Positions 1 through 64,000 of a DNA stretch of 64,000 bases are shown here, piece after piece. The notes beneath the pieces were generated by a model that had not been told where the DNA came from, made no database searches, and was given only the letters and a program-made list of their open reading frames with translations. The position numbers and the translations under genes are program-made. Every line of letters starts with the position of its first letter. Positions within the stretch are counted from its first letter, which is position 1. The DNA is taken from assembly GCF_039655875.1 (NCBI RefSeq), contig NZ_JBBYXK010000003.1:248001-312000 (forward strand), in the 5' to 3' direction. This DNA is from Emcibacter sp. SYSU 3D8 (GTDB lineage: Bacteria > Pseudomonadota > Alphaproteobacteria > SMXS01).

Positions 1-230
1 TCGCTATCGGCGCCGTCGCGCCGACGGCGCTGGTGCTGGACGCCGCGCCGGGCATCCTCGCGGGCAACCGTCCCGACGAGGCGATTCTGGCGAAGCTGGC
101 AGACGCGGCCAGCGCCTTGGCCATGCCGATCGACGACAAGCGCGGCACCACGGACTACCGCCGGAAAGTGGTCGGCGTGCTGGCGAAACGGGCGGCGCTG
201 ATCGCCTATGAACGGGCGGGAGCGCGCTGA
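1..230 (+). CDS. Molybdenum hydroxylase FAD-binding (medium) subunit, 3' end only
   Basis: The 5' part lies outside the window; the frame is open from base 3 to the TGA at 228-230. The visible ~75 residues resemble the C-terminal domain of CoxM-type FAD subunits of the xanthine dehydrogenase/CO dehydrogenase family, ending in the usual TDYRRKVVGVLAKRA-type helix. The subunit passes electrons between the iron-sulfur subunit and FAD in the cytoplasm. TGA overlaps the next ATG by one base (TGATG), so the genes are translationally coupled. The family call rests on the tail and on the neighbours. Confidence 0.8.
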   Translation, partial: AIGAVAPTALVLDAAPGILAGNRPDEAILAKLADAASALAMPIDDKRGTTDYRRKVVGVLAKRAALIAYERAGAR

Positions 231-712
231 TGGCCAAATCTCATGTATCCACCACGGTGAACGGCGATCCCGTCGAGTTCCTCTGCGACGCGCCCGAGAC
301 CATGCTCGACGTGCTGCGCAACACCATGGGCCTGACCGGCACCAAGGAAGGCTGCGGCACCGGTGATTGCGGGGCCTGCTCGATCATCGTCGACGGGCGG
401 CTGGTTTGCGGCTGCCTGATGCTGGCGGTCGAGGCGACCGGCAAGCAGATCACCACCATCGAGGGCATCGGCGCGCCCGACCGGCTGCATCCGGTGCAGC
501 AGGCTTTCCTCGAGGATGCCGCGCTTCAGTGCGGGTTCTGCACGCCGGGCTTCATCGTTGCCGCCAAGGCGCTGCTCGACCGCAATCCCGATCCGACCGA
601 AACCGAGATCCGCTACTGGCTGGCCGGAAACCTTTGCCGCTGCACCGGCTATGACAAGATCGTGCGCGCCGTGCAGCACGCGGCCGCCGAGATGAAAGGG
701 CAACCCGCATGA
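230..712 (+). CDS. Molybdenum hydroxylase 2Fe-2S (small) subunit
   Basis: A 160-residue protein of the length expected for CoxS-type subunits. The N-terminal plant-ferredoxin-like cluster ligands are Cys42, Cys47, Cys50 and Cys62; the C-terminal cluster ligands sit in LQCGFCTPGF and NLCRCTGY. It carries electrons from the molybdenum site to FAD. It is the middle gene of an FAD / 2Fe-2S / Mo operon, overlapping the upstream gene by 1 nt and the downstream one by 4 nt (ATGA). The substrate cannot be read from this subunit. Confidence 0.95.
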   Translation: MAKSHVSTTVNGDPVEFLCDAPETMLDVLRNTMGLTGTKEGCGTGDCGACSIIVDGRLVCGCLMLAVEATGKQITTIEGIGAPDRLHPVQQAFLEDAALQCGFCTPGFIVAAKALLDRNPDPTETEIRYWLAGNLCRCTGYDKIVRAVQHAAAEMKGQPA

Positions 713-2976
713 CCTACGAACCGAAGAACCTGCGCGTCGTCGGCACCCGTCCCATCCGCCACGACGGCGCCGACAAGGTGACCGGCCGCGCCAATTACGC
801 ATCCGACTTCACCCTGCCGGGCATGCTGTGGGGCCGTGTCCTGCGCAGTCCGCACGCCCATGCAAAGGTGAAGTCGATCGATACCGCGAAGGCGCTGGCG
901 CTTCCCGGCGTGAAGGCGATCGTCACCAGCGCCGACCTCGTGCTGCCCGACGCCGGTGTCACCCAGGCCGGCGAATCGGCGATCAGCAACCAGCACCTGG
1001 CGAAGAACCTGCTGGCGCGCGACAAGGTGTTCTACGACGGCCACCCGGTCGCCGCCGTCGCCGCCATCTCGGACGCCGTCGCCCAGCAGGCGCTCGGGCT
1101 GATCGAGGTCGATTACGAGGTGCTGCCCCACGTCATCGACGTGAACGAGGCCATGAAGGACGGCGCCCCGCTGCTGCATGACGACCTGTTCACCGACGGC
1201 GTCGAGCCCAGGCCCGAAAAGCCCTCCAACATCGCCAAGCGCATCGTCGTCGCCAAGGGCGACATCGAGAAGGGTTTCGCCGAGGCCGACATCGTCATCG
1301 AGCGCACCTACACCAGCAAGCCGGTGCACCAGGGCTATATCGAGCCGCAGGGCGTCGTCGCCAACTGGGCCGAGGACGGCCAGGCCATGGTCTGGTGCTC
1401 CAGCCAGGGCCAGTTCATGATCCGCGACCTGTGCTGCACCATGCTGGGCCTGGAAACCTCGTCGCTGAAGGTGATCCCGGCCGAGATCGGCGGCGGCTTC
1501 GGCGGCAAGACCACGGTCTATCTGGAGCCGCTGGCGCTGATGCTGTCGCGGGCGTCCGGCCGGCCGGTGAAGATGGCCATGACCCGCGGCGAGGTGATGC
1601 GCGCCACCGGCCCGACCTCGGGCGGCTCGTATACCGCCAAGATCGGCGCCATGAAGGACGGCACGATCACCACGGCGGAAGTGGTGCTGAAGTTCCAGGC
1701 CGGCGCCTTTCCCGGCTCGCCGGTCGGCGCGGCGGTGATGTTCTGCTCGGCGCCCTACGACATCCCCAACCTGTCGATCACCGGCTACGATGTGGTCGTC
1801 AACGTGCCGAAGATCCACGCCTACCGGGCGCCCGGCGCGCCCAACGGCGCCTTCGCGTTCGAGACCGTGCTCGACGAGCTGGCCCGCGAGCTGAACATGG
1901 ATCCCATCGACTTCCGGGCGAAGAATTCGGCGGTCGAGGGCTCCAAGTCGCCCTACGGCCCGACCCACGGCCCGATCGGCGGCCTCGAGTGCCTGTCGTC
2001 GGCCAAGGACCACCAGCACTACAAGTCCAATCTGGGCCCGAATCAGGGGCGCGGCGTCGCCAGCGGCTTCTGGATCAATATCGGCGGCCAGTCGGCGGCC
2101 ACCGTCGTCGTCAACCGCGACGGCACCATCGCGCTGGTCGAGGGCTGCCCCGATATCGGCGGCACCCGCGCCTCGCTGGCGATGATGTGCGCCGAGGTGC
2201 TGGGCATCCCGGCCGACAAGGTGCGTCCCTCCATCGTCGATACCACCGCCATCGCCTTCAACGACGTCACCGGCGGCAGCCGAGTCACCTTCGCCACCGG
2301 CATCGCCGTGGTGCAGGCGACCGAGGACGCCGTGCGCCAGATGCGCGAGCGGGCCGCCAAGATGTGGGACATCGACGTGGAGCAGGTCGGCTGGCGCGAC
2401 GGCGCGGCGCAGGAGCTGAACGGCAACCGTTCGCTCACCATCGCCCAGATCGCCCAGAAGGCGGCCAAGACCGGCGGCCAGATCATGGGCCACGCCTCTA
2501 TCAACGCCTCGGGCGCTGGCCCGTCGCTGACCACGCATCTGTGCGATGTCGAGGTGGACCGCGAGACCGGCAAGGTCACCATCCTGCGCTACACCGCGTT
2601 CCAGGACGCCGGCAAGGCGGTGCATCCGTCCTATGTGGAAGGCCAGATGCAGGGCGGCGTGGTGCAGGGGATCGGCTGGGCGCTCAACGAGGAATACATC
2701 CACGACGAGGATGGCCGGCTGGAGAATCCCGGCTTCCTCGACTACCGCATGCCGGTGGCGTCGGACCTGCCGATGATCGACGCGGTGATCATCGAAGTGC
2801 CGAACCCGAACCATCCGTTCGGCGTGCGCGGCGTGGGCGAGGCGCCCATCGTGCCGCCGCTCGCGGCCATCGCCAACGCCATCTATGACGCCACGGGCGT
2901 GCGCATGCGCGACCTGCCGTTCTCGCCGCCGAAGGTGCTGGCGGCGCTTGAGGCGGCCGGGAAAGCGAAAGGCTGA
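709..2976 (+). CDS. Molybdopterin-binding large subunit, xanthine dehydrogenase family (not CO dehydrogenase form I)
   Basis: A 755-residue catalytic subunit. GGGFGGK at 261-267 is the family molybdopterin motif, and the Glu of GVGEAP (~711) matches the catalytic base of xanthine/aldehyde oxidoreductases. The loop around 371-378 reads AYRAPGAP, not the AYRCSFR loop of form I CO dehydrogenase, so CO oxidation is unlikely. The enzyme probably hydroxylates an aldehyde, an N-heterocycle or an aromatic acyl substrate; which one is unknown. It shares the start overlap with the 2Fe-2S gene and is followed one base after its stop by a MoaD-like gene. A very long opposite-strand frame here is a codon-bias shadow. 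Confidence 0.92.
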   Translation: MTYEPKNLRVVGTRPIRHDGADKVTGRANYASDFTLPGMLWGRVLRSPHAHAKVKSIDTAKALALPGVKAIVTSADLVLPDAGVTQAGESAISNQHLAKNLLARDKVFYDGHPVAAVAAISDAVAQQALGLIEVDYEVLPHVIDVNEAMKDGAPLLHDDLFTDGVEPRPEKPSNIAKRIVVAKGDIEKGFAEADIVIERTYTSKPVHQGYIEPQGVVANWAEDGQAMVWCSSQGQFMIRDLCCTMLGLETSSLKVIPAEIGGGFGGKTTVYLEPLALMLSRASGRPVKMAMTRGEVMRATGPTSGGSYTAKIGAMKDGTITTAEVVLKFQAGAFPGSPVGAAVMFCSAPYDIPNLSITGYDVVVNVPKIHAYRAPGAPNGAFAFETVLDELARELNMDPIDFRAKNSAVEGSKSPYGPTHGPIGGLECLSSAKDHQHYKSNLGPNQGRGVASGFWINIGGQSAATVVVNRDGTIALVEGCPDIGGTRASLAMMCAEVLGIPADKVRPSIVDTTAIAFNDVTGGSRVTFATGIAVVQATEDAVRQMRERAAKMWDIDVEQVGWRDGAAQELNGNRSLTIAQIAQKAAKTGGQIMGHASINASGAGPSLTTHLCDVEVDRETGKVTILRYTAFQDAGKAVHPSYVEGQMQGGVVQGIGWALNEEYIHDEDGRLENPGFLDYRMPVASDLPMIDAVIIEVPNPNHPFGVRGVGEAPIVPPLAAIANAIYDATGVRMRDLPFSPPKVLAALEAAGKAKG

Positions 2977-2977
2977 C

Positions 2978-3232
2978 GTGGCGAAGGTCGTCCTGCCTGG
3001 AGACCTGGGCCGCCGGTTCGCCGGCGGCGAGGTCGAGATCCGCGTCGAAGGCGACAATGTCCGCCGCCTGATTAGGGCGCTGGAGGAACGCTATCCCGGC
3101 ATCGCCGAGGTGCTGGAGTCCGACGCCATGGCCGTCGCCATCGATGGGGTGGTTTACCAGGACGCGTTTCTCGAAGAGGTGGGCGCGGAGTCGGAGGTGT
3201 ACTTCCTGCCGGCGATCAGGGGCGGGTGTTAA
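2978..3232 (+). CDS. MoaD/ThiS-like sulfur-carrier protein with a GGC tail
   Basis: I place the start at the GTG at 2978, one base after the upstream TGA, giving 84 residues, the normal size for ubiquitin-fold sulfur carriers. The fold is recognisable in the central LIRALEERYPGIAEVL helix and the AVAIDGVVYQD strand pair. The end is unusual: it reads FLPAIRGGC, with one Cys after the diglycine. MoaD and ThiS normally end in GG, which is adenylated and thiocarboxylated. Some carriers (QbsE) carry extra residues that are trimmed. It may supply sulfur for the cofactor of the upstream hydroxylase, or be a maturation factor for it. Confidence 0.8.
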   Translation: MAKVVLPGDLGRRFAGGEVEIRVEGDNVRRLIRALEERYPGIAEVLESDAMAVAIDGVVYQDAFLEEVGAESEVYFLPAIRGGC

Positions 3233-3240
3233 ACCCTCGA

Positions 3241-3342
3241 CCGTCATCCCGGCGGAGGCCGGGACCCAGACTTGACAGTCCGGCGCGCTTCGCGCCGGTC
3301 TTTTCGTTGGGGACTGGATTCCGCCCTCCGGCGGAATGACGG
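3241..3342. repeat. REP-like imperfect palindromic element
   Basis: The ends form an imperfect inverted repeat of about 29 bp. The left arm starts CCGTCATCCCGGCGGAGG at 3241, and the right arm (3314-3342) ends CCTCCGGCGGAATGACGG. Such GTCATCCCGGC...GGAATGAC elements are familiar as dispersed intergenic repeats in alphaproteobacterial genomes. I noticed no second copy in this window. Confidence 0.65.
3280..3304 (+). terminator. Rho-independent terminator after the molybdenum hydroxylase operon
   Basis: An 8-bp perfect GC stem, CCGGCGCG at 3280-3287 and CGCGCCGG at 3291-3298, with a 3-nt loop, is followed by TCTTTT. It sits 50 bp after the MoaD-like stop, inside the palindromic element. Confidence 0.65.
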
Positions 3343-3379
3343 CTGATGGGGTGGCGGTAAGGGTGCTATTCGACAGCGA

Positions 3380-3811
3380 TCATTCCAGGTCCGTCGCGAT
3401 CGAAATCTGCGCGCTCCGGTGCAGCGACGTGTGCGTGCGAGTCCTGAAGAACCAGCACCCGCCGGTCTTCACCAGCACGTCGTTGTAGTAGCCGGTGGAG
3501 CTATAGGTCCGGCCGTCGTGCAGCTCGATGTCTTCCTTGAAGTAGTTCTTGCTGGTGGCGGTGTCGCCGTCCACGTCGACCGACACCATCATCGGGAAGA
3601 AGCTGATCGACTTCACCGCGCTCATCATGTCGGTCCAGCGCGATACGATGACGTCCCGGCCGTCCATCGGGTTGCCGTACATCACCCAGCTCGCGCCGTC
3701 CTCGGCCCAGGTCGTCGCCCAGAGGGCTGGGTCCTTCAGCATCACGGCGTCGCAGTAGCGCTCGACCAGCTCGCGGATGGCGAGGACGTCTTCTATCGGT
3801 CCGGTGGACAT
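3380..3811 (-). CDS. SnoaL-like / NTF2-fold protein
   Basis: A 143-residue protein with the SnoaL/NTF2-like pattern: an N-terminal helix pair (IRELVERYCDAVMLKDPALWATTW), then curved strands (WVMYGNPMDGRDVIV, YFKEDIELHDGRTY, CWFFRTRTHTSLHR). Family members include polyketide cyclases, steroid isomerases and ring-hydroxylating dioxygenase beta subunits; the reaction here is unknown. A good Shine-Dalgarno (GGGGAGA) precedes the ATG at 3811. It is the last gene of a minus-strand operon, 16 nt after the monooxygenase, so it probably handles a product or intermediate of that enzyme. Confidence 0.8.
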   Translation of the reverse strand: MSTGPIEDVLAIRELVERYCDAVMLKDPALWATTWAEDGASWVMYGNPMDGRDVIVSRWTDMMSAVKSISFFPMMVSVDVDGDTATSKNYFKEDIELHDGRTYSSTGYYNDVLVKTGGCWFFRTRTHTSLHRSAQISIATDLE

Positions 3812-3827
3812 GGCGGTTTCTCCCCTG

Positions 3828-5273
3828 TCATTTCAACGTGTATTCCCCGAACCGCACCTTCCGCATCTCCCACCAGTAGCGGAGCGTGCTGTGCGGCCAG
3901 AGCGTTGTGATCTTGCCGTTCTGGTCCTGGTACCAGCTGTTGCAGCCGGCCTGCCAGATGGTGCCGGCGAGGCCCCGCTGCATGGCGGCGTCGAAATGCG
4001 CGGCGGCCTCGGGGCGCGGCTCGATGGTGCGGCGCTCGACCAGCTTCCAGATGCATTGCAGGACATAGCGCACCTGCTGCTCGACCATGAAGATAATCGA
4101 GCTGTGGCCCAGGCCGCTGCCCGGGCCGAGCAGCATGAAGAAATTGGGAAAGCCGGGAACGGCCACCGTCCGGTGCGCCGCCATGCCGTCCTGCCACGCC
4201 TCGCGCAGGGTCAGGCCGTCGCGGCCGGCGATTTCGGTCCTCGGTACGTCGGTGGTGCGAAAACCGGTGGCGAGGATGATCACGTCGGCGCGGTGCAGCG
4301 CGCCGTCCGCGGTGACGACGCCGTCGGGCGCGATCCGGGCGATGGGATCGGTCACCAGGTCGACATGCTCGCGGGCAAGCGCCGGATAGAAATCGTCGGA
4401 CACCAGGATGCGCTTGCAGCCGGGCGGATAGTCGGGCGTCAGTTTCGCGCGCAGGTCCGGATCGGGCACCTGCGCCTCCAGATGCCGCAGCGCCAGCCGC
4501 TTCTCCTGCGCGTTGCGGCGGTTGCGGCCCAGGAACAGCGGCCAGCGGCTCTCCAGCATCCAGTAAAGTTGCCAGCGGTGCAGCCGGCCGAGGAACGGCA
4601 CGCTCCGGAACGCGCGCTTCCACGAGGCCGGATAGGCGCGGTCGAGGCGCGGGATGATCCAGTTGGGCGTGCGCTGGAACAGGTCCAGATGCGCGACCCT
4701 GTCGACGATGGACGGCACGATCTGCACCGCGCTCGCCGCACTGCCGATCACGGCCACGCGCTTGCCGGAAAGGTCGGCGTCCTGGTTCCACGCCGCCGAA
4801 TGGATGACGGCTCCCGCGAAGCCGTCCAGTCCCTCGATGTCGGGGTAGTTCGGCACGTGCAGCGCGCCGATGGCGCTGACCAGCACGTCGGCGTCATCGT
4901 GCTCGCCCGCGCCGGTGGTCAGGCGCCAGCGACTGGCGGCCTCGTCGAAGCGCGCCTCGGTGATTTCGCGGCCGACGCGGATATGCGGCCACAGGCCGTA
5001 TTTGCCGGCGCAGCGCTCGAAATAGTGCTGGATTTCTCCGCCCGGCGCATAGACGTGGCTCCACTCCGGATTGGGCTCGAACGAATAGGAGTACAGGTGC
5101 GAGGGCACGTCGCAGGCGACGCCGGGATAGGTATTCTCCCACCAGGTGCCGCCCACATTGGCGCCCTTCTCGTAGATGACGAAGTCTTCCAGCCCGGCCT
5201 GCCGGAGCGCGATGCCCATGCACAGGCCGGACATGCCGCCGCCGACGATCGCGACCCTGGGACCTGCACCCAT
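3828..5273 (-). CDS. Baeyer-Villiger-type flavin monooxygenase
   Basis: A 481-residue FAD- and NADPH-dependent monooxygenase. The N-terminal FAD Rossmann motif is GGGMSG; the Baeyer-Villiger fingerprint FxGxxxHxxxW is matched by FAGAVIHSAAW; and a second nucleotide-binding motif (VAVIGSAASAVQ) binds NADPH. The length is normal for class B single-component flavin monooxygenases. The family inserts oxygen next to a carbonyl in ketones or steroids, or oxidises heteroatoms. An AGGAT ribosome site precedes the ATG. It lies between an SDR and a SnoaL-like gene with 14 and 16 nt gaps, which suggests alcohol to ketone (SDR), then ketone to ester (this enzyme). Confidence 0.9.
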   Translation of the reverse strand: MGAGPRVAIVGGGMSGLCMGIALRQAGLEDFVIYEKGANVGGTWWENTYPGVACDVPSHLYSYSFEPNPEWSHVYAPGGEIQHYFERCAGKYGLWPHIRVGREITEARFDEAASRWRLTTGAGEHDDADVLVSAIGALHVPNYPDIEGLDGFAGAVIHSAAWNQDADLSGKRVAVIGSAASAVQIVPSIVDRVAHLDLFQRTPNWIIPRLDRAYPASWKRAFRSVPFLGRLHRWQLYWMLESRWPLFLGRNRRNAQEKRLALRHLEAQVPDPDLRAKLTPDYPPGCKRILVSDDFYPALAREHVDLVTDPIARIAPDGVVTADGALHRADVIILATGFRTTDVPRTEIAGRDGLTLREAWQDGMAAHRTVAVPGFPNFFMLLGPGSGLGHSSIIFMVEQQVRYVLQCIWKLVERRTIEPRPEAAAHFDAAMQRGLAGTIWQAGCNSWYQDQNGKITTLWPHSTLRYWWEMRKVRFGEYTLK

Positions 5274-5287
5274 CGGCTATCCTGTTC

Positions 5288-6037
5288 TCATCTGCCGCCG
5301 TCCACGGTCAGTATCGAGCCTGTCGTGTAGCTCGAGGCGTCCGACGCGAAATAGAGCGCGGCGCCCACCACCTCGTTCGGTTCACCGATGCGCTTGAGCG
5401 CATAGTTCTGGGCGCGTGCCTCGGCGGCCTCCATGTCCCAGGCTTTCGAGACGTCGGTGCGGAACGCGCCGCAGCAGATGCAGTTGACCCGCACATTCGG
5501 CCCATAGGCGAAGGCATAGGCCTGGGTCATGGCGTTGAGCCCGGACTTGGCGGCGGCATAGGGGATCACATTCGCCGTCGGCCGCAGCGAGGCGATGCTG
5601 GAGATGTTGATGATCGAGCCGCCGGCGCCCTTCGCCATCCGGCCGCCGACCAGCGCGCTCAGCCGGAACGGCCCTTTCAGATTGATGTCGAGCACCTTGT
5701 CGTAAAGCGCCTCGCTCACATCCTCTGGCGACGGATAGAGCGGCGACATGCCGGCGTTGTTGACCAGGATATCCACCTTGCCGAATGTGCCGTAGGCCGC
5801 CTCGACCAGACCGTCCAACTCGTTCCAGTTGCCCACGTGCACGCCATAGGCCAGCGCCTTGCGGCCGAATCGCTGGCCGACTTCTGCCGCCAGCGCCTCG
5901 CAGTTGGGCAGCTTGCGGCTGGCGATGACCACGTCGGCGCCCGCCTCGGCGAAGGCCAGCACCATTTCCTTGCCCAGTCCCCTGCTGCCGCCAGTGACCA
6001 GCGCCACCTTGCCCGTCAGATCGAACCGTCCGCTCAT
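5288..6037 (-). CDS. Short-chain dehydrogenase/reductase
   Basis: A 249-residue classical SDR. TGGSRGLGKE binds NAD(P), NNAG stabilises the fold, SSIASL gives the catalytic Ser, and YAAAK holds the catalytic Tyr and Lys. It ends in the usual TVDGGR. Expected role: oxidation or reduction of an alcohol/ketone in the cytoplasm. It is the first gene of the SDR / monooxygenase / SnoaL-like operon. The substrate is not determined by the sequence. Confidence 0.93.
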   Translation of the reverse strand: MSGRFDLTGKVALVTGGSRGLGKEMVLAFAEAGADVVIASRKLPNCEALAAEVGQRFGRKALAYGVHVGNWNELDGLVEAAYGTFGKVDILVNNAGMSPLYPSPEDVSEALYDKVLDINLKGPFRLSALVGGRMAKGAGGSIINISSIASLRPTANVIPYAAAKSGLNAMTQAYAFAYGPNVRVNCICCGAFRTDVSKAWDMEAAEARAQNYALKRIGEPNEVVGAALYFASDASSYTTGSILTVDGGR

Positions 6038-6200
6038 GTCTCGCTCCCCGATTGTCGATTGGCGCGGGTCTCCCGTCCCGCGCGGTCAGGATGCGTCAAT
6101 CCGTCTCGCGCCTCCAAGGAATATGTGGCGGGGATGGACACCTGCGCTAATCTTGCCCGGCTGGCGGCTTTGGCGCCGAGTATCAGAGGAGGGGAAAGCC

Positions 6201-6827
6201 ATGGCGCTTTCGGTCATCGGCGCGGGCTTCGGCCGTACCGGCACGCTGTCGCTCAAGGGAGCGCTCGAGAGACTCGGCTTCGAACCGTGCTACCACATGC
6301 TGGAGGTGGTCCAGCACGGCTTCGGCGCGGTCTGGCGCGACATTGCATTCGGGGGCAAGCCGGACTGGGACGCGGTATTCAGCGGCTACACGGCGACGGT
6401 GGACTGGCCCTCCTGCAACTATTACCGCGAGCTGGCCGACCATTATCCGGATGCCAAGGTTATCCTCAGTCTGCGCGATCCGGACAAGTGGTTCGACAGC
6501 TGCCGCAGCACCATCTTCCGTGCCATGCAGATGGACCACACCGAGGCGCCGGAGGCCATTCGAATCCAGATGGAAATGGTCCGAAAGCTGGTGATTCAGG
6601 ACACCTTCGGCGGCGATATCGACAACCGTGCTCATGCAATCTCGGTTTACAACCGGCACAATGAAACGGTCCAGAAGGTCATTCCCGGTGATCGCCTGCT
6701 GGTGTTCGAAGCCTCGCAGGGCTGGGAACCGCTCTGCCGCTTCCTCGGCGTGCCCATGCCGGCCGATCCCTATCCGAGGGTGAATACCACCGAGGAATTC
6801 CAGCAACACTTCAAGCAGGTTACATGA
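6201..6827 (+). CDS. Sulfotransferase family protein (Sulfotransfer_4-like)
   Basis: A 208-residue protein from an ATG with a GAGGGGA ribosome site. It opens with a P-loop-like 5'-phosphosulfate motif (GAGFGRTGTLSLKGAL), and a second motif (VILSLRDPDKWFDSCRST) fits the 3'-phosphate-binding region of PAPS sulfotransferases. Members of this compact family are common in proteobacteria, but acceptors are poorly known. It stands alone between a minus-strand catabolic operon and the PAS kinase. It is well separated from the exopolysaccharide locus, so I do not link it to that pathway. Confidence 0.8.
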   Translation: MALSVIGAGFGRTGTLSLKGALERLGFEPCYHMLEVVQHGFGAVWRDIAFGGKPDWDAVFSGYTATVDWPSCNYYRELADHYPDAKVILSLRDPDKWFDSCRSTIFRAMQMDHTEAPEAIRIQMEMVRKLVIQDTFGGDIDNRAHAISVYNRHNETVQKVIPGDRLLVFEASQGWEPLCRFLGVPMPADPYPRVNTTEEFQQHFKQVT

Positions 6828-7054
6828 GGGCGGCCCTCCGCTGCACACTTTACCCTCGGTGCAACTAAGTGCAGTATGACCGCCAAGACGATGATGCCTG
6901 GGGATGTGGGCCAAGGGTGGCCAGTTCCCTGACAATGGCCTGCTCCGGTCCGGGAGTGGCTGAGCCGGGAAATGGGGATTGAACTGGCACTTATTGGGCG
7001 CATGGCAAATGCCGCGCGGATTGCCCTGCGCGGCCGGAATGCCGGAGCGTGGGC

Positions 7055-10000
7055 ATGAGCGCTGATCCGCGCCTGCCATGGTCCATGCCCGCAAGTCCCG
7101 AGATGTGGCGGTTGTTCCTGCAGCATATGCCGGCCTGTGTCGCCGTGCTCGACCGCGACATGCGGTATGTGGCCACCAGCGAACGCTGGATCGAAGACCT
7201 GGAACTGACAGGCCGCGACATCATTGGCCAGTCGCACTACGACCTCTTTCCCGGCCTGGACGACACGCGCCGTGAAAGGCACCGCCGCTGCCTTGCCGGT
7301 GAAACGATCAGATTGGGCCTCGACGATTATGTGCTGCCGAGCGGCGCGCGGCTGACCGTCAAATGGGAATATGTCCCCTGGCATGACGCCCAAGGCGACA
7401 TTGCCGGAATGATCATGTTTTCCGAGGTCATGACCCGCCAGCGCATGCTGGAGGAGAAGGTCGAGGCGGAGGCCGACCGCCTGCACCGCGCCGAGATCGT
7501 CAGCAAGTCCGGCGCCTGGGAATGGGACGTGGCCGCCAATGTCGTTACCTGGAGCGCGGGCCTGTCGGCATTGCTCGGGCTTGACGACGTAAGAGCCGAT
7601 GGCGAGCGGCCCAGCTGGACCCGCCTGGTTCATCCCGACGACCGTGACGGGGTCATGAAGCAGGTAGGCCGGGCGTTGGCGGGCGAAATTCCCTACGACA
7701 TCGAAATGCGCATGCTGCGCGACGATGGAACCATTCTCGATGTCCGGGTAATCGCCGAGATCAGCCGCGACCCGGAGGGCAATCCGTTGTCGGTGTTTGG
7801 CGCCATGCAGGATGTTACCGAGCTGCGGCGCAAGGAGCGCGAACTGTCTGCGGTCTATCGCCGCTACCGGCTGGCGAGCGAGGTCTCAGGCACGGCGGCC
7901 TGGGAAATCTGGCCGAAGGAAGGGCGGGTTCTTACCGACGAGAATTTCATGCGGCTTATTGGTCGCGCGGGCGAGCCGCCCAGCGAGACCCTCGATGATC
8001 TGCAGGCGGCGTTCCCGCCGGAGACCCGCGCGAAGCTGACGCGCATGATCGGCGAAATCGTGGCGGGTAACCGCTCGACCTATGACCTGACGCTGCGCAC
8101 CAGGCTGCCGGACGGCAAGACCATCTGGCTCAGCGCCTACGGCAAGGTGCTGGGCGGCAGAAAGGGCGAACCGCTTCGCATTGTCGGCACCACCCGCGAC
8201 GTTACCGATCTGAAGCTGGCCGACCTGGCGCTGCAGAACAGCGAGCGCAATTTGCTGGTGGCGCAGCAGATCGCCAGCGTCGGCAGCTGGGAATGGGATG
8301 TTGGCAGCGAGACGTTGAATTGTTCGCCGGAATTGTTGCGGATCTACGGTTATCCAACGACGCGCACCTCGATCCGGCTCGAGGATCTGATGAGCCGCAT
8401 CCATCCCGATGACGCCGAGCGCGTTACCGTGGGGTTCGGCGAACTCCGATCCGGCGGCGCCGTGAATGTCGAGAGCGAAATGCGCCTGGTGCGGCCCGGA
8501 CAAGGGACGATCTGGATTCGCGCCATCGCTCGCGGGTTCACCAACGACGCCGGTCGGCTGGTGCGCATGAATGGCGCTGTGGAGGACATTACCGCGCGCA
8601 AGGTGGCCGATCGCGAAATCGCTCTCCGCGACAGCGCGCTGCAGAACTCGGTCGGCGCCGTCGCCATGGCCGGTATGGACGGCTACTTCGTATACGCCAA
8701 TCAGGCATTCCTCGATCTGCTGGGCATTGAGAGCCAGGAAGCGCTGAAAAAGGTCAATGCGCTGGAAACCGTCCGCGATCCCGCAGCGGCGGAAGCTGCC
8801 TTTGGGGCGCTGGTGAACGAACCATACCGCTGGGACGGCGAGTTGCCGATTCGCCGCACCAGCGGCGAGCACCGGGACGTTCTGGTTACCGCGGCCGTCC
8901 ATCGGGCCGTGGGCGAAGAGCCGCTGATCATCGCGTCATACATGGACGTGACCGAACGGAACGCGGCGCTGCGCGATCTTGCCCGCAGCGAACGTCAGCT
9001 CCGTCAGGCCCAGACCATGGCGCGCCTGGGCGAAACCGCCTACGACACGGTGACCGGCCGCTACGCCATGCCGGCCCATACCCGGGAAATCCTGGGCCTG
9101 GGTGACGAATACGCCACGTTCGACGCGGCGATGGGACGCAAACTGATCCACCCGGACGATTGGAAAAAGATCGACGATGGCGCCCGCCTGCTGATCAAGG
9201 GGCTGAGCGACAGTGACATGACCACGTACCGGTTCCTGTCGCCGACCCGCGGCACCCTGCACGTACAGACGATCAATCATGCCGAACGTGACGAGACCGG
9301 GCGGGTCACCGGCATGACCGGCATCATCCAGGACGTTACCCATATCAAGCAGGCCGAGGACGAGGCCCGCGAGGCCAGGCGGCGGGCCGAGCGCTATCTG
9401 GATATTGCCGGCAGCGTCATCATCGCCCTCGATCCCGACGGCCACATCAACCTGATAAACCGCCAGGGCCGCGAATTGCTGGGCTATTCGGAATCAGAGC
9501 TGATCGGCCGCGACTGGTACGATCTGGCTGTGCCCGCGGAATTGCATGACGAACTTCGTGCACGGGTCAACATAATGGCCGACGAGCGCAGCCAGGGCTT
9601 CCGGGTCCGTGAGAGCGAGGTGGTCACTCGCACCGGAGAACGGCGGCTGATCGAATGGGTGACATCGCTGCTCTACGACGACGACGACAATTTCGCGGGA
9701 TGGCTGAGTTCGGGGCGCGACCTCACCGATCTGCGCCAGGCGGAACAGTCGCTGCGCGACAGCGAAGTACGCACGCGGGCGGTAATGGAGGCGGCATCCA
9801 TCGGTATCGTCACGCTGGATGAGACCGGCTGTATGGTGTCGCTCAATCCAGAAGCCGAGAACATCTTCGGCATGGAGGAGACCCTGCTCTTGGGCCGGAA
9901 TCTGGCGGATATGTTTGCCCCGTCAGAGCGCGAGTCGTGCGACGCCATGCGTCTGCCTGTTGACGAGGATGAGGCCGGCGGCCACAAAGCGGGCCTTGGC

Positions 10001-11281
10001 GTGCTGCACGAATTCACCGTGCCCCGCGGCGAGGGCGAAGCCACGCCGGTCGAAATGTCGGTGACCGCAATGGACATCGGCGGGCGCCGTACCTTCGTGG
10101 CCGCCATTCAGGATATTACCGAGCGCAAGCGGGCCGAGGCCAAGCTGCAGCAGGTGCAGCGGCTGGAGACCATCGGCCAGCTCACCGGCGGTGTTGCCCA
10201 CGATTTCAACAACCTGCTGATGGCCATGCAGGTGAATCTGGAACTGCTCAAGGAGATGGTCGAGCACGATCCGGACGGTAACGAATATGCCGATGCGGCG
10301 CTCTCTTCCGTCGCGCGCGGCGCCGAACTGACTCGGCGGCTGCTCGCCTTCTCCCGCCGCCAGCCATTGCAGCCCAAGGTGATCGACATCAACGGGCTCG
10401 TCACCGAGACGGTGCGCATCCTGCAGCGGACTCTGGGCGAGCAGATTGCCATCGTCAGCGTGCTTGAGCCCGACATCTGGCCGGTCGAGGTCGACCGCGC
10501 CCAACTTGAAAACGTGCTGATGAACCTGGCGGTGAATGCGCGCGACGCAATGCCATCGGGCGGGCGCATCACCATCGAAACCGTCAATTCCGTACTCGAC
10601 GAGCATTATGCGGTGACGCATGGAGACGTCGAGCCCGGCGAGTATGTCATGCTCGCTGTCTCCGATACGGGAACGGGCATGTCGCCGCAGGTGCTGGCGC
10701 GCGCATTCGAGCCGTTCTTCACCACCAAGGACGTCGGGCGTGGCAGCGGTCTCGGCCTCAGCATGACCTATGGTTTCGTCAAGCAATCGGGCGGGCACCT
10801 CAAGCTGTACAGCGAACTGGGCGTGGGCACGACGATCAAGATCTACTTCCGGCGGGACCGGCGCGGCGTGCAGGTGGAGAAAGCCCGGACTGCCGAACCG
10901 GTCGCGCAAACCGGCAACGAGGTGATCCTGCTGATCGAGGACGATGCGAGCGTGCGTCAGACCGTGACGGCGCTGCTCCAGTCGCTTGGCTATACGGTCG
11001 TGGTGGCCTCGGACGGACCCGAAGCCCTTGAACTTGTCGAGGGCGGCGTCAAGCCGGACCTGTTGCTTGCCGACATCGTGCTGCCGAAGGGACTGACCGG
11101 CCGCCAGGTCTGCGATGCCATCGGCGCGCGCCTTCCCGGCATCAAGACCTTGTACATGTCCGGTTACACCGAAAATGCCATCGTTCATCAGGGTCGGCTG
11201 GAGGATGGCGTGGTGCTGCTGTCCAAACCATTCCCGAGACGTCATCTCGCAGAGAAGTTGCGCGAGGTGCTCGATTCGTAG
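7055..11281 (+). CDS. Soluble eight-PAS hybrid histidine kinase with C-terminal receiver
   Basis: About 1408 residues, with no membrane segment. I count eight consecutive PAS/PAC units of ~125 residues, several ending in the DVT/DIT linker typical of PAC (DVTELRR, DVTDLKL, DITARKV, DVTERNA, DVTHIKQ, DLTDLRQ, DITERKR). Next come the H-box GGVAHDFNN, N-box NLAVNARDA, G-boxes DTGTGMS and GRGSGLGLS, and a receiver with IEDDAS, phospho-acceptor LLADIVLP and the conserved Lys in SKPF. It is a cytoplasmic sensor with no obvious cognate output domain. I chose the ATG at 7055 over the GTG at 7049 because GGAG at 7044-7047 is well spaced. The first PAS closely resembles that of the partial gene at 63002. 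Confidence 0.93.
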   Translation: MSADPRLPWSMPASPEMWRLFLQHMPACVAVLDRDMRYVATSERWIEDLELTGRDIIGQSHYDLFPGLDDTRRERHRRCLAGETIRLGLDDYVLPSGARLTVKWEYVPWHDAQGDIAGMIMFSEVMTRQRMLEEKVEAEADRLHRAEIVSKSGAWEWDVAANVVTWSAGLSALLGLDDVRADGERPSWTRLVHPDDRDGVMKQVGRALAGEIPYDIEMRMLRDDGTILDVRVIAEISRDPEGNPLSVFGAMQDVTELRRKERELSAVYRRYRLASEVSGTAAWEIWPKEGRVLTDENFMRLIGRAGEPPSETLDDLQAAFPPETRAKLTRMIGEIVAGNRSTYDLTLRTRLPDGKTIWLSAYGKVLGGRKGEPLRIVGTTRDVTDLKLADLALQNSERNLLVAQQIASVGSWEWDVGSETLNCSPELLRIYGYPTTRTSIRLEDLMSRIHPDDAERVTVGFGELRSGGAVNVESEMRLVRPGQGTIWIRAIARGFTNDAGRLVRMNGAVEDITARKVADREIALRDSALQNSVGAVAMAGMDGYFVYANQAFLDLLGIESQEALKKVNALETVRDPAAAEAAFGALVNEPYRWDGELPIRRTSGEHRDVLVTAAVHRAVGEEPLIIASYMDVTERNAALRDLARSERQLRQAQTMARLGETAYDTVTGRYAMPAHTREILGLGDEYATFDAAMGRKLIHPDDWKKIDDGARLLIKGLSDSDMTTYRFLSPTRGTLHVQTINHAERDETGRVTGMTGIIQDVTHIKQAEDEAREARRRAERYLDIAGSVIIALDPDGHINLINRQGRELLGYSESELIGRDWYDLAVPAELHDELRARVNIMADERSQGFRVRESEVVTRTGERRLIEWVTSLLYDDDDNFAGWLSSGRDLTDLRQAEQSLRDSEVRTRAVMEAASIGIVTLDETGCMVSLNPEAENIFGMEETLLLGRNLADMFAPSERESCDAMRLPVDEDEAGGHKAGLGVLHEFTVPRGEGEATPVEMSVTAMDIGGRRTFVAAIQDITERKRAEAKLQQVQRLETIGQLTGGVAHDFNNLLMAMQVNLELLKEMVEHDPDGNEYADAALSSVARGAELTRRLLAFSRRQPLQPKVIDINGLVTETVRILQRTLGEQIAIVSVLEPDIWPVEVDRAQLENVLMNLAVNARDAMPSGGRITIETVNSVLDEHYAVTHGDVEPGEYVMLAVSDTGTGMSPQVLARAFEPFFTTKDVGRGSGLGLSMTYGFVKQSGGHLKLYSELGVGTTIKIYFRRDRRGVQVEKARTAEPVAQTGNEVILLIEDDASVRQTVTALLQSLGYTVVVASDGPEALELVEGGVKPDLLLADIVLPKGLTGRQVCDAIGARLPGIKTLYMSGYTENAIVHQGRLEDGVVLLSKPFPRRHLAEKLREVLDS

Positions 11282-11424
11282 AATCGGCGCCTGATTTGCG
11301 GAAAATTTTAACTAATTGGTTTCGAAGCAACAAATCTTAACCATAATTCGGCCATTTTTACCCGGATTGTACTTGAACGAACAGGCTGTACCCTCCTTAA
11401 TAGAGGTGTAGAAGTTCGTTAACT

Positions 11425-11533
11425 CCTCGAAACGGCAAACCATCAGGAATGATGGGACGCAAAGCCACCGGCCCGACATCGGATATTCCGCGACTCTGGG
11501 ATGACCGAAAGGGTAGCGGGGTTTCCGAAAGGG
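11425..11533 (+). promoter_or_regulatory. Cyclic-di-GMP-I (GEMM-I) riboswitch
   Basis: The leader carries the hallmark blocks in order: GGCAAACC (11434-11441), then a P2 hairpin CCATCA-GGAA-TGATGG (11440-11455) capped by a GNRA tetraloop, then GACGCAAAGCC (11455-11465), CCGGCC, and GGTAGCGGGGTT (11512-11523), the tetraloop-receptor/P3 strand. This is the class I c-di-GMP aptamer layout. The likely Shine-Dalgarno (AAAGGG, 11528-11533) sits at the 3' edge, 7 nt before the ATG at 11541, so control of translation initiation is plausible. I cannot say whether ligand turns expression on or off. It controls the LapG-like protease gene. Confidence 0.92.
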
Positions 11534-11540
11534 CCAACAT

Positions 11541-12299
11541 ATGTCTACCCAGCCTTCTGGCCGCTTGCGGTCGTGGCTTGGCCTGACCGCTGCGTCGATT
11601 GCTGCGGTCATGCTCCTCTCCTCTCCCGCGTCCGCCGCGGAGGGGCAGCCCACCTTTACCATCGCCGACCGGATGAATATCGCCGCCGACCCGCTCACCG
11701 AAGCGTTTGGCGCCCGCGTGGTCATGCCGCTCGATGTCAAGAATGCGACCCGCTGGGCAGACGTGCTGCGCCGCCAGGAGCAGGCCATGGCAGCACCGGC
11801 GGCCTGCGATGACCCGTCGGCCGACCATTGCTTCGCCACTTTCTGGACCGAGACCGTCGCCGAACTGAAGACCCTGCCGCTCGACGAAAGGGTCCGCCGC
11901 GTCAACGACCTGGTCAACGAGATGGGCTATTGGTCCGATTGGGACGTCTATCGCAAGGCCGATTACTGGGCGACCCCCGCGGAAATGTTCGAGAAGATGG
12001 GCGGCGATTGCGAAGACTTCGCCCTGTTCAAGTATTTCCTGCTGCGCGCCTCGGGCGTATCCGCCGAGGATCTGCGCATGACCCTGGTCGCGTCCGACGA
12101 CCGGGCGCACATGGTGTCGCTTGTCCTGGTGGACGGCGCCCCGCTGGTGCTGGATTGCATTGCGCTGCAGACCGCCGCGCCGAGCGAGTTGCGCCAATAT
12201 CAGGCGGTCTATTCGCTTAGCGAAACCGGCGCCTGGTTCCTGGCGGCGGCCGACCAGCCGGCCGGTGTCGCCACGGCCATGGCCGATCTGGGGCGCTGA
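11541..12299 (+). CDS. Periplasmic transglutaminase-like cysteine protease (BTLCP, LapG-like)
   Basis: 252 residues with a Sec signal peptide (hydrophobic stretch ~12-30, cleavage near SPASAA). The catalytic triad of the BTLCP family is visible: Cys157 in GGDCEDFALFK, His190 in DRAHMVS and Asp205 in LVLDCI. The best-known member, Pseudomonas LapG, cleaves the N-terminus of the biofilm adhesin LapA and is held inactive by the c-di-GMP receptor LapD. Here no LapD or giant adhesin gene is adjacent, but a c-di-GMP riboswitch sits in the leader, placing the gene under the same second messenger at RNA level. The substrate is inferred, not shown. Confidence 0.9.
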   Translation: MSTQPSGRLRSWLGLTAASIAAVMLLSSPASAAEGQPTFTIADRMNIAADPLTEAFGARVVMPLDVKNATRWADVLRRQEQAMAAPAACDDPSADHCFATFWTETVAELKTLPLDERVRRVNDLVNEMGYWSDWDVYRKADYWATPAEMFEKMGGDCEDFALFKYFLLRASGVSAEDLRMTLVASDDRAHMVSLVLVDGAPLVLDCIALQTAAPSELRQYQAVYSLSETGAWFLAAADQPAGVATAMADLGR

Positions 12300-12321
12300 A
12301 CCCTTCACCGAGCCCCACAGA

Positions 12322-12375
12322 GACGGGACTCACGCGAGGCCACTCCCCCTGGCAGCGAATAACGTGGGTCCCGTC
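12322..12375. terminator. Inverted repeat between convergent genes, candidate bidirectional terminator
   Basis: GACGGGACTCACG (12322-12334) pairs with CGTGGGTCCCGTC (12363-12375) with one wobble across a 28-nt loop. On the plus side it is followed by CGTTTCTG. It separates the protease gene from the convergent response regulator. The loop is long for a classical terminator. Confidence 0.4.
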
Positions 12376-12385
12376 CGTTTCTGTC

Positions 12386-13159
12386 TCAACCAGCCGCGAT
12401 ACTGATGAACCGGTAGCCCTTGCCGCGCACCGTGTGAATGGCTTTCTCGTTCAGGCCGACGTCACGGAACTTGCGGCGGAGCCGGGCCAGATGCACATCG
12501 ATGCTGCGGTCTTCCGGCTGCCAGGGCCGGCCCAGCGCAAACATGCTCAGACTGTTCTTGTCGACCAGTTCGTCCTGGCTCTGGATCAGCCGGGACAGGA
12601 TCAGGGTCTCGATCTCCGTGAGATCTGCCTGGGCGTCGGCGGTGCCGCCGAGCTGATTGTTGACCGGGTCCAGGGTCAGGTTGTTGATCCGCCATACATT
12701 GCTGGCTGATACCATTCGGGTCCGGCCGGCCCGCGCCCGGCGGATCACGGCATTGACGCGGGCGAGCAATTCCTCGGGTGCGGCGGGCTTTACCAGATAG
12801 TCATCGGCCCCGGTATTGAGGCCCTCGACACGGGCGTTCACGTCGCCCTGTCCGGTCAGGATGATGATCGACGCGTCGCAGGCATGGCGCAAATGCCCTG
12901 CCAGCGACAATCCGTCACCGTCGGGAAGATTTCGGTCCAGGATGAACAGGTCCACCTGATGGGCGGCAGCAATGGCTCGTGCCTCGCGGCACGACGCGCC
13001 GACGATCACGTGGAACCCTGCCAGCGTAAAATATTCGGACACGCCCCGCGAGAGCGCGGGATCGTCCTCGATCAACGCAATAACACTTCCAGCACCTACC
13101 ACCGACGGCCCCGTCATGGTTGTGAGGTTGTCCGGGACCAAATCGTCCCTATGTCTCAC
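12386..13159 (-). CDS. OmpR/PhoB-family response regulator
   Basis: 257 residues from a GTG start at 13159; an in-frame ATG at 13117 would remove 14 residues and still leave the receiver intact. The receiver has the acidic pair in IEDDPA, phospho-acceptor Asp in FILDRNLPDGD, the Thr in ILTGQG and the Lys in VKPAAP. The C-terminal winged helix has the DVHLARLRRKF recognition region and ends HTVRGKGYRFI. It is a DNA-binding transcriptional regulator. No partner kinase is adjacent; the hybrid kinase 1 kb away has its own receiver, so pairing is only a guess. It is divergent from the glycosyltransferase, which may be a target. Confidence 0.92.
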   Translation of the reverse strand: MRHRDDLVPDNLTTMTGPSVVGAGSVIALIEDDPALSRGVSEYFTLAGFHVIVGASCREARAIAAAHQVDLFILDRNLPDGDGLSLAGHLRHACDASIIILTGQGDVNARVEGLNTGADDYLVKPAAPEELLARVNAVIRRARAGRTRMVSASNVWRINNLTLDPVNNQLGGTADAQADLTEIETLILSRLIQSQDELVDKNSLSMFALGRPWQPEDRSIDVHLARLRRKFRDVGLNEKAIHTVRGKGYRFISIAAG

Positions 13160-13360
13160 GCCGGATCAGCCCCCACGGCTCCGGCCCGGCTATTCTACCC
13201 TGTCACGAGGTGGATGGCAAAACAGTACAACCGAAAGACGTATTGACGGAACCGCGCGCGACGGAAGCTGTTGATGTGGCAATGTCGCGCAATGCTGCCG
13301 GCTGCGGATAAGTGTCTCGGTCCATTGTTCCTCCTGCTGCCGATGCCGTAGTATGGGCCG

Positions 13361-14605
13361 ATGCCGAACAAGGGCTCTCAACCGGCCATGCCAGATCAAT
13401 CGATTCGCCTCGCGCTGTTCTCGGGCAACTACAATTATGTGACCGACGGCGCAGCAGTAGCCCTCAACCACCTGGTCGCTCATCTCGAGCGCCGGGGAAT
13501 CGAATCGCTTGTCTTCTCACCCACTGCGGATCATCCAGCCTTCGAGCCTGCGGGAACCCTGGTGTCGGTGCCCTCGATCGCCATCCCGGGACGATCCGAG
13601 TACCGGGTTGCGCTGGGCCTGCCGCGCGAGCAGCGCCGACGGCTGCGGGAATTCCGGCCGACGCTGTTCCACCTGTCGGCGCCCGACCTTCTCGGCTATG
13701 CGGCGCGCGGTCTAGCCCGGCAATGGGGCATTCCGCTGGTTGCCTCGTTCCACACCCGCTACGACACCTATTTCCGCTATTACCGGATGGCCTGGCTGGA
13801 AAGCACGGCGACCCGCTACCTGCGGCACTTCTATCGGCCCTGCGAGCAGATTTACGTACCGTCGGAATCCACGGCCCAGGTGCTCCGTGAACAGCACATG
13901 TCCCGAGACGTGCGAATCTGGAGCCGGGGTGTGGACGACGGGCGGTTCAATCCGGACAAGCGCGACCTGCAATGGCGGCGTGCTCTGGGTTTCGGAGATG
14001 ACGAGACGGTCATTGCCTTCGTCGGCCGGTTGGTGCTCGAAAAGGGAATCGACTGCTTTGCGCGCACCATCGCCGGGCTGCGCGAAAGGGGTGTTGTACA
14101 TCGCGTGCTGGTGGTGGGAGACGGCCCCGAGCGGACACGGTTCAAGGAGATGCTGCCCGACGACGCCGTATTCACCGGCTATCTCGATGGCGACGATCTC
14201 GCGCGGGCCTATGCGTCGTCGGAACTGTTTCTCAATCCTAGCGTCACCGAGACTTTTGGTATCGTCACCCTGGAATCGATGGCGGTCGGCCTGCCGTCTG
14301 TCTGTGCCGATGCCACCGGATCCCAATCGCTGGTCGCTGATGGCGAAAGCGGCTTTCTGGTGCGCCCCGACGATGAACGGGGATTTGTCGACGCAGTGGC
14401 GAGACTGGTCGCCGATCCGGCGTTGCGGGCCCGGATGGGAAGCGCGGCCCGTGAGCGCTCGAGAGACTATACGTGGGACGCCGTCATCGAGACGCTGGTA
14501 CAGCATTATTGCGAGGTGCTCGAGCGGCACCGCGCCGGTGCCGCCGACGGCGCGTCCGGCGCTGCCCGGCGCCGGGTGCTGGTCGATGACGCCGCGCTGA
14601 CCTGA
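13361..14605 (+). CDS. GT4-family glycosyltransferase (alpha-mannosyltransferase/MgtA-like)
   Basis: 414 residues from ATG 13361; a second ATG at 13388 is also possible. GT-B fold: the N-terminal half has GNYNYVTDGAAVALNHL, while the C-terminal half has the nucleotide-sugar region VGRLVLEKGID and the retaining GT4 EX7E motif in ETFGIVTLE. It resembles GDP-mannose-dependent transferases that build glycolipids. It is followed after 26 nt by a polytopic membrane protein, so the pair may make and move a lipid-linked sugar. The donor and acceptor are unknown. Confidence 0.85.
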   Translation: MPNKGSQPAMPDQSIRLALFSGNYNYVTDGAAVALNHLVAHLERRGIESLVFSPTADHPAFEPAGTLVSVPSIAIPGRSEYRVALGLPREQRRRLREFRPTLFHLSAPDLLGYAARGLARQWGIPLVASFHTRYDTYFRYYRMAWLESTATRYLRHFYRPCEQIYVPSESTAQVLREQHMSRDVRIWSRGVDDGRFNPDKRDLQWRRALGFGDDETVIAFVGRLVLEKGIDCFARTIAGLRERGVVHRVLVVGDGPERTRFKEMLPDDAVFTGYLDGDDLARAYASSELFLNPSVTETFGIVTLESMAVGLPSVCADATGSQSLVADGESGFLVRPDDERGFVDAVARLVADPALRARMGSAARERSRDYTWDAVIETLVQHYCEVLERHRAGAADGASGAARRRVLVDDAALT

Positions 14606-14631
14606 CACTCGGGCTTTTCAATTTCCGGACA

Positions 14632-15675
14632 ATGCTTTATGCCGCTGGGGCGGCGCGAGAACAGGGGACGCGGTTGACGGTTGGACGGAAATCGCAGTTC
14701 TTCTCGGTGCCTGCGTGGAACCAGTGGCTGTCGCGCCGTCCGGTGAAGCTGGCGTTGAAGGGGCTGCAGCTGCTGCTGGTCAGCGCCGTGGTGGTCTATC
14801 TGATCAGCCGCGTGTCCGAGATCGGCTGGAGCGAAGTGCGCCGCTCGCTGCCGGAGTCCATATGGTTCTACATATTGTTCGGCGCCATGTACTTCGTCAT
14901 TCCGGTATCCGAACTGGTCAGCTACCGGGTGTTGCGCTGGCCCATCTCCTTCTGGTCCAGCCTGCCCATGTTCGTGCGCAAGCGGGTCTACAATTATGCG
15001 GTGATGAGCTATTCGGGCGAGGCCTACATGTTCCTGTGGGCCAAGCGTCACCTGCCGTTCAACGGGCGCCAGATATTGTCCATGGTCAAGGACAACAATC
15101 TGCTGTCGGGGCTGGCGTCCAATACGTTCACCCTGTTGCTGGTGGCGGCGTTCTTCGCCACCGGCCAACTCGATACGATCACTCGCGCCCAGCCCGATGC
15201 GGGCAGCTACATAGCCGCCACTGTCCTTGTCGGCGTCCTGATGGTGCTGGTGGTGCTGGGCCTCAATCGCCGGATCCTGAGCGTGCCGTTCCCCATGGCG
15301 GCACGGATCACCGGCATCCATGGACTCCGCGTGGTGCTGATCCTGCTGCTCCAGACGGCGCAGTGGGCGGTCGTATTCCCGCACGTTCCGTTTCTCACCT
15401 GGCTGCTGTTCCTGACCGCCCAGATGGTGCTTACGCGGCTGCCGTTCCTGCCCAACCAGGACCTGATGATGGTCGGTCTGGGCATGAGCCTCACGCACTA
15501 TGTCGATGCGCCGGAAGCGGCGGTCGCCGGCATGTTCCTGGTCTCGGGCGCCATGTTCCAGGCGGTCAATCTGGCGTTCTTCCTGGTGACCTCCGTGGGT
15601 GACCACGCGCCGCGGCATGAATCCCTCGATCCGGAAGACATGATCGAGGACGAGCCCGAGCGGACAGCGCCCTGA
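14632..15675 (+). CDS. Polytopic inner-membrane protein (lysylphosphatidylglycerol synthase TM-like)
   Basis: 347 residues with a charged N-terminus and about eight hydrophobic segments (for example LQLLLVSAVVVYLI and ATVLVGVLMVLVVLGL). The pattern resembles the UPF0104/LPG synthase transmembrane family, whose MprF member moves lipids across the membrane. The soluble aminoacyl-transferase half of MprF is absent. The ATG at 14632 lacks a clear ribosome site, so a later start is possible. Its position behind a GT4 transferase suggests transport or presentation of a glycolipid. I would call it a membrane protein of unknown function. Confidence 0.65.
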   Translation: MLYAAGAAREQGTRLTVGRKSQFFSVPAWNQWLSRRPVKLALKGLQLLLVSAVVVYLISRVSEIGWSEVRRSLPESIWFYILFGAMYFVIPVSELVSYRVLRWPISFWSSLPMFVRKRVYNYAVMSYSGEAYMFLWAKRHLPFNGRQILSMVKDNNLLSGLASNTFTLLLVAAFFATGQLDTITRAQPDAGSYIAATVLVGVLMVLVVLGLNRRILSVPFPMAARITGIHGLRVVLILLLQTAQWAVVFPHVPFLTWLLFLTAQMVLTRLPFLPNQDLMMVGLGMSLTHYVDAPEAAVAGMFLVSGAMFQAVNLAFFLVTSVGDHAPRHESLDPEDMIEDEPERTAP

Positions 15676-15734
15676 CAGGTTGGTGGGGCTGAGCCGTTCC
15701 CGCGGCTGGCGAATACTTGCGGGGGCCGACGCGC

Positions 15735-16115
15735 TCAGGGGCGATTGCGGACTGTGTCGGCGATGCGGAAAAACGGCGCCTTGGCGGCCTGACGCAGTTC
15801 CTCGGGCGCGCCCACGTCCTCCAGCGCCTGGTCCATGCAGCGCAGCCACTGGTCGCGTTCCTTCTCGCCGATCGCGAATGGCGCATGGGCCTGCGTCAGG
15901 CATACGCGGCCGGTTTTCTGCCGGTACAGATGCGGACCACCCAGCCAGCCTGACAGATAATCGAACAGCTTTTCCCGGATCTCGGTCAGATCACTCCCGT
16001 GCATGGCCCGGATGTCGCGGGCGTCCGTCCGGCTGTCCATCGCATCGTAGAAGGCATTGGCGAGGGCGCGAACGCCTGCCTCACCGCCCAGCATGTCATA
16101 GGGGGTCGTTCCCAT
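15735..16115 (-). CDS. Group II truncated haemoglobin (trHbO-like)
   Basis: 126 residues of 2-over-2 globin. The proximal histidine is likely His77 in LTQAHAPFAIG, and Trp90 in ERDQWL matches the group II G8 Trp. It starts MGTTPYDMLGG, the usual helix A entry. These proteins bind oxygen or NO and are thought to deliver O2 or protect against nitrosative stress. It follows the acyl-CoA ligase by 68 nt on the same strand and may serve the oxygen-using P450 block. Confidence 0.9.
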   Translation of the reverse strand: MGTTPYDMLGGEAGVRALANAFYDAMDSRTDARDIRAMHGSDLTEIREKLFDYLSGWLGGPHLYRQKTGRVCLTQAHAPFAIGEKERDQWLRCMDQALEDVGAPEELRQAAKAPFFRIADTVRNRP

Positions 16116-16183
16116 CTGGCTCTCCCGGCGTCAATTCCAGGCAAGAGCCTATGGCGGCGGTTGCCGGCCGTCCTTGCGCAGGA

Positions 16184-17737
16184 TCAACCGACGCGGCTGG
16201 TCTGGTTCTTCCAGTAGGGCTCGCGCAACTCGCGCTTCAGGATCTTGCCCGATCCGGTGCGCGGAATGTCGTCGATGAAGTCCACCGAGCGCGGCACCTT
16301 GTAGCTGGCCATGTGTTCGCGGGCATAGGCGATCACCTCCGGCGGTGTCAGGCCGCTGCCGGGACGGGGCACGACGATGGCGTGGACGCTCTCGCCCCAT
16401 TCCTCGCTGGGGATGCCGAATACCGCAACGTCCATCACGTCGGGATGATGCTCGAGCGAATCCTCGATCTCGGCGGGATAGATGTTCATGCCGCCCGAGA
16501 TGATCATGTCCTTCTTGCGGTCGCAGATGTAATAGAAGCCTTCCTCGTCGAAATAGGCCACGTCACCCACGGTCTGCTTGTCGCCCTTGCGGTCCTTCAG
16601 GAACTGCTCGCGCGCCTTGTAATATTCGGTGAACACGCCCGGGCTGCGGATGAACAGCTCGCCCGGCGTGTGCGGCTTGGTCACCACGTTGCCGTCGTCA
16701 TCCAGCAGGAAAATCTCGACGCCCGGCGCGGGCTTGCCGCATGAGCCGGGCTTGGAAAGCTGGTATTCGGGCGTCAAAATGGTGTTCACCCCAAGCTCGG
16801 TCGAGCCATAGACCTCGAACAGCGACAGCGGCGGAAACCGGTCCAGATACATCTTCTTGAGCGCATAGGACCACGGCGCCGCGTTGGCGATCAGCACCCG
16901 CATGGAACTGACGTCGTATTTCGCGAACACGGCGTCATCGACCTGGCAGATGCGCCGGATCGGGGTCGGCGCCGAGAAGCTGGATGATACCTTGTACTTG
17001 TCCACCAGCCTCAGCCAGTCCTCGGCATCGAATTTCCGTTGCAGGATCACGGTCTGGCCCATGCCGAGCCCCATGCTCATGAACGACGACGGACCCGAGT
17101 GATAAAGCGGCCCGGTGGTGATGTAGATGTCGTCCGGCCGGTAGCCGATCAGTTCCATCAGCTTCATCGCCAGTTCGGCGTTGCCCATATTGTCGCGGTA
17201 GGCGCCCTTCGGCCGGCCGGTGGTGCCCGACGTATAGATCATGGAATTGGCCTGGCCGGGCAGCAGCCGGGGCATGATGGTCTCGGCCGTGGATTTCGCC
17301 ATCAGCGCGTCGGCGCTCAGCATGTCCTTGCCGGGCGGCCCGTCGAAGATGACGATCTGGCGCACCTTGGGGATATCCTTGCGGAGCTGCTCCAGCACCG
17401 GCACGAATTCGGCATCGGCAAAGATGAAGTCGGCATCCGAATTGTCGGCGATATAGGCGACTTCCTCGGGCGCGAGCCGGTAGTTCATCGGCACCGCGGT
17501 TGCCCCGCACTTGCGGCCGGCGGCCATCATGGCGACGATCCAGGGCGAGTTGCGGCCGAACCAGATGACCCGGTTCTTCGGCTCCAGCCCCAGCGCCAGG
17601 AAGGCATTGCCCAGCCGGTTGGCATTCTCCTCCAGCTCGGCATAGGTCCAGCGGATCAGCGTGCCGTCAGGCCGGTCGTCGATCACCGCGAGCTTGTCCG
17701 GCTGCGCGCGCGAGATATCGGTCAACGGATCGTTCAT
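16184..17737 (-). CDS. AMP-binding acyl-CoA synthetase
   Basis: 517 residues of the ANL superfamily. The ATP-binding loop is MIYTSGTTGRPKG, the A5 region YGSTELG, and the C-terminal catalytic lysine motif PRTGSGKILKREL. It forms an acyl-CoA via an acyl-adenylate, entering beta-oxidation-like degradation of a fatty, aromatic or steroid side-chain acid. It lies in an apparent minus-strand operon with two EthD proteins upstream and truncated haemoglobin downstream, opposite a divergent P450. The exact acid cannot be inferred. Confidence 0.92.
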   Translation of the reverse strand: MNDPLTDISRAQPDKLAVIDDRPDGTLIRWTYAELEENANRLGNAFLALGLEPKNRVIWFGRNSPWIVAMMAAGRKCGATAVPMNYRLAPEEVAYIADNSDADFIFADAEFVPVLEQLRKDIPKVRQIVIFDGPPGKDMLSADALMAKSTAETIMPRLLPGQANSMIYTSGTTGRPKGAYRDNMGNAELAMKLMELIGYRPDDIYITTGPLYHSGPSSFMSMGLGMGQTVILQRKFDAEDWLRLVDKYKVSSSFSAPTPIRRICQVDDAVFAKYDVSSMRVLIANAAPWSYALKKMYLDRFPPLSLFEVYGSTELGVNTILTPEYQLSKPGSCGKPAPGVEIFLLDDDGNVVTKPHTPGELFIRSPGVFTEYYKAREQFLKDRKGDKQTVGDVAYFDEEGFYYICDRKKDMIISGGMNIYPAEIEDSLEHHPDVMDVAVFGIPSEEWGESVHAIVVPRPGSGLTPPEVIAYAREHMASYKVPRSVDFIDDIPRTGSGKILKRELREPYWKNQTSRVG

Positions 17738-17815
17738 CGCCAGTTCCCCTTGTTACCGTGCGGTTCTTCCCCGGACGCAGCAGACCAGCAGGGACGGCGG
17801 ATCGTCAAGCCTCGA

Positions 17816-18394
17816 TCACGCCTTGATGACGAACTCCTTGACGATCATGACCTCGAGGCTTGCCGTATCCCGCATGGCCGGCGCGGCCGCATTGGCGACA
17901 CCGGGATTGGCGAACCAGCTGGAATCGTAGCCGCCGCAGAATGCCGGAGTGTCGCCGCGCAGGATGTTCCGCGTATAGCGCGCAACCGTCGGCATGGCGA
18001 AGACAGGCGGCACCTTGCCGGCCATGGTCCGCAAGGTCCGCAGGATCTTCATGCCCTCGCGCGGCCATTTGGCCTGCTTGACCAGCTTTTCGTCCACCGG
18101 CAGCACCACCTGGCTGTCCGGGTCGATGAACATGGCCTCCTGGAACGCCACTTCCTCCCAGAACGGCGAGCCGGGTTCGCGCACCAGCGCGTCGGCACTT
18201 TCCAGCCAGACCTCGGCGCAGCCGTGGAAGCGGGAGGCCGCGGTGAGTGTGCCGGGCAGCGGGTGATTCTGCACATAGCGCACCAGACCGGGCATCCTCA
18301 TCACCAGTTCGGCGTGGGTATCCACCCAGTAGTCGTGGAACTCGGCATGCCCGATGTCCGGGCGCTTGCGGAAGAATGAGGCGAATTTCAGCAT
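17816..18394 (-). CDS. Tandem EthD-domain protein, shorter copy
   Basis: 192 residues related to its upstream neighbour (MLKFASFFRKRPDI versus MLKAVEFFRKRPGM; both end in an EFVIKA/EHVIKA tail). The first EthD-like ferredoxin fold spans about 1-105. The second is about 30 residues shorter than in the paralogue and looks degenerate. EthD proteins accompany P450 systems, such as ethyl tert-butyl ether degradation, but their biochemical role is unclear. Its start overlaps the upstream stop by one base, so the two are co-translated. Confidence 0.82.
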   Translation of the reverse strand: MLKFASFFRKRPDIGHAEFHDYWVDTHAELVMRMPGLVRYVQNHPLPGTLTAASRFHGCAEVWLESADALVREPGSPFWEEVAFQEAMFIDPDSQVVLPVDEKLVKQAKWPREGMKILRTLRTMAGKVPPVFAMPTVARYTRNILRGDTPAFCGGYDSSWFANPGVANAAAPAMRDTASLEVMIVKEFVIKA

Positions 18395-19065
18395 CAGGCC
18401 TTGATCACATGTTCGGTCACCATCATGCGGATGGTCGCGGCATTATCCTTGAACGCCGGTTCGTCGGCGTCCACCGCCTTGTGCTCCGGTGTCGGGCCCG
18501 AGGCGCGCGCGTCGGCGAGGCTGTCAAACCAGGTGGCGCCGTACCCGTCGCAGAATATGGCGGCGCCCGACCTGTAGGCTCCTGCCTTCACATGATTCTG
18601 CACGTGCCGGCGCACTCCCGGAATCGCGGCAACCAGCGGGCCGTGTACATCCTTCCAGTGCCGCTGGAACGAGGCGACATCCATGCCCGGCTTGCGTGTC
18701 GCGGTCTTGATGCTTTTCACGCCGCTGCGTGGCCATTCGCCATCCAGAATGGTGTGCTCGTCGACGAGCAGCAGGGCCAGCGACGACCGGTCGATGAATT
18801 TCATCTCGTCGGCGACCACTTCGGGCCAATAGCTGCTGGCCATGTTCAGCTTCATCGCCTCGGCGTTCTCGAACCACACCTCGACCACGCCGTCATACAG
18901 CGGCTCGGCGCCGGCGCGCGTTTCGGGAAGCGGATGGTTCTGGGTGTAACGGACCAATCCCTGGAGGCCCATCACCACCCTGGAATGGTTGGCCAGCCAG
19001 TAGTCGTAGAATTCGTCATCGGGCATGCCCGGACGTTTCCGAAAGAACTCCACCGCCTTCAGCAT
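18394..19065 (-). CDS. Tandem EthD-domain protein, full copy
   Basis: I place the start at the ATG at 19065, preceded by GGGGAGA seven bases away, rather than at the longer frame beginning at 19125. That gives 223 residues with two EthD-like halves, about 1-105 and 115-223; each has an FRKRPG/FQRHW-type start and a GLVRYTQNH or GVRRHVQNH motif. It is first in the minus-strand operon and divergent from the P450, as expected for a P450 accessory gene. The internal duplication plus the neighbouring copy make four EthD-like units. Confidence 0.83.
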   Translation of the reverse strand: MLKAVEFFRKRPGMPDDEFYDYWLANHSRVVMGLQGLVRYTQNHPLPETRAGAEPLYDGVVEVWFENAEAMKLNMASSYWPEVVADEMKFIDRSSLALLLVDEHTILDGEWPRSGVKSIKTATRKPGMDVASFQRHWKDVHGPLVAAIPGVRRHVQNHVKAGAYRSGAAIFCDGYGATWFDSLADARASGPTPEHKAVDADEPAFKDNAATIRMMVTEHVIKA

Positions 19066-19232
19066 CGCATCGTCTCCCCGGTTCCCCTGTGCATTCCAGC
19101 ACGCGGGCACAATACGGTCACGCATGAATTTTCGTGGACTCGATACAGTGCCTGACGCATCCTTACCCCGGATGCGAGGGGAGCGCGACCGTGGGGATGG
19201 TGTGCGCTCCGTAGTTCAGCAAGGAGTACACA

Positions 19233-20528
19233 GTGACCGACGTCGAAGTGAACCGCATGGCCGACCCCATCCGGCCCGATTCCCCCGAAGAGGTGAACCT
19301 TCTCGACGTCGAGACCCAGGAATGCCCGTACCCCGCCTACAAGATGCTGCGCGACCAGGCGCCGATCTGGAAGGACCCGGTCACCGGCTTCTACACCGTC
19401 ACCCGTTATGAGGATCTGCGCCAGGTATTGATGGACACCGAGGCGTTCTCCAGCGACCGCAGCGTCGAGGACACCCGCATCAACACCGAGCGCTCCAGGC
19501 GCATGAAGCAGCTCTACGAGGAAAAGGGCTGGCTGCCGGCCGCGACCCTCGCCGCGCGCGACGATCCGGACCACCGCGCCCTGCGCAACCTGTTCGACAA
19601 GACCTTCCGCGCCGGCAAGATCAAGGAACTGGACGGCGACGTCGAGACGCTGGCCTACCGCCTGATCGACGCCTTCATCGAGGACGGCCACTGCGACTGG
19701 GTGCGCCAGTTCGCCGTGCCGCTGCCGCTGATCATCATCGGCCGCCAGATGGGCGCGAAGGAAGAGGACATCTGGCAGATCAAGGCGTGGACCGACGCCT
19801 GGGTCAAACGCCTCGGCATGATGCAGACCGAGGAGGAGGAACGCTGGTCGGTCGAGATGGAGCTGCAGCAGCAGCACTATTTCCAGCCGATCATCGAGCG
19901 GCTGCGCCGGGAGCCGGACAATTCGCTGCTGTCCGATCTGGTCAACACCTTCATTCCGGAATGGAACCGCACCCTCAACGAGAACGAGCTGCATGCCGAG
20001 CTTACCGGCGACACCTTCGTCGGCGGCTCGGAGACCAGCACCAACGCGCTGTCGGCCGGCATCATGCTGCTGGCCGAGGACAAGGACAGTTGGGTCAAGC
20101 TGAAGTCCGACCCGGGCAAGTACCTGAAGACTTTCAGCGAGGAGGTGCTGCGCCTGGAAGGCCCGGTGCAGGGCCTGTTCCGCGTCGCCGCCCGCGATAT
20201 CGAGATGCACGGCGTCACCATCCCGAAGGGCGCCGTCATCAATACCCGCTATGCCGCCGCCAACCGCGACGAGCGCCATTTCGAGAACCCGGACAAGCTG
20301 GACCTGGACCGCAAGAACGCCGGCAGTCACCTGGCGTTCGGCTCGGGCATCCATCACTGCCTGGGCGCGCCGCTGGCCCGCCGCGAACTGTACTGGGGCT
20401 TCAAGGCCTTCGTCGACAGGATCGACGACTTCTGGCTGGCGCCGGGCCGCAACAAGCTGCGTCACCAGCCGAACTTCTGCCTGCGGGCGCTCAAGGAACT
20501 TCACATCGAATTCACGCCTAGGAAATAG
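19233..20528 (+). CDS. Cytochrome P450
   Basis: 431 residues from a GTG with AAGGAG six bases upstream. The haem-binding signature FGSGIHHCLGAPLAR contains the axial Cys376; the I-helix oxygen-activation region is GGSETSTNA, and the K-helix ExxR is EEVLR. It is a soluble class I bacterial P450 that hydroxylates a hydrophobic substrate using electrons from a ferredoxin and reductase, neither of which is encoded nearby. It is followed 11 nt later by an AhpD-like gene and is divergent from EthD and acyl-CoA ligase genes, suggesting a degradation pathway. Confidence 0.96.
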   Translation: MTDVEVNRMADPIRPDSPEEVNLLDVETQECPYPAYKMLRDQAPIWKDPVTGFYTVTRYEDLRQVLMDTEAFSSDRSVEDTRINTERSRRMKQLYEEKGWLPAATLAARDDPDHRALRNLFDKTFRAGKIKELDGDVETLAYRLIDAFIEDGHCDWVRQFAVPLPLIIIGRQMGAKEEDIWQIKAWTDAWVKRLGMMQTEEEERWSVEMELQQQHYFQPIIERLRREPDNSLLSDLVNTFIPEWNRTLNENELHAELTGDTFVGGSETSTNALSAGIMLLAEDKDSWVKLKSDPGKYLKTFSEEVLRLEGPVQGLFRVAARDIEMHGVTIPKGAVINTRYAAANRDERHFENPDKLDLDRKNAGSHLAFGSGIHHCLGAPLARRELYWGFKAFVDRIDDFWLAPGRNKLRHQPNFCLRALKELHIEFTPRK

Positions 20529-20539
20529 GAGCCGAACCA

Positions 20540-21130
20540 ATGACCCGAGTTGCCAAGGTCGAGATCGAGAACTGGGATCCGGAACTGCGCGCCATGACCC
20601 GCGCCGACGAGGCGACGCCTCTGGAACAGGGCCTGATGCGCATCTTCGCCAATGTCCCCGAGCTGGCGAAGGCCTTTGTCGGGTTCGGCGGGGCGATGAA
20701 GCGCACCCGCACATTGTCGCCGCGGCTGGTCGAACTGGTGCGCCTGCGCGTTGCCTTCCACAACCAGTGCCGGTCGTGCATGGCGATCCGCTACACCGAG
20801 GCCGCCAATGACGGCGTCACCGAGGATCTGGTGTGCTCGCTGGAGCGTCCGGCCGAGGCCGCCAACCTTACCGAGGCGGAAAAGGCCGCCATCGATTATG
20901 GCGAGCGTTTCGCCACCAACCATCTGTCGATCGACGACGCGGTCTACGACAATCTGCGCAAGCACTTCACCGAGGCGCAGATCGTCGAGCTGGGCACCAC
21001 GGTGGCGTTCTTCGTCGGCTTCGGCCGTCTCGCCGCCACCTGGCACATGGTCGAGGAACTGCCGAAGACCTTCCAGGAGAGTGACGAGGTCATCGCCCCC
21101 TGGAAGCAGGAAGCCATTCTGGTCCGATAA
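20540..21130 (+). CDS. Carboxymuconolactone decarboxylase/AhpD-family protein
   Basis: 196 residues. The AhpD-type redox motif is Cys77-x-x-Cys80 in QCRSCMAIRY, and the helical pattern of the CMD fold continues through AAIDYGERFA and LGTTVAFFVGFGRLAATW. Members act as decarboxylases, hydroperoxide reductases or gamma-lactone enzymes. The CxxC favours a redox role. A TAGGAG ribosome site precedes the ATG. It is co-transcribed with the P450 and may handle its product or protect it from peroxide. Confidence 0.85.
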   Translation: MTRVAKVEIENWDPELRAMTRADEATPLEQGLMRIFANVPELAKAFVGFGGAMKRTRTLSPRLVELVRLRVAFHNQCRSCMAIRYTEAANDGVTEDLVCSLERPAEAANLTEAEKAAIDYGERFATNHLSIDDAVYDNLRKHFTEAQIVELGTTVAFFVGFGRLAATWHMVEELPKTFQESDEVIAPWKQEAILVR

Positions 21131-21217
21131 AGCGGTATTCCATCGGCTCCGTTCCTGCCATGCTCGTCTTGCTGGAAATAGCCAGTGGGACGAGCGGCTT
21201 GGGGACGCGCGGAGCCG

Positions 21218-22393
21218 ATGAAGACGTTTCGCAGAATTTCATTTGTCTGTCTGGGATTGTTTCTGCTCGCCGCAGTGGGTGCGGTGCTCACAGCTGCATT
21301 CCTGATCCGACCTTATCATCCGATGTTGGCGGACGAGCCGCTTGCTGGCCGCATTATCGACGGTAAATCCGCCGCTGGAAGGATATGGCTGGTCGGTGGC
21401 ATCGGCCCTGTGAAGTCGCTGATCTCGCTTGACCACAATCTGACACATCTGGCGTCGCATTATGGCCGGGGTGTCGTTGCGATTAGTGATGGCGAAGGCG
21501 GACCTTGGGTTCTGCTAGTACGGGATATCCCGAATTGGTTGTTCTACCGTGGCGGTGCTTTTCAGGTTCGGGTACGCGTCGACCGATGGAATGGTGACCG
21601 CTTCCTGCCCGGCGCTTGGGTGCGGCTTGGCAAAATGGAGGTGCCGATTGGCGTGGTCGTCGACGATGGCGCCCCCGTTGTCCTGACCAGCAACGCCCTC
21701 TACGCCTCATCCGGAGCCGGGTGGAAGCGAACGGCGCTCAAAGGTGCCGTGCTGCGCGTCGGATCCGGGTTTCATTTTGATTCTCAAGTGACGCCGCGTG
21801 ATGACAGCGTCATCTATGCCGGGAGCAATCTAGGTGAGTGGGGTGGCGGCATCCAGCGTATAGATATTGCCACCGGTATCGTCACCGAAACTGGAGAGAC
21901 CAGTCCAGTTACCGGTTTGGCAGCGGATCGCGAGCGCAGCGATTGCGTTCTGGCTGCCGTAGGCCTCAGGCATTTTGGTGAACATGGCCGCGTGGTCCGC
22001 GTCTGTCCCGACGGTATGGAAGTCGTTCTGGAGAGAAAGCATAAGGAACTGTCCGGCACCCTTGTAGATGAGTGGTCCGAGGCAATGTCCGGTATCGCGG
22101 TCACCGACGGCGAGTTCTGGACCTCGACCTACGAGAGCACGTTCACGCAGGAATTGCTGCCGAGCGATCCGGCTTCGAAATCGAAATCCTATCTCGTCCG
22201 GGAAGACCGCCGTCGGCACGTTCTATACCGGCTCGGCGCAGGGCAGGTCGCGCGATATCAAATGCCGAAACCGGCGAGCGCAAATGGGCTGTACGTCGCC
22301 CGCCCACATCCTAAGGTCCTCGTGATCGCAACGAACATCAAGGGACCTTTGGAAAAGGGGCGCTTCAAGCCCCTGCTGATCGCCCTCGACTAG
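21218..22393 (+). CDS. Membrane-anchored or exported protein of unknown function, probable beta-propeller
   Basis: I choose the ATG at 21218, which places a clean hydrophobic segment (VCLGLFLLAAVGAVLTAAFLI) at the N-terminus; the upstream GTG at 21185 is less likely. The 391-residue product shows recurring strand-rich units such as VVAISDGEGGPWVLL, VVLTSNALYASSGAGWKR and VIYAGSNLGEWGGGIQRID, like the blades of a propeller. I do not recognise a family. Its codon usage is visibly more AT-tolerant than that of its neighbours, a possible sign of later acquisition. It converges on galE with a 4-bp overlap of stops. Confidence 0.6.
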   Translation: MKTFRRISFVCLGLFLLAAVGAVLTAAFLIRPYHPMLADEPLAGRIIDGKSAAGRIWLVGGIGPVKSLISLDHNLTHLASHYGRGVVAISDGEGGPWVLLVRDIPNWLFYRGGAFQVRVRVDRWNGDRFLPGAWVRLGKMEVPIGVVVDDGAPVVLTSNALYASSGAGWKRTALKGAVLRVGSGFHFDSQVTPRDDSVIYAGSNLGEWGGGIQRIDIATGIVTETGETSPVTGLAADRERSDCVLAAVGLRHFGEHGRVVRVCPDGMEVVLERKHKELSGTLVDEWSEAMSGIAVTDGEFWTSTYESTFTQELLPSDPASKSKSYLVREDRRRHVLYRLGAGQVARYQMPKPASANGLYVARPHPKVLVIATNIKGPLEKGRFKPLLIALD

Positions 22394-23394
22394 CCCAGCC
22401 CAACCCGCTTGCGCTCCCAGTCGAGCGCTGTCTTCACGATCAACTCCAGGTCGTCATGCTCGGGCTGCCAGCCCAGCAGGCCACGGATGCGGCTGGCCTC
22501 GGCCACCAGCTCGGCCACGTCGCCGGCGCGCCGCGGCGCCATCTCGATCGGTATCTTCCGGTTCGACACCCGCTCCAGCGCCCCGATCACCTGTTTTACG
22601 GAACTGCCCCTGCCATAGCCGCAATTCAGCACCTGGCTGTCGCCGCCGCCGCGCAGATAATCGAGGGCGCGCACATGGGCGTTGGCCAGGTCGACCACAT
22701 GGATATAGTCGCGCACGCCGGTGCCGTCGCTGGTGGGGTAATCGCCGCCGAAGATCGCCAGTCTGTCGCGCTGGCCGGTCAGCGTCTCCACCGCCAGCTT
22801 GATCAGGTGGGTGGCGTTTCTCGACGCCTGGCCGCGCCGTCCCTGCAAATCCGCGCCCGCCACGTTGAAATAGCGCAGCGCCACATAGCGCAGGCTGTGG
22901 GCGGCTGCCGTGTCGCGCAGCATCCATTCCGACATCAGCTTGGATGACCCATAGGGCGAGATCGGCAGGGTTGGGGCGTTCTCGGGCACGGGGACGAGCG
23001 TTGTGTCGCCATAGACCGCCGCCGTCGATGAGAAGATGAACCGATCGACGCCGTTTTCGACGCAGGCCTGCAGCAGTCCGTGCGTGTTGATTGTGTTGTT
23101 CCGATAGTAGGCCAGCGGATCGGCGACGGATTCCGGCACCACGATCGAACCGGCGAAGTGCAGCACCGCGTCGATACCGTCGGCCAGGATCTCCGCCAGC
23201 AAGGTCCGGTCGGCCAGGTCGCCCTCGATGAACCGGGCGCCGCCGGGCGCCATCGCCCTGTCGCCGTTCGACAGGTTATCGAGGATAAGGACCTCGTTGC
23301 CGGCATCCAGCAATTGCTGGGCCGTATGGCTGCCGATATAGCCTGCGCCGCCGGTGACGAGGACCTTGGCGCTGATGCCGCTGTCTGAAGACAA
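22390..23394 (-). CDS. galE: UDP-glucose 4-epimerase
   Basis: 334 residues. GGAGYIGSH is the NAD-binding motif, SSTAAVYG holds the catalytic Ser/Thr and YGSSK the catalytic Tyr/Lys. The enzyme interconverts UDP-glucose and UDP-galactose and supplies galactose for surface polysaccharide. The first suitable start codon in frame is TTG at 23394. It is divergent from the outer-membrane barrel gene and marks the left edge of the exopolysaccharide locus, although NDP-sugar epimerases with other substrates share the motifs. Confidence 0.93.
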   Translation of the reverse strand: MSSDSGISAKVLVTGGAGYIGSHTAQQLLDAGNEVLILDNLSNGDRAMAPGGARFIEGDLADRTLLAEILADGIDAVLHFAGSIVVPESVADPLAYYRNNTINTHGLLQACVENGVDRFIFSSTAAVYGDTTLVPVPENAPTLPISPYGSSKLMSEWMLRDTAAAHSLRYVALRYFNVAGADLQGRRGQASRNATHLIKLAVETLTGQRDRLAIFGGDYPTSDGTGVRDYIHVVDLANAHVRALDYLRGGGDSQVLNCGYGRGSSVKQVIGALERVSNRKIPIEMAPRRAGDVAELVAEASRIRGLLGWQPEHDDLELIVKTALDWERKRVGLG

Positions 23395-23612
23395 ATCTGT
23401 TCATCCATGTGTCCGTGGTGTGGCAACGCACAGTGACATGCGCCGTGGAATCCAATATGTATCGTATCAACGAACACTGCCGATAGCAGGGTTTGTCAGG
23501 GCCAGTGTGTGATCGTGCGTGCCGCAGGCAATGCGCGAACCAGCCGGATGGGACCCCAGCGCGGGCCTTCCGCGGGCCTGACGCCGGCGGGTGGTGGGCA
23601 AGGGGGTCCGGA

Positions 23613-24911
23613 ATGTCGACAGCGGCTGGGTTTGGAATGACGGTGGCAAAGGGTGCCATTTGGCGTGTTGCCGCGGCCATGACCATCCTGTCAGCCGGTG
23701 TCGTTGCGCCGACCGGCGCCGTCGCCGTCGAGTTTGGCAAGGCGGTGATCGACGAAACCGTGCAGGGCCGGGTGCACCGGGGCTATGAGGCCATCGGCAT
23801 CAGGGCGGGCAGTTTCATGTTCTATCCGGCCCTGGATGTGCGCGGCGAATACAACGACAACATCTATGCCACACGCGGCGCGAAGGTCGATGATGTCATC
23901 GCCATCGTCAAGCCGCAGATCACGGGCCGCTCGCTCTGGCAGCGTCACTCGCTCACCATGACCGCCTATGGCGATTTCGGCATCTATACGAGCAATTCCA
24001 GCGAGAATTACGAGGATGCCGGCGTAACCACGGAAGGCCGCATCGATATCGCCGAGCACAGCCAGTTGACGGCGAGACTGGCGGCGCAACGTGACCACGA
24101 GCGGCGGGATTCGCCGGATGACGCCCGCGGTATCAACCCCACGATTTACTACCGCCTGTCACCGGAGTTGCGCTTCGAGCAGCGCGTCAACCGCATGGCG
24201 TTCCGGATCAAGAGCACCCTCGACTACCTGGATTTCAATGACGTTGAATCCAGCACGGGCGTGATCATCGACGAGGACGACCGCGACCGGCTGACATGGA
24301 CGCTGGAAGGCCGCGCCGGATACGACGTTTCCGAAAACGTGCAGGTCTATGTCAGCGGGCTGATGGACCGGCGCACCTATGACGAGGCATTCGACGACAA
24401 CGGATTCCAGAGGAATTCGAAGGGATTTGGCGTTTTCGGCGGGGTCATCGTCGAGATTACCGGCACCATTTCGGCCGAAGGCTATGTCGGCTACCGAAGC
24501 CAGTCGTTCAAGGATATGGCCCTGGTCGATATCGACGGCGTGGCAGGCGGCCTGAATTTCATCTGGGCGCCGACCAAGCTGACGACAGTCACGATCAGCG
24601 GCGAACGGACCGTCGAGGAAACAACGCTTGTCGGGAGTACCGCGTCGCTCAACACGTCGTTCGGCTTGACAGTGGACCACGAGCTGCGCCGCAACCTTGT
24701 GATAACGTTGTCGGGCGGATATTTGAACCGGCACTACGAGGGCATTGCGCGCGACGACGACAATTGGCGGGGAGGCCTCGGCATGCAATACCTCATCAGC
24801 CGTCACTTCCGGTTGCGGGCAGGGTACAATTACAATTCCCGCCGCTCCAACGTGTTCGGCAACGGCTATGACACAAACACCGCTTATGTGAACCTTCATG
24901 TGGACTACTGA
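23613..24911 (+). CDS. Outer-membrane beta-barrel protein of an exopolysaccharide locus (BBP2-like)
   Basis: The start is the ATG at 23613 (AAGGGGG six bases upstream), giving 432 residues with a long signal peptide ending near GAVAV. The rest alternates short amphipathic strands with tight turns, for example VRGEYNDNIYATRG, HSLTMTAYGDFGIY, LRAGYNYNSRRSN, and it ends in the aromatic VNLHVDY typical of outer-membrane barrels. Such barrels occur beside wza/wzc genes in proteobacteria. With the adjacent OPX protein being short and lacking a lipobox, this barrel is the best candidate for the outer-membrane export pore. Confidence 0.82.
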   Translation: MSTAAGFGMTVAKGAIWRVAAAMTILSAGVVAPTGAVAVEFGKAVIDETVQGRVHRGYEAIGIRAGSFMFYPALDVRGEYNDNIYATRGAKVDDVIAIVKPQITGRSLWQRHSLTMTAYGDFGIYTSNSSENYEDAGVTTEGRIDIAEHSQLTARLAAQRDHERRDSPDDARGINPTIYYRLSPELRFEQRVNRMAFRIKSTLDYLDFNDVESSTGVIIDEDDRDRLTWTLEGRAGYDVSENVQVYVSGLMDRRTYDEAFDDNGFQRNSKGFGVFGGVIVEITGTISAEGYVGYRSQSFKDMALVDIDGVAGGLNFIWAPTKLTTVTISGERTVEETTLVGSTASLNTSFGLTVDHELRRNLVITLSGGYLNRHYEGIARDDDNWRGGLGMQYLISRHFRLRAGYNYNSRRSNVFGNGYDTNTAYVNLHVDY

Positions 24912-24921
24912 AAATGCAACC

Positions 24922-25485
24922 ATGCCCCGGCCGATGCGCGGACTGTTCCTGACCGCCGCGGCGGCTATCGCCGTTCTTTTCGCTGTGATCGCCGCGCCAG
25001 CCAGCGCGCAGCCGGCCGATGTCACGCACCAATACATCCTGGGCCCCGGCGACCAGATCCGCCTTACGGTATTCGGCGAGAGCGATCTCTCGGGCGAATT
25101 CAAGGTTGGCGACGATGGCATGGTCTCGTTGCCTCTGATCGGCCAGATCGCGGCGAAGGGGCTGACCCCGGCCGCGCTCGAACAGACCATCAGCGACAAG
25201 CTCACGCCGGACTACGTCAAGAATCCGAACGTCAATGTCGAGGTGATGAGCTATCGGCCCTTCTTCATCATCGGCGAAGTGAACAAGCCCGGAAGCTATC
25301 CCTACCAGAGCGGCATGACCGCGCTCGAGGCGGTGGCACTGGCGGGCGGGTTTACCTACCGCGCCAAGACCGAGCAGGTCCTGATCAAACGCTCCGTGGG
25401 GACCGCGTCCGGCGAAGATCTGCAGCCTATCGAGACGACTGTCATGCCCGGCGATGTCATCAAGGTTCGCGAGCGGTACTTCTGA
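24922..25485 (+). CDS. Short polysaccharide export (OPX, GumB/Wza-like) protein
   Basis: I use the ATG at 24922, which starts a standard signal peptide (cleavage near PASAQP). The mature ~165 residues hold the polysaccharide-export domain (YILGPGDQIRLTVFGES) and one SLBB domain (FFIIGEVNKPGSYPYQSGMTALEAV). E. coli Wza has about 380 residues, a lipid anchor and a C-terminal outer-membrane helix; this protein lacks all three, so it is probably a periplasmic OPX. It follows the barrel gene by 10 nt. Confidence 0.92.
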   Translation: MPRPMRGLFLTAAAAIAVLFAVIAAPASAQPADVTHQYILGPGDQIRLTVFGESDLSGEFKVGDDGMVSLPLIGQIAAKGLTPAALEQTISDKLTPDYVKNPNVNVEVMSYRPFFIIGEVNKPGSYPYQSGMTALEAVALAGGFTYRAKTEQVLIKRSVGTASGEDLQPIETTVMPGDVIKVRERYF

Positions 25486-25487
25486 TC

Positions 25488-25625
25488 ATGGACCACCGTT
25501 TGTTCGCTTCAGCACGCCAGCCTGCCGTCCTGTTCCTGCACGCCTGCGCGCCGCGCGCGGGCGCGATCGTCACGCAGCGCCGCCGCCCGCAGGGCGCGCG
25601 CCAAACCAGGGTGTTTTCCTTCTAA
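25488..25625 (+). CDS. Possible 45-residue translationally coupled ORF between OPX and Wzc
   Basis: ATG at 25488 lies 2 nt after the OPX stop, and its TAA (25623-25625) overlaps the Wzc ATG (TAATG). Third positions are mostly G/C, as in real genes here, although the local GC content makes this weak evidence. The product (MDHRLFASARQPAVLFLH..., Arg-rich C-terminus) has a short hydrophobic patch and no recognised domain. It could be a real peptide, a coupling ORF that carries ribosomes to the weak wzc start, or chance. Confidence 0.35.
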   Translation: MDHRLFASARQPAVLFLHACAPRAGAIVTQRRRPQGARQTRVFSF

Positions 25626-27835
25626 TGAATGAGCAGTCCGAGACAAGACGCCGCAGCCTGCTGTCGCTGTACGGCATGTGGGGTGGGCAGGACCAGGAAG
25701 AGGCGGCATTCCGCGATCTGCTGAGCCTGCTCTGGCGCCGTCGCTGGGTGGTCGTGGCGACGGTCGCGGTTGTCACGCTGGCGACGCTGGTGGGCCTCGG
25801 CATGGTGACGCCGAAATACATGTCGACCGCGCTGATCTTGGTCGAGCCGCGCGTCAACCGCGTTGCTGATTCCACGTCCGTCTTGTCGGGACTGCCGGCG
25901 GACTTCGAGACCATTCAGACCGAACTTGAAGTGATTACGTCGCACGGTCTGCTGCGGAAGGTTGTCCGCGAGCTCTCGCTGACCAAGGACCCGGAATTCA
26001 ACGGCAACCTGAAGCCCGCATGGTTTGGCCGGAGGCTGCTCGACAACCTGTTTGCCGACGACACGCCGCCACCGACCATCGAGGATGTCGAGCGCGGCGC
26101 CACCAGCACGCTGGCCGGCGCCACCACGGCGGCCAGCAGCGGCCGCAGCCGCGTGATGTCGCTGACCGTCGAGGCGGAATCGCCGGAAAAGGCCGCCAGG
26201 CTGGCCAATGCCGTTGCCGACGCCTATCTGGTCTCGCAACTGGACGCCAAGTTCGAGGCGACCCAGCGCACCACGACCTGGCTGAACAAACGTCTGGACG
26301 AACTCAAGGATCAGGTGCGCACCGCCGAGCAGGCGGTCGAGGTGTACCGGCAGGAAGCTGGTCTGATCGAAGGCAAGGGCGCGGCGCTGGCCTCGGCCGA
26401 GCAGATGGCCTCGCTCAGCAATCAGATTGTCCTCGCGGGCACCCAGCGCGCCGAGGCCGAGGCGCGGCTGTCCAACGTGCAGTCGCTGATCAACAGCGGC
26501 GACGGCACCGGTTCGGTGTCCGAGGTACTGGGCAATGATCTGATCCAGCGGCTGCAGGGCGAAGAAGGTACCTTGCGGCGCAACATGGCCGCGTTGAGCC
26601 AGCGCTACGGGCCGAAACACCCGCAGATCCTTCAGGCCCAGGTCGAACTCGCGGACATCCAGCAGAAACTCAAGGGCGAGGTCGCCAAGATCGTCGCCTC
26701 GCTCCAGGGCGAGGTTGCCATCGCCCGCTCGCGGGAGAACTCGCTCCTGGGCGCGCAGCGTCGTCTTGAAGCCAACATGTCGAGCGAGAACCAGCGCGGC
26801 ATCAAGCTGCGCGAGCTTTCGCGCGAGGCCGACGCCAGCCGGGCGTTGCTTGAAACCTTTCTCGGCCGGTTCAAGGAACTGAGCGACCAGGCCAATCTGC
26901 AGACCACGGACGCCCGGGTGATCTCGCGCGCACAGCCGCCGTCCGGGCCCAGTTCACCCAAGACCATGTTCGTCCTGGTGCTCTCGATTCTCGCGTCGAC
27001 AGGACTGGGTTTCGCCATCGCCATGGTGGTGGAGCGGCTCGATAGCGGTGTGCATACCGGTCGCGACATCGAGCGCTGGACCGGCCTGCCGGTGCTGACC
27101 ACCGTGCCCGAACTGAAGGGCAAGGCCAATGCCGCGACCAGCAAGCCGATGCAGATCGTGACGGCGCCCATGTCCCGGTATACCGAGAGCTACCGGAATC
27201 TGCTGGTCGGCCTCAATCTGTCGAACGTCGATAATCCGCCGAAGATCATCGCGGTCACCTCATCGAATCCGTCGGAAGGCAAGACGGTCAGCAGTGTATC
27301 GCTGGCCGCGACCGCCGCTGCGGCTGGCAAGCGCGTGCTGATCATGGATTGCGATCTGCGGCGGCCTCGCCTGCACCAGGAACTGGGTGTCGAACGGGGC
27401 CCGGGCCTCGTCGAATACCTGGCGGGCCAGGTGGAACTGGAGGCCGTCATGCGTACCGACGAGCGCTTCAACTTCCAGTACATCACCGCAGGCAGCGAAA
27501 CCCAGAATGTGCTGAATCTGATCGAGTCCCAGAAGCTTCGCGCCTTGCTGACCCAGATGAAGCCGCAATTCGGGCTGATCGTCATCGACACGCCGCCATT
27601 GCTGGCCGTGGCCGATGCCAAGGTGATCGCGGACCGCTGCGATTCTGTCGTCTTCGTCGTCCGTTGGGGCAAGACGAGCCGGAATACGCTGATCGACGGC
27701 CTCAAGCATCTCGAAGGCAATGCCGCCCCCGTGGCTGGCGTGGTGATGACCCGCGCCGATATGGACCGCCTGTCGTCCTATCAATACGGCACCGCCTATT
27801 ACGGCAAGGCGTACAAGAGCTACTATACTTCCTGA
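25625..27835 (+). CDS. Wzc/GumC-type polysaccharide co-polymerase with BY-kinase domain
   Basis: 736 residues from ATG 25625. An N-terminal Wzz region begins with a membrane helix (VVVATVAVVTLATLVGLGMV), followed by a long periplasmic coiled coil and a second helix near 450-475 preceded by the Pro/Ser stretch PPSGPSSPK. The cytoplasmic kinase has Walker A' SSNPSEGKT (546-554), the MDCDLRRPRLH motif and Walker B VIDTPPLL, and it ends in a tyrosine-rich tail (QYGTAYYGKAYKSYY). It controls chain length and export through cyclic autophosphorylation. The kinase is fused to the co-polymerase as in proteobacterial Wzc. No low-molecular-weight tyrosine phosphatase is present in the window. Confidence 0.95.
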   Translation: MNEQSETRRRSLLSLYGMWGGQDQEEAAFRDLLSLLWRRRWVVVATVAVVTLATLVGLGMVTPKYMSTALILVEPRVNRVADSTSVLSGLPADFETIQTELEVITSHGLLRKVVRELSLTKDPEFNGNLKPAWFGRRLLDNLFADDTPPPTIEDVERGATSTLAGATTAASSGRSRVMSLTVEAESPEKAARLANAVADAYLVSQLDAKFEATQRTTTWLNKRLDELKDQVRTAEQAVEVYRQEAGLIEGKGAALASAEQMASLSNQIVLAGTQRAEAEARLSNVQSLINSGDGTGSVSEVLGNDLIQRLQGEEGTLRRNMAALSQRYGPKHPQILQAQVELADIQQKLKGEVAKIVASLQGEVAIARSRENSLLGAQRRLEANMSSENQRGIKLRELSREADASRALLETFLGRFKELSDQANLQTTDARVISRAQPPSGPSSPKTMFVLVLSILASTGLGFAIAMVVERLDSGVHTGRDIERWTGLPVLTTVPELKGKANAATSKPMQIVTAPMSRYTESYRNLLVGLNLSNVDNPPKIIAVTSSNPSEGKTVSSVSLAATAAAAGKRVLIMDCDLRRPRLHQELGVERGPGLVEYLAGQVELEAVMRTDERFNFQYITAGSETQNVLNLIESQKLRALLTQMKPQFGLIVIDTPPLLAVADAKVIADRCDSVVFVVRWGKTSRNTLIDGLKHLEGNAAPVAGVVMTRADMDRLSSYQYGTAYYGKAYKSYYTS

Positions 27836-27854
27836 CCGCTGGAGATCGAGGGCC

Positions 27855-29012
27855 GTGGCCTCCACCGTCGCCTCAAATGGGTCGAGCGAAACGACCTCGG
27901 ACCAGCTGGACGTGCTCTTCGTCATGCAGCACCTTCAGGCGGGCGGCGCCGAGCGCGTGACGATCTTGCTCGCCAACGATCTGGTGGCGCGGGGCATCCG
28001 TGTCGGCATTGCCGTCTATGCAAAGCGCGGCGAATTCCTCGAGCGGATCGATCCGCGAATCGCGTTGATCGAAATCGGTGGTTCAGGGTGGTTCGCGGCC
28101 ATCCTGCCGTTGTCCAGGCTGATCCGGCAAACCCGTCCCTCGGCAGTGGTCGGGGTGATGGTGTCGTGCAATGTCGCTGCGGTCGTGGCCGGACGCATCG
28201 CGCGAACCGGCGCCCGCATCGTGCTTACCGAGCATAACCAGGTGGACAAGAGCGCCGATTATTTCGGCGGCAACAGCCGCTCCTACCGGGCCATCCGCTG
28301 GACGTATCCCTGGGCTGACGCTATCGTCTGCGTATCGGACGGCGTGCGTGATTCCCTGTGCCGCTATTCGGGGATGAAACCGGACAAGATGCGGGTCATC
28401 CACAATCCCATCGTGTCCGACGATCTCATCGACAAGGCCGGCCAACCTTGCCCGCATCCCTGGGCAAACGACGATGGCGTACCGCTGATCCTCGCGGTCG
28501 GCAGGCTGGCCACGGCGAAAAACTACCCGATGATGCTTCGTGCGTTCGGCATCCTGCGCCAGCAGAGACCGGCGCGCCTGCTGATCCTTGGCAATGGCGG
28601 CGCACGGGACCGGTTATCCGCGCTGATCACCGAGCTTGGGCTCTCCGAAGACGTCGAGATGTACGGCTACACCAGCAACCCGTATGCATTCATGTCGCGG
28701 GCGCGCCTGTTCGTGCTGTCGTCGTCCTGGGAAGGGTTTCCCACGGTTCTGGTAGAGGCGCTGGCATGCGGCAGCCCCGCGGTGGCGACAGATTGCCCGA
28801 GCGGACCGCGCGAGATATTGCTTGATGGCGACCTCGGTGAACTGGTGCCCGTCGGCGACGAGCAGGCATTTGCCGACGCGATGATGCGGGCCCTGGACGA
28901 CCCGCCGTGCCGCGATACCCTGATGGCGCGGGGACGGAGCTTTTCCGTCGGGCGCGCGGCCGACACCTATGCCAGCCTGTTGTTGGGTGACGGGCGTCGG
29001 GCTGCGATATGA
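27855..29012 (+). CDS. GT4-family glycosyltransferase
   Basis: 385 residues from a GTG. The N-terminal domain has the GT4 signature QHLQAGGAERVTILLANDL; the C-terminal domain has AVGRLATAKNYPMML and the EX7E motif in EGFPTVLVE. The enzyme is retaining and cytoplasmic and probably adds a sugar to the undecaprenyl-linked repeat unit. It lies 19 nt after wzc and overlaps the next gene by 4 nt (ATGA), so it belongs to the exopolysaccharide operon. The sugar is unknown. Confidence 0.92.
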   Translation: MASTVASNGSSETTSDQLDVLFVMQHLQAGGAERVTILLANDLVARGIRVGIAVYAKRGEFLERIDPRIALIEIGGSGWFAAILPLSRLIRQTRPSAVVGVMVSCNVAAVVAGRIARTGARIVLTEHNQVDKSADYFGGNSRSYRAIRWTYPWADAIVCVSDGVRDSLCRYSGMKPDKMRVIHNPIVSDDLIDKAGQPCPHPWANDDGVPLILAVGRLATAKNYPMMLRAFGILRQQRPARLLILGNGGARDRLSALITELGLSEDVEMYGYTSNPYAFMSRARLFVLSSSWEGFPTVLVEALACGSPAVATDCPSGPREILLDGDLGELVPVGDEQAFADAMMRALDDPPCRDTLMARGRSFSVGRAADTYASLLLGDGRRAAI

Positions 29013-29740
29013 GCGAGCGGCCTCCGATCATCGTGCTCGGCGCCAATCACGCCGGAACCCGGCTGGTTGTGGATGTCCTGAGAACCCTGGGCAGCGCGGC
29101 GGGCCGTATCGACAATGAATGGCTCGAAGACAGGACGTTCCTCGAGGTTCACCGGCGCCTTATCAGCCATATTGCCGGCAAGGGATGGACCCGGACGATT
29201 TTCGACATGGGGTTCGTCCAGGGTTTTCACGACGACGCGCACCTGGTGCCGGACATCCGCGGATGGCTGGCCGAAGGACTGCCGGACAGCTTTCCCGACC
29301 GATCGCGACCCTGGCACTGGAAGTGTCCCACCGCGGTCATGTTCCTGCCGTCCTGGCTGGAGATTTATCCCGACGCGCTGTTCGTGCATATCGAACGGCA
29401 ACCGGTCGACGTGGCGCGCAGCCTGGTGCGCCGCCGGCAGTTCCTCGACTTTGGCCGTGCGACCGCGTTCTATGAAGCCATGAACCGGCGGGTGCTGGAT
29501 GCGCGCCCGGCCATGACCAACTACCTGCATGTCTCCATCGAGTCGCTGGCCGACAATCTGCCGTCGCTGGCGGAAATGGCCGGGCTCTCTCCCGATCACA
29601 CCAGCCTCGGCAAGGCGTGCGCCAGCATCAGGCGCCAGCCGAGGAGGGGGTGGCAATCCGACCGTTCCCTTTTGGGAAATCTGTGGGAAACAACCACGAA
29701 CCTTCGGGCTGCGGTTCGCGAACGCAATGGCAGGAGGTAA
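29009..29740 (+). CDS. Sulfotransferase of the exopolysaccharide operon
   Basis: 243 residues. GANHAGTRLVVDVL near the N-terminus fits the 5'-phosphosulfate loop and HIERQPVDVARSLVRRRQF the 3'-phosphate-binding region of PAPS-dependent carbohydrate sulfotransferases. The loop has His-Ala-Gly where many have Arg-Ser-Gly. It overlaps a GT4 gene and is followed after 8 nt by the lyase-like gene, so it probably sulfates the repeat unit. The acceptor and position are unknown. Confidence 0.78.
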   Translation: MSERPPIIVLGANHAGTRLVVDVLRTLGSAAGRIDNEWLEDRTFLEVHRRLISHIAGKGWTRTIFDMGFVQGFHDDAHLVPDIRGWLAEGLPDSFPDRSRPWHWKCPTAVMFLPSWLEIYPDALFVHIERQPVDVARSLVRRRQFLDFGRATAFYEAMNRRVLDARPAMTNYLHVSIESLADNLPSLAEMAGLSPDHTSLGKACASIRRQPRRGWQSDRSLLGNLWETTTNLRAAVRERNGRR

Positions 29741-29748
29741 GACAAGGC

Positions 29749-30909
29749 ATGGGTGGATTTTCTCTTCTGATCATCGCCGCCATCGTCGTATCGGCCATGG
29801 CGCCCGCTGCCGTGGCAGCAGATGCCGCCGGTCCCGTCATCTCCGGGGCCCAGACGCGGGGCGGCGAGGGCGGCAGGACGATCACGGTGTCCAATCTGAA
29901 GGATCAGGGACCCGGTAGCCTGCGTGCCGCCATCGAGGCCGATGAACCGCGAATCATCCGCTTTGCCGTCGCGGGTGTGATCAGGCTCCGGCAGCCGCTC
30001 AAGATCAAGCATTCGAACGTCACCATTGCCGGCGAATCAGCGCCGTCGCCCGGCATCACGCTATGGGGCGCGCCGCTGCGCATCAGGGCGAACGACGTGA
30101 TCGTGCGCCATCTGCGTATTCGCGTGGGCGACGGTCCGGGGCCCTCTCCCGACGACCGGGACGGCATCACCATTCTCGGCAAACAGAACAGCAATCCCGC
30201 CAGCAGCAATGTGCTTATCGACCATTGCTCCATATCCTGGGCGATCGATGAAAATGTCAGCCTGTGGTTTCCAGGTATCGAGGCTGTCACCTTGCGGGAT
30301 TCGATCATCGCCGAGGGGCTCGATCGGTCGTTGCATGCCAAGGGCTCCCATTCCATGGGCATGCTGGTCGGCACGGGCGCCAGGAACGTGCTGATCCAGG
30401 GCAACCTCTTTGCCCATAACCGCTGGCGTAATCCCGTGCTGGCGTCGGGCGTCACGGCTCTGGTGGCCAACAATCTGATCTATGACGCGGGTGACCAGGC
30501 CATCCACCTCTATGGCGGCGATTACGGGCCAACGCTGGCGTCGATCGTGGGCAACGTGGTCCGCACGGGTCCGTCGTCGAAGGGCGACTTCGATCTGTGG
30601 AGCAAGAAGGGGCCGGCGCCAGGAAGCCGCATCCACCGCAGCGGCAATGACGCTGGCGGCACCCGTGTATTCGGCGCGGGATGGCCGACGGATGCGACGC
30701 CGATTTTCGACCCGCTGGTCGACGAGCCTCCGGTCCAGACGGGCGCCGATATCCGGATCCTGCCGGTCGATGCGGTCATGCGTTCGGTGCTCGAGAATGC
30801 CGGCGCGCGGCCCTGGGACCGTGATGCGACCGACCGGCGCATTGTCGGCGAAGTGACCGCCGGCGGGGGACAGATCCGCGACACGGTGCCGGCGGCCGAA
30901 ACGCCCTGA
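29749..30909 (+). CDS. Secreted right-handed beta-helix protein, pectate-lyase-like (PL1-type)
   Basis: I use the ATG at 29749 (AGGAGG at 29732-29737), which begins a signal peptide ending near VAADAAG. The 386-residue product shows the PL1-like order: GGRTITVSNLKDQGPGSLRAA, then IRFAVAGVIRL, then beta-helix rungs (NVLIDHCSISWAID, VTLRDSIIAEG, NVLIQGNLFAHNRWRNPVL). The Asp/His/Arg-rich rungs fit Ca-dependent lyases, but the exact catalytic residues cannot be assigned here. A polymer-cleaving enzyme within an exopolysaccharide operon usually trims or releases chains in the periplasm, which would imply uronic acids in the polymer. Confidence 0.8.
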   Translation: MGGFSLLIIAAIVVSAMAPAAVAADAAGPVISGAQTRGGEGGRTITVSNLKDQGPGSLRAAIEADEPRIIRFAVAGVIRLRQPLKIKHSNVTIAGESAPSPGITLWGAPLRIRANDVIVRHLRIRVGDGPGPSPDDRDGITILGKQNSNPASSNVLIDHCSISWAIDENVSLWFPGIEAVTLRDSIIAEGLDRSLHAKGSHSMGMLVGTGARNVLIQGNLFAHNRWRNPVLASGVTALVANNLIYDAGDQAIHLYGGDYGPTLASIVGNVVRTGPSSKGDFDLWSKKGPAPGSRIHRSGNDAGGTRVFGAGWPTDATPIFDPLVDEPPVQTGADIRILPVDAVMRSVLENAGARPWDRDATDRRIVGEVTAGGGQIRDTVPAAETP

Positions 30910-30924
30910 CCGGCAAAGGCTGGT

Positions 30925-31833
30925 TCAGCCAGCCGTGTCGTCCCACTGGAATTCCGAGCCTGCAATGGCGCGTAACTCGGCATTGGCGGGCTCGAAATAG
31001 CGCCTCAGGCGCTCCCGGATTTCCCGGGGCATGGGCGCCTTGCCGGGCGTGCTGTTGCGCCAGGTGGGAACGATCGAACTGTTGGCCAGGCCGAGGAAAT
31101 CCGCGACCCGCTCGGCGACCGCCTGCGTGTCGGCATAGAGGTCCTCGGCTTTCAGCAGCAGGAACCGGTCTCGGGGAAACAGCTCGAGCCAGCGCGCCAG
31201 TTGCCGCGCATACAGGCCGCGCGACTGATAGGACTGGAAGCGATGCGCGTGGCTGGCATAGCCGGGCTCGGCCAGCAGCCGCTCTTCCTCGCCCCGCAGC
31301 CGTCCGGCCTCGGCATCGAGCGCCTCGGCCAGACCGAGCGGTTCGTAACCCCGCTGGCGCGCATGCAGATATTCCGAATAGGCGCGCTCCACCGGATCCC
31401 GCAACAGGGCGATGAACCGTCCCTCCGGCAGCACGGCCTTGACCCGTTGCGGCACGGCGGGATGGTAGAGGTAGTATGGTGTGGCCTCGATGCTGAGCCG
31501 GCGCGCACTGCCGTTCCCCGGCGCGTTGAAGAAGGAACGGTACCAGTTGGTGCCCTGCCCGAAATGCTGGTCGAAAAAGTGGACCTCCTTGCGCGTCGCG
31601 CCCTGGATGCCCGGATGTTGCAGGATGTTCCGGTAAAGCGATGAGGTGCCGGCGCGCTGCGCCCCGATAATGAGGCAATCCGGCAAGGGATTGTCCGCCG
31701 AGGTGAACAGACGTTTGTAGAGGTTGACCATCCCGTCGACCTGGTCCCGCAGGACGCGCCGGTGCGCGGCGGCGATCGGCAGGCGCGACGGCCGGTGTTT
31801 CACGGTGCCAGATTGATCGGATTTGAGGGTCAT
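30925..31833 (-). CDS. Sulfotransferase (heparan-sulfate NDST-like)
   Basis: 302 residues. CLIIGAQRAGTSSLYRNILQHP is the 5'-phosphosulfate-binding loop, followed by RKEVHFFD, a motif typical of heparan sulfate sulfotransferases, and FIALLRDPVERAYSEYLH for the 3'-phosphate. It is more canonical than the other sulfotransferase 1.2 kb away. It is transcribed towards the lyase-like gene with a 15-nt gap. Two sulfotransferases of different subfamilies in one locus argue for sulfation at two positions or on two sugars. Confidence 0.88.
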   Translation of the reverse strand: MTLKSDQSGTVKHRPSRLPIAAAHRRVLRDQVDGMVNLYKRLFTSADNPLPDCLIIGAQRAGTSSLYRNILQHPGIQGATRKEVHFFDQHFGQGTNWYRSFFNAPGNGSARRLSIEATPYYLYHPAVPQRVKAVLPEGRFIALLRDPVERAYSEYLHARQRGYEPLGLAEALDAEAGRLRGEEERLLAEPGYASHAHRFQSYQSRGLYARQLARWLELFPRDRFLLLKAEDLYADTQAVAERVADFLGLANSSIVPTWRNSTPGKAPMPREIRERLRRYFEPANAELRAIAGSEFQWDDTAG

Positions 31834-31989
31834 GAGGTGGCGAGATTAATTGGTTTTATGCGTGGCCGCACCCGCAATTGCCTGCGGTGGCGAAGCTCTG
31901 ACTATAGCGGTATACAGGCGGTGGGGCAGCGTATCTTAGGAGGCAGTAATTTCGTGGGGGATTGAGGCGGGTCGGGCGGCTATGCGCGC

Positions 31990-33135
31990 ATGCTGAAGCC
32001 TTTGGTTCCATGCGATGCGGCGCCCATGAGCCTGCAAAAGCGCCGCATTGCATTTGTTGTCTCTTTCTGGTCGCTGGGGGGGGCGCCTCAGGTGGCGGCG
32101 AAAATCGCAGCGGCCCTTGAGGCGCGAGGACACGAGGTCGAAGTCTTGTACCTGTACCGCAGGTCCGAACATCCTCTGCCGCCGGGTCCGTGCGCGCTGG
32201 TGATCGACAGGGACGTGTCGGTATCGCTGGGTTACCTCCTGATCCCTTGGCTATTGTTCAGGCGGCTGCGGCGCTTTCGTCCGGACACGGTCATCAGCTT
32301 TTCGCCGCTGGCCCATGTGCTGGGGCAGGTGGTGGCCGTTCTGTCCGGCGTGCGCGGTCGCGTGGCGGCGCACCGGGTCGTCTGCAGTGAATACAAGCCG
32401 GTGCTGCGGTTTCTCGACCGGGTACTTGGCACTATCGGCGCCTATACCGGCATTGCCGCCGTGTCGAATGCGGTGGAAGCATCGGTGGCCGGCTATCCGC
32501 TGGCCTACCGCAGGAAGGTCCGGGTTATCCACAACGGCGTAAGCCGTATTCCGAGTCCCATGGGCCGCGCACAGGCCCGGGCGGCGTTCAATCTTCCGGC
32601 CGAAGAGGGCATCGTCCTTGCGGTGGGACGCCTTGCCGATCAGAAGAACTATCCGCTGCTGATCGATGCCGTGTCGAGACTCGAGCGAACCCACCTCGTC
32701 GTGGCGGGCAGCGGGCAGCGGAAGGCGGCGCTGGAAAGCCAGGCTGCCGCGCTGGGGATGTCCGACCGGCTTCACCTGCTTGGCCATCTGTCGAAGGAAG
32801 CGCTGTCGGACCTGTTCCGCGCCTGCGACCTGTTTGCGCTTGCGTCGACATTCGAGGGTCAGAGCAACGCGCTGCTCGAGGCCATGGCCGAAGGCATGCC
32901 GATCGTCGCCAGCGATATTCCGGAGCAGATCGAGACCTTGCGCGGACCGGATGGGCGTGACGCTGGCATCTTGCTGCCTGTCAATGATCCAAATGCATGG
33001 ACCGACGCCATCCGGCGTACGCTGGGTGACCCAGGATTGCGGCAATGTCTGTCCGACGCGGCGCGAGAGCGGGCGCGGCACTTCACGTTCGACCGGATGA
33101 TTGACGGGTTCGAGCAGGTCGCGGGGCAGGAATGA
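31990..33135 (+). CDS. GT4-family glycosyltransferase
   Basis: 381 residues from ATG 31990; ATG 32026 is also possible. The N-terminus has SFWSLGGAPQVAAKIAAAL, the C-terminal half VGRLADQKNYPLLIDAV and the EX7E motif in EGQSNALLE. It is a cytoplasmic retaining transferase expected to build the polymer repeat unit. It is followed by the polymerase gene on the same strand. The donor and linkage are unknown. Confidence 0.9.
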   Translation: MLKPLVPCDAAPMSLQKRRIAFVVSFWSLGGAPQVAAKIAAALEARGHEVEVLYLYRRSEHPLPPGPCALVIDRDVSVSLGYLLIPWLLFRRLRRFRPDTVISFSPLAHVLGQVVAVLSGVRGRVAAHRVVCSEYKPVLRFLDRVLGTIGAYTGIAAVSNAVEASVAGYPLAYRRKVRVIHNGVSRIPSPMGRAQARAAFNLPAEEGIVLAVGRLADQKNYPLLIDAVSRLERTHLVVAGSGQRKAALESQAAALGMSDRLHLLGHLSKEALSDLFRACDLFALASTFEGQSNALLEAMAEGMPIVASDIPEQIETLRGPDGRDAGILLPVNDPNAWTDAIRRTLGDPGLRQCLSDAARERARHFTFDRMIDGFEQVAGQE

Positions 33136-33223
33136 GCGGGAAGTTTTGGCGTGCCACTCTATCGGGCGGTCGCGACACGGGGTATGTATCGGAGCGGACG
33201 TTGGCACATATGGGTTTCGCGGC

Positions 33224-34558
33224 GTGAGCAATCAGACGAGCTTTTCTTCGGTAGCGAAGGCGCCAGCCTGGGAACGCGTATTCGTCATTCTTGTCATGAT
33301 TACATGCTGTCGTGGATTTGACAGCCTGTTCGCCTTGGGCAACAGCGGCGGTCAAAACGCGCTCAATGACAGCTCACCAGCCCGCTTCACGTGGCTGGCG
33401 ATCCTCTATGGCACCGCGGTGCTGCTGCTTCTCGTGCATCACGTCAGGGATCTTCCGAAGCTGCTCGTGCAAAACAAGTTATTGCTCGTGGTCGTGGCAT
33501 ATATCGTTGCATCCACCTTCTGGTCGGTGGACCCGCCAACGGCGCTGAGACGCTCGATGGCTTTCGCCCTGACAACGACCTTCTGTCTCTATCTCGTACT
33601 ACGCTTCCCGCCGACGGATATTTTGCGGCTTGCAGCCTGGGCTCTGTTTTGTGTCGCGATCGCGAGCGTTATAGCAGCGCTCTTCGTCCCCGAACTGGGC
33701 CGTGAAATGTACGGCCGCAAGCTGGGCTGGTGGAAAGGTGTTTGCAGCATCAATACCTCCTTTGGCCGTTTCATGGCGCTGGGCATGCTTGTGGTCTGGT
33801 GCCTGCGGCGGGCGAATTGGGGCTTGCAGCGATATGACGTCCTGGTGCTCGGGCTGTTCGCGCTCTGCACCTTCCAGGCGCAGGCGGCGACGTCTTTCGC
33901 TGCCGTCTTTGGTGCTTTCGTCAGCATCGTCGTCGTCTGGTCGCGAACCCCCTTCGACGCACCGCTTCCTGCCAAGCTGGCCGTTGGGGCGCTGTTCGCC
34001 GCCGTGCTGGTGTTGACCTTGCCGTTCTATTCAAGCGAGGTGTTCGATATCCTGCAACGGGACGACACGCTCACCAACCGGATCTTCATCTGGAGCGCGG
34101 CCTACGAGCAGGGTTGGCTTAATCCGGTCTTTGGAGTGGGCTACGAATCCTTCTGGATCGAAAGCAATGCCGCCGGGGCATTCTTCAATATGTTCGGCAG
34201 TGGCAACACGATTATCGGCAATGGCCACAACGGCTATCTGGACGCCTGGCTGGAACTGGGCTTTGTCGGGCTGGCCTGCCTGGCGGCCTTGCTGATCCAG
34301 GCGTTCATCCGGGTGACCCGTTACGGACTTAAGCATGACGATCCGATGGCCCAGTTCTATGGCGGGCTGCTGGTGTTCATCCTCATCTACAGCATCGCCG
34401 AGAAGGCCATCTTCGTGCATTCCGAGATAACCTGGCTCTTGTTCACCACGGGGCTGGTCGCGACGAAATGGCGACTTGCCGGACCGGAAGCCGCTGCGTC
34501 CCGGATGCAGGCGCCGCCGGACGTCATTGATGGCAGCATTCGGCGCGGTTCGCTCTAG
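33224..34558 (+). CDS. Wzy-type polymerase / O-antigen ligase family membrane protein
   Basis: 444 residues if the GTG at 33224 is used; the frame is open further upstream, so the start is uncertain. About ten hydrophobic segments are visible. The large periplasmic loop region has the family hallmark NRIFIWSAAYEQGW...GVGYESFW followed by GNGHNGYLDAWLELGFVGL. It polymerises lipid-linked repeat units on the periplasmic side. Its sequence is less GC-biased than its neighbours, as is common for polymerase genes. It converges on the WecG-like gene with a 15-nt gap. Confidence 0.88.
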   Translation: MSNQTSFSSVAKAPAWERVFVILVMITCCRGFDSLFALGNSGGQNALNDSSPARFTWLAILYGTAVLLLLVHHVRDLPKLLVQNKLLLVVVAYIVASTFWSVDPPTALRRSMAFALTTTFCLYLVLRFPPTDILRLAAWALFCVAIASVIAALFVPELGREMYGRKLGWWKGVCSINTSFGRFMALGMLVVWCLRRANWGLQRYDVLVLGLFALCTFQAQAATSFAAVFGAFVSIVVVWSRTPFDAPLPAKLAVGALFAAVLVLTLPFYSSEVFDILQRDDTLTNRIFIWSAAYEQGWLNPVFGVGYESFWIESNAAGAFFNMFGSGNTIIGNGHNGYLDAWLELGFVGLACLAALLIQAFIRVTRYGLKHDDPMAQFYGGLLVFILIYSIAEKAIFVHSEITWLLFTTGLVATKWRLAGPEAAASRMQAPPDVIDGSIRRGSL

Positions 34559-34573
34559 GAATGCGGCGGCGGT

Positions 34574-35383
34574 CTACTCTGGCTTTCGGCGGGTGCGGGT
34601 GGCGATCAGGTAGATCGCATGAGGATTGGTCGTCAGATAGCGGGCAATCAGGTAGCTGGGGCCGAACACCATGCGGTGCAGCCATTCAAGCCCCCACCGC
34701 TGCATCCACACCGGCGCGCGCCGGTAGTCGCCCGTCAGGTAGTGGAAGCAGCCGCCGCAGGTGATGATCCAGCCGGCGCGGATGCGGCTCCGGTTGCGCA
34801 CGCAGAATTCCTGCTCGAGCGGCTTGCCCAGCCCGACCCAGACCACGTCGGCGCCCGAGCTGTTGATCAGGTCGCAAATCTCCGCTTCATCTTCAGGTTT
34901 GAAGTAGCCGTGGTGCTGTCCCACGATGGTCACATGAGGGTAAAGCGCTTCCAGCCTCTCGCCGGCGGCGCGGTTGATGTCCTCCGGCGAGCCGAGCAGA
35001 AAAAACCGAAGACCGCCGGCATCCACTGCCGATTGCCCGGCCTGGTGGATGAAGTCGGTGGTTGCGGTCCGTTCCGGAATGTTCGCGTCGGTGAAGCGGG
35101 ATGCGGCGACGATGACGCCGCCGTCCGCGTGGATGATATCCGCCTTCAGCAGGTTGTCCCGGAAACGCCGGTTGACGGCCGCCATCGACAAGGTATGGCC
35201 ATTGGTGGAGAAAACCATGGTCGGCCAGCGATCGGGTTGCGCCCGGTGCGCCAGGCAATCGGCAACCATGCGGTCGGCCAGACCCTGCGATCCCAGGACA
35301 GCCGTCGGGACCCCGCCGATGACGATGTGGCGGACCGACCGGCGTTTGATGGGGTCGGCAGTCGTTGTTCTCGTTGGCGCCAC
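34574..35383 (-). CDS. WecG/TagA/CpsF-family glycosyltransferase (GT26)
   Basis: I place the start at the GTG at 35383 (GAGGG five bases upstream), giving 269 residues; the frame extends further but those residues do not fit the family. The GT26 core is clear: FSTNGHTLSMA, LKADIIHADGGVIVAASRF, FFLLGSPEDINRAAGERL, DVVWVGLGKPLEQEF and WIITCGGCFHYLTGDYRRAP. The family adds ManNAc-uronate or other sugars to lipid-linked intermediates at the membrane. It lies 88 nt after the flippase gene on the same strand. Confidence 0.92.
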   Translation of the reverse strand: MAPTRTTTADPIKRRSVRHIVIGGVPTAVLGSQGLADRMVADCLAHRAQPDRWPTMVFSTNGHTLSMAAVNRRFRDNLLKADIIHADGGVIVAASRFTDANIPERTATTDFIHQAGQSAVDAGGLRFFLLGSPEDINRAAGERLEALYPHVTIVGQHHGYFKPEDEAEICDLINSSGADVVWVGLGKPLEQEFCVRNRSRIRAGWIITCGGCFHYLTGDYRRAPVWMQRWGLEWLHRMVFGPSYLIARYLTTNPHAIYLIATRTRRKPE

Positions 35384-35471
35384 TACTACCCTCGCATGCG
35401 GCCGGACCGGGGCGTTATACCAGCGGTGCGCGCAGGCAACAACGCCGCTACGGTCTTGGGGCAAGCGTCGG

Positions 35472-36986
35472 TCAGACCGCCTCCGGCGGCACTGGCCTCG
35501 CATGACGCAGGACCTCCAACCCCAGCCTGAATGAACGGCGGCCGGCGGGAAACAGCCAGGCGGCCGCCCAGATGATACCGTAGGAAAGCGCCAGGCAGAC
35601 CAGCAGGGTGGCCCATTCGGGCAGCGTGGTTGTGGCCGTGACCGCCACCATGGCGCCCACGGCGACAATCGTGCCGGGCAGGAAAACGGCAAAAGTCAGG
35701 CCGATGTCGGCGATCCGGATGTGCGAGCGCCTGGTCACGACGAATATTAGCCAGGGAAGCATCAGGAAGAGCATGGCGCCGGCATAGGCGGTTGCAACGC
35801 CCAGGCCGCCCCAGGGCAGCCCGACAGCGAAAGAGCCGACCATCAGAACGGTCCTGATAACCGCCCAGTTTCTGAATTCCCGGGTTCGGTCCTCGGCCAC
35901 GAACAGCCATTCCAGCATGACCAGTTGAAACCGCAACAGGGCGGCGATGCCGAATGCCTGGAAGATCGGTATCACCTGGTCCCATGCGTCGCCGTAGACC
36001 AGGGGGATGAGTTGCGGCGCCATCACGATTGCGAAGGCCATCGCCGGTATGGCGGCCAGCAGCACCAGGCGCATCAGGCCCAGCACCGCGCGGCGATAGC
36101 TCTCCGGGTTGTCGAACAATCGGGCGAACACGGTCGGCGCCATATTGGCGAGAGGCGCGGTGATCAGGTTGGTGGGCGTGACCATCAGGCGGTAGGCGCG
36201 GTCGTAATAGCCCAACGCCACTTCACCCCACAGCTTGCCGATCATCACGGAATCGGCATTGCTGGAGATGAAGTTCATGATCCTGACCGACGCGACGTTG
36301 CCGCCAAAGCCGATCATGCTGCGCACTTCGACGCGCCGGTCTGGCAAGCCCGGCCGCCAGCCGCTGCCAAGCCATGACAGCGTCAGACCGGCAAGGCTGG
36401 TGGCGACGGGAATTGCCACCAGCGCCCAGAACGTATGCCATTGCGCTGCGATGAAGATGCCCACGCAGATGCCGAAAAGCATGGACGAGAAGCGGAACGC
36501 GCCCAACCGTCCGAACTGCAGCCGCCGGGTCTGCACGGATCTGTGCAGGCTGCCAAGGCCGTTGATCAGGAAAAGGCTGCAATAGACCGCTGCTACGGTG
36601 GTCAGAACCGGCCGATCGTAAAACATGCCCACCAGCGGTGTCAGCGCCAGGAAAATCACCAGCAATACCAGGTGAAATGCCAACGACACCCAGAACAGGT
36701 TCGACAGGTGAGCGGATGTCAGTTCCCTGCGCTGTACGACCGCCTGGCCCAGCCCAAGATCGCTGATGACCGCGATGGCGACCGCGAACGGCGCCACCAT
36801 GGCGGCAAGGCCAAAATCGGCTGGGGTAAGCAGGCGCGCGAGAACAACCGTCGAGACCACCTGCAGGACGATCTGGCACGCCTGCGCAATGGCGAACGCC
36901 ATGCCGCCGCGGAACGACTTTCGCTTGAGCTCGCCGATGTCGTCGCCGAAGGTCAGTCCGTCTTCGGATTTCTCGGGCTTCTGCAA
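35472..36986 (-). CDS. Wzx-type polysaccharide flippase (MOP superfamily, PST-like)
   Basis: 504 residues with about 14 predicted membrane segments. The N-terminus is typical of WzxC-type flippases (KRKSFRGGMAFAIAQ, VVLARLLTPADFGLAAM, DLGLGQAVVQRREL). It moves the undecaprenyl-linked repeat unit across the inner membrane for Wzy. The start appears to be TTG at 36986; the next in-frame Met (residue 29) would cut into the first helix. It is divergent from the initiating phosphoglycosyltransferase across a 173-bp region that probably holds both promoters. Confidence 0.92.
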   Translation of the reverse strand: MQKPEKSEDGLTFGDDIGELKRKSFRGGMAFAIAQACQIVLQVVSTVVLARLLTPADFGLAAMVAPFAVAIAVISDLGLGQAVVQRRELTSAHLSNLFWVSLAFHLVLLVIFLALTPLVGMFYDRPVLTTVAAVYCSLFLINGLGSLHRSVQTRRLQFGRLGAFRFSSMLFGICVGIFIAAQWHTFWALVAIPVATSLAGLTLSWLGSGWRPGLPDRRVEVRSMIGFGGNVASVRIMNFISSNADSVMIGKLWGEVALGYYDRAYRLMVTPTNLITAPLANMAPTVFARLFDNPESYRRAVLGLMRLVLLAAIPAMAFAIVMAPQLIPLVYGDAWDQVIPIFQAFGIAALLRFQLVMLEWLFVAEDRTREFRNWAVIRTVLMVGSFAVGLPWGGLGVATAYAGAMLFLMLPWLIFVVTRRSHIRIADIGLTFAVFLPGTIVAVGAMVAVTATTTLPEWATLLVCLALSYGIIWAAAWLFPAGRRSFRLGLEVLRHARPVPPEAV

Positions 36987-37159
36987 CGGACGGGAATCCC
37001 TCGTTCGCGATTATGCGCTGGCATGGCATACACTGGCAGTCGATCCATGCGCAATCATCTCACCTTGGGGTACAGGGGTGTTTTGGCTTGGCAACGATGG
37101 CCATTTGCCCGCAAAATCACCTGGGGCAGAAAAGTAGGCGCGGACGAGGTCAAAGGCGC

Positions 37160-38605
37160 GTGCTTCAATTGGGCAAAGAGGGGGTCGCCATCAACGGCGC
37201 AGCGGCGACGCGGGCAACGGACTTCCGTTGGACGCCAAGAACGATTGAACTCGCGGCCATGGCCGGCGATGTCATTGTCATCTTGGCTGCCGCCATCATC
37301 GCCTCGCAACTGAAGTTCGGCGAGCTTGAGCTGGCCCCGAACTACCTGTTCCCGGTGTTCCTGGGCGCCATCCTCTCCGTGAACATCTTCCGCTGGCGGC
37401 GGCTTTACGCGCTGGAAACCTACGCCAGGCGCGCGCAGCAGACCATGATGCTGATCGGCGCCCAGCTCTTGGTGACCCTGATCCTGCTGGGTATCGGGTT
37501 CGGGTCCAAGACGTCCGCCGATTTCTCCCGAGTCTGGTTCACCTTATGGATGACGATCAGCACCGCAGGGCTGGTTGTCTGGTTCTTCGTCCGGGCCGCG
37601 TTCGTCCGCGCGGCCCAGGACAATGGCGCGCTGTGCGACCGGCTGTTGCTGGTGGGGGATCCCGAGCGCATCGCAAGCTTCTCGGCATGGCTGGCCTCGA
37701 AGAACACCCGCATGCTCAAGGTCCTTGGCGTGGTGACCATCGGTAACCAGATGCCGGTGTCGGTCGACGGCTGTCCCGTGCGGAACGGCGTGGAGCATCT
37801 TGCGGAAATGGCCGAGACCTTGTCGCCTGACCGGGTGGTGCTGCTGTTCAACTGGCGCGAACCGCAGACCATCGACCTCTGCGTCGCCTCTCTCCGCAGC
37901 CTGGCGCTGGATGTTGAGTTGATGCTGCCTCGGCTGGGGCACGAATGGATCGGCCGGCCTATCGCGACGCTGGGCGGCCTGCCGGCCATGAACCTGATGC
38001 GCAGTCCGCTTTCCATGCACGGCAGGATCATCAAGCTGGTGGCTGACTACCTGCTGGCCACGACTCTGTTGCTTGCGCTGCTGCCGATGCTTGCCGCAGT
38101 CTCGATCCTGATCAAGCTCGATTCACCGGGGCCGGTATTCTATGTGCAGCGCCGGATCGGGTTCCAGGGACGCGAGTTCTCGATCCTCAAGTTCCGCACC
38201 ATGTATGCAAATGGCGAGGCCGGCTTCAGGCAGGCAACCCGCGGCGACCCGCGCATTACCCGCATCGGGCGTTTCCTTCGCGCCTCGAGCATCGACGAGT
38301 TGCCGCAATTGCTGAACGTGCTGCGCGGTGATATGTCGCTGGTCGGGCCGCGGCCACATGCCGTCGACATGAACGCCGAATTTGCCGCCCGGATCGACGA
38401 CTATCTGGCGCGTCACAAGATCAAGCCGGGCATCACCGGCTGGGCGCAGGTGCATGACGCCCGCGGCGAAACCCGGTCCATCGAGGACATGCAGCGGCGC
38501 GTTGCCTACGATCTCGCTTATGTGGACAACTGGTCCTTATGGCTGGATCTGCAGATCCTGCTCCGTACAGCCTCGGTTGTCCTGTTCCAGAAGAATGCCT
38601 ACTAG
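37160..38605 (+). CDS. Undecaprenyl-phosphate sugar phosphotransferase (initiating enzyme, WbaP/WcaJ type)
   Basis: I favour the GTG at 37160 (AAAGG just upstream), giving 481 residues; the open frame starts at 37013. Four N-terminal membrane helices and a Rossmann-like central domain precede the catalytic C-terminal PGT domain: a membrane helix (LLATTLLLALLPMLAAVSI), DSPGPVFYVQRRIGFQGREFSILKFRTM, then SSIDELPQLLNVLRGDMSLVGPRPH and KIKPGITGWAQV. It transfers a sugar-1-phosphate to undecaprenyl phosphate, the first step of repeat-unit assembly. Confidence 0.95.
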   Translation: MLQLGKEGVAINGAAATRATDFRWTPRTIELAAMAGDVIVILAAAIIASQLKFGELELAPNYLFPVFLGAILSVNIFRWRRLYALETYARRAQQTMMLIGAQLLVTLILLGIGFGSKTSADFSRVWFTLWMTISTAGLVVWFFVRAAFVRAAQDNGALCDRLLLVGDPERIASFSAWLASKNTRMLKVLGVVTIGNQMPVSVDGCPVRNGVEHLAEMAETLSPDRVVLLFNWREPQTIDLCVASLRSLALDVELMLPRLGHEWIGRPIATLGGLPAMNLMRSPLSMHGRIIKLVADYLLATTLLLALLPMLAAVSILIKLDSPGPVFYVQRRIGFQGREFSILKFRTMYANGEAGFRQATRGDPRITRIGRFLRASSIDELPQLLNVLRGDMSLVGPRPHAVDMNAEFAARIDDYLARHKIKPGITGWAQVHDARGETRSIEDMQRRVAYDLAYVDNWSLWLDLQILLRTASVVLFQKNAY

Positions 38606-38614
38606 ACAGCGAAC

Positions 38615-40120
38615 CTAGCCGCCGCAGGGATCGGGCAGTGTAACGGCGGTGTTGATCCAGTCCGTGTAGTTTTCCAGTCTACGGCGCAGTTTGGTGGTCA
38701 ATGGGCCGCTTGCCGGTTCGGTGAAACGCTTTGGGAACAATCCCTCGAATTGACGGACCACGGGCGCGTAGGCGGGATTGTCGGCCCGGTTGTTCCACTC
38801 CTTGCGGTCGTCGCGGTGATCGTAGAGTTCGACCGCTCCCGTGGAGTAGCGCGTGTAGCGGTAGGGGCCGTATCTGAGCGAGACTGTGTCAGGCCCCTTG
38901 ATGGAGAGCGCTGGATAGTGCCAGGGCATGTCGGGCGCGGCGAGCAGCGGCGCCAGGTCCCGACCGTCCACGTCGCCGGGCGGCGTGATGCCGGCGAGCC
39001 CGCAGACCGTCTGCATCAGGTCGACGGTCGAGACGCAATGGTCGCAGTGCTGGCCGGCGGCACCGCCGACCGGCGCAATGATCATCGGCACATGGGTGGA
39101 TTGCTCCCACAATGTCTGCTTGCCCCATTGCCGCTTTTCTCCCAGGTGATGGCCATTATCGCTCCACAGGACCACATGGGTGTTCGCGGCATGCGGACCG
39201 GCATGCAGTGCGTCGATGATCCGGCCGATCTGATGGTCGGCATAGGCGGTTGCGGCCAGGTAGCCCTTGATGGCGGCCTTCGTCAAACCCTTCTTCTCGA
39301 TCGGATCGCGGTAGCGGCTGCTGTCATAGGCAGGATAAAGCCGCTTCATCGCCTCGGGCGGATTGACCGGCATTGGAATCTCGTCGTCATCGATCAGGTC
39401 GATGAATTCCTTCGGGGCGTACCAGGGCGCATGGGGCTTGTAGATGCCGACGGTCAGGAAGAACGGTTTGTCGCTTGGCTTGCGGAGGATGCCGGTCGCC
39501 CAGTCGGCCAGGCGTTCATCGGGCGTCGCATGAGCCGGCGGCGCCTCGCCCCAGTCGAATTCGCGGCGGTCGATGCCTGCTGCCGGCCAGGGATCGGGCA
39601 GGCACTCGTGGTCGAAGTGGTGAAATTCGTCCCAGTCGTCGTCCTGGGCGTATTCCTCCTGCCAGAGTGCCGAGCGCCGGCCGAGCGTATTGAGGCCTGC
39701 ATAATGGAACTTGCCGTGAAAGACCTTCCCGCCGCCCAGGGACCGGTAGCCTGCCCGGCGGAACAGCCGGGGCAGGTTGGTGCGGGCGCGCAGCCAACCC
39801 GGCACCGTATCTTCATTGGTATAGACGCCGGTGCGCATGGGAAGAAGGCCGCGCAGCACGCTTTCTCGCGCGGGTTTGCAGGTGGGAACGGGCGTATAGG
39901 CATTCCGGAACAGGGTGCCTGAGGCGGCGAGGCGGTCGATATTCGGGGTCCGTGTCGCCTTGTTTGTGTCCAGGCAGCCGACCCATTCATTCAGGTCGTC
40001 AACGCAGATGAACAGCACATTGGACGCCTGGCGCGGCACCTGTGCATGGCCCAGCACCGGCAATGCCAGCGCGCCCGCGCCCATTGCCAGAAGGCTCCGC
40101 CTCGTCAGGTCAATCAACAA
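38615..40120 (-). CDS. Tat-exported sulfatase (iduronate-2-sulfatase-like, S1 family)
   Basis: 501 residues. A twin-arginine signal (LTRRSLLAMGAGALALP) predicts folded export. Metal ligands Asp41-Asp42 are in FICVDDLNE. The catalytic Cys81 lies in CKPARES, which fits the CxPxR formylglycine motif although Ala replaces the usual Ser. VGIYKPHAPWYAPKEF and WSDNGHHLGEKRQWGKQTLWE complete the active site and match iduronate-2-sulfatase-type enzymes. It needs a formylglycine-generating enzyme, not seen here. Convergent with the initiating transferase (9-nt gap), it would remove or recycle sulfate from the polymer. Confidence 0.92.
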   Translation of the reverse strand: MLIDLTRRSLLAMGAGALALPVLGHAQVPRQASNVLFICVDDLNEWVGCLDTNKATRTPNIDRLAASGTLFRNAYTPVPTCKPARESVLRGLLPMRTGVYTNEDTVPGWLRARTNLPRLFRRAGYRSLGGGKVFHGKFHYAGLNTLGRRSALWQEEYAQDDDWDEFHHFDHECLPDPWPAAGIDRREFDWGEAPPAHATPDERLADWATGILRKPSDKPFFLTVGIYKPHAPWYAPKEFIDLIDDDEIPMPVNPPEAMKRLYPAYDSSRYRDPIEKKGLTKAAIKGYLAATAYADHQIGRIIDALHAGPHAANTHVVLWSDNGHHLGEKRQWGKQTLWEQSTHVPMIIAPVGGAAGQHCDHCVSTVDLMQTVCGLAGITPPGDVDGRDLAPLLAAPDMPWHYPALSIKGPDTVSLRYGPYRYTRYSTGAVELYDHRDDRKEWNNRADNPAYAPVVRQFEGLFPKRFTEPASGPLTTKLRRRLENYTDWINTAVTLPDPCGG

Positions 40121-40256
40121 TCATCCCCCCGCACGCCCTATGGGCCGCGAGATTAGACGATCCTGCAATGACGTGACATCACCGGAATGCGGAAATCCGA
40201 TCAATTCTGCAGTACTGCGATCACTCGCCAGGCTGCTTGATGCAGGGCAAACGAAA

Positions 40257-40282
40257 GCCCGCCCGGCAGGTCCCGGGCGGGC
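40257..40282 (-). terminator. Rho-independent terminator of the DUF6515 gene
   Basis: On the minus strand, a 10-bp stem (GCCCGCCCGG and CCGGGCGGGC, 6-nt loop) is followed by TTTCGTTTGCCC. It begins 16 nt after the stop of the DUF6515 gene. Confidence 0.7.
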
Positions 40283-40297
40283 GCTCGTTGCTTTGGC

Positions 40298-41581
40298 TCA
40301 GAAGCGGACGCTGATGAACACTTCGCTGCCGTCATCCCGATAATCGGGACGGTACCAGGTATTGCCGTAGCGGTAATACAGGTCGCCGCCACGATATTCA
40401 GTCTCATAGCCGTCGGGGAGATAGTCCACCGCCAGGCCCTCGGGCGGCGCGACAACCTGGTACTGGCCGTAGCGCGCATCCCAGACATAATAGGTGCCAT
40501 AGTAATAATAATACGGCTCGTCATCGTAATAGAGCGTGCTGTAGCCCACCGGCAGAGACGCCAGCAAGGCGCCGAACGGTGCCGTCACGACCGTATAGCC
40601 GCTCGATCCGCGCGAGTAGTAGAGTCCCTGGTAATAGTAATAGTCGCGGTAGCCTACCCGCAGGGGACGATAGCCGCTCGGCAGGTAGCCGATCGAGAAG
40701 CCCGGACGGTACCATGCGTAGTTGCGGTGCGGCGCGCGATGCCAGACCCAGCCGCGATCACGCCGGTTGCGGTCGTACCAGCGGCGCTCCCATGTGCGCC
40801 GGTCATGGCGCCAGTCGTTGCGATCATGGCGCCAGCGGTCGTTGCGCCAGTTGCGCGCGTCATGGCGATCGGCGCGGGCCTCGCGGCGGTCCTGCTTATA
40901 GTCCTGTTTGTCGCTGCGGCGCTCCTGCTTGTAGTCGCGCTTGTCCTGCTTGTCCCAGGTGCCGGCCCGGCGCTCGTCCTTCCGGTCTGCGCGGTCACCG
41001 CGGCGGTCCTGCTTGTGGTCCTGCTTGTCGTCGTGGCGCTCCTGTCTGTAGTCGCGCTTGTCCTGCTTGTCCCAGGTGTTTGCCCGTTGATTGTTCTGGG
41101 CGCTGCCGCGATCGTTGCGCCGGTCGTGCCGGTTGTCCTGCGCCTGACCGCGATAATTGTCATTGCCGCGCCGGTTCTGAGGGTCCCGGACCGCATCGCG
41201 CTGCGCCGGCCCCTGCTGCTGCTGGTAGGTCCGGCGTGCGTCGTTGCCGCGATTGACCTGCGGGTCCCGCGTGACTGCGCGTTGGGGCGCCGTCTGCTGT
41301 TGCTGTTGCTGACGCTGCTGGTAGGTGCGCCGCGCGTCGCTGCCGCGGTCCTGTGGCTCGCGGGTGACGTTGCGTTGCTGCTGCGGCTGTTCCCGCTGCT
41401 TTCGCTGCTGCCGTTCGCCGTCGCGCTGGCCCCGATCACCTCGATCCTGACGTTCGAACTTGTACCGTTGCTTCTCTTCATCGTCTCGGCCGGCAGCATA
41501 GGCCGACGAAGCCATGAACAGCGCACAGGCCGTGCCCGAAATTAGCGCCGCTTTCAGCGTGGACGTTACACTCCTTCGCAT
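40298..41581 (-). CDS. DUF6515-type secreted protein with charged low-complexity repeats
   Basis: 427 residues from the ATG at 41581 (GGGAGAG upstream). A Sec signal peptide (ALISGTACALFMASSAYA) precedes a ~210-residue Arg/Asp/Gln/Lys-rich region. Its second part holds two tandem ~36-residue units that each begin TWDKQDKRDY. The C-terminal ~150 residues are Tyr/Gly-rich (GFSIGYLPSGYRPLRVGYRDYYYY and more) and match the DUF6515 pattern. The function is unknown; a cell-surface or matrix protein binding an anionic polymer is possible, given the neighbouring polysaccharide locus. A long hydrophobic frame on the opposite strand is a mirror of the charged codons, not a gene. Confidence 0.82.
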   Translation of the reverse strand: MRRSVTSTLKAALISGTACALFMASSAYAAGRDDEEKQRYKFERQDRGDRGQRDGERQQRKQREQPQQQRNVTREPQDRGSDARRTYQQRQQQQQQTAPQRAVTRDPQVNRGNDARRTYQQQQGPAQRDAVRDPQNRRGNDNYRGQAQDNRHDRRNDRGSAQNNQRANTWDKQDKRDYRQERHDDKQDHKQDRRGDRADRKDERRAGTWDKQDKRDYKQERRSDKQDYKQDRREARADRHDARNWRNDRWRHDRNDWRHDRRTWERRWYDRNRRDRGWVWHRAPHRNYAWYRPGFSIGYLPSGYRPLRVGYRDYYYYQGLYYSRGSSGYTVVTAPFGALLASLPVGYSTLYYDDEPYYYYYGTYYVWDARYGQYQVVAPPEGLAVDYLPDGYETEYRGGDLYYRYGNTWYRPDYRDDGSEVFISVRF

Positions 41582-41840
41582 CGGTCTCTCCCTATGCGGG
41601 TTGACGGTGGAAGTCGGCAGAGGATGATTACTTGGCCGGCTCCACTTGTATATTGCAGTCTGCCAGACAAGGGCTGAACCCGGAATGAACCGATCCTGAT
41701 GCGCCTTGCCGCCGATATTCCTCTGGAACCAGGGACATGCGGCAGCGTTAATCCACCGATCCCCCCACCCGTGGAATTTTCCCTGTTTGCCCAACGCGGC
41801 GCAAGGGGCCGTGTCACGGAATCAAAAGACGGAGTAGCCG

Positions 41841-42440
41841 ATGATCACGCTTCCCAATCTTCCCTATGCCTATGATGCGCTCGAGCCGTGCATTTCGAAG
41901 CGTACGCTCACGGTCCACCATACCAAGCATCATGCCGCCTATGTGAAGAAGACCAATGAACTGATCGAGGGCACCCGGTTTGCCGACCTCGGCCTCGAGG
42001 AGATCGTACGGGAAACGTGTGGCGACGACGAGCATGACACCCTGTTCAACCAGGCCGGTCAGGCGTGGAACCATTCGTTCTATTGGCAGTCGCTGTCGCC
42101 CGAAGGCGGCGGCAAGCCGGGTGAGGCGTTCACCGGGTTGCTGGAGTCCGGATTCGGAGGCTTTGACGGCTTCCGCGACGCTCTGGTGGAGCGGGCCACG
42201 GGTCATTTCGCCAGCGGCTGGGCTTGGGTGACCCTGGAAGGCGGCGCGCTGCAGGTCCGCGATACCCACGATGCCATGCCGGCGTTCTGTGCCGGCGACG
42301 CCGTACCGCTTCTGTGCATCGATGTGTGGGAGCACGCATACTATCTGGACTACCAGAATGTGCGTCCCGATTATGTGAATGCGGTGATCGACGAACTGCT
42401 GAACTGGGACTTTGCGGCGGCGAACCTGCGCGCGGCCTAG
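41841..42440 (+). CDS. sodB: Iron-type superoxide dismutase
   Basis: 199 residues with the Fe/Mn-SOD fold. Metal ligands appear in TVHHTKHHAAYV, QAWNHSFYW and DVWEHAYYLDYQ. The sequence AGQAWNHSFYW places Gln on the Fe-SOD side of the Fe/Mn distinction. No signal peptide, so it is cytoplasmic, converting superoxide to peroxide and oxygen. It is preceded by a 259-bp intergenic region shared with the divergent DUF6515 gene. Confidence 0.96.
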   Translation: MITLPNLPYAYDALEPCISKRTLTVHHTKHHAAYVKKTNELIEGTRFADLGLEEIVRETCGDDEHDTLFNQAGQAWNHSFYWQSLSPEGGGKPGEAFTGLLESGFGGFDGFRDALVERATGHFASGWAWVTLEGGALQVRDTHDAMPAFCAGDAVPLLCIDVWEHAYYLDYQNVRPDYVNAVIDELLNWDFAAANLRAA

Positions 42441-42850
42441 TACCCGTTGGTCGTTGGCCGTTGGCCGGTGGCGCGGGCCCGGCGCGCAGCGTTGCTCGCG
42501 CCGGGACCAATCGGGTCGTGACAGTGCCGCGATGCCGCTCCGACAATTCGGCCGTACGCTCCTGGGGTCTGCCTGCCAAGCCAAGCAGATCGGGAAATAG
42601 CCGGTCGCCCGCCTGCGGTGCGGTGTTTTATTCCGCAAGCCGTATGGTTGCGCCGCTTTAGGGGCGCGTGCCGCCAGTGCGTTTCGTGCTGCCGGACTGG
42701 TGTTCCCGTTGGGCGCGCCGATGGCCCGTGTCGGCCTCGTGTACTGGCCGCCTCGGCAATGGCGGTCAAAGTTGGCCGGTGAGCCAAAAAAGCAGCTTTG
42801 ACTGTTGCCGAATTCGGGTAACGTTGCGTGCCAAAGAACAATAAGCACGT
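42441..42850. other. 410-bp intergenic region without a recognisable gene
   Basis: The stretch begins with short repeats of GTTGGC type. A 9-bp hairpin follows (CCCGGCGCG at 42478-42486, CGCGCCGGG at 42497-42505) with no T-tract, possibly the end of the sodB transcript. The last ~60 bp are more AT-rich, with a TTGACT at 42798 that could belong to a promoter for the efflux pair, but no convincing -10 box is placed. I see no RNA gene. Confidence 0.5.
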
Positions 42851-43927
42851 ATGACGGAAAACCGGGGAGAAGACAGTCTGGTGCGCCCAGTGCGCCGCCG
42901 CCGCACGGTGCGGGTAGCGCTGCTTGTGCTGGGGCCGCTCGTGGCGGTGCTTGTGGCCGGTTACCTTTATGTGTCGGGCGGGCGGTACGTGACCACCGAC
43001 AATGCGTATGTCCGGGCAGGGATGGTATCGGTCGCCGCCAATGTCAGTGGCGAGGTCATCGATATCATGATCCGCGAAAATCAGGCCGTGAAGGTTGGCG
43101 ACGCGTTGTTCCAGATCGATCCGGAGCCGTATGAGATCGCCGTTGCCGAAGCCGAGGCGGATCTGGCCGATGCGCGGCTTGATGTTCAGTCCCTGCGCGC
43201 AAAGCTCGACATGAAGCGTTCGGAACTGGCCACCGCGTCCTCCGATGTGGAATACCAGCAGAACGAGTTCGCCCGCTATTCCCGGCTCGCCAAATCCAAC
43301 ACCATCTCGCGCGCCAAACTCGAGGAGGTGGAGCACCGGCTTACCGATGCCCGCAACCGCGCCGCTACTGCCCGCCGTGGCATCGAGACGGTCATGGCCG
43401 AATTGGGTGGCGGTCTGGCCGGCGATGCCACCAGACATCCCAAGGTACTGCGCGCCCGGACCAGGCTGGAGGAGGCAAAGCGCAACCTGCGCAACACCAC
43501 GGTGCACACCCGCGTCAACGGCATCGTGGCCAAGACAGGCCTGCAGCCCGGTGAATATATCACCGCCGGTCAGACGGTGTTCGCCCTGATGGCCACCGAT
43601 TCAATGTGGGTCGAGGCCAACATCAAGGAAACCGATCTCACCCATGTGCGGGCCGGCCAGACTGCGACGCTGGAAATCGATACCTATCCCGATGTGACCT
43701 TGCGCGCTGTCGTGTCCGGGATCTCGCCGGCGGCAGGCTCGGAATATTCCGTGCTGCCGGCGCAAAACGCCACCGGCAACTGGGTCAAGATCACCCAGCG
43801 GGTGCCCGTGCGGCTCGAACTGACCGGCGATACCAGCAAGGTGCCGCTGCGCGCCGGCATGAGCGTCAATGTGTCGATCGACACCGGCCGCCAGCGCGGC
43901 CTGCCGCTTGGAGGCGGCGACAGGTGA
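42851..43927 (+). CDS. HlyD/EmrA-family membrane fusion protein
   Basis: 358 residues: a short cytoplasmic Arg-rich start, one membrane helix (VALLVLGPLVAVLVAGYLYV), the lipoyl half-motif SGEVIDIMIRENQAVKVGDALFQIDP, a coiled-coil hairpin, the second lipoyl half (VNGIVAKTGLQPGEYITAGQTVFALM) and a beta-barrel. It links an inner-membrane pump to an outer-membrane channel. It overlaps the DHA2 transporter gene by 4 nt. No TolC gene is in view. Confidence 0.94.
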   Translation: MTENRGEDSLVRPVRRRRTVRVALLVLGPLVAVLVAGYLYVSGGRYVTTDNAYVRAGMVSVAANVSGEVIDIMIRENQAVKVGDALFQIDPEPYEIAVAEAEADLADARLDVQSLRAKLDMKRSELATASSDVEYQQNEFARYSRLAKSNTISRAKLEEVEHRLTDARNRAATARRGIETVMAELGGGLAGDATRHPKVLRARTRLEEAKRNLRNTTVHTRVNGIVAKTGLQPGEYITAGQTVFALMATDSMWVEANIKETDLTHVRAGQTATLEIDTYPDVTLRAVVSGISPAAGSEYSVLPAQNATGNWVKITQRVPVRLELTGDTSKVPLRAGMSVNVSIDTGRQRGLPLGGGDR

Positions 43928-45492
43928 CTGCGGCCGCGCCCGCCGCGGCTCACGGCCAGCCGTTCAGGCTCGGCTTCCGCAACACCATGGTGGTGATCTT
44001 CATCATGATCGGCGCCACCATGCAGTCGATCGACACCACGATCTGCAACGTGGCGCTGCCCTACATGCAGGGATCGCTCGCCGCGACCCTGGACCAGATT
44101 GCCTGGGTGCTGACCAGCTATATCGTCGCCTCGGCAGTGGGCACACCGCTCGTCGGCTGGCTGGCGGCCCGCATAGGGCAGAAGAAGGTCCTACTGGCTT
44201 CGCTTGCCGGTTTCACCTTTACGTCGGTGCTGTGCGGTTTGGCCGCGACGCTTGAGCAGATGGTGCTGTTCCGCGCGCTGCAGGGGCTGTCCAGTGCCGC
44301 GCTGCTGCCGCTTGCCCAGGCGGTGATGATGCGCATCTATCCCCGCGAATACTTCGCCAAGGCGATGGCGATCATCGGTGTCGGCATGATGCTGGGGCCG
44401 ATCCTGGGCCCGACCCTTGGCGGCTACATCACCGAGGTCTCCAACTGGCGCTGGGTGTTTCTGGTCAATGTTCCGTTCGGCCTGATCTCGATCGCCGGTG
44501 TCTGGGTGTTTCTCGACGAATACCAGTCAAGCACGGACACCTATTTCGACACGTTCGGTTTCGCCATGCTGATCATCGGCATCGCCTCGTTCCAGCTGAT
44601 GCTGGACCGGGGTGAAACGGTCCACTGGTTCGAGTCGACGGAGATCAAGATCTACGCCGGCATGGCGGCGCTGGCGTTCTACATGTTCACGGTACAGATG
44701 GTCACGGCGGCCAAACCTTTTGTCAGCCGCGCGCTGTTCCTCGACCGCAATTTCGTCACCGGCTCGGTGCTGTTCGTGGTCGTCAGCTCCAACATGTTCA
44801 TCACCGTCGCGCTGCAGCCGCCCATGCTGCAGAACGTCATGGGCTATCCCGCCCTGACCATCGGTTACGTTCTGGCGCCGCGCGGGGTCGGCACGATGAT
44901 CGGCATGATCCTGTCCGCCCGCCTGATGAACCGGATCGACGTCAGGTGGATCGTCATCGCCGGCCTTGCCCTGACGGCGCTGGGCCTGTGGGACCTGTCG
45001 CATCTGTCCACCGACATCAGCCAATGGGACATCATCCGCTCGGCCATCGTCCAGGGACTGGGTCTGGGACTGGTGTTCGTCCAGTTGAACACCATCGCCT
45101 TCGCCAGCCTGCCACGTCACCTGCATGTGGAGGCGGCGACCATGTTCAACCTGACCCGCGCCATGGGCACCTCGGCGGGCCTGTCGATCGGCGTGGCGCT
45201 GTTGTCTCAATATACCCAGCTCAATCATGCGGAACTTGTCCAGTTCGTCTCGCCATATTTTGAAAGCTGGCGCCTCGGCGGTATGCCCGAAACGTTTTCG
45301 GCACTGACCGATACCAAGTCTCTGGTGATCCTCAACCAGGAGGTGACGCGCCAGGCGATGATGATCAGCTTCCTCAACAGCTATCACTGGCTCATGCTGT
45401 CCTCGCTGGGGGCAATCGTCCTGATGCTGTTCGTCCGTATCCCGCGCGCCATGCCGCCGGGCGGCGCGGCAGGCGGCCACACCGAGTTCTGA
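43924..45492 (+). CDS. DHA2 (EmrB/QacA) family MFS drug exporter
   Basis: 522 residues from the GTG at 43924, overlapping the HlyD stop (GTGA), with GGAGG nine bases upstream. Fourteen membrane segments. The MFS motif region GWLAARIGQKKVLL lies after helix 2, and the DHA2 start MQSIDTTICNVALPYMQGSL is typical. With the HlyD-family partner it should form a proton-driven tripartite pump for drugs or other hydrophobic compounds. Confidence 0.95.
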   Translation: MTAAAPAAAHGQPFRLGFRNTMVVIFIMIGATMQSIDTTICNVALPYMQGSLAATLDQIAWVLTSYIVASAVGTPLVGWLAARIGQKKVLLASLAGFTFTSVLCGLAATLEQMVLFRALQGLSSAALLPLAQAVMMRIYPREYFAKAMAIIGVGMMLGPILGPTLGGYITEVSNWRWVFLVNVPFGLISIAGVWVFLDEYQSSTDTYFDTFGFAMLIIGIASFQLMLDRGETVHWFESTEIKIYAGMAALAFYMFTVQMVTAAKPFVSRALFLDRNFVTGSVLFVVVSSNMFITVALQPPMLQNVMGYPALTIGYVLAPRGVGTMIGMILSARLMNRIDVRWIVIAGLALTALGLWDLSHLSTDISQWDIIRSAIVQGLGLGLVFVQLNTIAFASLPRHLHVEAATMFNLTRAMGTSAGLSIGVALLSQYTQLNHAELVQFVSPYFESWRLGGMPETFSALTDTKSLVILNQEVTRQAMMISFLNSYHWLMLSSLGAIVLMLFVRIPRAMPPGGAAGGHTEF

Positions 45493-45674
45493 GACCGAAA
45501 ACCGGACCGGCGGCGGTGCCGAACACGCGGGTGAAAATGGCGAAAACCCAAGGAAATAGTTGGAGTTTCGGAGGCGCGGACCACCCCCGCGCGGCATTCT
45601 GGGATTTACTTTTCGGCCATGCCCCATAGACTGCCCGACTCGAACGACCCCAACAGCGCATGAGAGATCTACAC

Positions 45675-46424
45675 ATGGCGACAGCCACCACCAAGGAATC
45701 CGAACGCAACCTCCCGCTGTTCTACAAGAAGCCGGAGGTGCTTCGTGCCGACAAGCACAAGAACATCAGTCTCGTTCCCGAGGCGAAGTACGATTTCGCC
45801 CGTTCGGCGAACTCGCTGCCGATCAACGCGGCGGAAATGCCCCGGGCCGTGCGCCACTATCCGATCGTGTTCACCGACACCGCCAACCCGTTCCCGGTAG
45901 CCGTTCTGGGCCTTCGCCAGGGCTCGAACCTGTTCATCGAGAATGACGGCAGCTGGGCCAAGGGCATCTATGCGCCGGCCTATGTCCGCCGCTATCCGTT
46001 CGTGTTCATGCGCAATGCCAATTCGAAGACGCTGACCCTGTGCATCGAACGCAACTCTGCGCGGATCATGGAAAACCGCGACAATCCCTTCTTCCTGGAC
46101 GGCAAGCGCACCGAGGTGACCCAGAACGCGCTCAAGTTCTGTCAGGCATATGAGGCCGAGTTCCAGAAGACGAACGAGGTGGCTAAGCTGCTCGGCAAGT
46201 ACGAGTTGTTCACCAGCAACCGCGGCACCTTTACCCTCGAGAGTGGCGAGAAGGTCTCGCTGACCGGGTTCAAGCTGGTCGACGAGAAGAAGCTCAACGC
46301 CCTTCCCGCCGATGCCTTCGAGGCGCTGCGCGCTGCCGGTGCGCTGCCGGTAATCTACTGCCACCTGCTCTCGATGCACAGCTGGCACAATCTGGTCTCG
46401 CGCGAGGATTCCAAGCGCGTCTGA
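45675..46424 (+). CDS. SapC-family protein
   Basis: About 249 residues from the ATG at 45675; an ATG five codons earlier (45660) is possible. SapC features: LVPEAKYDFARSANSLPINAAEM, HYPIVFTDTANPFPVAVLGLR, NDGSWAKGIYAPAYVRRYPF. The family is widespread in alphaproteobacteria and is named after an S-layer-associated gene, but its biochemical role is unproven. No signal peptide is evident. It stands alone, followed by a strong terminator. Confidence 0.92.
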   Translation: MATATTKESERNLPLFYKKPEVLRADKHKNISLVPEAKYDFARSANSLPINAAEMPRAVRHYPIVFTDTANPFPVAVLGLRQGSNLFIENDGSWAKGIYAPAYVRRYPFVFMRNANSKTLTLCIERNSARIMENRDNPFFLDGKRTEVTQNALKFCQAYEAEFQKTNEVAKLLGKYELFTSNRGTFTLESGEKVSLTGFKLVDEKKLNALPADAFEALRAAGALPVIYCHLLSMHSWHNLVSREDSKRV

Positions 46425-46449
46425 TCCATCCATCGATGGCCAAATGATC

Positions 46450-46485
46450 GGGGCCGCGTCGGTTGACGCGGCCCCGTTCTGTTTT
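46450..46485. terminator. Strong rho-independent terminator, probably bidirectional
   Basis: An 11-bp perfect stem, GGGGCCGCGTC (46450-46460) and GACGCGGCCCC (46465-46475), with a GGTT loop, is followed by GTTCTGTTTT. It lies 26 nt after the SapC stop and 11 nt beyond the stop of the convergent SDR. Confidence 0.88.
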
Positions 46486-46495
46486 GCAGGGGCGG

Positions 46496-47281
46496 CTAGC
46501 GCACCTGACCGCCATCGACGACGATGGTGGCCCCGGTCACGAAACTGGCCCGGTCCGATGCAAGCCAGAGCGCGGCGTCGGCAATCTCCTCGACCTTGCC
46601 GAACCGCTGCAACGCCACTTCCCGATCAATCCAGCGTTGCCATGCGTCGGGACGGCTGGAGGTGATCTTTTCCCAGCCGCCGCCAGGAAACAGAATGTTG
46701 CCGGGCGCGATGGCGTTGATGCGGATGCCGTCCTTGCCCACCAGCTTGGCCATTGCGCAGGCGGCGTGGTTGATCGCCGCCTTGGTGGCTGCGTAGGGGA
46801 TCGCGGTGCCCATGGCGTCAACACCGGCAATGGACGAGATCATGATGATGTTGGCCCCGTCGCGGTCGGCGGGCTGACGCTTCAGCATGCGCTTCACCGC
46901 GTCGCGCGCCAGGAACATGGAGCCCGACAGGTTCTGGGCGATGTCCGCTGCCCAGTCGTCGTCGCTGACGTCGATACCCAGCGGCGCCCGGCCGATGCCC
47001 ACATTGGCGACGGCGCAATGTATGGAGCCCAGCTTGGCCTCGGTCCGGTCGAGCGCGCGCGCGATATCGGCGGATTTCGTCATGTCGCCGGAAACGGCCA
47101 CGACCGCGTCCCGGCCACCGATGGCCGACAGTGCCGCGCGTGCCTCTTCGAGCGACTCTTCCGTGCGGCCGGTGATCGCCACCTTGCATCCCTCGCGCGC
47201 AAAAGCCTCGGCCATGGCCCGGCCAATACCGCGCGACGCACCGGCGATGAATATCACCTTGTCCTTCAGCCCCAGTTCCAT
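46496..47281 (-). CDS. Short-chain dehydrogenase/reductase
   Basis: 261 residues. GASRGIGRA binds the cofactor, SSIAG supplies the catalytic Ser and YAATK the Tyr/Lys pair. The usual NNAG is altered to ANVG, a tolerated change. It ends IVVDGGQVR. It is a cytoplasmic oxidoreductase with unknown substrate, standing alone between SapC and an acetyltransferase. Confidence 0.92.
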   Translation of the reverse strand: MELGLKDKVIFIAGASRGIGRAMAEAFAREGCKVAITGRTEESLEEARAALSAIGGRDAVVAVSGDMTKSADIARALDRTEAKLGSIHCAVANVGIGRAPLGIDVSDDDWAADIAQNLSGSMFLARDAVKRMLKRQPADRDGANIIMISSIAGVDAMGTAIPYAATKAAINHAACAMAKLVGKDGIRINAIAPGNILFPGGGWEKITSSRPDAWQRWIDREVALQRFGKVEEIADAALWLASDRASFVTGATIVVDGGQVR

Positions 47282-47383
47282 TCGGTCCTCCGTCTCTGTT
47301 GGCAGGCACTATGGCCCGCGCGCGCGCCCGACTCCAACAGAAGATGATGGTACTGCAGGCTCGGAATCATCTAGGCTCGGGGC

Positions 47384-47878
47384 ATGCCAGACATGCTTGC
47401 CAGGCTCTATGATCTTCCGGACCTCGACGAGGCGCTTGCCAGGATGGCGGCGATCGATATCGACGTGCGTCCCGCGCTGGTGCTCGAGCGCCCTTCCGTG
47501 CTGTCCTGGGTGACGGCGCGTTTTCCCGGCTGGGCGGCCGAGGTCGATGTCGCTTTCGCCCGTCTGCCGGCCGCGTGCCACATCGCGGTGCAGAACAGAC
47601 AGCTTCTCGGCTTCGCCTGCTACGATGCGGCCTGCCGGAATTACTTCGGTCCGATGGGCGTCGCGGAGGCCGCGAGGACACAGGGGGTGGGCCGCGCGTT
47701 GCTGCTGTCGGTGCTGCATGCGCAGCGGGCGCAAGGGTATGCCTATTCGATCATCGGTGGGGTCGGTCCGGCTGATTTTTATGCAAAGGCGGTCGGCGCG
47801 GTGGTGATCGAGGGTTCGGAGCGGGGCGTGCTGGAACCGCTTGCCGCCGGCCGGACCCTAACGAATACAGGTGCTTAG
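47384..47878 (+). CDS. GNAT-family N-acetyltransferase
   Basis: 164 residues. The acetyl-CoA-binding region is VAEAARTQGVGRALLLSVLHAQRAQGYAYSII, with the Gln-x-x-Gly-x-Gly/Ala loop of GNAT motif A, followed by the strand and helix of motif B (GPADFYAKAVGAVVIEGSE). The substrate is unknown. It is divergent from the SDR. Confidence 0.85.
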   Translation: MPDMLARLYDLPDLDEALARMAAIDIDVRPALVLERPSVLSWVTARFPGWAAEVDVAFARLPAACHIAVQNRQLLGFACYDAACRNYFGPMGVAEAARTQGVGRALLLSVLHAQRAQGYAYSIIGGVGPADFYAKAVGAVVIEGSERGVLEPLAAGRTLTNTGA

Positions 47879-48035
47879 GGGCCGCCTTCCGGTCCTTCCG
47901 GCGCCGCAACGGCTTCGTGGCGGGCAATGCTTGCTGCGGCGCAGAATCTTTGCTGATTCCTGTTGCCTGCACTAGAGTTGTCTCCGCATGAAGGTGGCCT
48001 TTCAGGATTCAGGGGGAAGGGCGCAGGAGGCTTGC

Positions 48036-49943
<1,908 letters not shown>

Positions 49944-49947
49944 TTTC

Positions 49948-50967
49948 ATGGAGATGACCAGGATTCTCACGCGGCTGATTTCCGTGGCGGCGTTCGCGGC
50001 GATACTGGCGGGCTGCGCCACCGAGCAGGTCCGGATCGAGGCGCCGCGCGACAAGGTCGTGGCGCGCTCCGATGATTTCATGCTGGTCCGCGCAGGCGGC
50101 GGGGACACATTGCGCACCCTGGCGAAGACCTATCTGAACGACGAGGACAAGTCCGGCGCCATTGCCGAGGTGAACGAGACCCAGTCACTCACACCCGGGC
50201 AGATCGTCATCATCCCGCTGCGCGCCGGCAAGGCATGGACGGTCGATGCCGACGGCTACCAGGTCGTCCCGATCCTCTGTTACCACCAGTTCGGCGCGGG
50301 CAAACGCGCGCGCAACAAGATGGAGGTTTCGGAGAACGCCTTCGAGCAGCAGATGGCCTATCTGAAGGACAACGGCTATTCGGTGATCAACCTGGCCGAC
50401 TTGCACGCCTTTCTGAACGGCGACAAGGCGCTGGCGGAAAAGTCGGTGGTCATCACCATCGACGACGGCTATCGCTCGACCTACGACGTCGCGTTTCCGA
50501 TCCTGAAGAAGTATGGCTTTCCGGCAACGGTATATGTCTATTCCGATTTCATCGGCGCCGGCATGTCGCTGACCTGGGCGCAGATGAACGAGATGGAAGC
50601 CAGCGGCCTGATCGACATCGAATCCCACTCCAAGACCCATACCAGCATGGCGCTGCTGCCGAACGAAGCGAATGGCGCCGCCTACGGGGACCGGGTCGCG
50701 CAGGAAATCGTCGTCCCCGACGGCGTGCTGTCCGCCAAGCTCGGCAAGCCGATCACGCATTTCGCCTATCCCTATGGCGACACGAGCCCGACCGCTTTGT
50801 CGATCCTGAAGGAGCGCGGATATGCCACCGCCACGACGGTGCAGCGCGGCGGCAACCCCTCCTTTGCGGATCCGCTGATCCTGCGCCGGGACATGGTCTA
50901 TTCCGACGACAAATTGTCGGACTTCAAGAAATATGTCGCCGTGCGCGTCGACATGAAGTTGCGGTGA
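49948..50967 (+). CDS. Polysaccharide deacetylase lipoprotein with LysM-like domain
   Basis: 339 residues from ATG 49948, 4 nt after the kinase stop. A lipobox (ILAGC, Cys23) predicts a lipoprotein. A LysM-like segment follows (RAGGGDTLRTLAKTYLND...LTPGQIVIIPL), then a NodB deacetylase domain with the TIDDGY metal motif, the His pair in ESHSKTHTSM and the FAYPYGD motif. It probably deacetylates peptidoglycan or another N-acetylated glycan in the envelope. Tight coupling to the kinase suggests a shared function, for example local wall remodelling. Confidence 0.9.
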   Translation: MEMTRILTRLISVAAFAAILAGCATEQVRIEAPRDKVVARSDDFMLVRAGGGDTLRTLAKTYLNDEDKSGAIAEVNETQSLTPGQIVIIPLRAGKAWTVDADGYQVVPILCYHQFGAGKRARNKMEVSENAFEQQMAYLKDNGYSVINLADLHAFLNGDKALAEKSVVITIDDGYRSTYDVAFPILKKYGFPATVYVYSDFIGAGMSLTWAQMNEMEASGLIDIESHSKTHTSMALLPNEANGAAYGDRVAQEIVVPDGVLSAKLGKPITHFAYPYGDTSPTALSILKERGYATATTVQRGGNPSFADPLILRRDMVYSDDKLSDFKKYVAVRVDMKLR

Positions 50968-50974
50968 CCGGCCG

Positions 50975-51928
50975 ATGAAATCGAGTTTCCTGCCGGCCGT
51001 GTTCAGTGGCCTCCTGCTCGCCGCCTGCGGCACCACCAACAGTAATTGGGAAACCGTGTCGGTGCAGCCGGGCAACGACACGGCGCTTGCCGGATTCATC
51101 ACCGGCAAGAAGCAGCTTGCCAGGGACCTGGAACTCCGCGGCAAGCTGGTCGAGGCGCGGCGGGAATGGCGCTATGTGGCCGCCGCCGACCCCAAGGACG
51201 AGGAAGCGCGCCGCCGTGTCGCCGACCTGTCCGAGATCATCGATGCCCGCCGGGCCGAATATCTCAGGGAGGGCGACGCCGCATTGTCCAGGGGGCAGAC
51301 CCGGCAAGCCCAGGCCGCCTTCCTCAAGATGCTGTCGCTCGATCCCGGCGACGAGGAAGCGGTCACCCGGTTGCGCAAGATCGACCGCGCTTTCGCGCTT
51401 GCCAACCAGGGGAAGAAGGACAAGGAGGCCATGACCGAGTACCGCGCCACCGTGGTACGCGAGCAGGACACCAGCGAGGAATTCGAGGCTCAGGTCAATG
51501 TGCCGCTAAAGCGGGGTGACTACCGCAAGGTCATCGATATCTCGGACCAGTTTCTCAAGCGCAACCCCAACAACAAGTCGGCAGCCAGCTACCGCAAATC
51601 CGCCTACGTCAAGTTGATCGACGAAAGCCGCGCCAAGGGCCGCTACAGGGACGCGCTGACCTATCTGGACCGGGTTTCCGATATGTCCGAGGATAGCGAA
51701 AAGCCGGCGATCGAGGCGAAGGTCAATGTTGTGCGGCTGGAGCTGGCCGGTCAGCTCTACAGCCAGGGCATCTCGGTGATGAACTCGAACCTGCCCAAGG
51801 CCGTCGAGCAATTGGCCGAAGCGGTCGACCTCGACCCCGGCAACTGGCGGTACAAGCAGAGCCTCAATCAGGCGCGCAAGATGCAGCAGAACCTGGAACG
51901 CATCGGCCCTCCCAAGCCCCGCAGCTGA
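50975..51928 (+). CDS. TPR-repeat lipoprotein
   Basis: 317 residues. A lipobox (LLAAC, Cys18) follows a short signal peptide. The rest is helical, with several TPR-like pairs, for example AEYLREGDAALSRGQTRQAQAAFLKMLSLDPGD and AVEQLAEAVDLDPGN. It is probably a periplasmic scaffold. It starts 7 nt after the deacetylase stop and is the third gene of the kinase operon. I find no enzyme motif. Confidence 0.85.
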   Translation: MKSSFLPAVFSGLLLAACGTTNSNWETVSVQPGNDTALAGFITGKKQLARDLELRGKLVEARREWRYVAAADPKDEEARRRVADLSEIIDARRAEYLREGDAALSRGQTRQAQAAFLKMLSLDPGDEEAVTRLRKIDRAFALANQGKKDKEAMTEYRATVVREQDTSEEFEAQVNVPLKRGDYRKVIDISDQFLKRNPNNKSAASYRKSAYVKLIDESRAKGRYRDALTYLDRVSDMSEDSEKPAIEAKVNVVRLELAGQLYSQGISVMNSNLPKAVEQLAEAVDLDPGNWRYKQSLNQARKMQQNLERIGPPKPRS

Positions 51929-52018
51929 CAAACCCTTTTGGGTGCCGCGTGGCGCAGCAGCGGGGCTGCCGCGCGTTGGGGAATCGTGGGGTTTGCCGTA
52001 TCGGGACCTGGTGAGACA

Positions 52019-52044
52019 GCCGGCGCCGCCATTGCGGCGCCGGC
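52019..52044 (-). terminator. Hairpin terminator of the LysM-TPR gene
   Basis: A perfect 11-bp stem (GCCGGCGCCGC / GCGGCGCCGGC) with a 4-nt loop lies 8 nt after the minus-strand stop. The T-rich tail is weak (TGTCTC). Confidence 0.5.
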
Positions 52045-52051
52045 TGCGGCC

Positions 52052-53185
52052 CTATTTCAGCTTGGACAGCTTGTCCTTCAGCTCGACCGCCTGGGCGCGC
52101 TGCAGCTTGGCGTTTTCGTGGGTCGGGTCGATCACGAGCACCTTGTCCCAGGCCTTGATCGCCGCATCCAGCTCCTGCTTGCGGAAGGCCGAAAGGCCGT
52201 TGCGGTAGTAGCGGTCGGCGGCGGCAGACTTGGCCGAGGCCAGCAGCTTCTGGGTGCCGGCGCCGCTCGGGTTGAGCGTGGAGGCGAGCTGGGCCGCCTC
52301 GAGCGCCTTGTCGGGCTTGTCGCCCATGTTCAGGTACAGCTCGCCCGCCTTCTGGGCACGGCTCCCGGCGACCGACGCGTTCGATCCCTGCAACGACTTG
52401 GCGCTGGCCAGATAGGTGTCGGCGACGAATGTCGAATCCGCGGACGACAGGCCTGCGCCGATCTTGTTGGCCTCGATCGCCTTGACCGCGCCTTCGGTGT
52501 CGCCCGAGGCTGCCATCGCGCGGATCTTGTCCATCGTGCCCTTGGGCACCGCCTTTGCGGGCGGGGCCTTGCCATCGGCGGCGGGTTCAGCGGCACTGCC
52601 ATCCTCGGCGAGGGCTGCATCCGGCTCCGCAGGCTTGGCGACGATACCCTTGTCGCGGGCGTCCTTCGCGGCGAGAGTTTGCTCGGTCTGGGGAATTTTG
52701 ATCGTCCGGCCCACCGACACCTGGCTGGGATTGGCGATGTCGTTGTAGCGCGCCAGCGCATAGAACTTCAGCGCGTCGCCCAGGAACGTCTGGGCAAGGG
52801 TAGACATGGTTTCGCCCGTACCCACCACAATCGTGAAGTTTTCCGGCGGAAAATATTCCTCGATCGGGGACTCGATCTGGGACAGCAGCGCCTGGGCGCG
52901 CGCGTTATTCTCGGGCACATCCACAAGGTATTGCAGGAGTTCGGCCTTGGCCTGACCGGCTTCGCCGGTTTCCAGATCCTTGAGGGCCTTCCTGAAACGT
53001 TCCCTGGGCGTCAGATCGGGCGTCGCCGTGAAGACGGGCTCGGCAACGACGGGCGCTTCCTCGACGGGAGCGGCGACAGGGGGCGGCGGCGGCGGTGGCG
53101 GTGGCGGTGCGGCCTGTTGGGATGCGCAGGCGCTCAACAACGCTGCGGCAAAAGCGGCACCCATAGCTTTATAAATGATGGACAC
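52052..53185 (-). CDS. Lipoprotein with LysM domain and TPR repeats
   Basis: I use the GTG at 53185, seven bases after AAGGGGGG, giving 377 residues; longer starts break the signal peptide. The lipobox is LLSAC (Cys20), then a poly-proline run of ten residues that could span the periplasm. A central LysM domain (IVVGTGETMSTLAQTFLGDALKFYALARYND...VGRTIKIP) should bind peptidoglycan. C-terminal TPRs follow (DRYYRNGLSAFRKQELDAAIKAWDKVLVIDPTHE). It is convergent with the TPR lipoprotein gene and probably belongs to the same envelope assembly. Confidence 0.87.
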   Translation of the reverse strand: MSIIYKAMGAAFAAALLSACASQQAAPPPPPPPPPPVAAPVEEAPVVAEPVFTATPDLTPRERFRKALKDLETGEAGQAKAELLQYLVDVPENNARAQALLSQIESPIEEYFPPENFTIVVGTGETMSTLAQTFLGDALKFYALARYNDIANPSQVSVGRTIKIPQTEQTLAAKDARDKGIVAKPAEPDAALAEDGSAAEPAADGKAPPAKAVPKGTMDKIRAMAASGDTEGAVKAIEANKIGAGLSSADSTFVADTYLASAKSLQGSNASVAGSRAQKAGELYLNMGDKPDKALEAAQLASTLNPSGAGTQKLLASAKSAAADRYYRNGLSAFRKQELDAAIKAWDKVLVIDPTHENAKLQRAQAVELKDKLSKLK

Positions 53186-53630
53186 GGACACACCCCCCTT
53201 GGTGATTCGAGCTAGCTCCATGTCAGCCGACCGGTACAGCCCCCCTGCCAGCGGATTGGCATCTGTGTACGCCATACCGCTTGCACCGTTCACGCCCGTG
53301 CTGAACACCTGCATGATCAGCTATCCTGCGGCAATCGTAAATGGCCTTTAACCAATGGGGATATTCTGCATGACATGCGTAATCGTTCTGCGAAGAAATC
53401 GGTATTACGGATCAGACAGATGCGGTTGCGCCGGCCAGTGATCGATCGGCGAGCGGCCGATGAGGTGGCGCGGGGCGCGAAATCCCGTTGCGATTCCGAA
53501 TCGACGCTGGGTGGCCCGGCGGTTGCGTGCCGCATAGGGGCGAGGGGACGCTACACACGACGCAGATTATCGCATATAGTGCTTGGGCTTATCGGGGAAA
53601 CTGAAGCTGTAGTCTGACCCAGGAGGGGCA
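53186..53630. other. 445-bp divergent intergenic region
   Basis: It separates the LysM-TPR gene (minus) from the TolB/TPR gene (plus) and should carry both promoters. The stretch around 53330-53410 and the last ~70 bp are less GC-rich than their surroundings. An 80-codon plus-strand frame (53375-53617) encodes an Arg-rich product with no recognised domain; I do not call it a gene. No RNA motif or repeat is evident. Confidence 0.5.
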
Positions 53631-55751
53631 GTGCGCCTGATCGACGAGCTCAAGCGGCGTAACGTGTTTCGGATCGCAGGCACCTACTGCGTCGTCACCT
53701 TTGCGTTTATCGAGCTCGTTCCCAACCTTGTCGACGCCTTTGGCTTGCCGGCCTGGTCCACGACGTTCGTCTTCCTCATGCTGGCGCTCGGCTTCCCGAT
53801 CGTGATCCTGGTCACCTGGGCGTTCGAGATGACGCCCGAGGGACTGCGCCGCACCGAGGACGTGGACCAGCACCGCAAGGTGATCCTGTCGTCGGCCAAA
53901 TTGGGCGATTATGCACTGCTCGTGGCCATTATCGCGGCCGTCGGCTACATGAGCTACACGGTCAACATGCGGGAAGGTGGATCGCAGATGGCCGGTATGC
54001 CGGTCATCAACACCGTGGCCGTGTTGCCGTTTGCGAATCTCTCGGTCGAGCCGGAACAGGAAGGCATGTCCCGGGCCATCACATCGGACGTGCGTAACCG
54101 GCTGGCCAAAGTGGCGAGCCTGAAGGTCGTCGCCGGGCCCGCGTCCCAGAAGCCGGGCGATGACGAGGACATCCATGCCATCGGCAAGAAGCTGGATGCG
54201 CCGGTCGTCCTCGACGGCAGCGTCCAGCGCTCGGGCGCGAAGCTGCGCGTCATGGCGCAACTCATCGATACCGAGAACGGCGTGCAGCTCTGGTCGAAGA
54301 CCTTCGACCGGGAGATGGCGGATATGCTGGTGGTGCAGGACGATCTCGCGCAGTCGATCGTCGATGATGTCCGAAAGATCATCATGCCGCCGGCAGTGTC
54401 CGATGCCGAAGCGCAGGATGCCGGAAGCCAGGCGAACAAACTCCTGAACAGCGGCCGCAGCGGGCTGGCACAGCGCACGGAAGCCTCGCTGGTTGCCGCG
54501 ACCTCGGCCTTCGAGCAGGCGATCATGCGCGATCCCAAATCGGCGCCGGCCCACGCCGCGCTGGCCGAGGCGCTGCTGCTTCAGGGCCGGACCTGGGAAA
54601 CCTACGGTCAGATGCCGCTCGCCGACGCCGTCGCCAGGGCCCGGCCCTTCGCGAACAAGGCCCTGGAACTGGATCCCAAGCTGGCCGATGCCAGGGCGGT
54701 GAGCGGCCTGATCGACCTGGCATCCGGTAACACCGCCGCGGCGATCGCCAGCCTGGCCAAGGCGGTCGAGCAGAAGCCCGACCTGGCCAAGGCCCGGTTG
54801 TGGCTCTACCAGGCCTATGCGGCAACTGGCCGGTTCGACGAGGGCGTCGATCAACTCAGGAAGGCCCATGAGCTCGACCCCACGTCGCTCGCCATCGGTC
54901 TCAACATGGCGCTGTTTCTGGCGCTCAGCGACCACCGGCTTGAAGCCGACATGCTGCTCGACCGGCTCGATGCGCTCTATCCGGATAACGAGAACCTGCT
55001 GGCGGCGCGCGGTGCGCGCCTCGCCGACGATTGGCGCCCGGCCGATGCGATCCAGCTTCTGGGAAGGGCGAACAAGGCCAACCCGGCCGACGAAAGGGTC
55101 CGGAGCATGATCGGCCTCGCCTATCTGGACCTTGGCGCCGCGTCCGAAGCGGCGCAGTGGCTGGATGCCCGGGACATGGTGCTGCTTGCCCAGGGACGCC
55201 CTGCCGACGCGCTGGCCGAGGCGCGCAAGCGGTTCGCCGCCGATCCCGCCGATCAGGCACGTGTCTTCGCGCTCGCCGATGCCGAGGCCGCCGCCGGCCA
55301 CTCCAAGGCAGCGGCGGCGTTGCTCTCACCCTTCGAGGCGCTGTCCAATGACGGCACCGGGCCGCTCTACGGGCGATCACCGCTGGCCATGCCCGCCCTG
55401 ACGCTGGCCGGCGCGCGGCTGGCGCTCGGTGACACTGCCGGCGCACGGCCGCTGCTGGAGGGCGCCCGTACATGGCTGGCGCGCCAGCGGGCCATGGGTT
55501 TCGAACATCCCAAGCTCGTTTATCTCGAGGCACGGATCGACGCGCTCGACGGCAAGCAGGACGACGCCATGGACGCGCTCCGCCGCGCCGTGTCGCAGCG
55601 CTTTGCAGGGGTGTCGGTCGTGGGATGGGACCCGGCGCTGGCATCGCTGCGCGCGCGGCCGGATTATGTCTCGCTGGTGGCCGATCTCGATAGTGACAGG
55701 TTGCGCCGCCGCGCGCGTCTGAAGGATATGGGGTTACTGGCATCCCTATGA
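53631..55751 (+). CDS. Membrane protein with TolB-like domain and C-terminal TPR array
   Basis: 706 residues from a GTG with GGAGGGG upstream. The N-terminus (IDELKRRNVFRIAGTYCVVTFAFIELV...FPIVILVTWAFEMTPEGL) is a two-helix membrane module common at the start of adenylate-cyclase-like and TPR proteins. A third helix (YALLVAIIAAVGYMSYTV) precedes a TolB N-terminal-like domain (NTVAVLPFANLSVEPEQEGMSRAITSDVRNRLAKV) and then about eight TPRs. No cyclase domain is present. It is likely a periplasmic scaffold of the adjacent FHA/TssL module, but no partner is proven. Confidence 0.85.
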   Translation: MRLIDELKRRNVFRIAGTYCVVTFAFIELVPNLVDAFGLPAWSTTFVFLMLALGFPIVILVTWAFEMTPEGLRRTEDVDQHRKVILSSAKLGDYALLVAIIAAVGYMSYTVNMREGGSQMAGMPVINTVAVLPFANLSVEPEQEGMSRAITSDVRNRLAKVASLKVVAGPASQKPGDDEDIHAIGKKLDAPVVLDGSVQRSGAKLRVMAQLIDTENGVQLWSKTFDREMADMLVVQDDLAQSIVDDVRKIIMPPAVSDAEAQDAGSQANKLLNSGRSGLAQRTEASLVAATSAFEQAIMRDPKSAPAHAALAEALLLQGRTWETYGQMPLADAVARARPFANKALELDPKLADARAVSGLIDLASGNTAAAIASLAKAVEQKPDLAKARLWLYQAYAATGRFDEGVDQLRKAHELDPTSLAIGLNMALFLALSDHRLEADMLLDRLDALYPDNENLLAARGARLADDWRPADAIQLLGRANKANPADERVRSMIGLAYLDLGAASEAAQWLDARDMVLLAQGRPADALAEARKRFAADPADQARVFALADAEAAAGHSKAAAALLSPFEALSNDGTGPLYGRSPLAMPALTLAGARLALGDTAGARPLLEGARTWLARQRAMGFEHPKLVYLEARIDALDGKQDDAMDALRRAVSQRFAGVSVVGWDPALASLRARPDYVSLVADLDSDRLRRRARLKDMGLLASL

Positions 55752-55838
55752 CAGGTCAGGATGTTCAGGGCGTCGTTTTAGTGCGCCGGGGCGGCAGCGA
55801 TCCCGCTCCGCGCGAATGGTGATCGAGGGAGAAGGGGC

Positions 55839-56888
55839 TTGACGTTGGTGAAGCTGCGCCTGACGCGTCCGGGCGACGATGGCGACATAGTGGAAGACGA
55901 GCGGACGCTCAGGTCGGGGTCCCTGGTGATCGGACGTGCGCCCGACTGCGACTGGGTGCTGGTTGACCGGGCGCGCCTGCTGTCGCGCCAGCATTGCGAG
56001 ATCAGCTTGGAAGGCGACCGTATCCATGTCACGGACAAGAGCTCCAACGGCATTTTTCTGAATGGCGACACCATGCGGCTGGAGCGGGGCCGGGCCATCG
56101 AGGTCGAACATGAAGACCAGCTCCGGATCGGCGAATACCAACTGAGCATTCTGGTCGAGGAGGGGGACCTCGACACGGACACCGCCCCGGGCGACCGCGA
56201 GACGTTCCATCCCGACAATCCGTTCGGCGAGCCCGAGCCCGAGCCCGTGGCAGCGCCGGCGACAAAGCCAGCGGCCGCGCTGGCGGATATCCCCCGTGAC
56301 GGCGCGCTGGCAGCGTTCATGGACGGCGCCCAGCTCGATCTGGCCACCATGCGCGGCGCCGAGCCGGCGGCGGTGCTGAAGCGTGCCGGTCGGCTGTACC
56401 GCCAGATCATCGGCCACGTACATGATCTGCTGCGCGACCGTTCGGCGGTGAAGGCCCAGTTCCGCGCCGAACAGACCATGGTCACGCCGTCCAATGCCAA
56501 TCCGTTCAAATCGCTGATGCCGGACGAACTGGCCGTGCGCCTGCTGCGCAGCGACCAGAAGGGCTACCTGGCGTCGGAAGAGGCGGTCGAGGCCACGTTC
56601 CGCGACGTGAAACGGCATCAGTTGGCCGTCCTGTCGGGCATGCACCGGGCGCTGGTGGGGCTGGTGAACCGGCTCAATCCCGACGAAATCGAGGAACTGC
56701 TCGGCAAGCGAAGCACCATGTCGATCGTGACGGCAGGGGGCAAGAAGGCGGCGGCCTGGGACACTTACCGTGCCTATTTCGAACAGCTGGAACGCGATAT
56801 CGCCGATCTGGACCGCAGTTCGTTCATGGCGGATTTCCGGCGCGGTTACGAGGACCGGCTGCGGCAATTGCAGAACGCGGATTTGTGA
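55839..56888 (+). CDS. tagH: Type VI secretion-associated FHA-domain protein (TagH/ImpI-like)
   Basis: Up to 349 residues; the start is uncertain among TTG 55839, TTG 55845 and GTG 55848, with GAAGGGG just upstream. The FHA domain (~20-100) has the GR, SRQH and SNG phosphothreonine-binding signatures (VIGRAPDCDW, LLSRQHCEI, SSNGIFLNG). After an acidic linker with an NPF motif (127-129), the C-terminal ~200 residues match the T6SS FHA C-terminal domain: NPFKSLMPDELAVRLL, GYLASEEAVEATFRDVKRHQLAVLSGM. It should bind a kinase-phosphorylated partner and trigger T6SS assembly. It is the first gene of an FHA / TssL / PP2C operon. Confidence 0.92.
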   Translation: MTLVKLRLTRPGDDGDIVEDERTLRSGSLVIGRAPDCDWVLVDRARLLSRQHCEISLEGDRIHVTDKSSNGIFLNGDTMRLERGRAIEVEHEDQLRIGEYQLSILVEEGDLDTDTAPGDRETFHPDNPFGEPEPEPVAAPATKPAAALADIPRDGALAAFMDGAQLDLATMRGAEPAAVLKRAGRLYRQIIGHVHDLLRDRSAVKAQFRAEQTMVTPSNANPFKSLMPDELAVRLLRSDQKGYLASEEAVEATFRDVKRHQLAVLSGMHRALVGLVNRLNPDEIEELLGKRSTMSIVTAGGKKAAAWDTYRAYFEQLERDIADLDRSSFMADFRRGYEDRLRQLQNADL

Positions 56889-56961
56889 GGTGGCGGTAGA
56901 TCGACATAGCGCGATGACCGCCATCGGGTACCAAAGGTTGTAACGGGGACAGCGCGAGGCC

Positions 56962-58302
56962 ATGCAGTCCAACGACCCATTCGAGTTCGACGGTAACGGC
57001 GGGGGCGGTTCACGCCCCTCGCTCCGTGCCGCGCGTGCGGATGCGGCCGACATGGCCAACCCCTTCCTGGTCAGTCCCCGGGGTGACAGCGGCAACAGCC
57101 CGGCGCCCTTCGAGACGCTGAGCTTCGGACGGGTCACCGTGAACCTGAAGCGGGGCAATCCGCTGGTGGTGGCCGCCTCGGCGTTGCTGAGCCTGGCGGA
57201 GCGGCTGCGTGAGACACCGGACCAGTTCGAGTCCATGCGCGAAATCCGCTCGATCGCCCAGAACGCGCTTTACGATTACCGTAACCGCGTGGCCTATGGC
57301 GGCGCCAACGAAGGCGCGGGCAAGTCGGGCGAGTTGGTGGCCGCGGCGCTGATCGACGACATCGCGCTCAACGGGCCCTGGCCCGGCAAGGCAGAGTGGC
57401 GCCAGCAGCCGCTGGTGGCACAGGCACGGGATGGACGCGCGAACGGCCAGCAGGTCTTTGAACTGATGGAGGAGGCGCTGGCCTCCCCGGCGCACGACTA
57501 CGACATGCTCGAATTGGTGTATGTGGTGCTTGCGCTGGGCTTCGAGGGGCCGTTCCGGACCGATGCGCGCGGCCCGCTCCTGCTGATCCAGTACCGCGAG
57601 AGATTGCTGGCCGCGATTCGTGAAGAGGGTCCCAAGCATCCGGACTCGTCGGTATCCTGGGCCGCGCAGAGCAGCACGCACAAGGCGCTCGCCTATATCA
57701 ACCCGTTCACCATGATGCTGGCTGGCGTGCTGTTCATCGCGGCGTCGCTGGCCCTCGCGGTCTGGATTTTTGGCGACGCGGGGCCGCCCATCGTCAACGG
57801 CGAAACCGCGGCCGGCGATCCGGCGGTGTTGCGGAGCGCCGACCTGCAGCCCCGTTCAGACCCGGTGCCCGGCAATGTCAGGGCCGCTTTGCAGGGCGAT
57901 ATCGCTACCAAGGTCGTCACGTTCGACGCGTCCGGACCCTCGCTGATCATCGGCGTTTCCGGCGACATGATTTTCCATTCCGGAACCGCCGAGCCAGAAC
58001 AGGCCAACATCGGCGTCATCCGGCGGATCGGCGCCGCTGTGGGAGCAGCGCAGGGGCCGGTCTATCTGGTCGCGCAACGGAATCCGGCTGTGCCGGACCT
58101 GGCCGCGCAAAGGCTGGCGGCGCTGGGCCATCAGCTTGATCCCTGGATAAGGGAAAGGGGGCAACGTCTCATGAGCATCGTCACCGAGCCGATAGGAGAG
58201 CCATCGACGCCGCCTGATGCCAGTATCAGGATCGTTCTGGGAAGGGAGGTGCGTCCGTCGTCGCTGGACAACGATGCATATCTCCTGCCGAAATGGTACT
58301 GA
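56962..58302 (+). CDS. tssL: TssL/DotU-family T6SS membrane protein with degenerate OmpA-like tail
   Basis: 446 residues. A Gly/Asp-rich N-terminus with DPF (5-7) and NPF (33-35) motifs precedes the cytoplasmic DotU domain (~62-240), recognised by NPLVVAASALLSLAERLR, the AALIDDIALN helix and ELVYVVLALGFEGPFR. One membrane helix follows (~252-271), then ~175 periplasmic residues whose MIFHSGTAEPEQ and AAQRLAALGHQLD segments recall an OmpA peptidoglycan-binding domain, without its usual GHTD-type motif. TssL normally pairs with TssM in the T6SS membrane complex; no TssM, TssJ or TssK is present here. Confidence 0.9.
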   Translation: MQSNDPFEFDGNGGGGSRPSLRAARADAADMANPFLVSPRGDSGNSPAPFETLSFGRVTVNLKRGNPLVVAASALLSLAERLRETPDQFESMREIRSIAQNALYDYRNRVAYGGANEGAGKSGELVAAALIDDIALNGPWPGKAEWRQQPLVAQARDGRANGQQVFELMEEALASPAHDYDMLELVYVVLALGFEGPFRTDARGPLLLIQYRERLLAAIREEGPKHPDSSVSWAAQSSTHKALAYINPFTMMLAGVLFIAASLALAVWIFGDAGPPIVNGETAAGDPAVLRSADLQPRSDPVPGNVRAALQGDIATKVVTFDASGPSLIIGVSGDMIFHSGTAEPEQANIGVIRRIGAAVGAAQGPVYLVAQRNPAVPDLAAQRLAALGHQLDPWIRERGQRLMSIVTEPIGEPSTPPDASIRIVLGREVRPSSLDNDAYLLPKWY

Positions 58303-59054
58303 CAGCGAACGGGCAAAGCAGCAGCGTGTACGGCGGAAAACTCAGTTTCAGGTCGATCGGCAGGACCCACACCGGCAAGGTGCGTCCCCATAACGAGGAT
58401 GCGTTCCTCGAACGCACCGATATCGGCCTGTTCGTCGTCGCCGACGGCATGGGCGGGCACCGGGCAGGAGACGTGGCCAGCGCCATGATCATCGAACGCC
58501 TTGCCAAGGTGAAGCCGCCGATCGACGGCCGTACATTCCTGCGGGAGGTCCGCGAGGATCTGTACCGGATCAACGAGGACCTGTACGCCCAGGGCACCCG
58601 GCAGTCGCAGCAGCGGACCATGGGCAGCACGGTCGTGGCGGTGCTGATCTATCAGGACTTCTACGCGTGCCTCTGGGTTGGCGACAGCCGGCTCTACCGG
58701 CTTCGCAAGGGGGCGCTCACCCGGCTTACCCGCGATCATTCCTATGTCCAGCAGCTGGTCGATGCGGGCGAGCTCAGCCAGGCGGACGCGAGCGTTCACC
58801 CCATGCGCAACGTCATTACCCGCGCGCTCGGCGCCCACCAGGAGCTCCAGGTGGATACCTGTCACGGTCCGATCGAGACGGGCGACCGGCTGGTGCTCGC
58901 CACGGATGGCGTAACCGGCGTGCTCGGCGATGCCGAACTTGCAAGCATGTCCGGGATCGTCAACCTGATGGACGCGGCCGAGACTATCGAGGCCACCTGC
59001 CTCGACCGCGGTGCACCCGACAATCTGTCCTTCGTGATTATCGAGGCGGATTAG
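58293..59054 (+). CDS. PP2C-type Ser/Thr phosphatase
   Basis: 253 residues. Metal-binding motifs of the PPM family are intact: VRPHNEDAFL, VADGMGGHRAGD, LATDGVTGVL and GAPDNLSFVII. It overlaps the tssL gene by 10 nt, so it is co-translated. In T6SS loci such a phosphatase (PppA) reverses kinase signalling on the FHA protein. Together with the kinase at 48036 it completes a phospho-switch. It is cytoplasmic, with no membrane segment. Confidence 0.95.
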   Translation: MVLTANGQSSSVYGGKLSFRSIGRTHTGKVRPHNEDAFLERTDIGLFVVADGMGGHRAGDVASAMIIERLAKVKPPIDGRTFLREVREDLYRINEDLYAQGTRQSQQRTMGSTVVAVLIYQDFYACLWVGDSRLYRLRKGALTRLTRDHSYVQQLVDAGELSQADASVHPMRNVITRALGAHQELQVDTCHGPIETGDRLVLATDGVTGVLGDAELASMSGIVNLMDAAETIEATCLDRGAPDNLSFVIIEAD

Positions 59055-59102
59055 GTCGGCTTGCGCGGCATGATCACGGTCAGCGGTTGCGGCCGTGCGT
59101 GG

Positions 59103-59522
59103 CTAGTAGATGGCGAGCGCCGCCCGGATGGCGAGGACCAGCAGCACGATGGTGCTGATGGTGAAGATCCAGAAGCGCAGCAGGATGATGTTGACGGTCG
59201 CCTGGACGATGCTGTGGATGACGCGCAGCGCCACGTAGATCCACGCCAGCAAGACATTCACATCGCCCCACTGGCCGACCAAACACAGCGCCAGCACCAC
59301 CGCGTAGAACAGCACGGGCTGTTCCAGCAGATGGTTGTAATTATCCGCCTTCCAGCGCACCTGGGGCGGTAGCTGCGCGTTGAACGCCTCTTTCGATTGG
59401 TCGGCGGCGAGCGAGACGCGGAGCCGCCGGATCGCCGGGATGCGCGTGGCGTACAGCCAGATCCACATCACGAAGGTCCACAGCACCAGCGTCATCATCG
59501 GCGCGAGCAGACTGGTGTGCAT
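59103..59522 (-). CDS. MAPEG-family membrane protein
   Basis: 139 residues with four hydrophobic segments. The family pattern is clear: NYNHLLEQPVLFYAVVLALCLVG and AWIYVALRVIHSIVQATVNIILLRFW. Eukaryotic members are glutathione-dependent microsomal enzymes; bacterial roles are mostly unknown. It lies 93 nt after the IleRS gene on the same strand and may share its transcript. Confidence 0.92.
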   Translation of the reverse strand: MHTSLLAPMMTLVLWTFVMWIWLYATRIPAIRRLRVSLAADQSKEAFNAQLPPQVRWKADNYNHLLEQPVLFYAVVLALCLVGQWGDVNVLLAWIYVALRVIHSIVQATVNIILLRFWIFTISTIVLLVLAIRAALAIY

Positions 59523-59615
59523 GATCGATCCTCCGCTGTTCCCGTTGCGGGAGATTAGCGGAATGCGGCGATATCACACGGACATTCGCCCCACCAATCC
59601 AGCCAGACCCAGTGA

Positions 59616-62774
<3,159 letters not shown>

Positions 62775-63001
62775 GGCGGGTCTGTTTCTCGGTTGGGGTT
62801 TAACAACGGATCGCCGATCATCCGGCGGGCACAGGAGATAAAGCGTAGATCGAACCGCGTCCAGAGTAAGTCGCAGGACGCCGCATCGGCCCTCGCACCG
62901 TAACGGGCCGGAACAATGTCCCGTATGAGCGGCCGAAACGATCGGCTATGCTCAATTGTACGACGCGTGTTCAGGCAGCATTTGGGGCAAGATTTCGGCC
63001 G

Positions 63002-64000
63002 ATGGGCTTGGCGGATAGCAAATATGTCGATCCCGGTGCGCTTGAACGGCTGATCTCGGGCGATGCAGGCGACGACTTCGTGCGGCTATTGTTCGAGTAT
63101 GCGCCGTCGGCCATCGCCGTGTTCGACCGCGACATGCGCTATCTGGCCGCCAGCCGGCGCTGGTACGAGGATTACGAACTGGGCGACCAGCAGATCCTCG
63201 GGCAGTGCCACTATGACGTGTTTCCCGACGTGCCCGACCGCTGGCGGGACGAGCATGCGAAGTGCCTGGCGGGCGAGGCGCGGCGGTGCGAGCAGGATCG
63301 GTTCGATCGCTCGGATGGCACGACCGTCTATATCCGCTGGGAACTGGTGCCGATGGGGGACGGGTCGGCCCCGCCGCGGGGCATGGTGATGATGACCGAG
63401 GTGATCACCCGGCGCGTCGAGGCCGAGGCGGCGAAGCAGGCGACGGAAAAGACCCGCGAGATCGCCGAACAGATCGCCCATGTGGGAACCTGGGACTGGG
63501 ATCTGTTGACCGACAAGGTTCATTGCTCGCCGGAAATGTGCCGGCTGCTCGGCATGGGCGACAATGCGATCACCATCGGGATCGACGATCTGATCGCGCC
63601 GGTACATCCGGCCGATGTCGCCGACATGACCGCGCGCATTGCCCGCGTCCGGTCGGGGCTCGATCCGCGCCCGGAATTGACGACCCGCGTGATCCGGCCA
63701 GATGGCACCACGGTGTGGCTGCGCCTTGCCGTTCGCGCCAGTCGCGATAGCGGCGGCAAGCCGGTGCTGGTGCACGGCACGATTCAGGACATCACCGACC
63801 AGCGTATGGCGCAACGCGAACTCGCGATCCGCGACCGGGCATTCGAAACGGCCGCCAGCCCGCTGACCCTGTCGACCCTGGACGCCCGGTATACCTACGG
63901 GAACAAGGCTTTTGTCGCGCTGCTGGGATACAGCTCGTTCGATGATATCGACGGACGGCCGTTCCGCGACTTCATCACCGATCCCGACAAGGTTGCCGGT
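63002..64000 (+). CDS. Multi-PAS sensor protein, 5' part (probable histidine kinase)
   Basis: The frame is open from the ATG at 63002 to the window end (333 codons). PAS 1 (~28-142) begins LLFEYAPSAIAVFDRDMRYLAASRRWYEDYELGDQQILGQCHYDVFP. PAS 2 (HVGTWDWDLLTDKVHCSPEM...TIQDITDQRMAQREL) and the start of PAS 3 follow. The first domain is clearly related to PAS 1 of the kinase at 7055 (MRYVATSERWIEDLEL, GQSHYDLFP). By that similarity it is probably another soluble histidine kinase, but the output domain lies outside the window. Confidence 0.85.
   Translation, partial: MGLADSKYVDPGALERLISGDAGDDFVRLLFEYAPSAIAVFDRDMRYLAASRRWYEDYELGDQQILGQCHYDVFPDVPDRWRDEHAKCLAGEARRCEQDRFDRSDGTTVYIRWELVPMGDGSAPPRGMVMMTEVITRRVEAEAAKQATEKTREIAEQIAHVGTWDWDLLTDKVHCSPEMCRLLGMGDNAITIGIDDLIAPVHPADVADMTARIARVRSGLDPRPELTTRVIRPDGTTVWLRLAVRASRDSGGKPVLVHGTIQDITDQRMAQRELAIRDRAFETAASPLTLSTLDARYTYGNKAFVALLGYSSFDDIDGRPFRDFITDPDKVAG

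Follow-up and report, generated by a model that had tools for sequence, protein, structure and literature searches.

A c-di-GMP-I riboswitch directly precedes an exported BTLCP protease gene in a little-studied alphaproteobacterial order and probably controls its translation

In the textbook view, c-di-GMP signaling acts on LapG-type proteases through a membrane receptor that sequesters the enzyme. The Caulobacter protein HvyA (CCNA_00166) is an exported BTLCP that prevents capsulation. Its abundance is set by transcription (CtrA activation, MucR) and also by translation, through a factor left unidentified in that study, and its authors expect other targets in other genomic contexts (PMC4241560). 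Among GEMM-I riboswitches, Vc2 is described as a translational OFF switch that depends chiefly on the stability of P1; its residue G20 is a selectivity factor for c-di-GMP over cGAMP, and the class includes both ON and OFF switches (PMC9262584). Here, we describe a GEMM-I aptamer that adjoins a BTLCP gene in a 64-kb window (the whole stretch of DNA that was analyzed). We give a probability of roughly 60% to the reading that a translational c-di-GMP-I riboswitch sets the amount of this exported protease, that it is OFF at high c-di-GMP through P1 and the Shine-Dalgarno sequence, and that the protease acts on an envelope substrate. The host belongs to an order of little-studied alphaproteobacteria, sampled here as one family with 10 genomes in three genera (below, G, C and L numbers denote genomes, contigs and loci).

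A cmscan of the whole window against Rfam identifies the aptamer as the single structured RNA above threshold. The match to RF01051 spans model positions 1-87 of 87 without truncation and scores 64.0 bits (gathering score 35, E = 3.3e-10); this is the one GEMM-I copy in the 4.07-Mb genome. The earlier note had read the leader as GEMM-I with a GNRA tetraloop on P2 and a Shine-Dalgarno sequence at the 3' edge, and each of these elements is recovered: the covariance model agrees, GGAA caps the CCAUCA/UGAUGG stem, and AGGG follows directly on the last aptamer nucleotide (Table 1). The equivalents of Vc2 residues G20, A47 and C92 are G, A and C (11434, 11461 and 11525), and they are invariant across 10 family aptamers. 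The helices of these 10 sequences contain five pairs with both sides changed, and CCGAAAGG at the Shine-Dalgarno sequence is unchanged in 10 of 10. An A at position 20 is the mark of cGAMP-variant GEMM-I riboswitches, and that assignment is ruled out by the G at 11434.

Table 1. Features of the riboswitch-protease locus, in window coordinates
Feature	Position	Strand	Basis
Conserved element ACAAATCTTAACCAT with TTAACCAT at 11337-11344; likely a promoter or a site for a regulator	11330..11344	+	Column conservation; TCTTAAC counts
c-di-GMP-I (GEMM-I) riboswitch aptamer	11424..11529	+	Rfam RF01051, 64 bits
UCCU, 5' strand of outer P1 helix, complementary to Shine-Dalgarno	11424..11427	+	Fixed-register pairing test; sequence
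G equivalent to Vc2 G20, position of selectivity for c-di-GMP over cGAMP	11434	+	Invariant G in 10 family aptamers
P2 hairpin CCAUCA-GGAA-UGAUGG with GNRA tetraloop	11440..11455	+	cmscan alignment; covarying pairs
Shine-Dalgarno AGGG, doubling as 3' strand of outer P1 helix	11530..11533	+	7 nt before ATG 11541
Exported C93/BTLCP cysteine protease, 252 aa, triad C157/H190/D205	11541..12299	+	PF06035; LapG structures

The downstream ORF matches Pfam PF06035 (Peptidase_C93/BTLCP) with 52.7 bits against a cut-off of 27. Its closest solved structure by sequence is Legionella LapG (4fgo, 2e-20), and LapG is also the top fold match of the AlphaFold model (pLDDT 74, Foldseek 6.9e-12). Residues Cys157, His190 and Asp205 occupy the LapG triad positions in the alignment and do not vary among eight homologues, which confirms the BTLCP protease with intact triad described in the earlier note. 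The N-terminus reads as signal-peptide-like. The same genome encodes a second BTLCP (L003, G000:C1:321122) that has Cys, His and Asp motifs and no riboswitch; it lies on a distant branch of the protein tree, with paralogues in G004-G007.

No terminator was found in the leader, and the 11 nt between the aptamer and the start codon leave no room for one. This short gap and the missing terminator make translational control the most likely mode. In Geomonas GEMM-I riboswitches, the outer P1 helix occurs in a fixed register, with the 5' strand just before CGA and the 3' strand just after CCGAA, and none of 5000 shuffles reaches the observed pairing. When alphaproteobacterial GEMM-I sequences are placed in the same register, the 3' strand of P1 is the Shine-Dalgarno sequence; 27 of 5000 shuffles reach the observed pairing, a modest excess in a kind of test that related sequences inflate. 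The window aptamer makes all four outer pairs: beyond the CGG/CCG pairs, UCCU (11424-11427) pairs with AGGG (11530-11533). Four family members make only one or two of the four, and within the family set the shuffle test does not discriminate because the strands are nearly invariant. A looser duplex and covariation test of the 5' flank against the Shine-Dalgarno sequence gives no excess over shuffles, and thermodynamic folding does not separate Shine-Dalgarno accessibility between states.

The identity of the Shine-Dalgarno sequence with the 3' strand of P1 favors translational OFF control, and c-di-GMP probably hides the Shine-Dalgarno sequence when it is abundant. Ligand binding would stabilize P1 (UCCU with AGGG) and bury the ribosome-binding site, such that little protease is made at high c-di-GMP and synthesis begins when c-di-GMP falls. 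The protease would then act on some envelope substrate. Control would lie in how much of the enzyme is present, as with HvyA in Caulobacter, since no LapD was found that could keep the protease inactive.

The opposite sign, in which the 5' strand of P3 (GGCCC) or another part of the leader hides the Shine-Dalgarno sequence until c-di-GMP frees it and the protease rises, is possible but unlikely. The unconstrained, unliganded minimum-energy fold of the window does pair GGCCC of P3 with GGGCC at the Shine-Dalgarno sequence, and both signs occur among known GEMM-I members (PMC9262584). However, GGGCC is retained in the window, G007 and G005 only; G004 has GGGTC, and the motif is absent from the other members. 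Moreover, constrained aptamer folds of the window do not free the Shine-Dalgarno sequence, and its complementarity to P1 is general in alphaproteobacterial GEMM-I.

Upstream of the aptamer lies a conserved element. In nine of 11 loci (window, L004, L005, L006, L008, L009, L010, L011 and L012), non-syntenic ones included, an element resembling ACAAWTCTTAAC precedes the aptamer by 47-94 nt. The 200-nt stretches before the 11 riboswitch or scar loci contain 11 copies of its core TCTTAAC, spread over nine of the loci; the background of 185,678 nt, taken from these loci and the window, contains none. In G002 and G001 the element is doubled at a spacing of 30 nt, and it also stands upstream of the G001 GEMM-I site that has no protease (L004). 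The motif TTAACCAT occurs once in the window and bears what we take to be a resemblance to a CtrA half-site. No sigma-70-like promoter was found upstream of the window aptamer. The distribution of the ACAAWTCTTAAC element suggests a shared promoter, possibly a CtrA-like or promoter site, and its conservation makes it likely that the transcript starts upstream of the aptamer.

This element bears on what the protease may do. It could act as HvyA does, limiting capsule or surface polysaccharide while cells are motile and low in c-di-GMP, with the riboswitch confining it to that phase. HvyA is likewise an alphaproteobacterial BTLCP, CtrA-activated and controlled in abundance at both levels (PMC4241560). 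The window protease has the identical Trp-14-Cys spacing, and its aptamer is preceded by TTAACCAT. We regard such a role as tentative. No capsule export gene was identified adjoining the window protease. The HvyA paper itself foresees different targets in different contexts (PMC4241560).

A second assignment, less probable still, makes the protease a genuine LapG and the circuit a shortened Lap system, in which the enzyme cleaves a LapA-like RTX adhesin and the riboswitch replaces LapD. Among solved structures, LapG comes closest in both sequence and fold, the triad is intact, and c-di-GMP control would be compatible. The protein nevertheless scores 98.9 bits against the NCBIfam LapG equivalog NF045674, below its cut-off of 320, and in a 75-protein tree it falls outside the clade of LapG-type proteases from LapD-bearing genomes. 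None of the 10 family genomes has a match to LapD (PF16448), for which the earlier note had proposed a search together with LapA-like adhesins; five of six control genomes do. The LapA retention module (NF033682) has no match in these 10 either and two in the Pseudomonas control. No LapB-type exporter (TIGR03375) exceeds the cut-off in any of the nine family genomes searched, with three in the Pseudomonas control, and there is no adhesin gene among the annotated neighbors of the protease in the window, G001 and G009. Given the missing LapD, LapA module and LapB exporter and the score of 98.9 against 320 bits, the protein is, as judged by these profile searches, a LapG-like protease without Lap partners. 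The label "LapG-like" therefore holds for family, fold and triad and fails for LapG proper. The biofilm-dispersal circuit of the earlier note is not supported as written, both for want of these partners and because the abundance-controlled relative HvyA prevents capsulation.

GEMM-I is present in nine of the 10 family genomes, at 11 sites. Eight of the 11 directly precede a BTLCP gene with an intact triad (window, G002, G004 twice, G005, G007, G001 and G009), and the pairing is present in all three sampled genera. Two genomes show decay. In G008 (L007, C50), an intact aptamer precedes a protease remnant that comprises the last ~33 residues, the Asp end only. In G003 (L011/L216, C8), the protease gene is deleted between conserved flanks (76-78% identity); the leftover aptamer scores 32 bits, below threshold, and its Shine-Dalgarno sequence is gone. 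G001 has a second GEMM-I (L004, C35:282115-282203) that precedes a ~47-aa ORF and an AAA ATPase gene, with no protease. The neighbors of the pair are a PAS histidine kinase and an OmpR-type response regulator in the window, TetR/AcrAB and hydantoinase genes in G001, and GST and thioesterase genes in G009. Because the neighbors differ between genera, the conserved unit is the aptamer with the protease and not the neighborhood. Across the genomes compared, riboswitch and protease are thus conserved as a unit, with joint decay in G003 and G008.

GEMM-I often regulates motility genes, but a synteny accident, in which the aptamer controls something else and merely precedes the protease gene, is highly improbable and is rejected on the varied neighborhoods and on the decay of the aptamer once the gene is lost, with only 11 nt separating aptamer and ATG and an additional case in a deltaproteobacterium. 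With the riboswitch directly on the gene and the two kept as a unit, control of protease amount by c-di-GMP, as the earlier note proposed, is supported as probable.

Two of the family records deserve comment. In G009 (L010, C136, 31583 on), the signal-peptide-like sequence past the aptamer is out of frame with the protease domain, which suggests a frameshift or an assembly error. The record CALQFM020000027.1 (L025), titled Candidatus Kuenenia stuttgartiensis, is probably mislabelled: its contig corresponds to G005, an alphaproteobacterium of the same genus as the window genome, with the same riboswitch score.

Outside the family, GEMM-I occurs in 33 of 385 other alphaproteobacterial genomes, and none of the ~45 alphaproteobacterial sites checked has a BTLCP gene behind it. 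Wide occurrence of the pairing in the class is rejected on this count. Nearly all of these aptamers (L105-L149) have a Shine-Dalgarno sequence at the 3' edge (CCGAAAGGAG), and several lie, by eye, upstream of flagellin-like genes or ParA/CpaE-like starts. A survey from the protease side covered the 80 BTLCP loci most similar to the query, drawn from one-per-species genomes. An aptamer accompanies the gene in two family members and in one deltaproteobacterial MAG, and wide occurrence among BTLCPs is likewise rejected, these three being the only cases among the 80. In the MAG (L087, G396:C110, JAJRSM010000090.1), a GEMM-I of 55.4 bits lies ~90 nt before an intact-triad BTLCP gene, and a separate strong, long hairpin covers the Shine-Dalgarno sequence, which points to an expression platform unlike that of the family. 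The protease occurs in 28 of 395 genomes of that phylum, with a riboswitch match at the locus of that MAG only. On the 75-protein tree, the riboswitch label requires three changes. A single clade of family members is compatible with the data (AU p = 0.51). One that includes the deltaproteobacterium, and with it a single origin for all riboswitch-protease pairs, is disfavored, not firmly enough to be rejected (p = 0.054).

No paper in the literature searched reports a LapG- or HvyA-type protease under a c-di-GMP riboswitch, an absence that is not proof. GEMM-I and BTLCP are both parts of known kinds; their arrangement appears new. We rate slightly above even the chance that c-di-GMP control has moved from the LapD receptor to the protease mRNA, as a portable unit fixed in an order that lacks LapD and LapA, with a separate origin in at least one deltaproteobacterium. 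The messenger apparently acts on the amount of a related enzyme in a lineage without the LapD receptor. If so, the link from signal to protease can be rebuilt at a different level, which would explain how some BTLCPs are controlled without LapD and would offer a simple test of BTLCP function in alphaproteobacteria. The unidentified translational factor of HvyA makes direct control of that relative by the messenger worth testing.

Compared with HvyA, the window protease is also an exported alphaproteobacterial BTLCP of similar size, with the same Trp-14-Cys spacing (W143/C157 versus W178/C192 in HvyA), and HvyA is abundance-controlled, including at translation. The two differ in that no riboswitch has been described for HvyA, and that HvyA lies in a capsule export locus while the window gene apparently does not. 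With Pseudomonas and Legionella LapG, the window protein shares the C93 fold, the Cys-His-Asp triad and the DCED motif around the Cys. Unlike the LapG/LapD/LapA system, the locus misses the LapG equivalog cut-off and is without a detected LapD, LapA retention module or LapB exporter; c-di-GMP is the likely controlling signal in both, exerted here, we infer, on the mRNA and there through sequestration by LapD. The aptamer itself resembles Vibrio cholerae Vc2 (RF01051) in its covariance-model match, its P2 GNRA loop and P3 receptor arm, its G20, A47 and C92 equivalents and a P1 that adjoins the Shine-Dalgarno sequence. It differs from Vc2 in regulating, on our reading, an envelope protease and in its extended P3 loop of ~39 nt.
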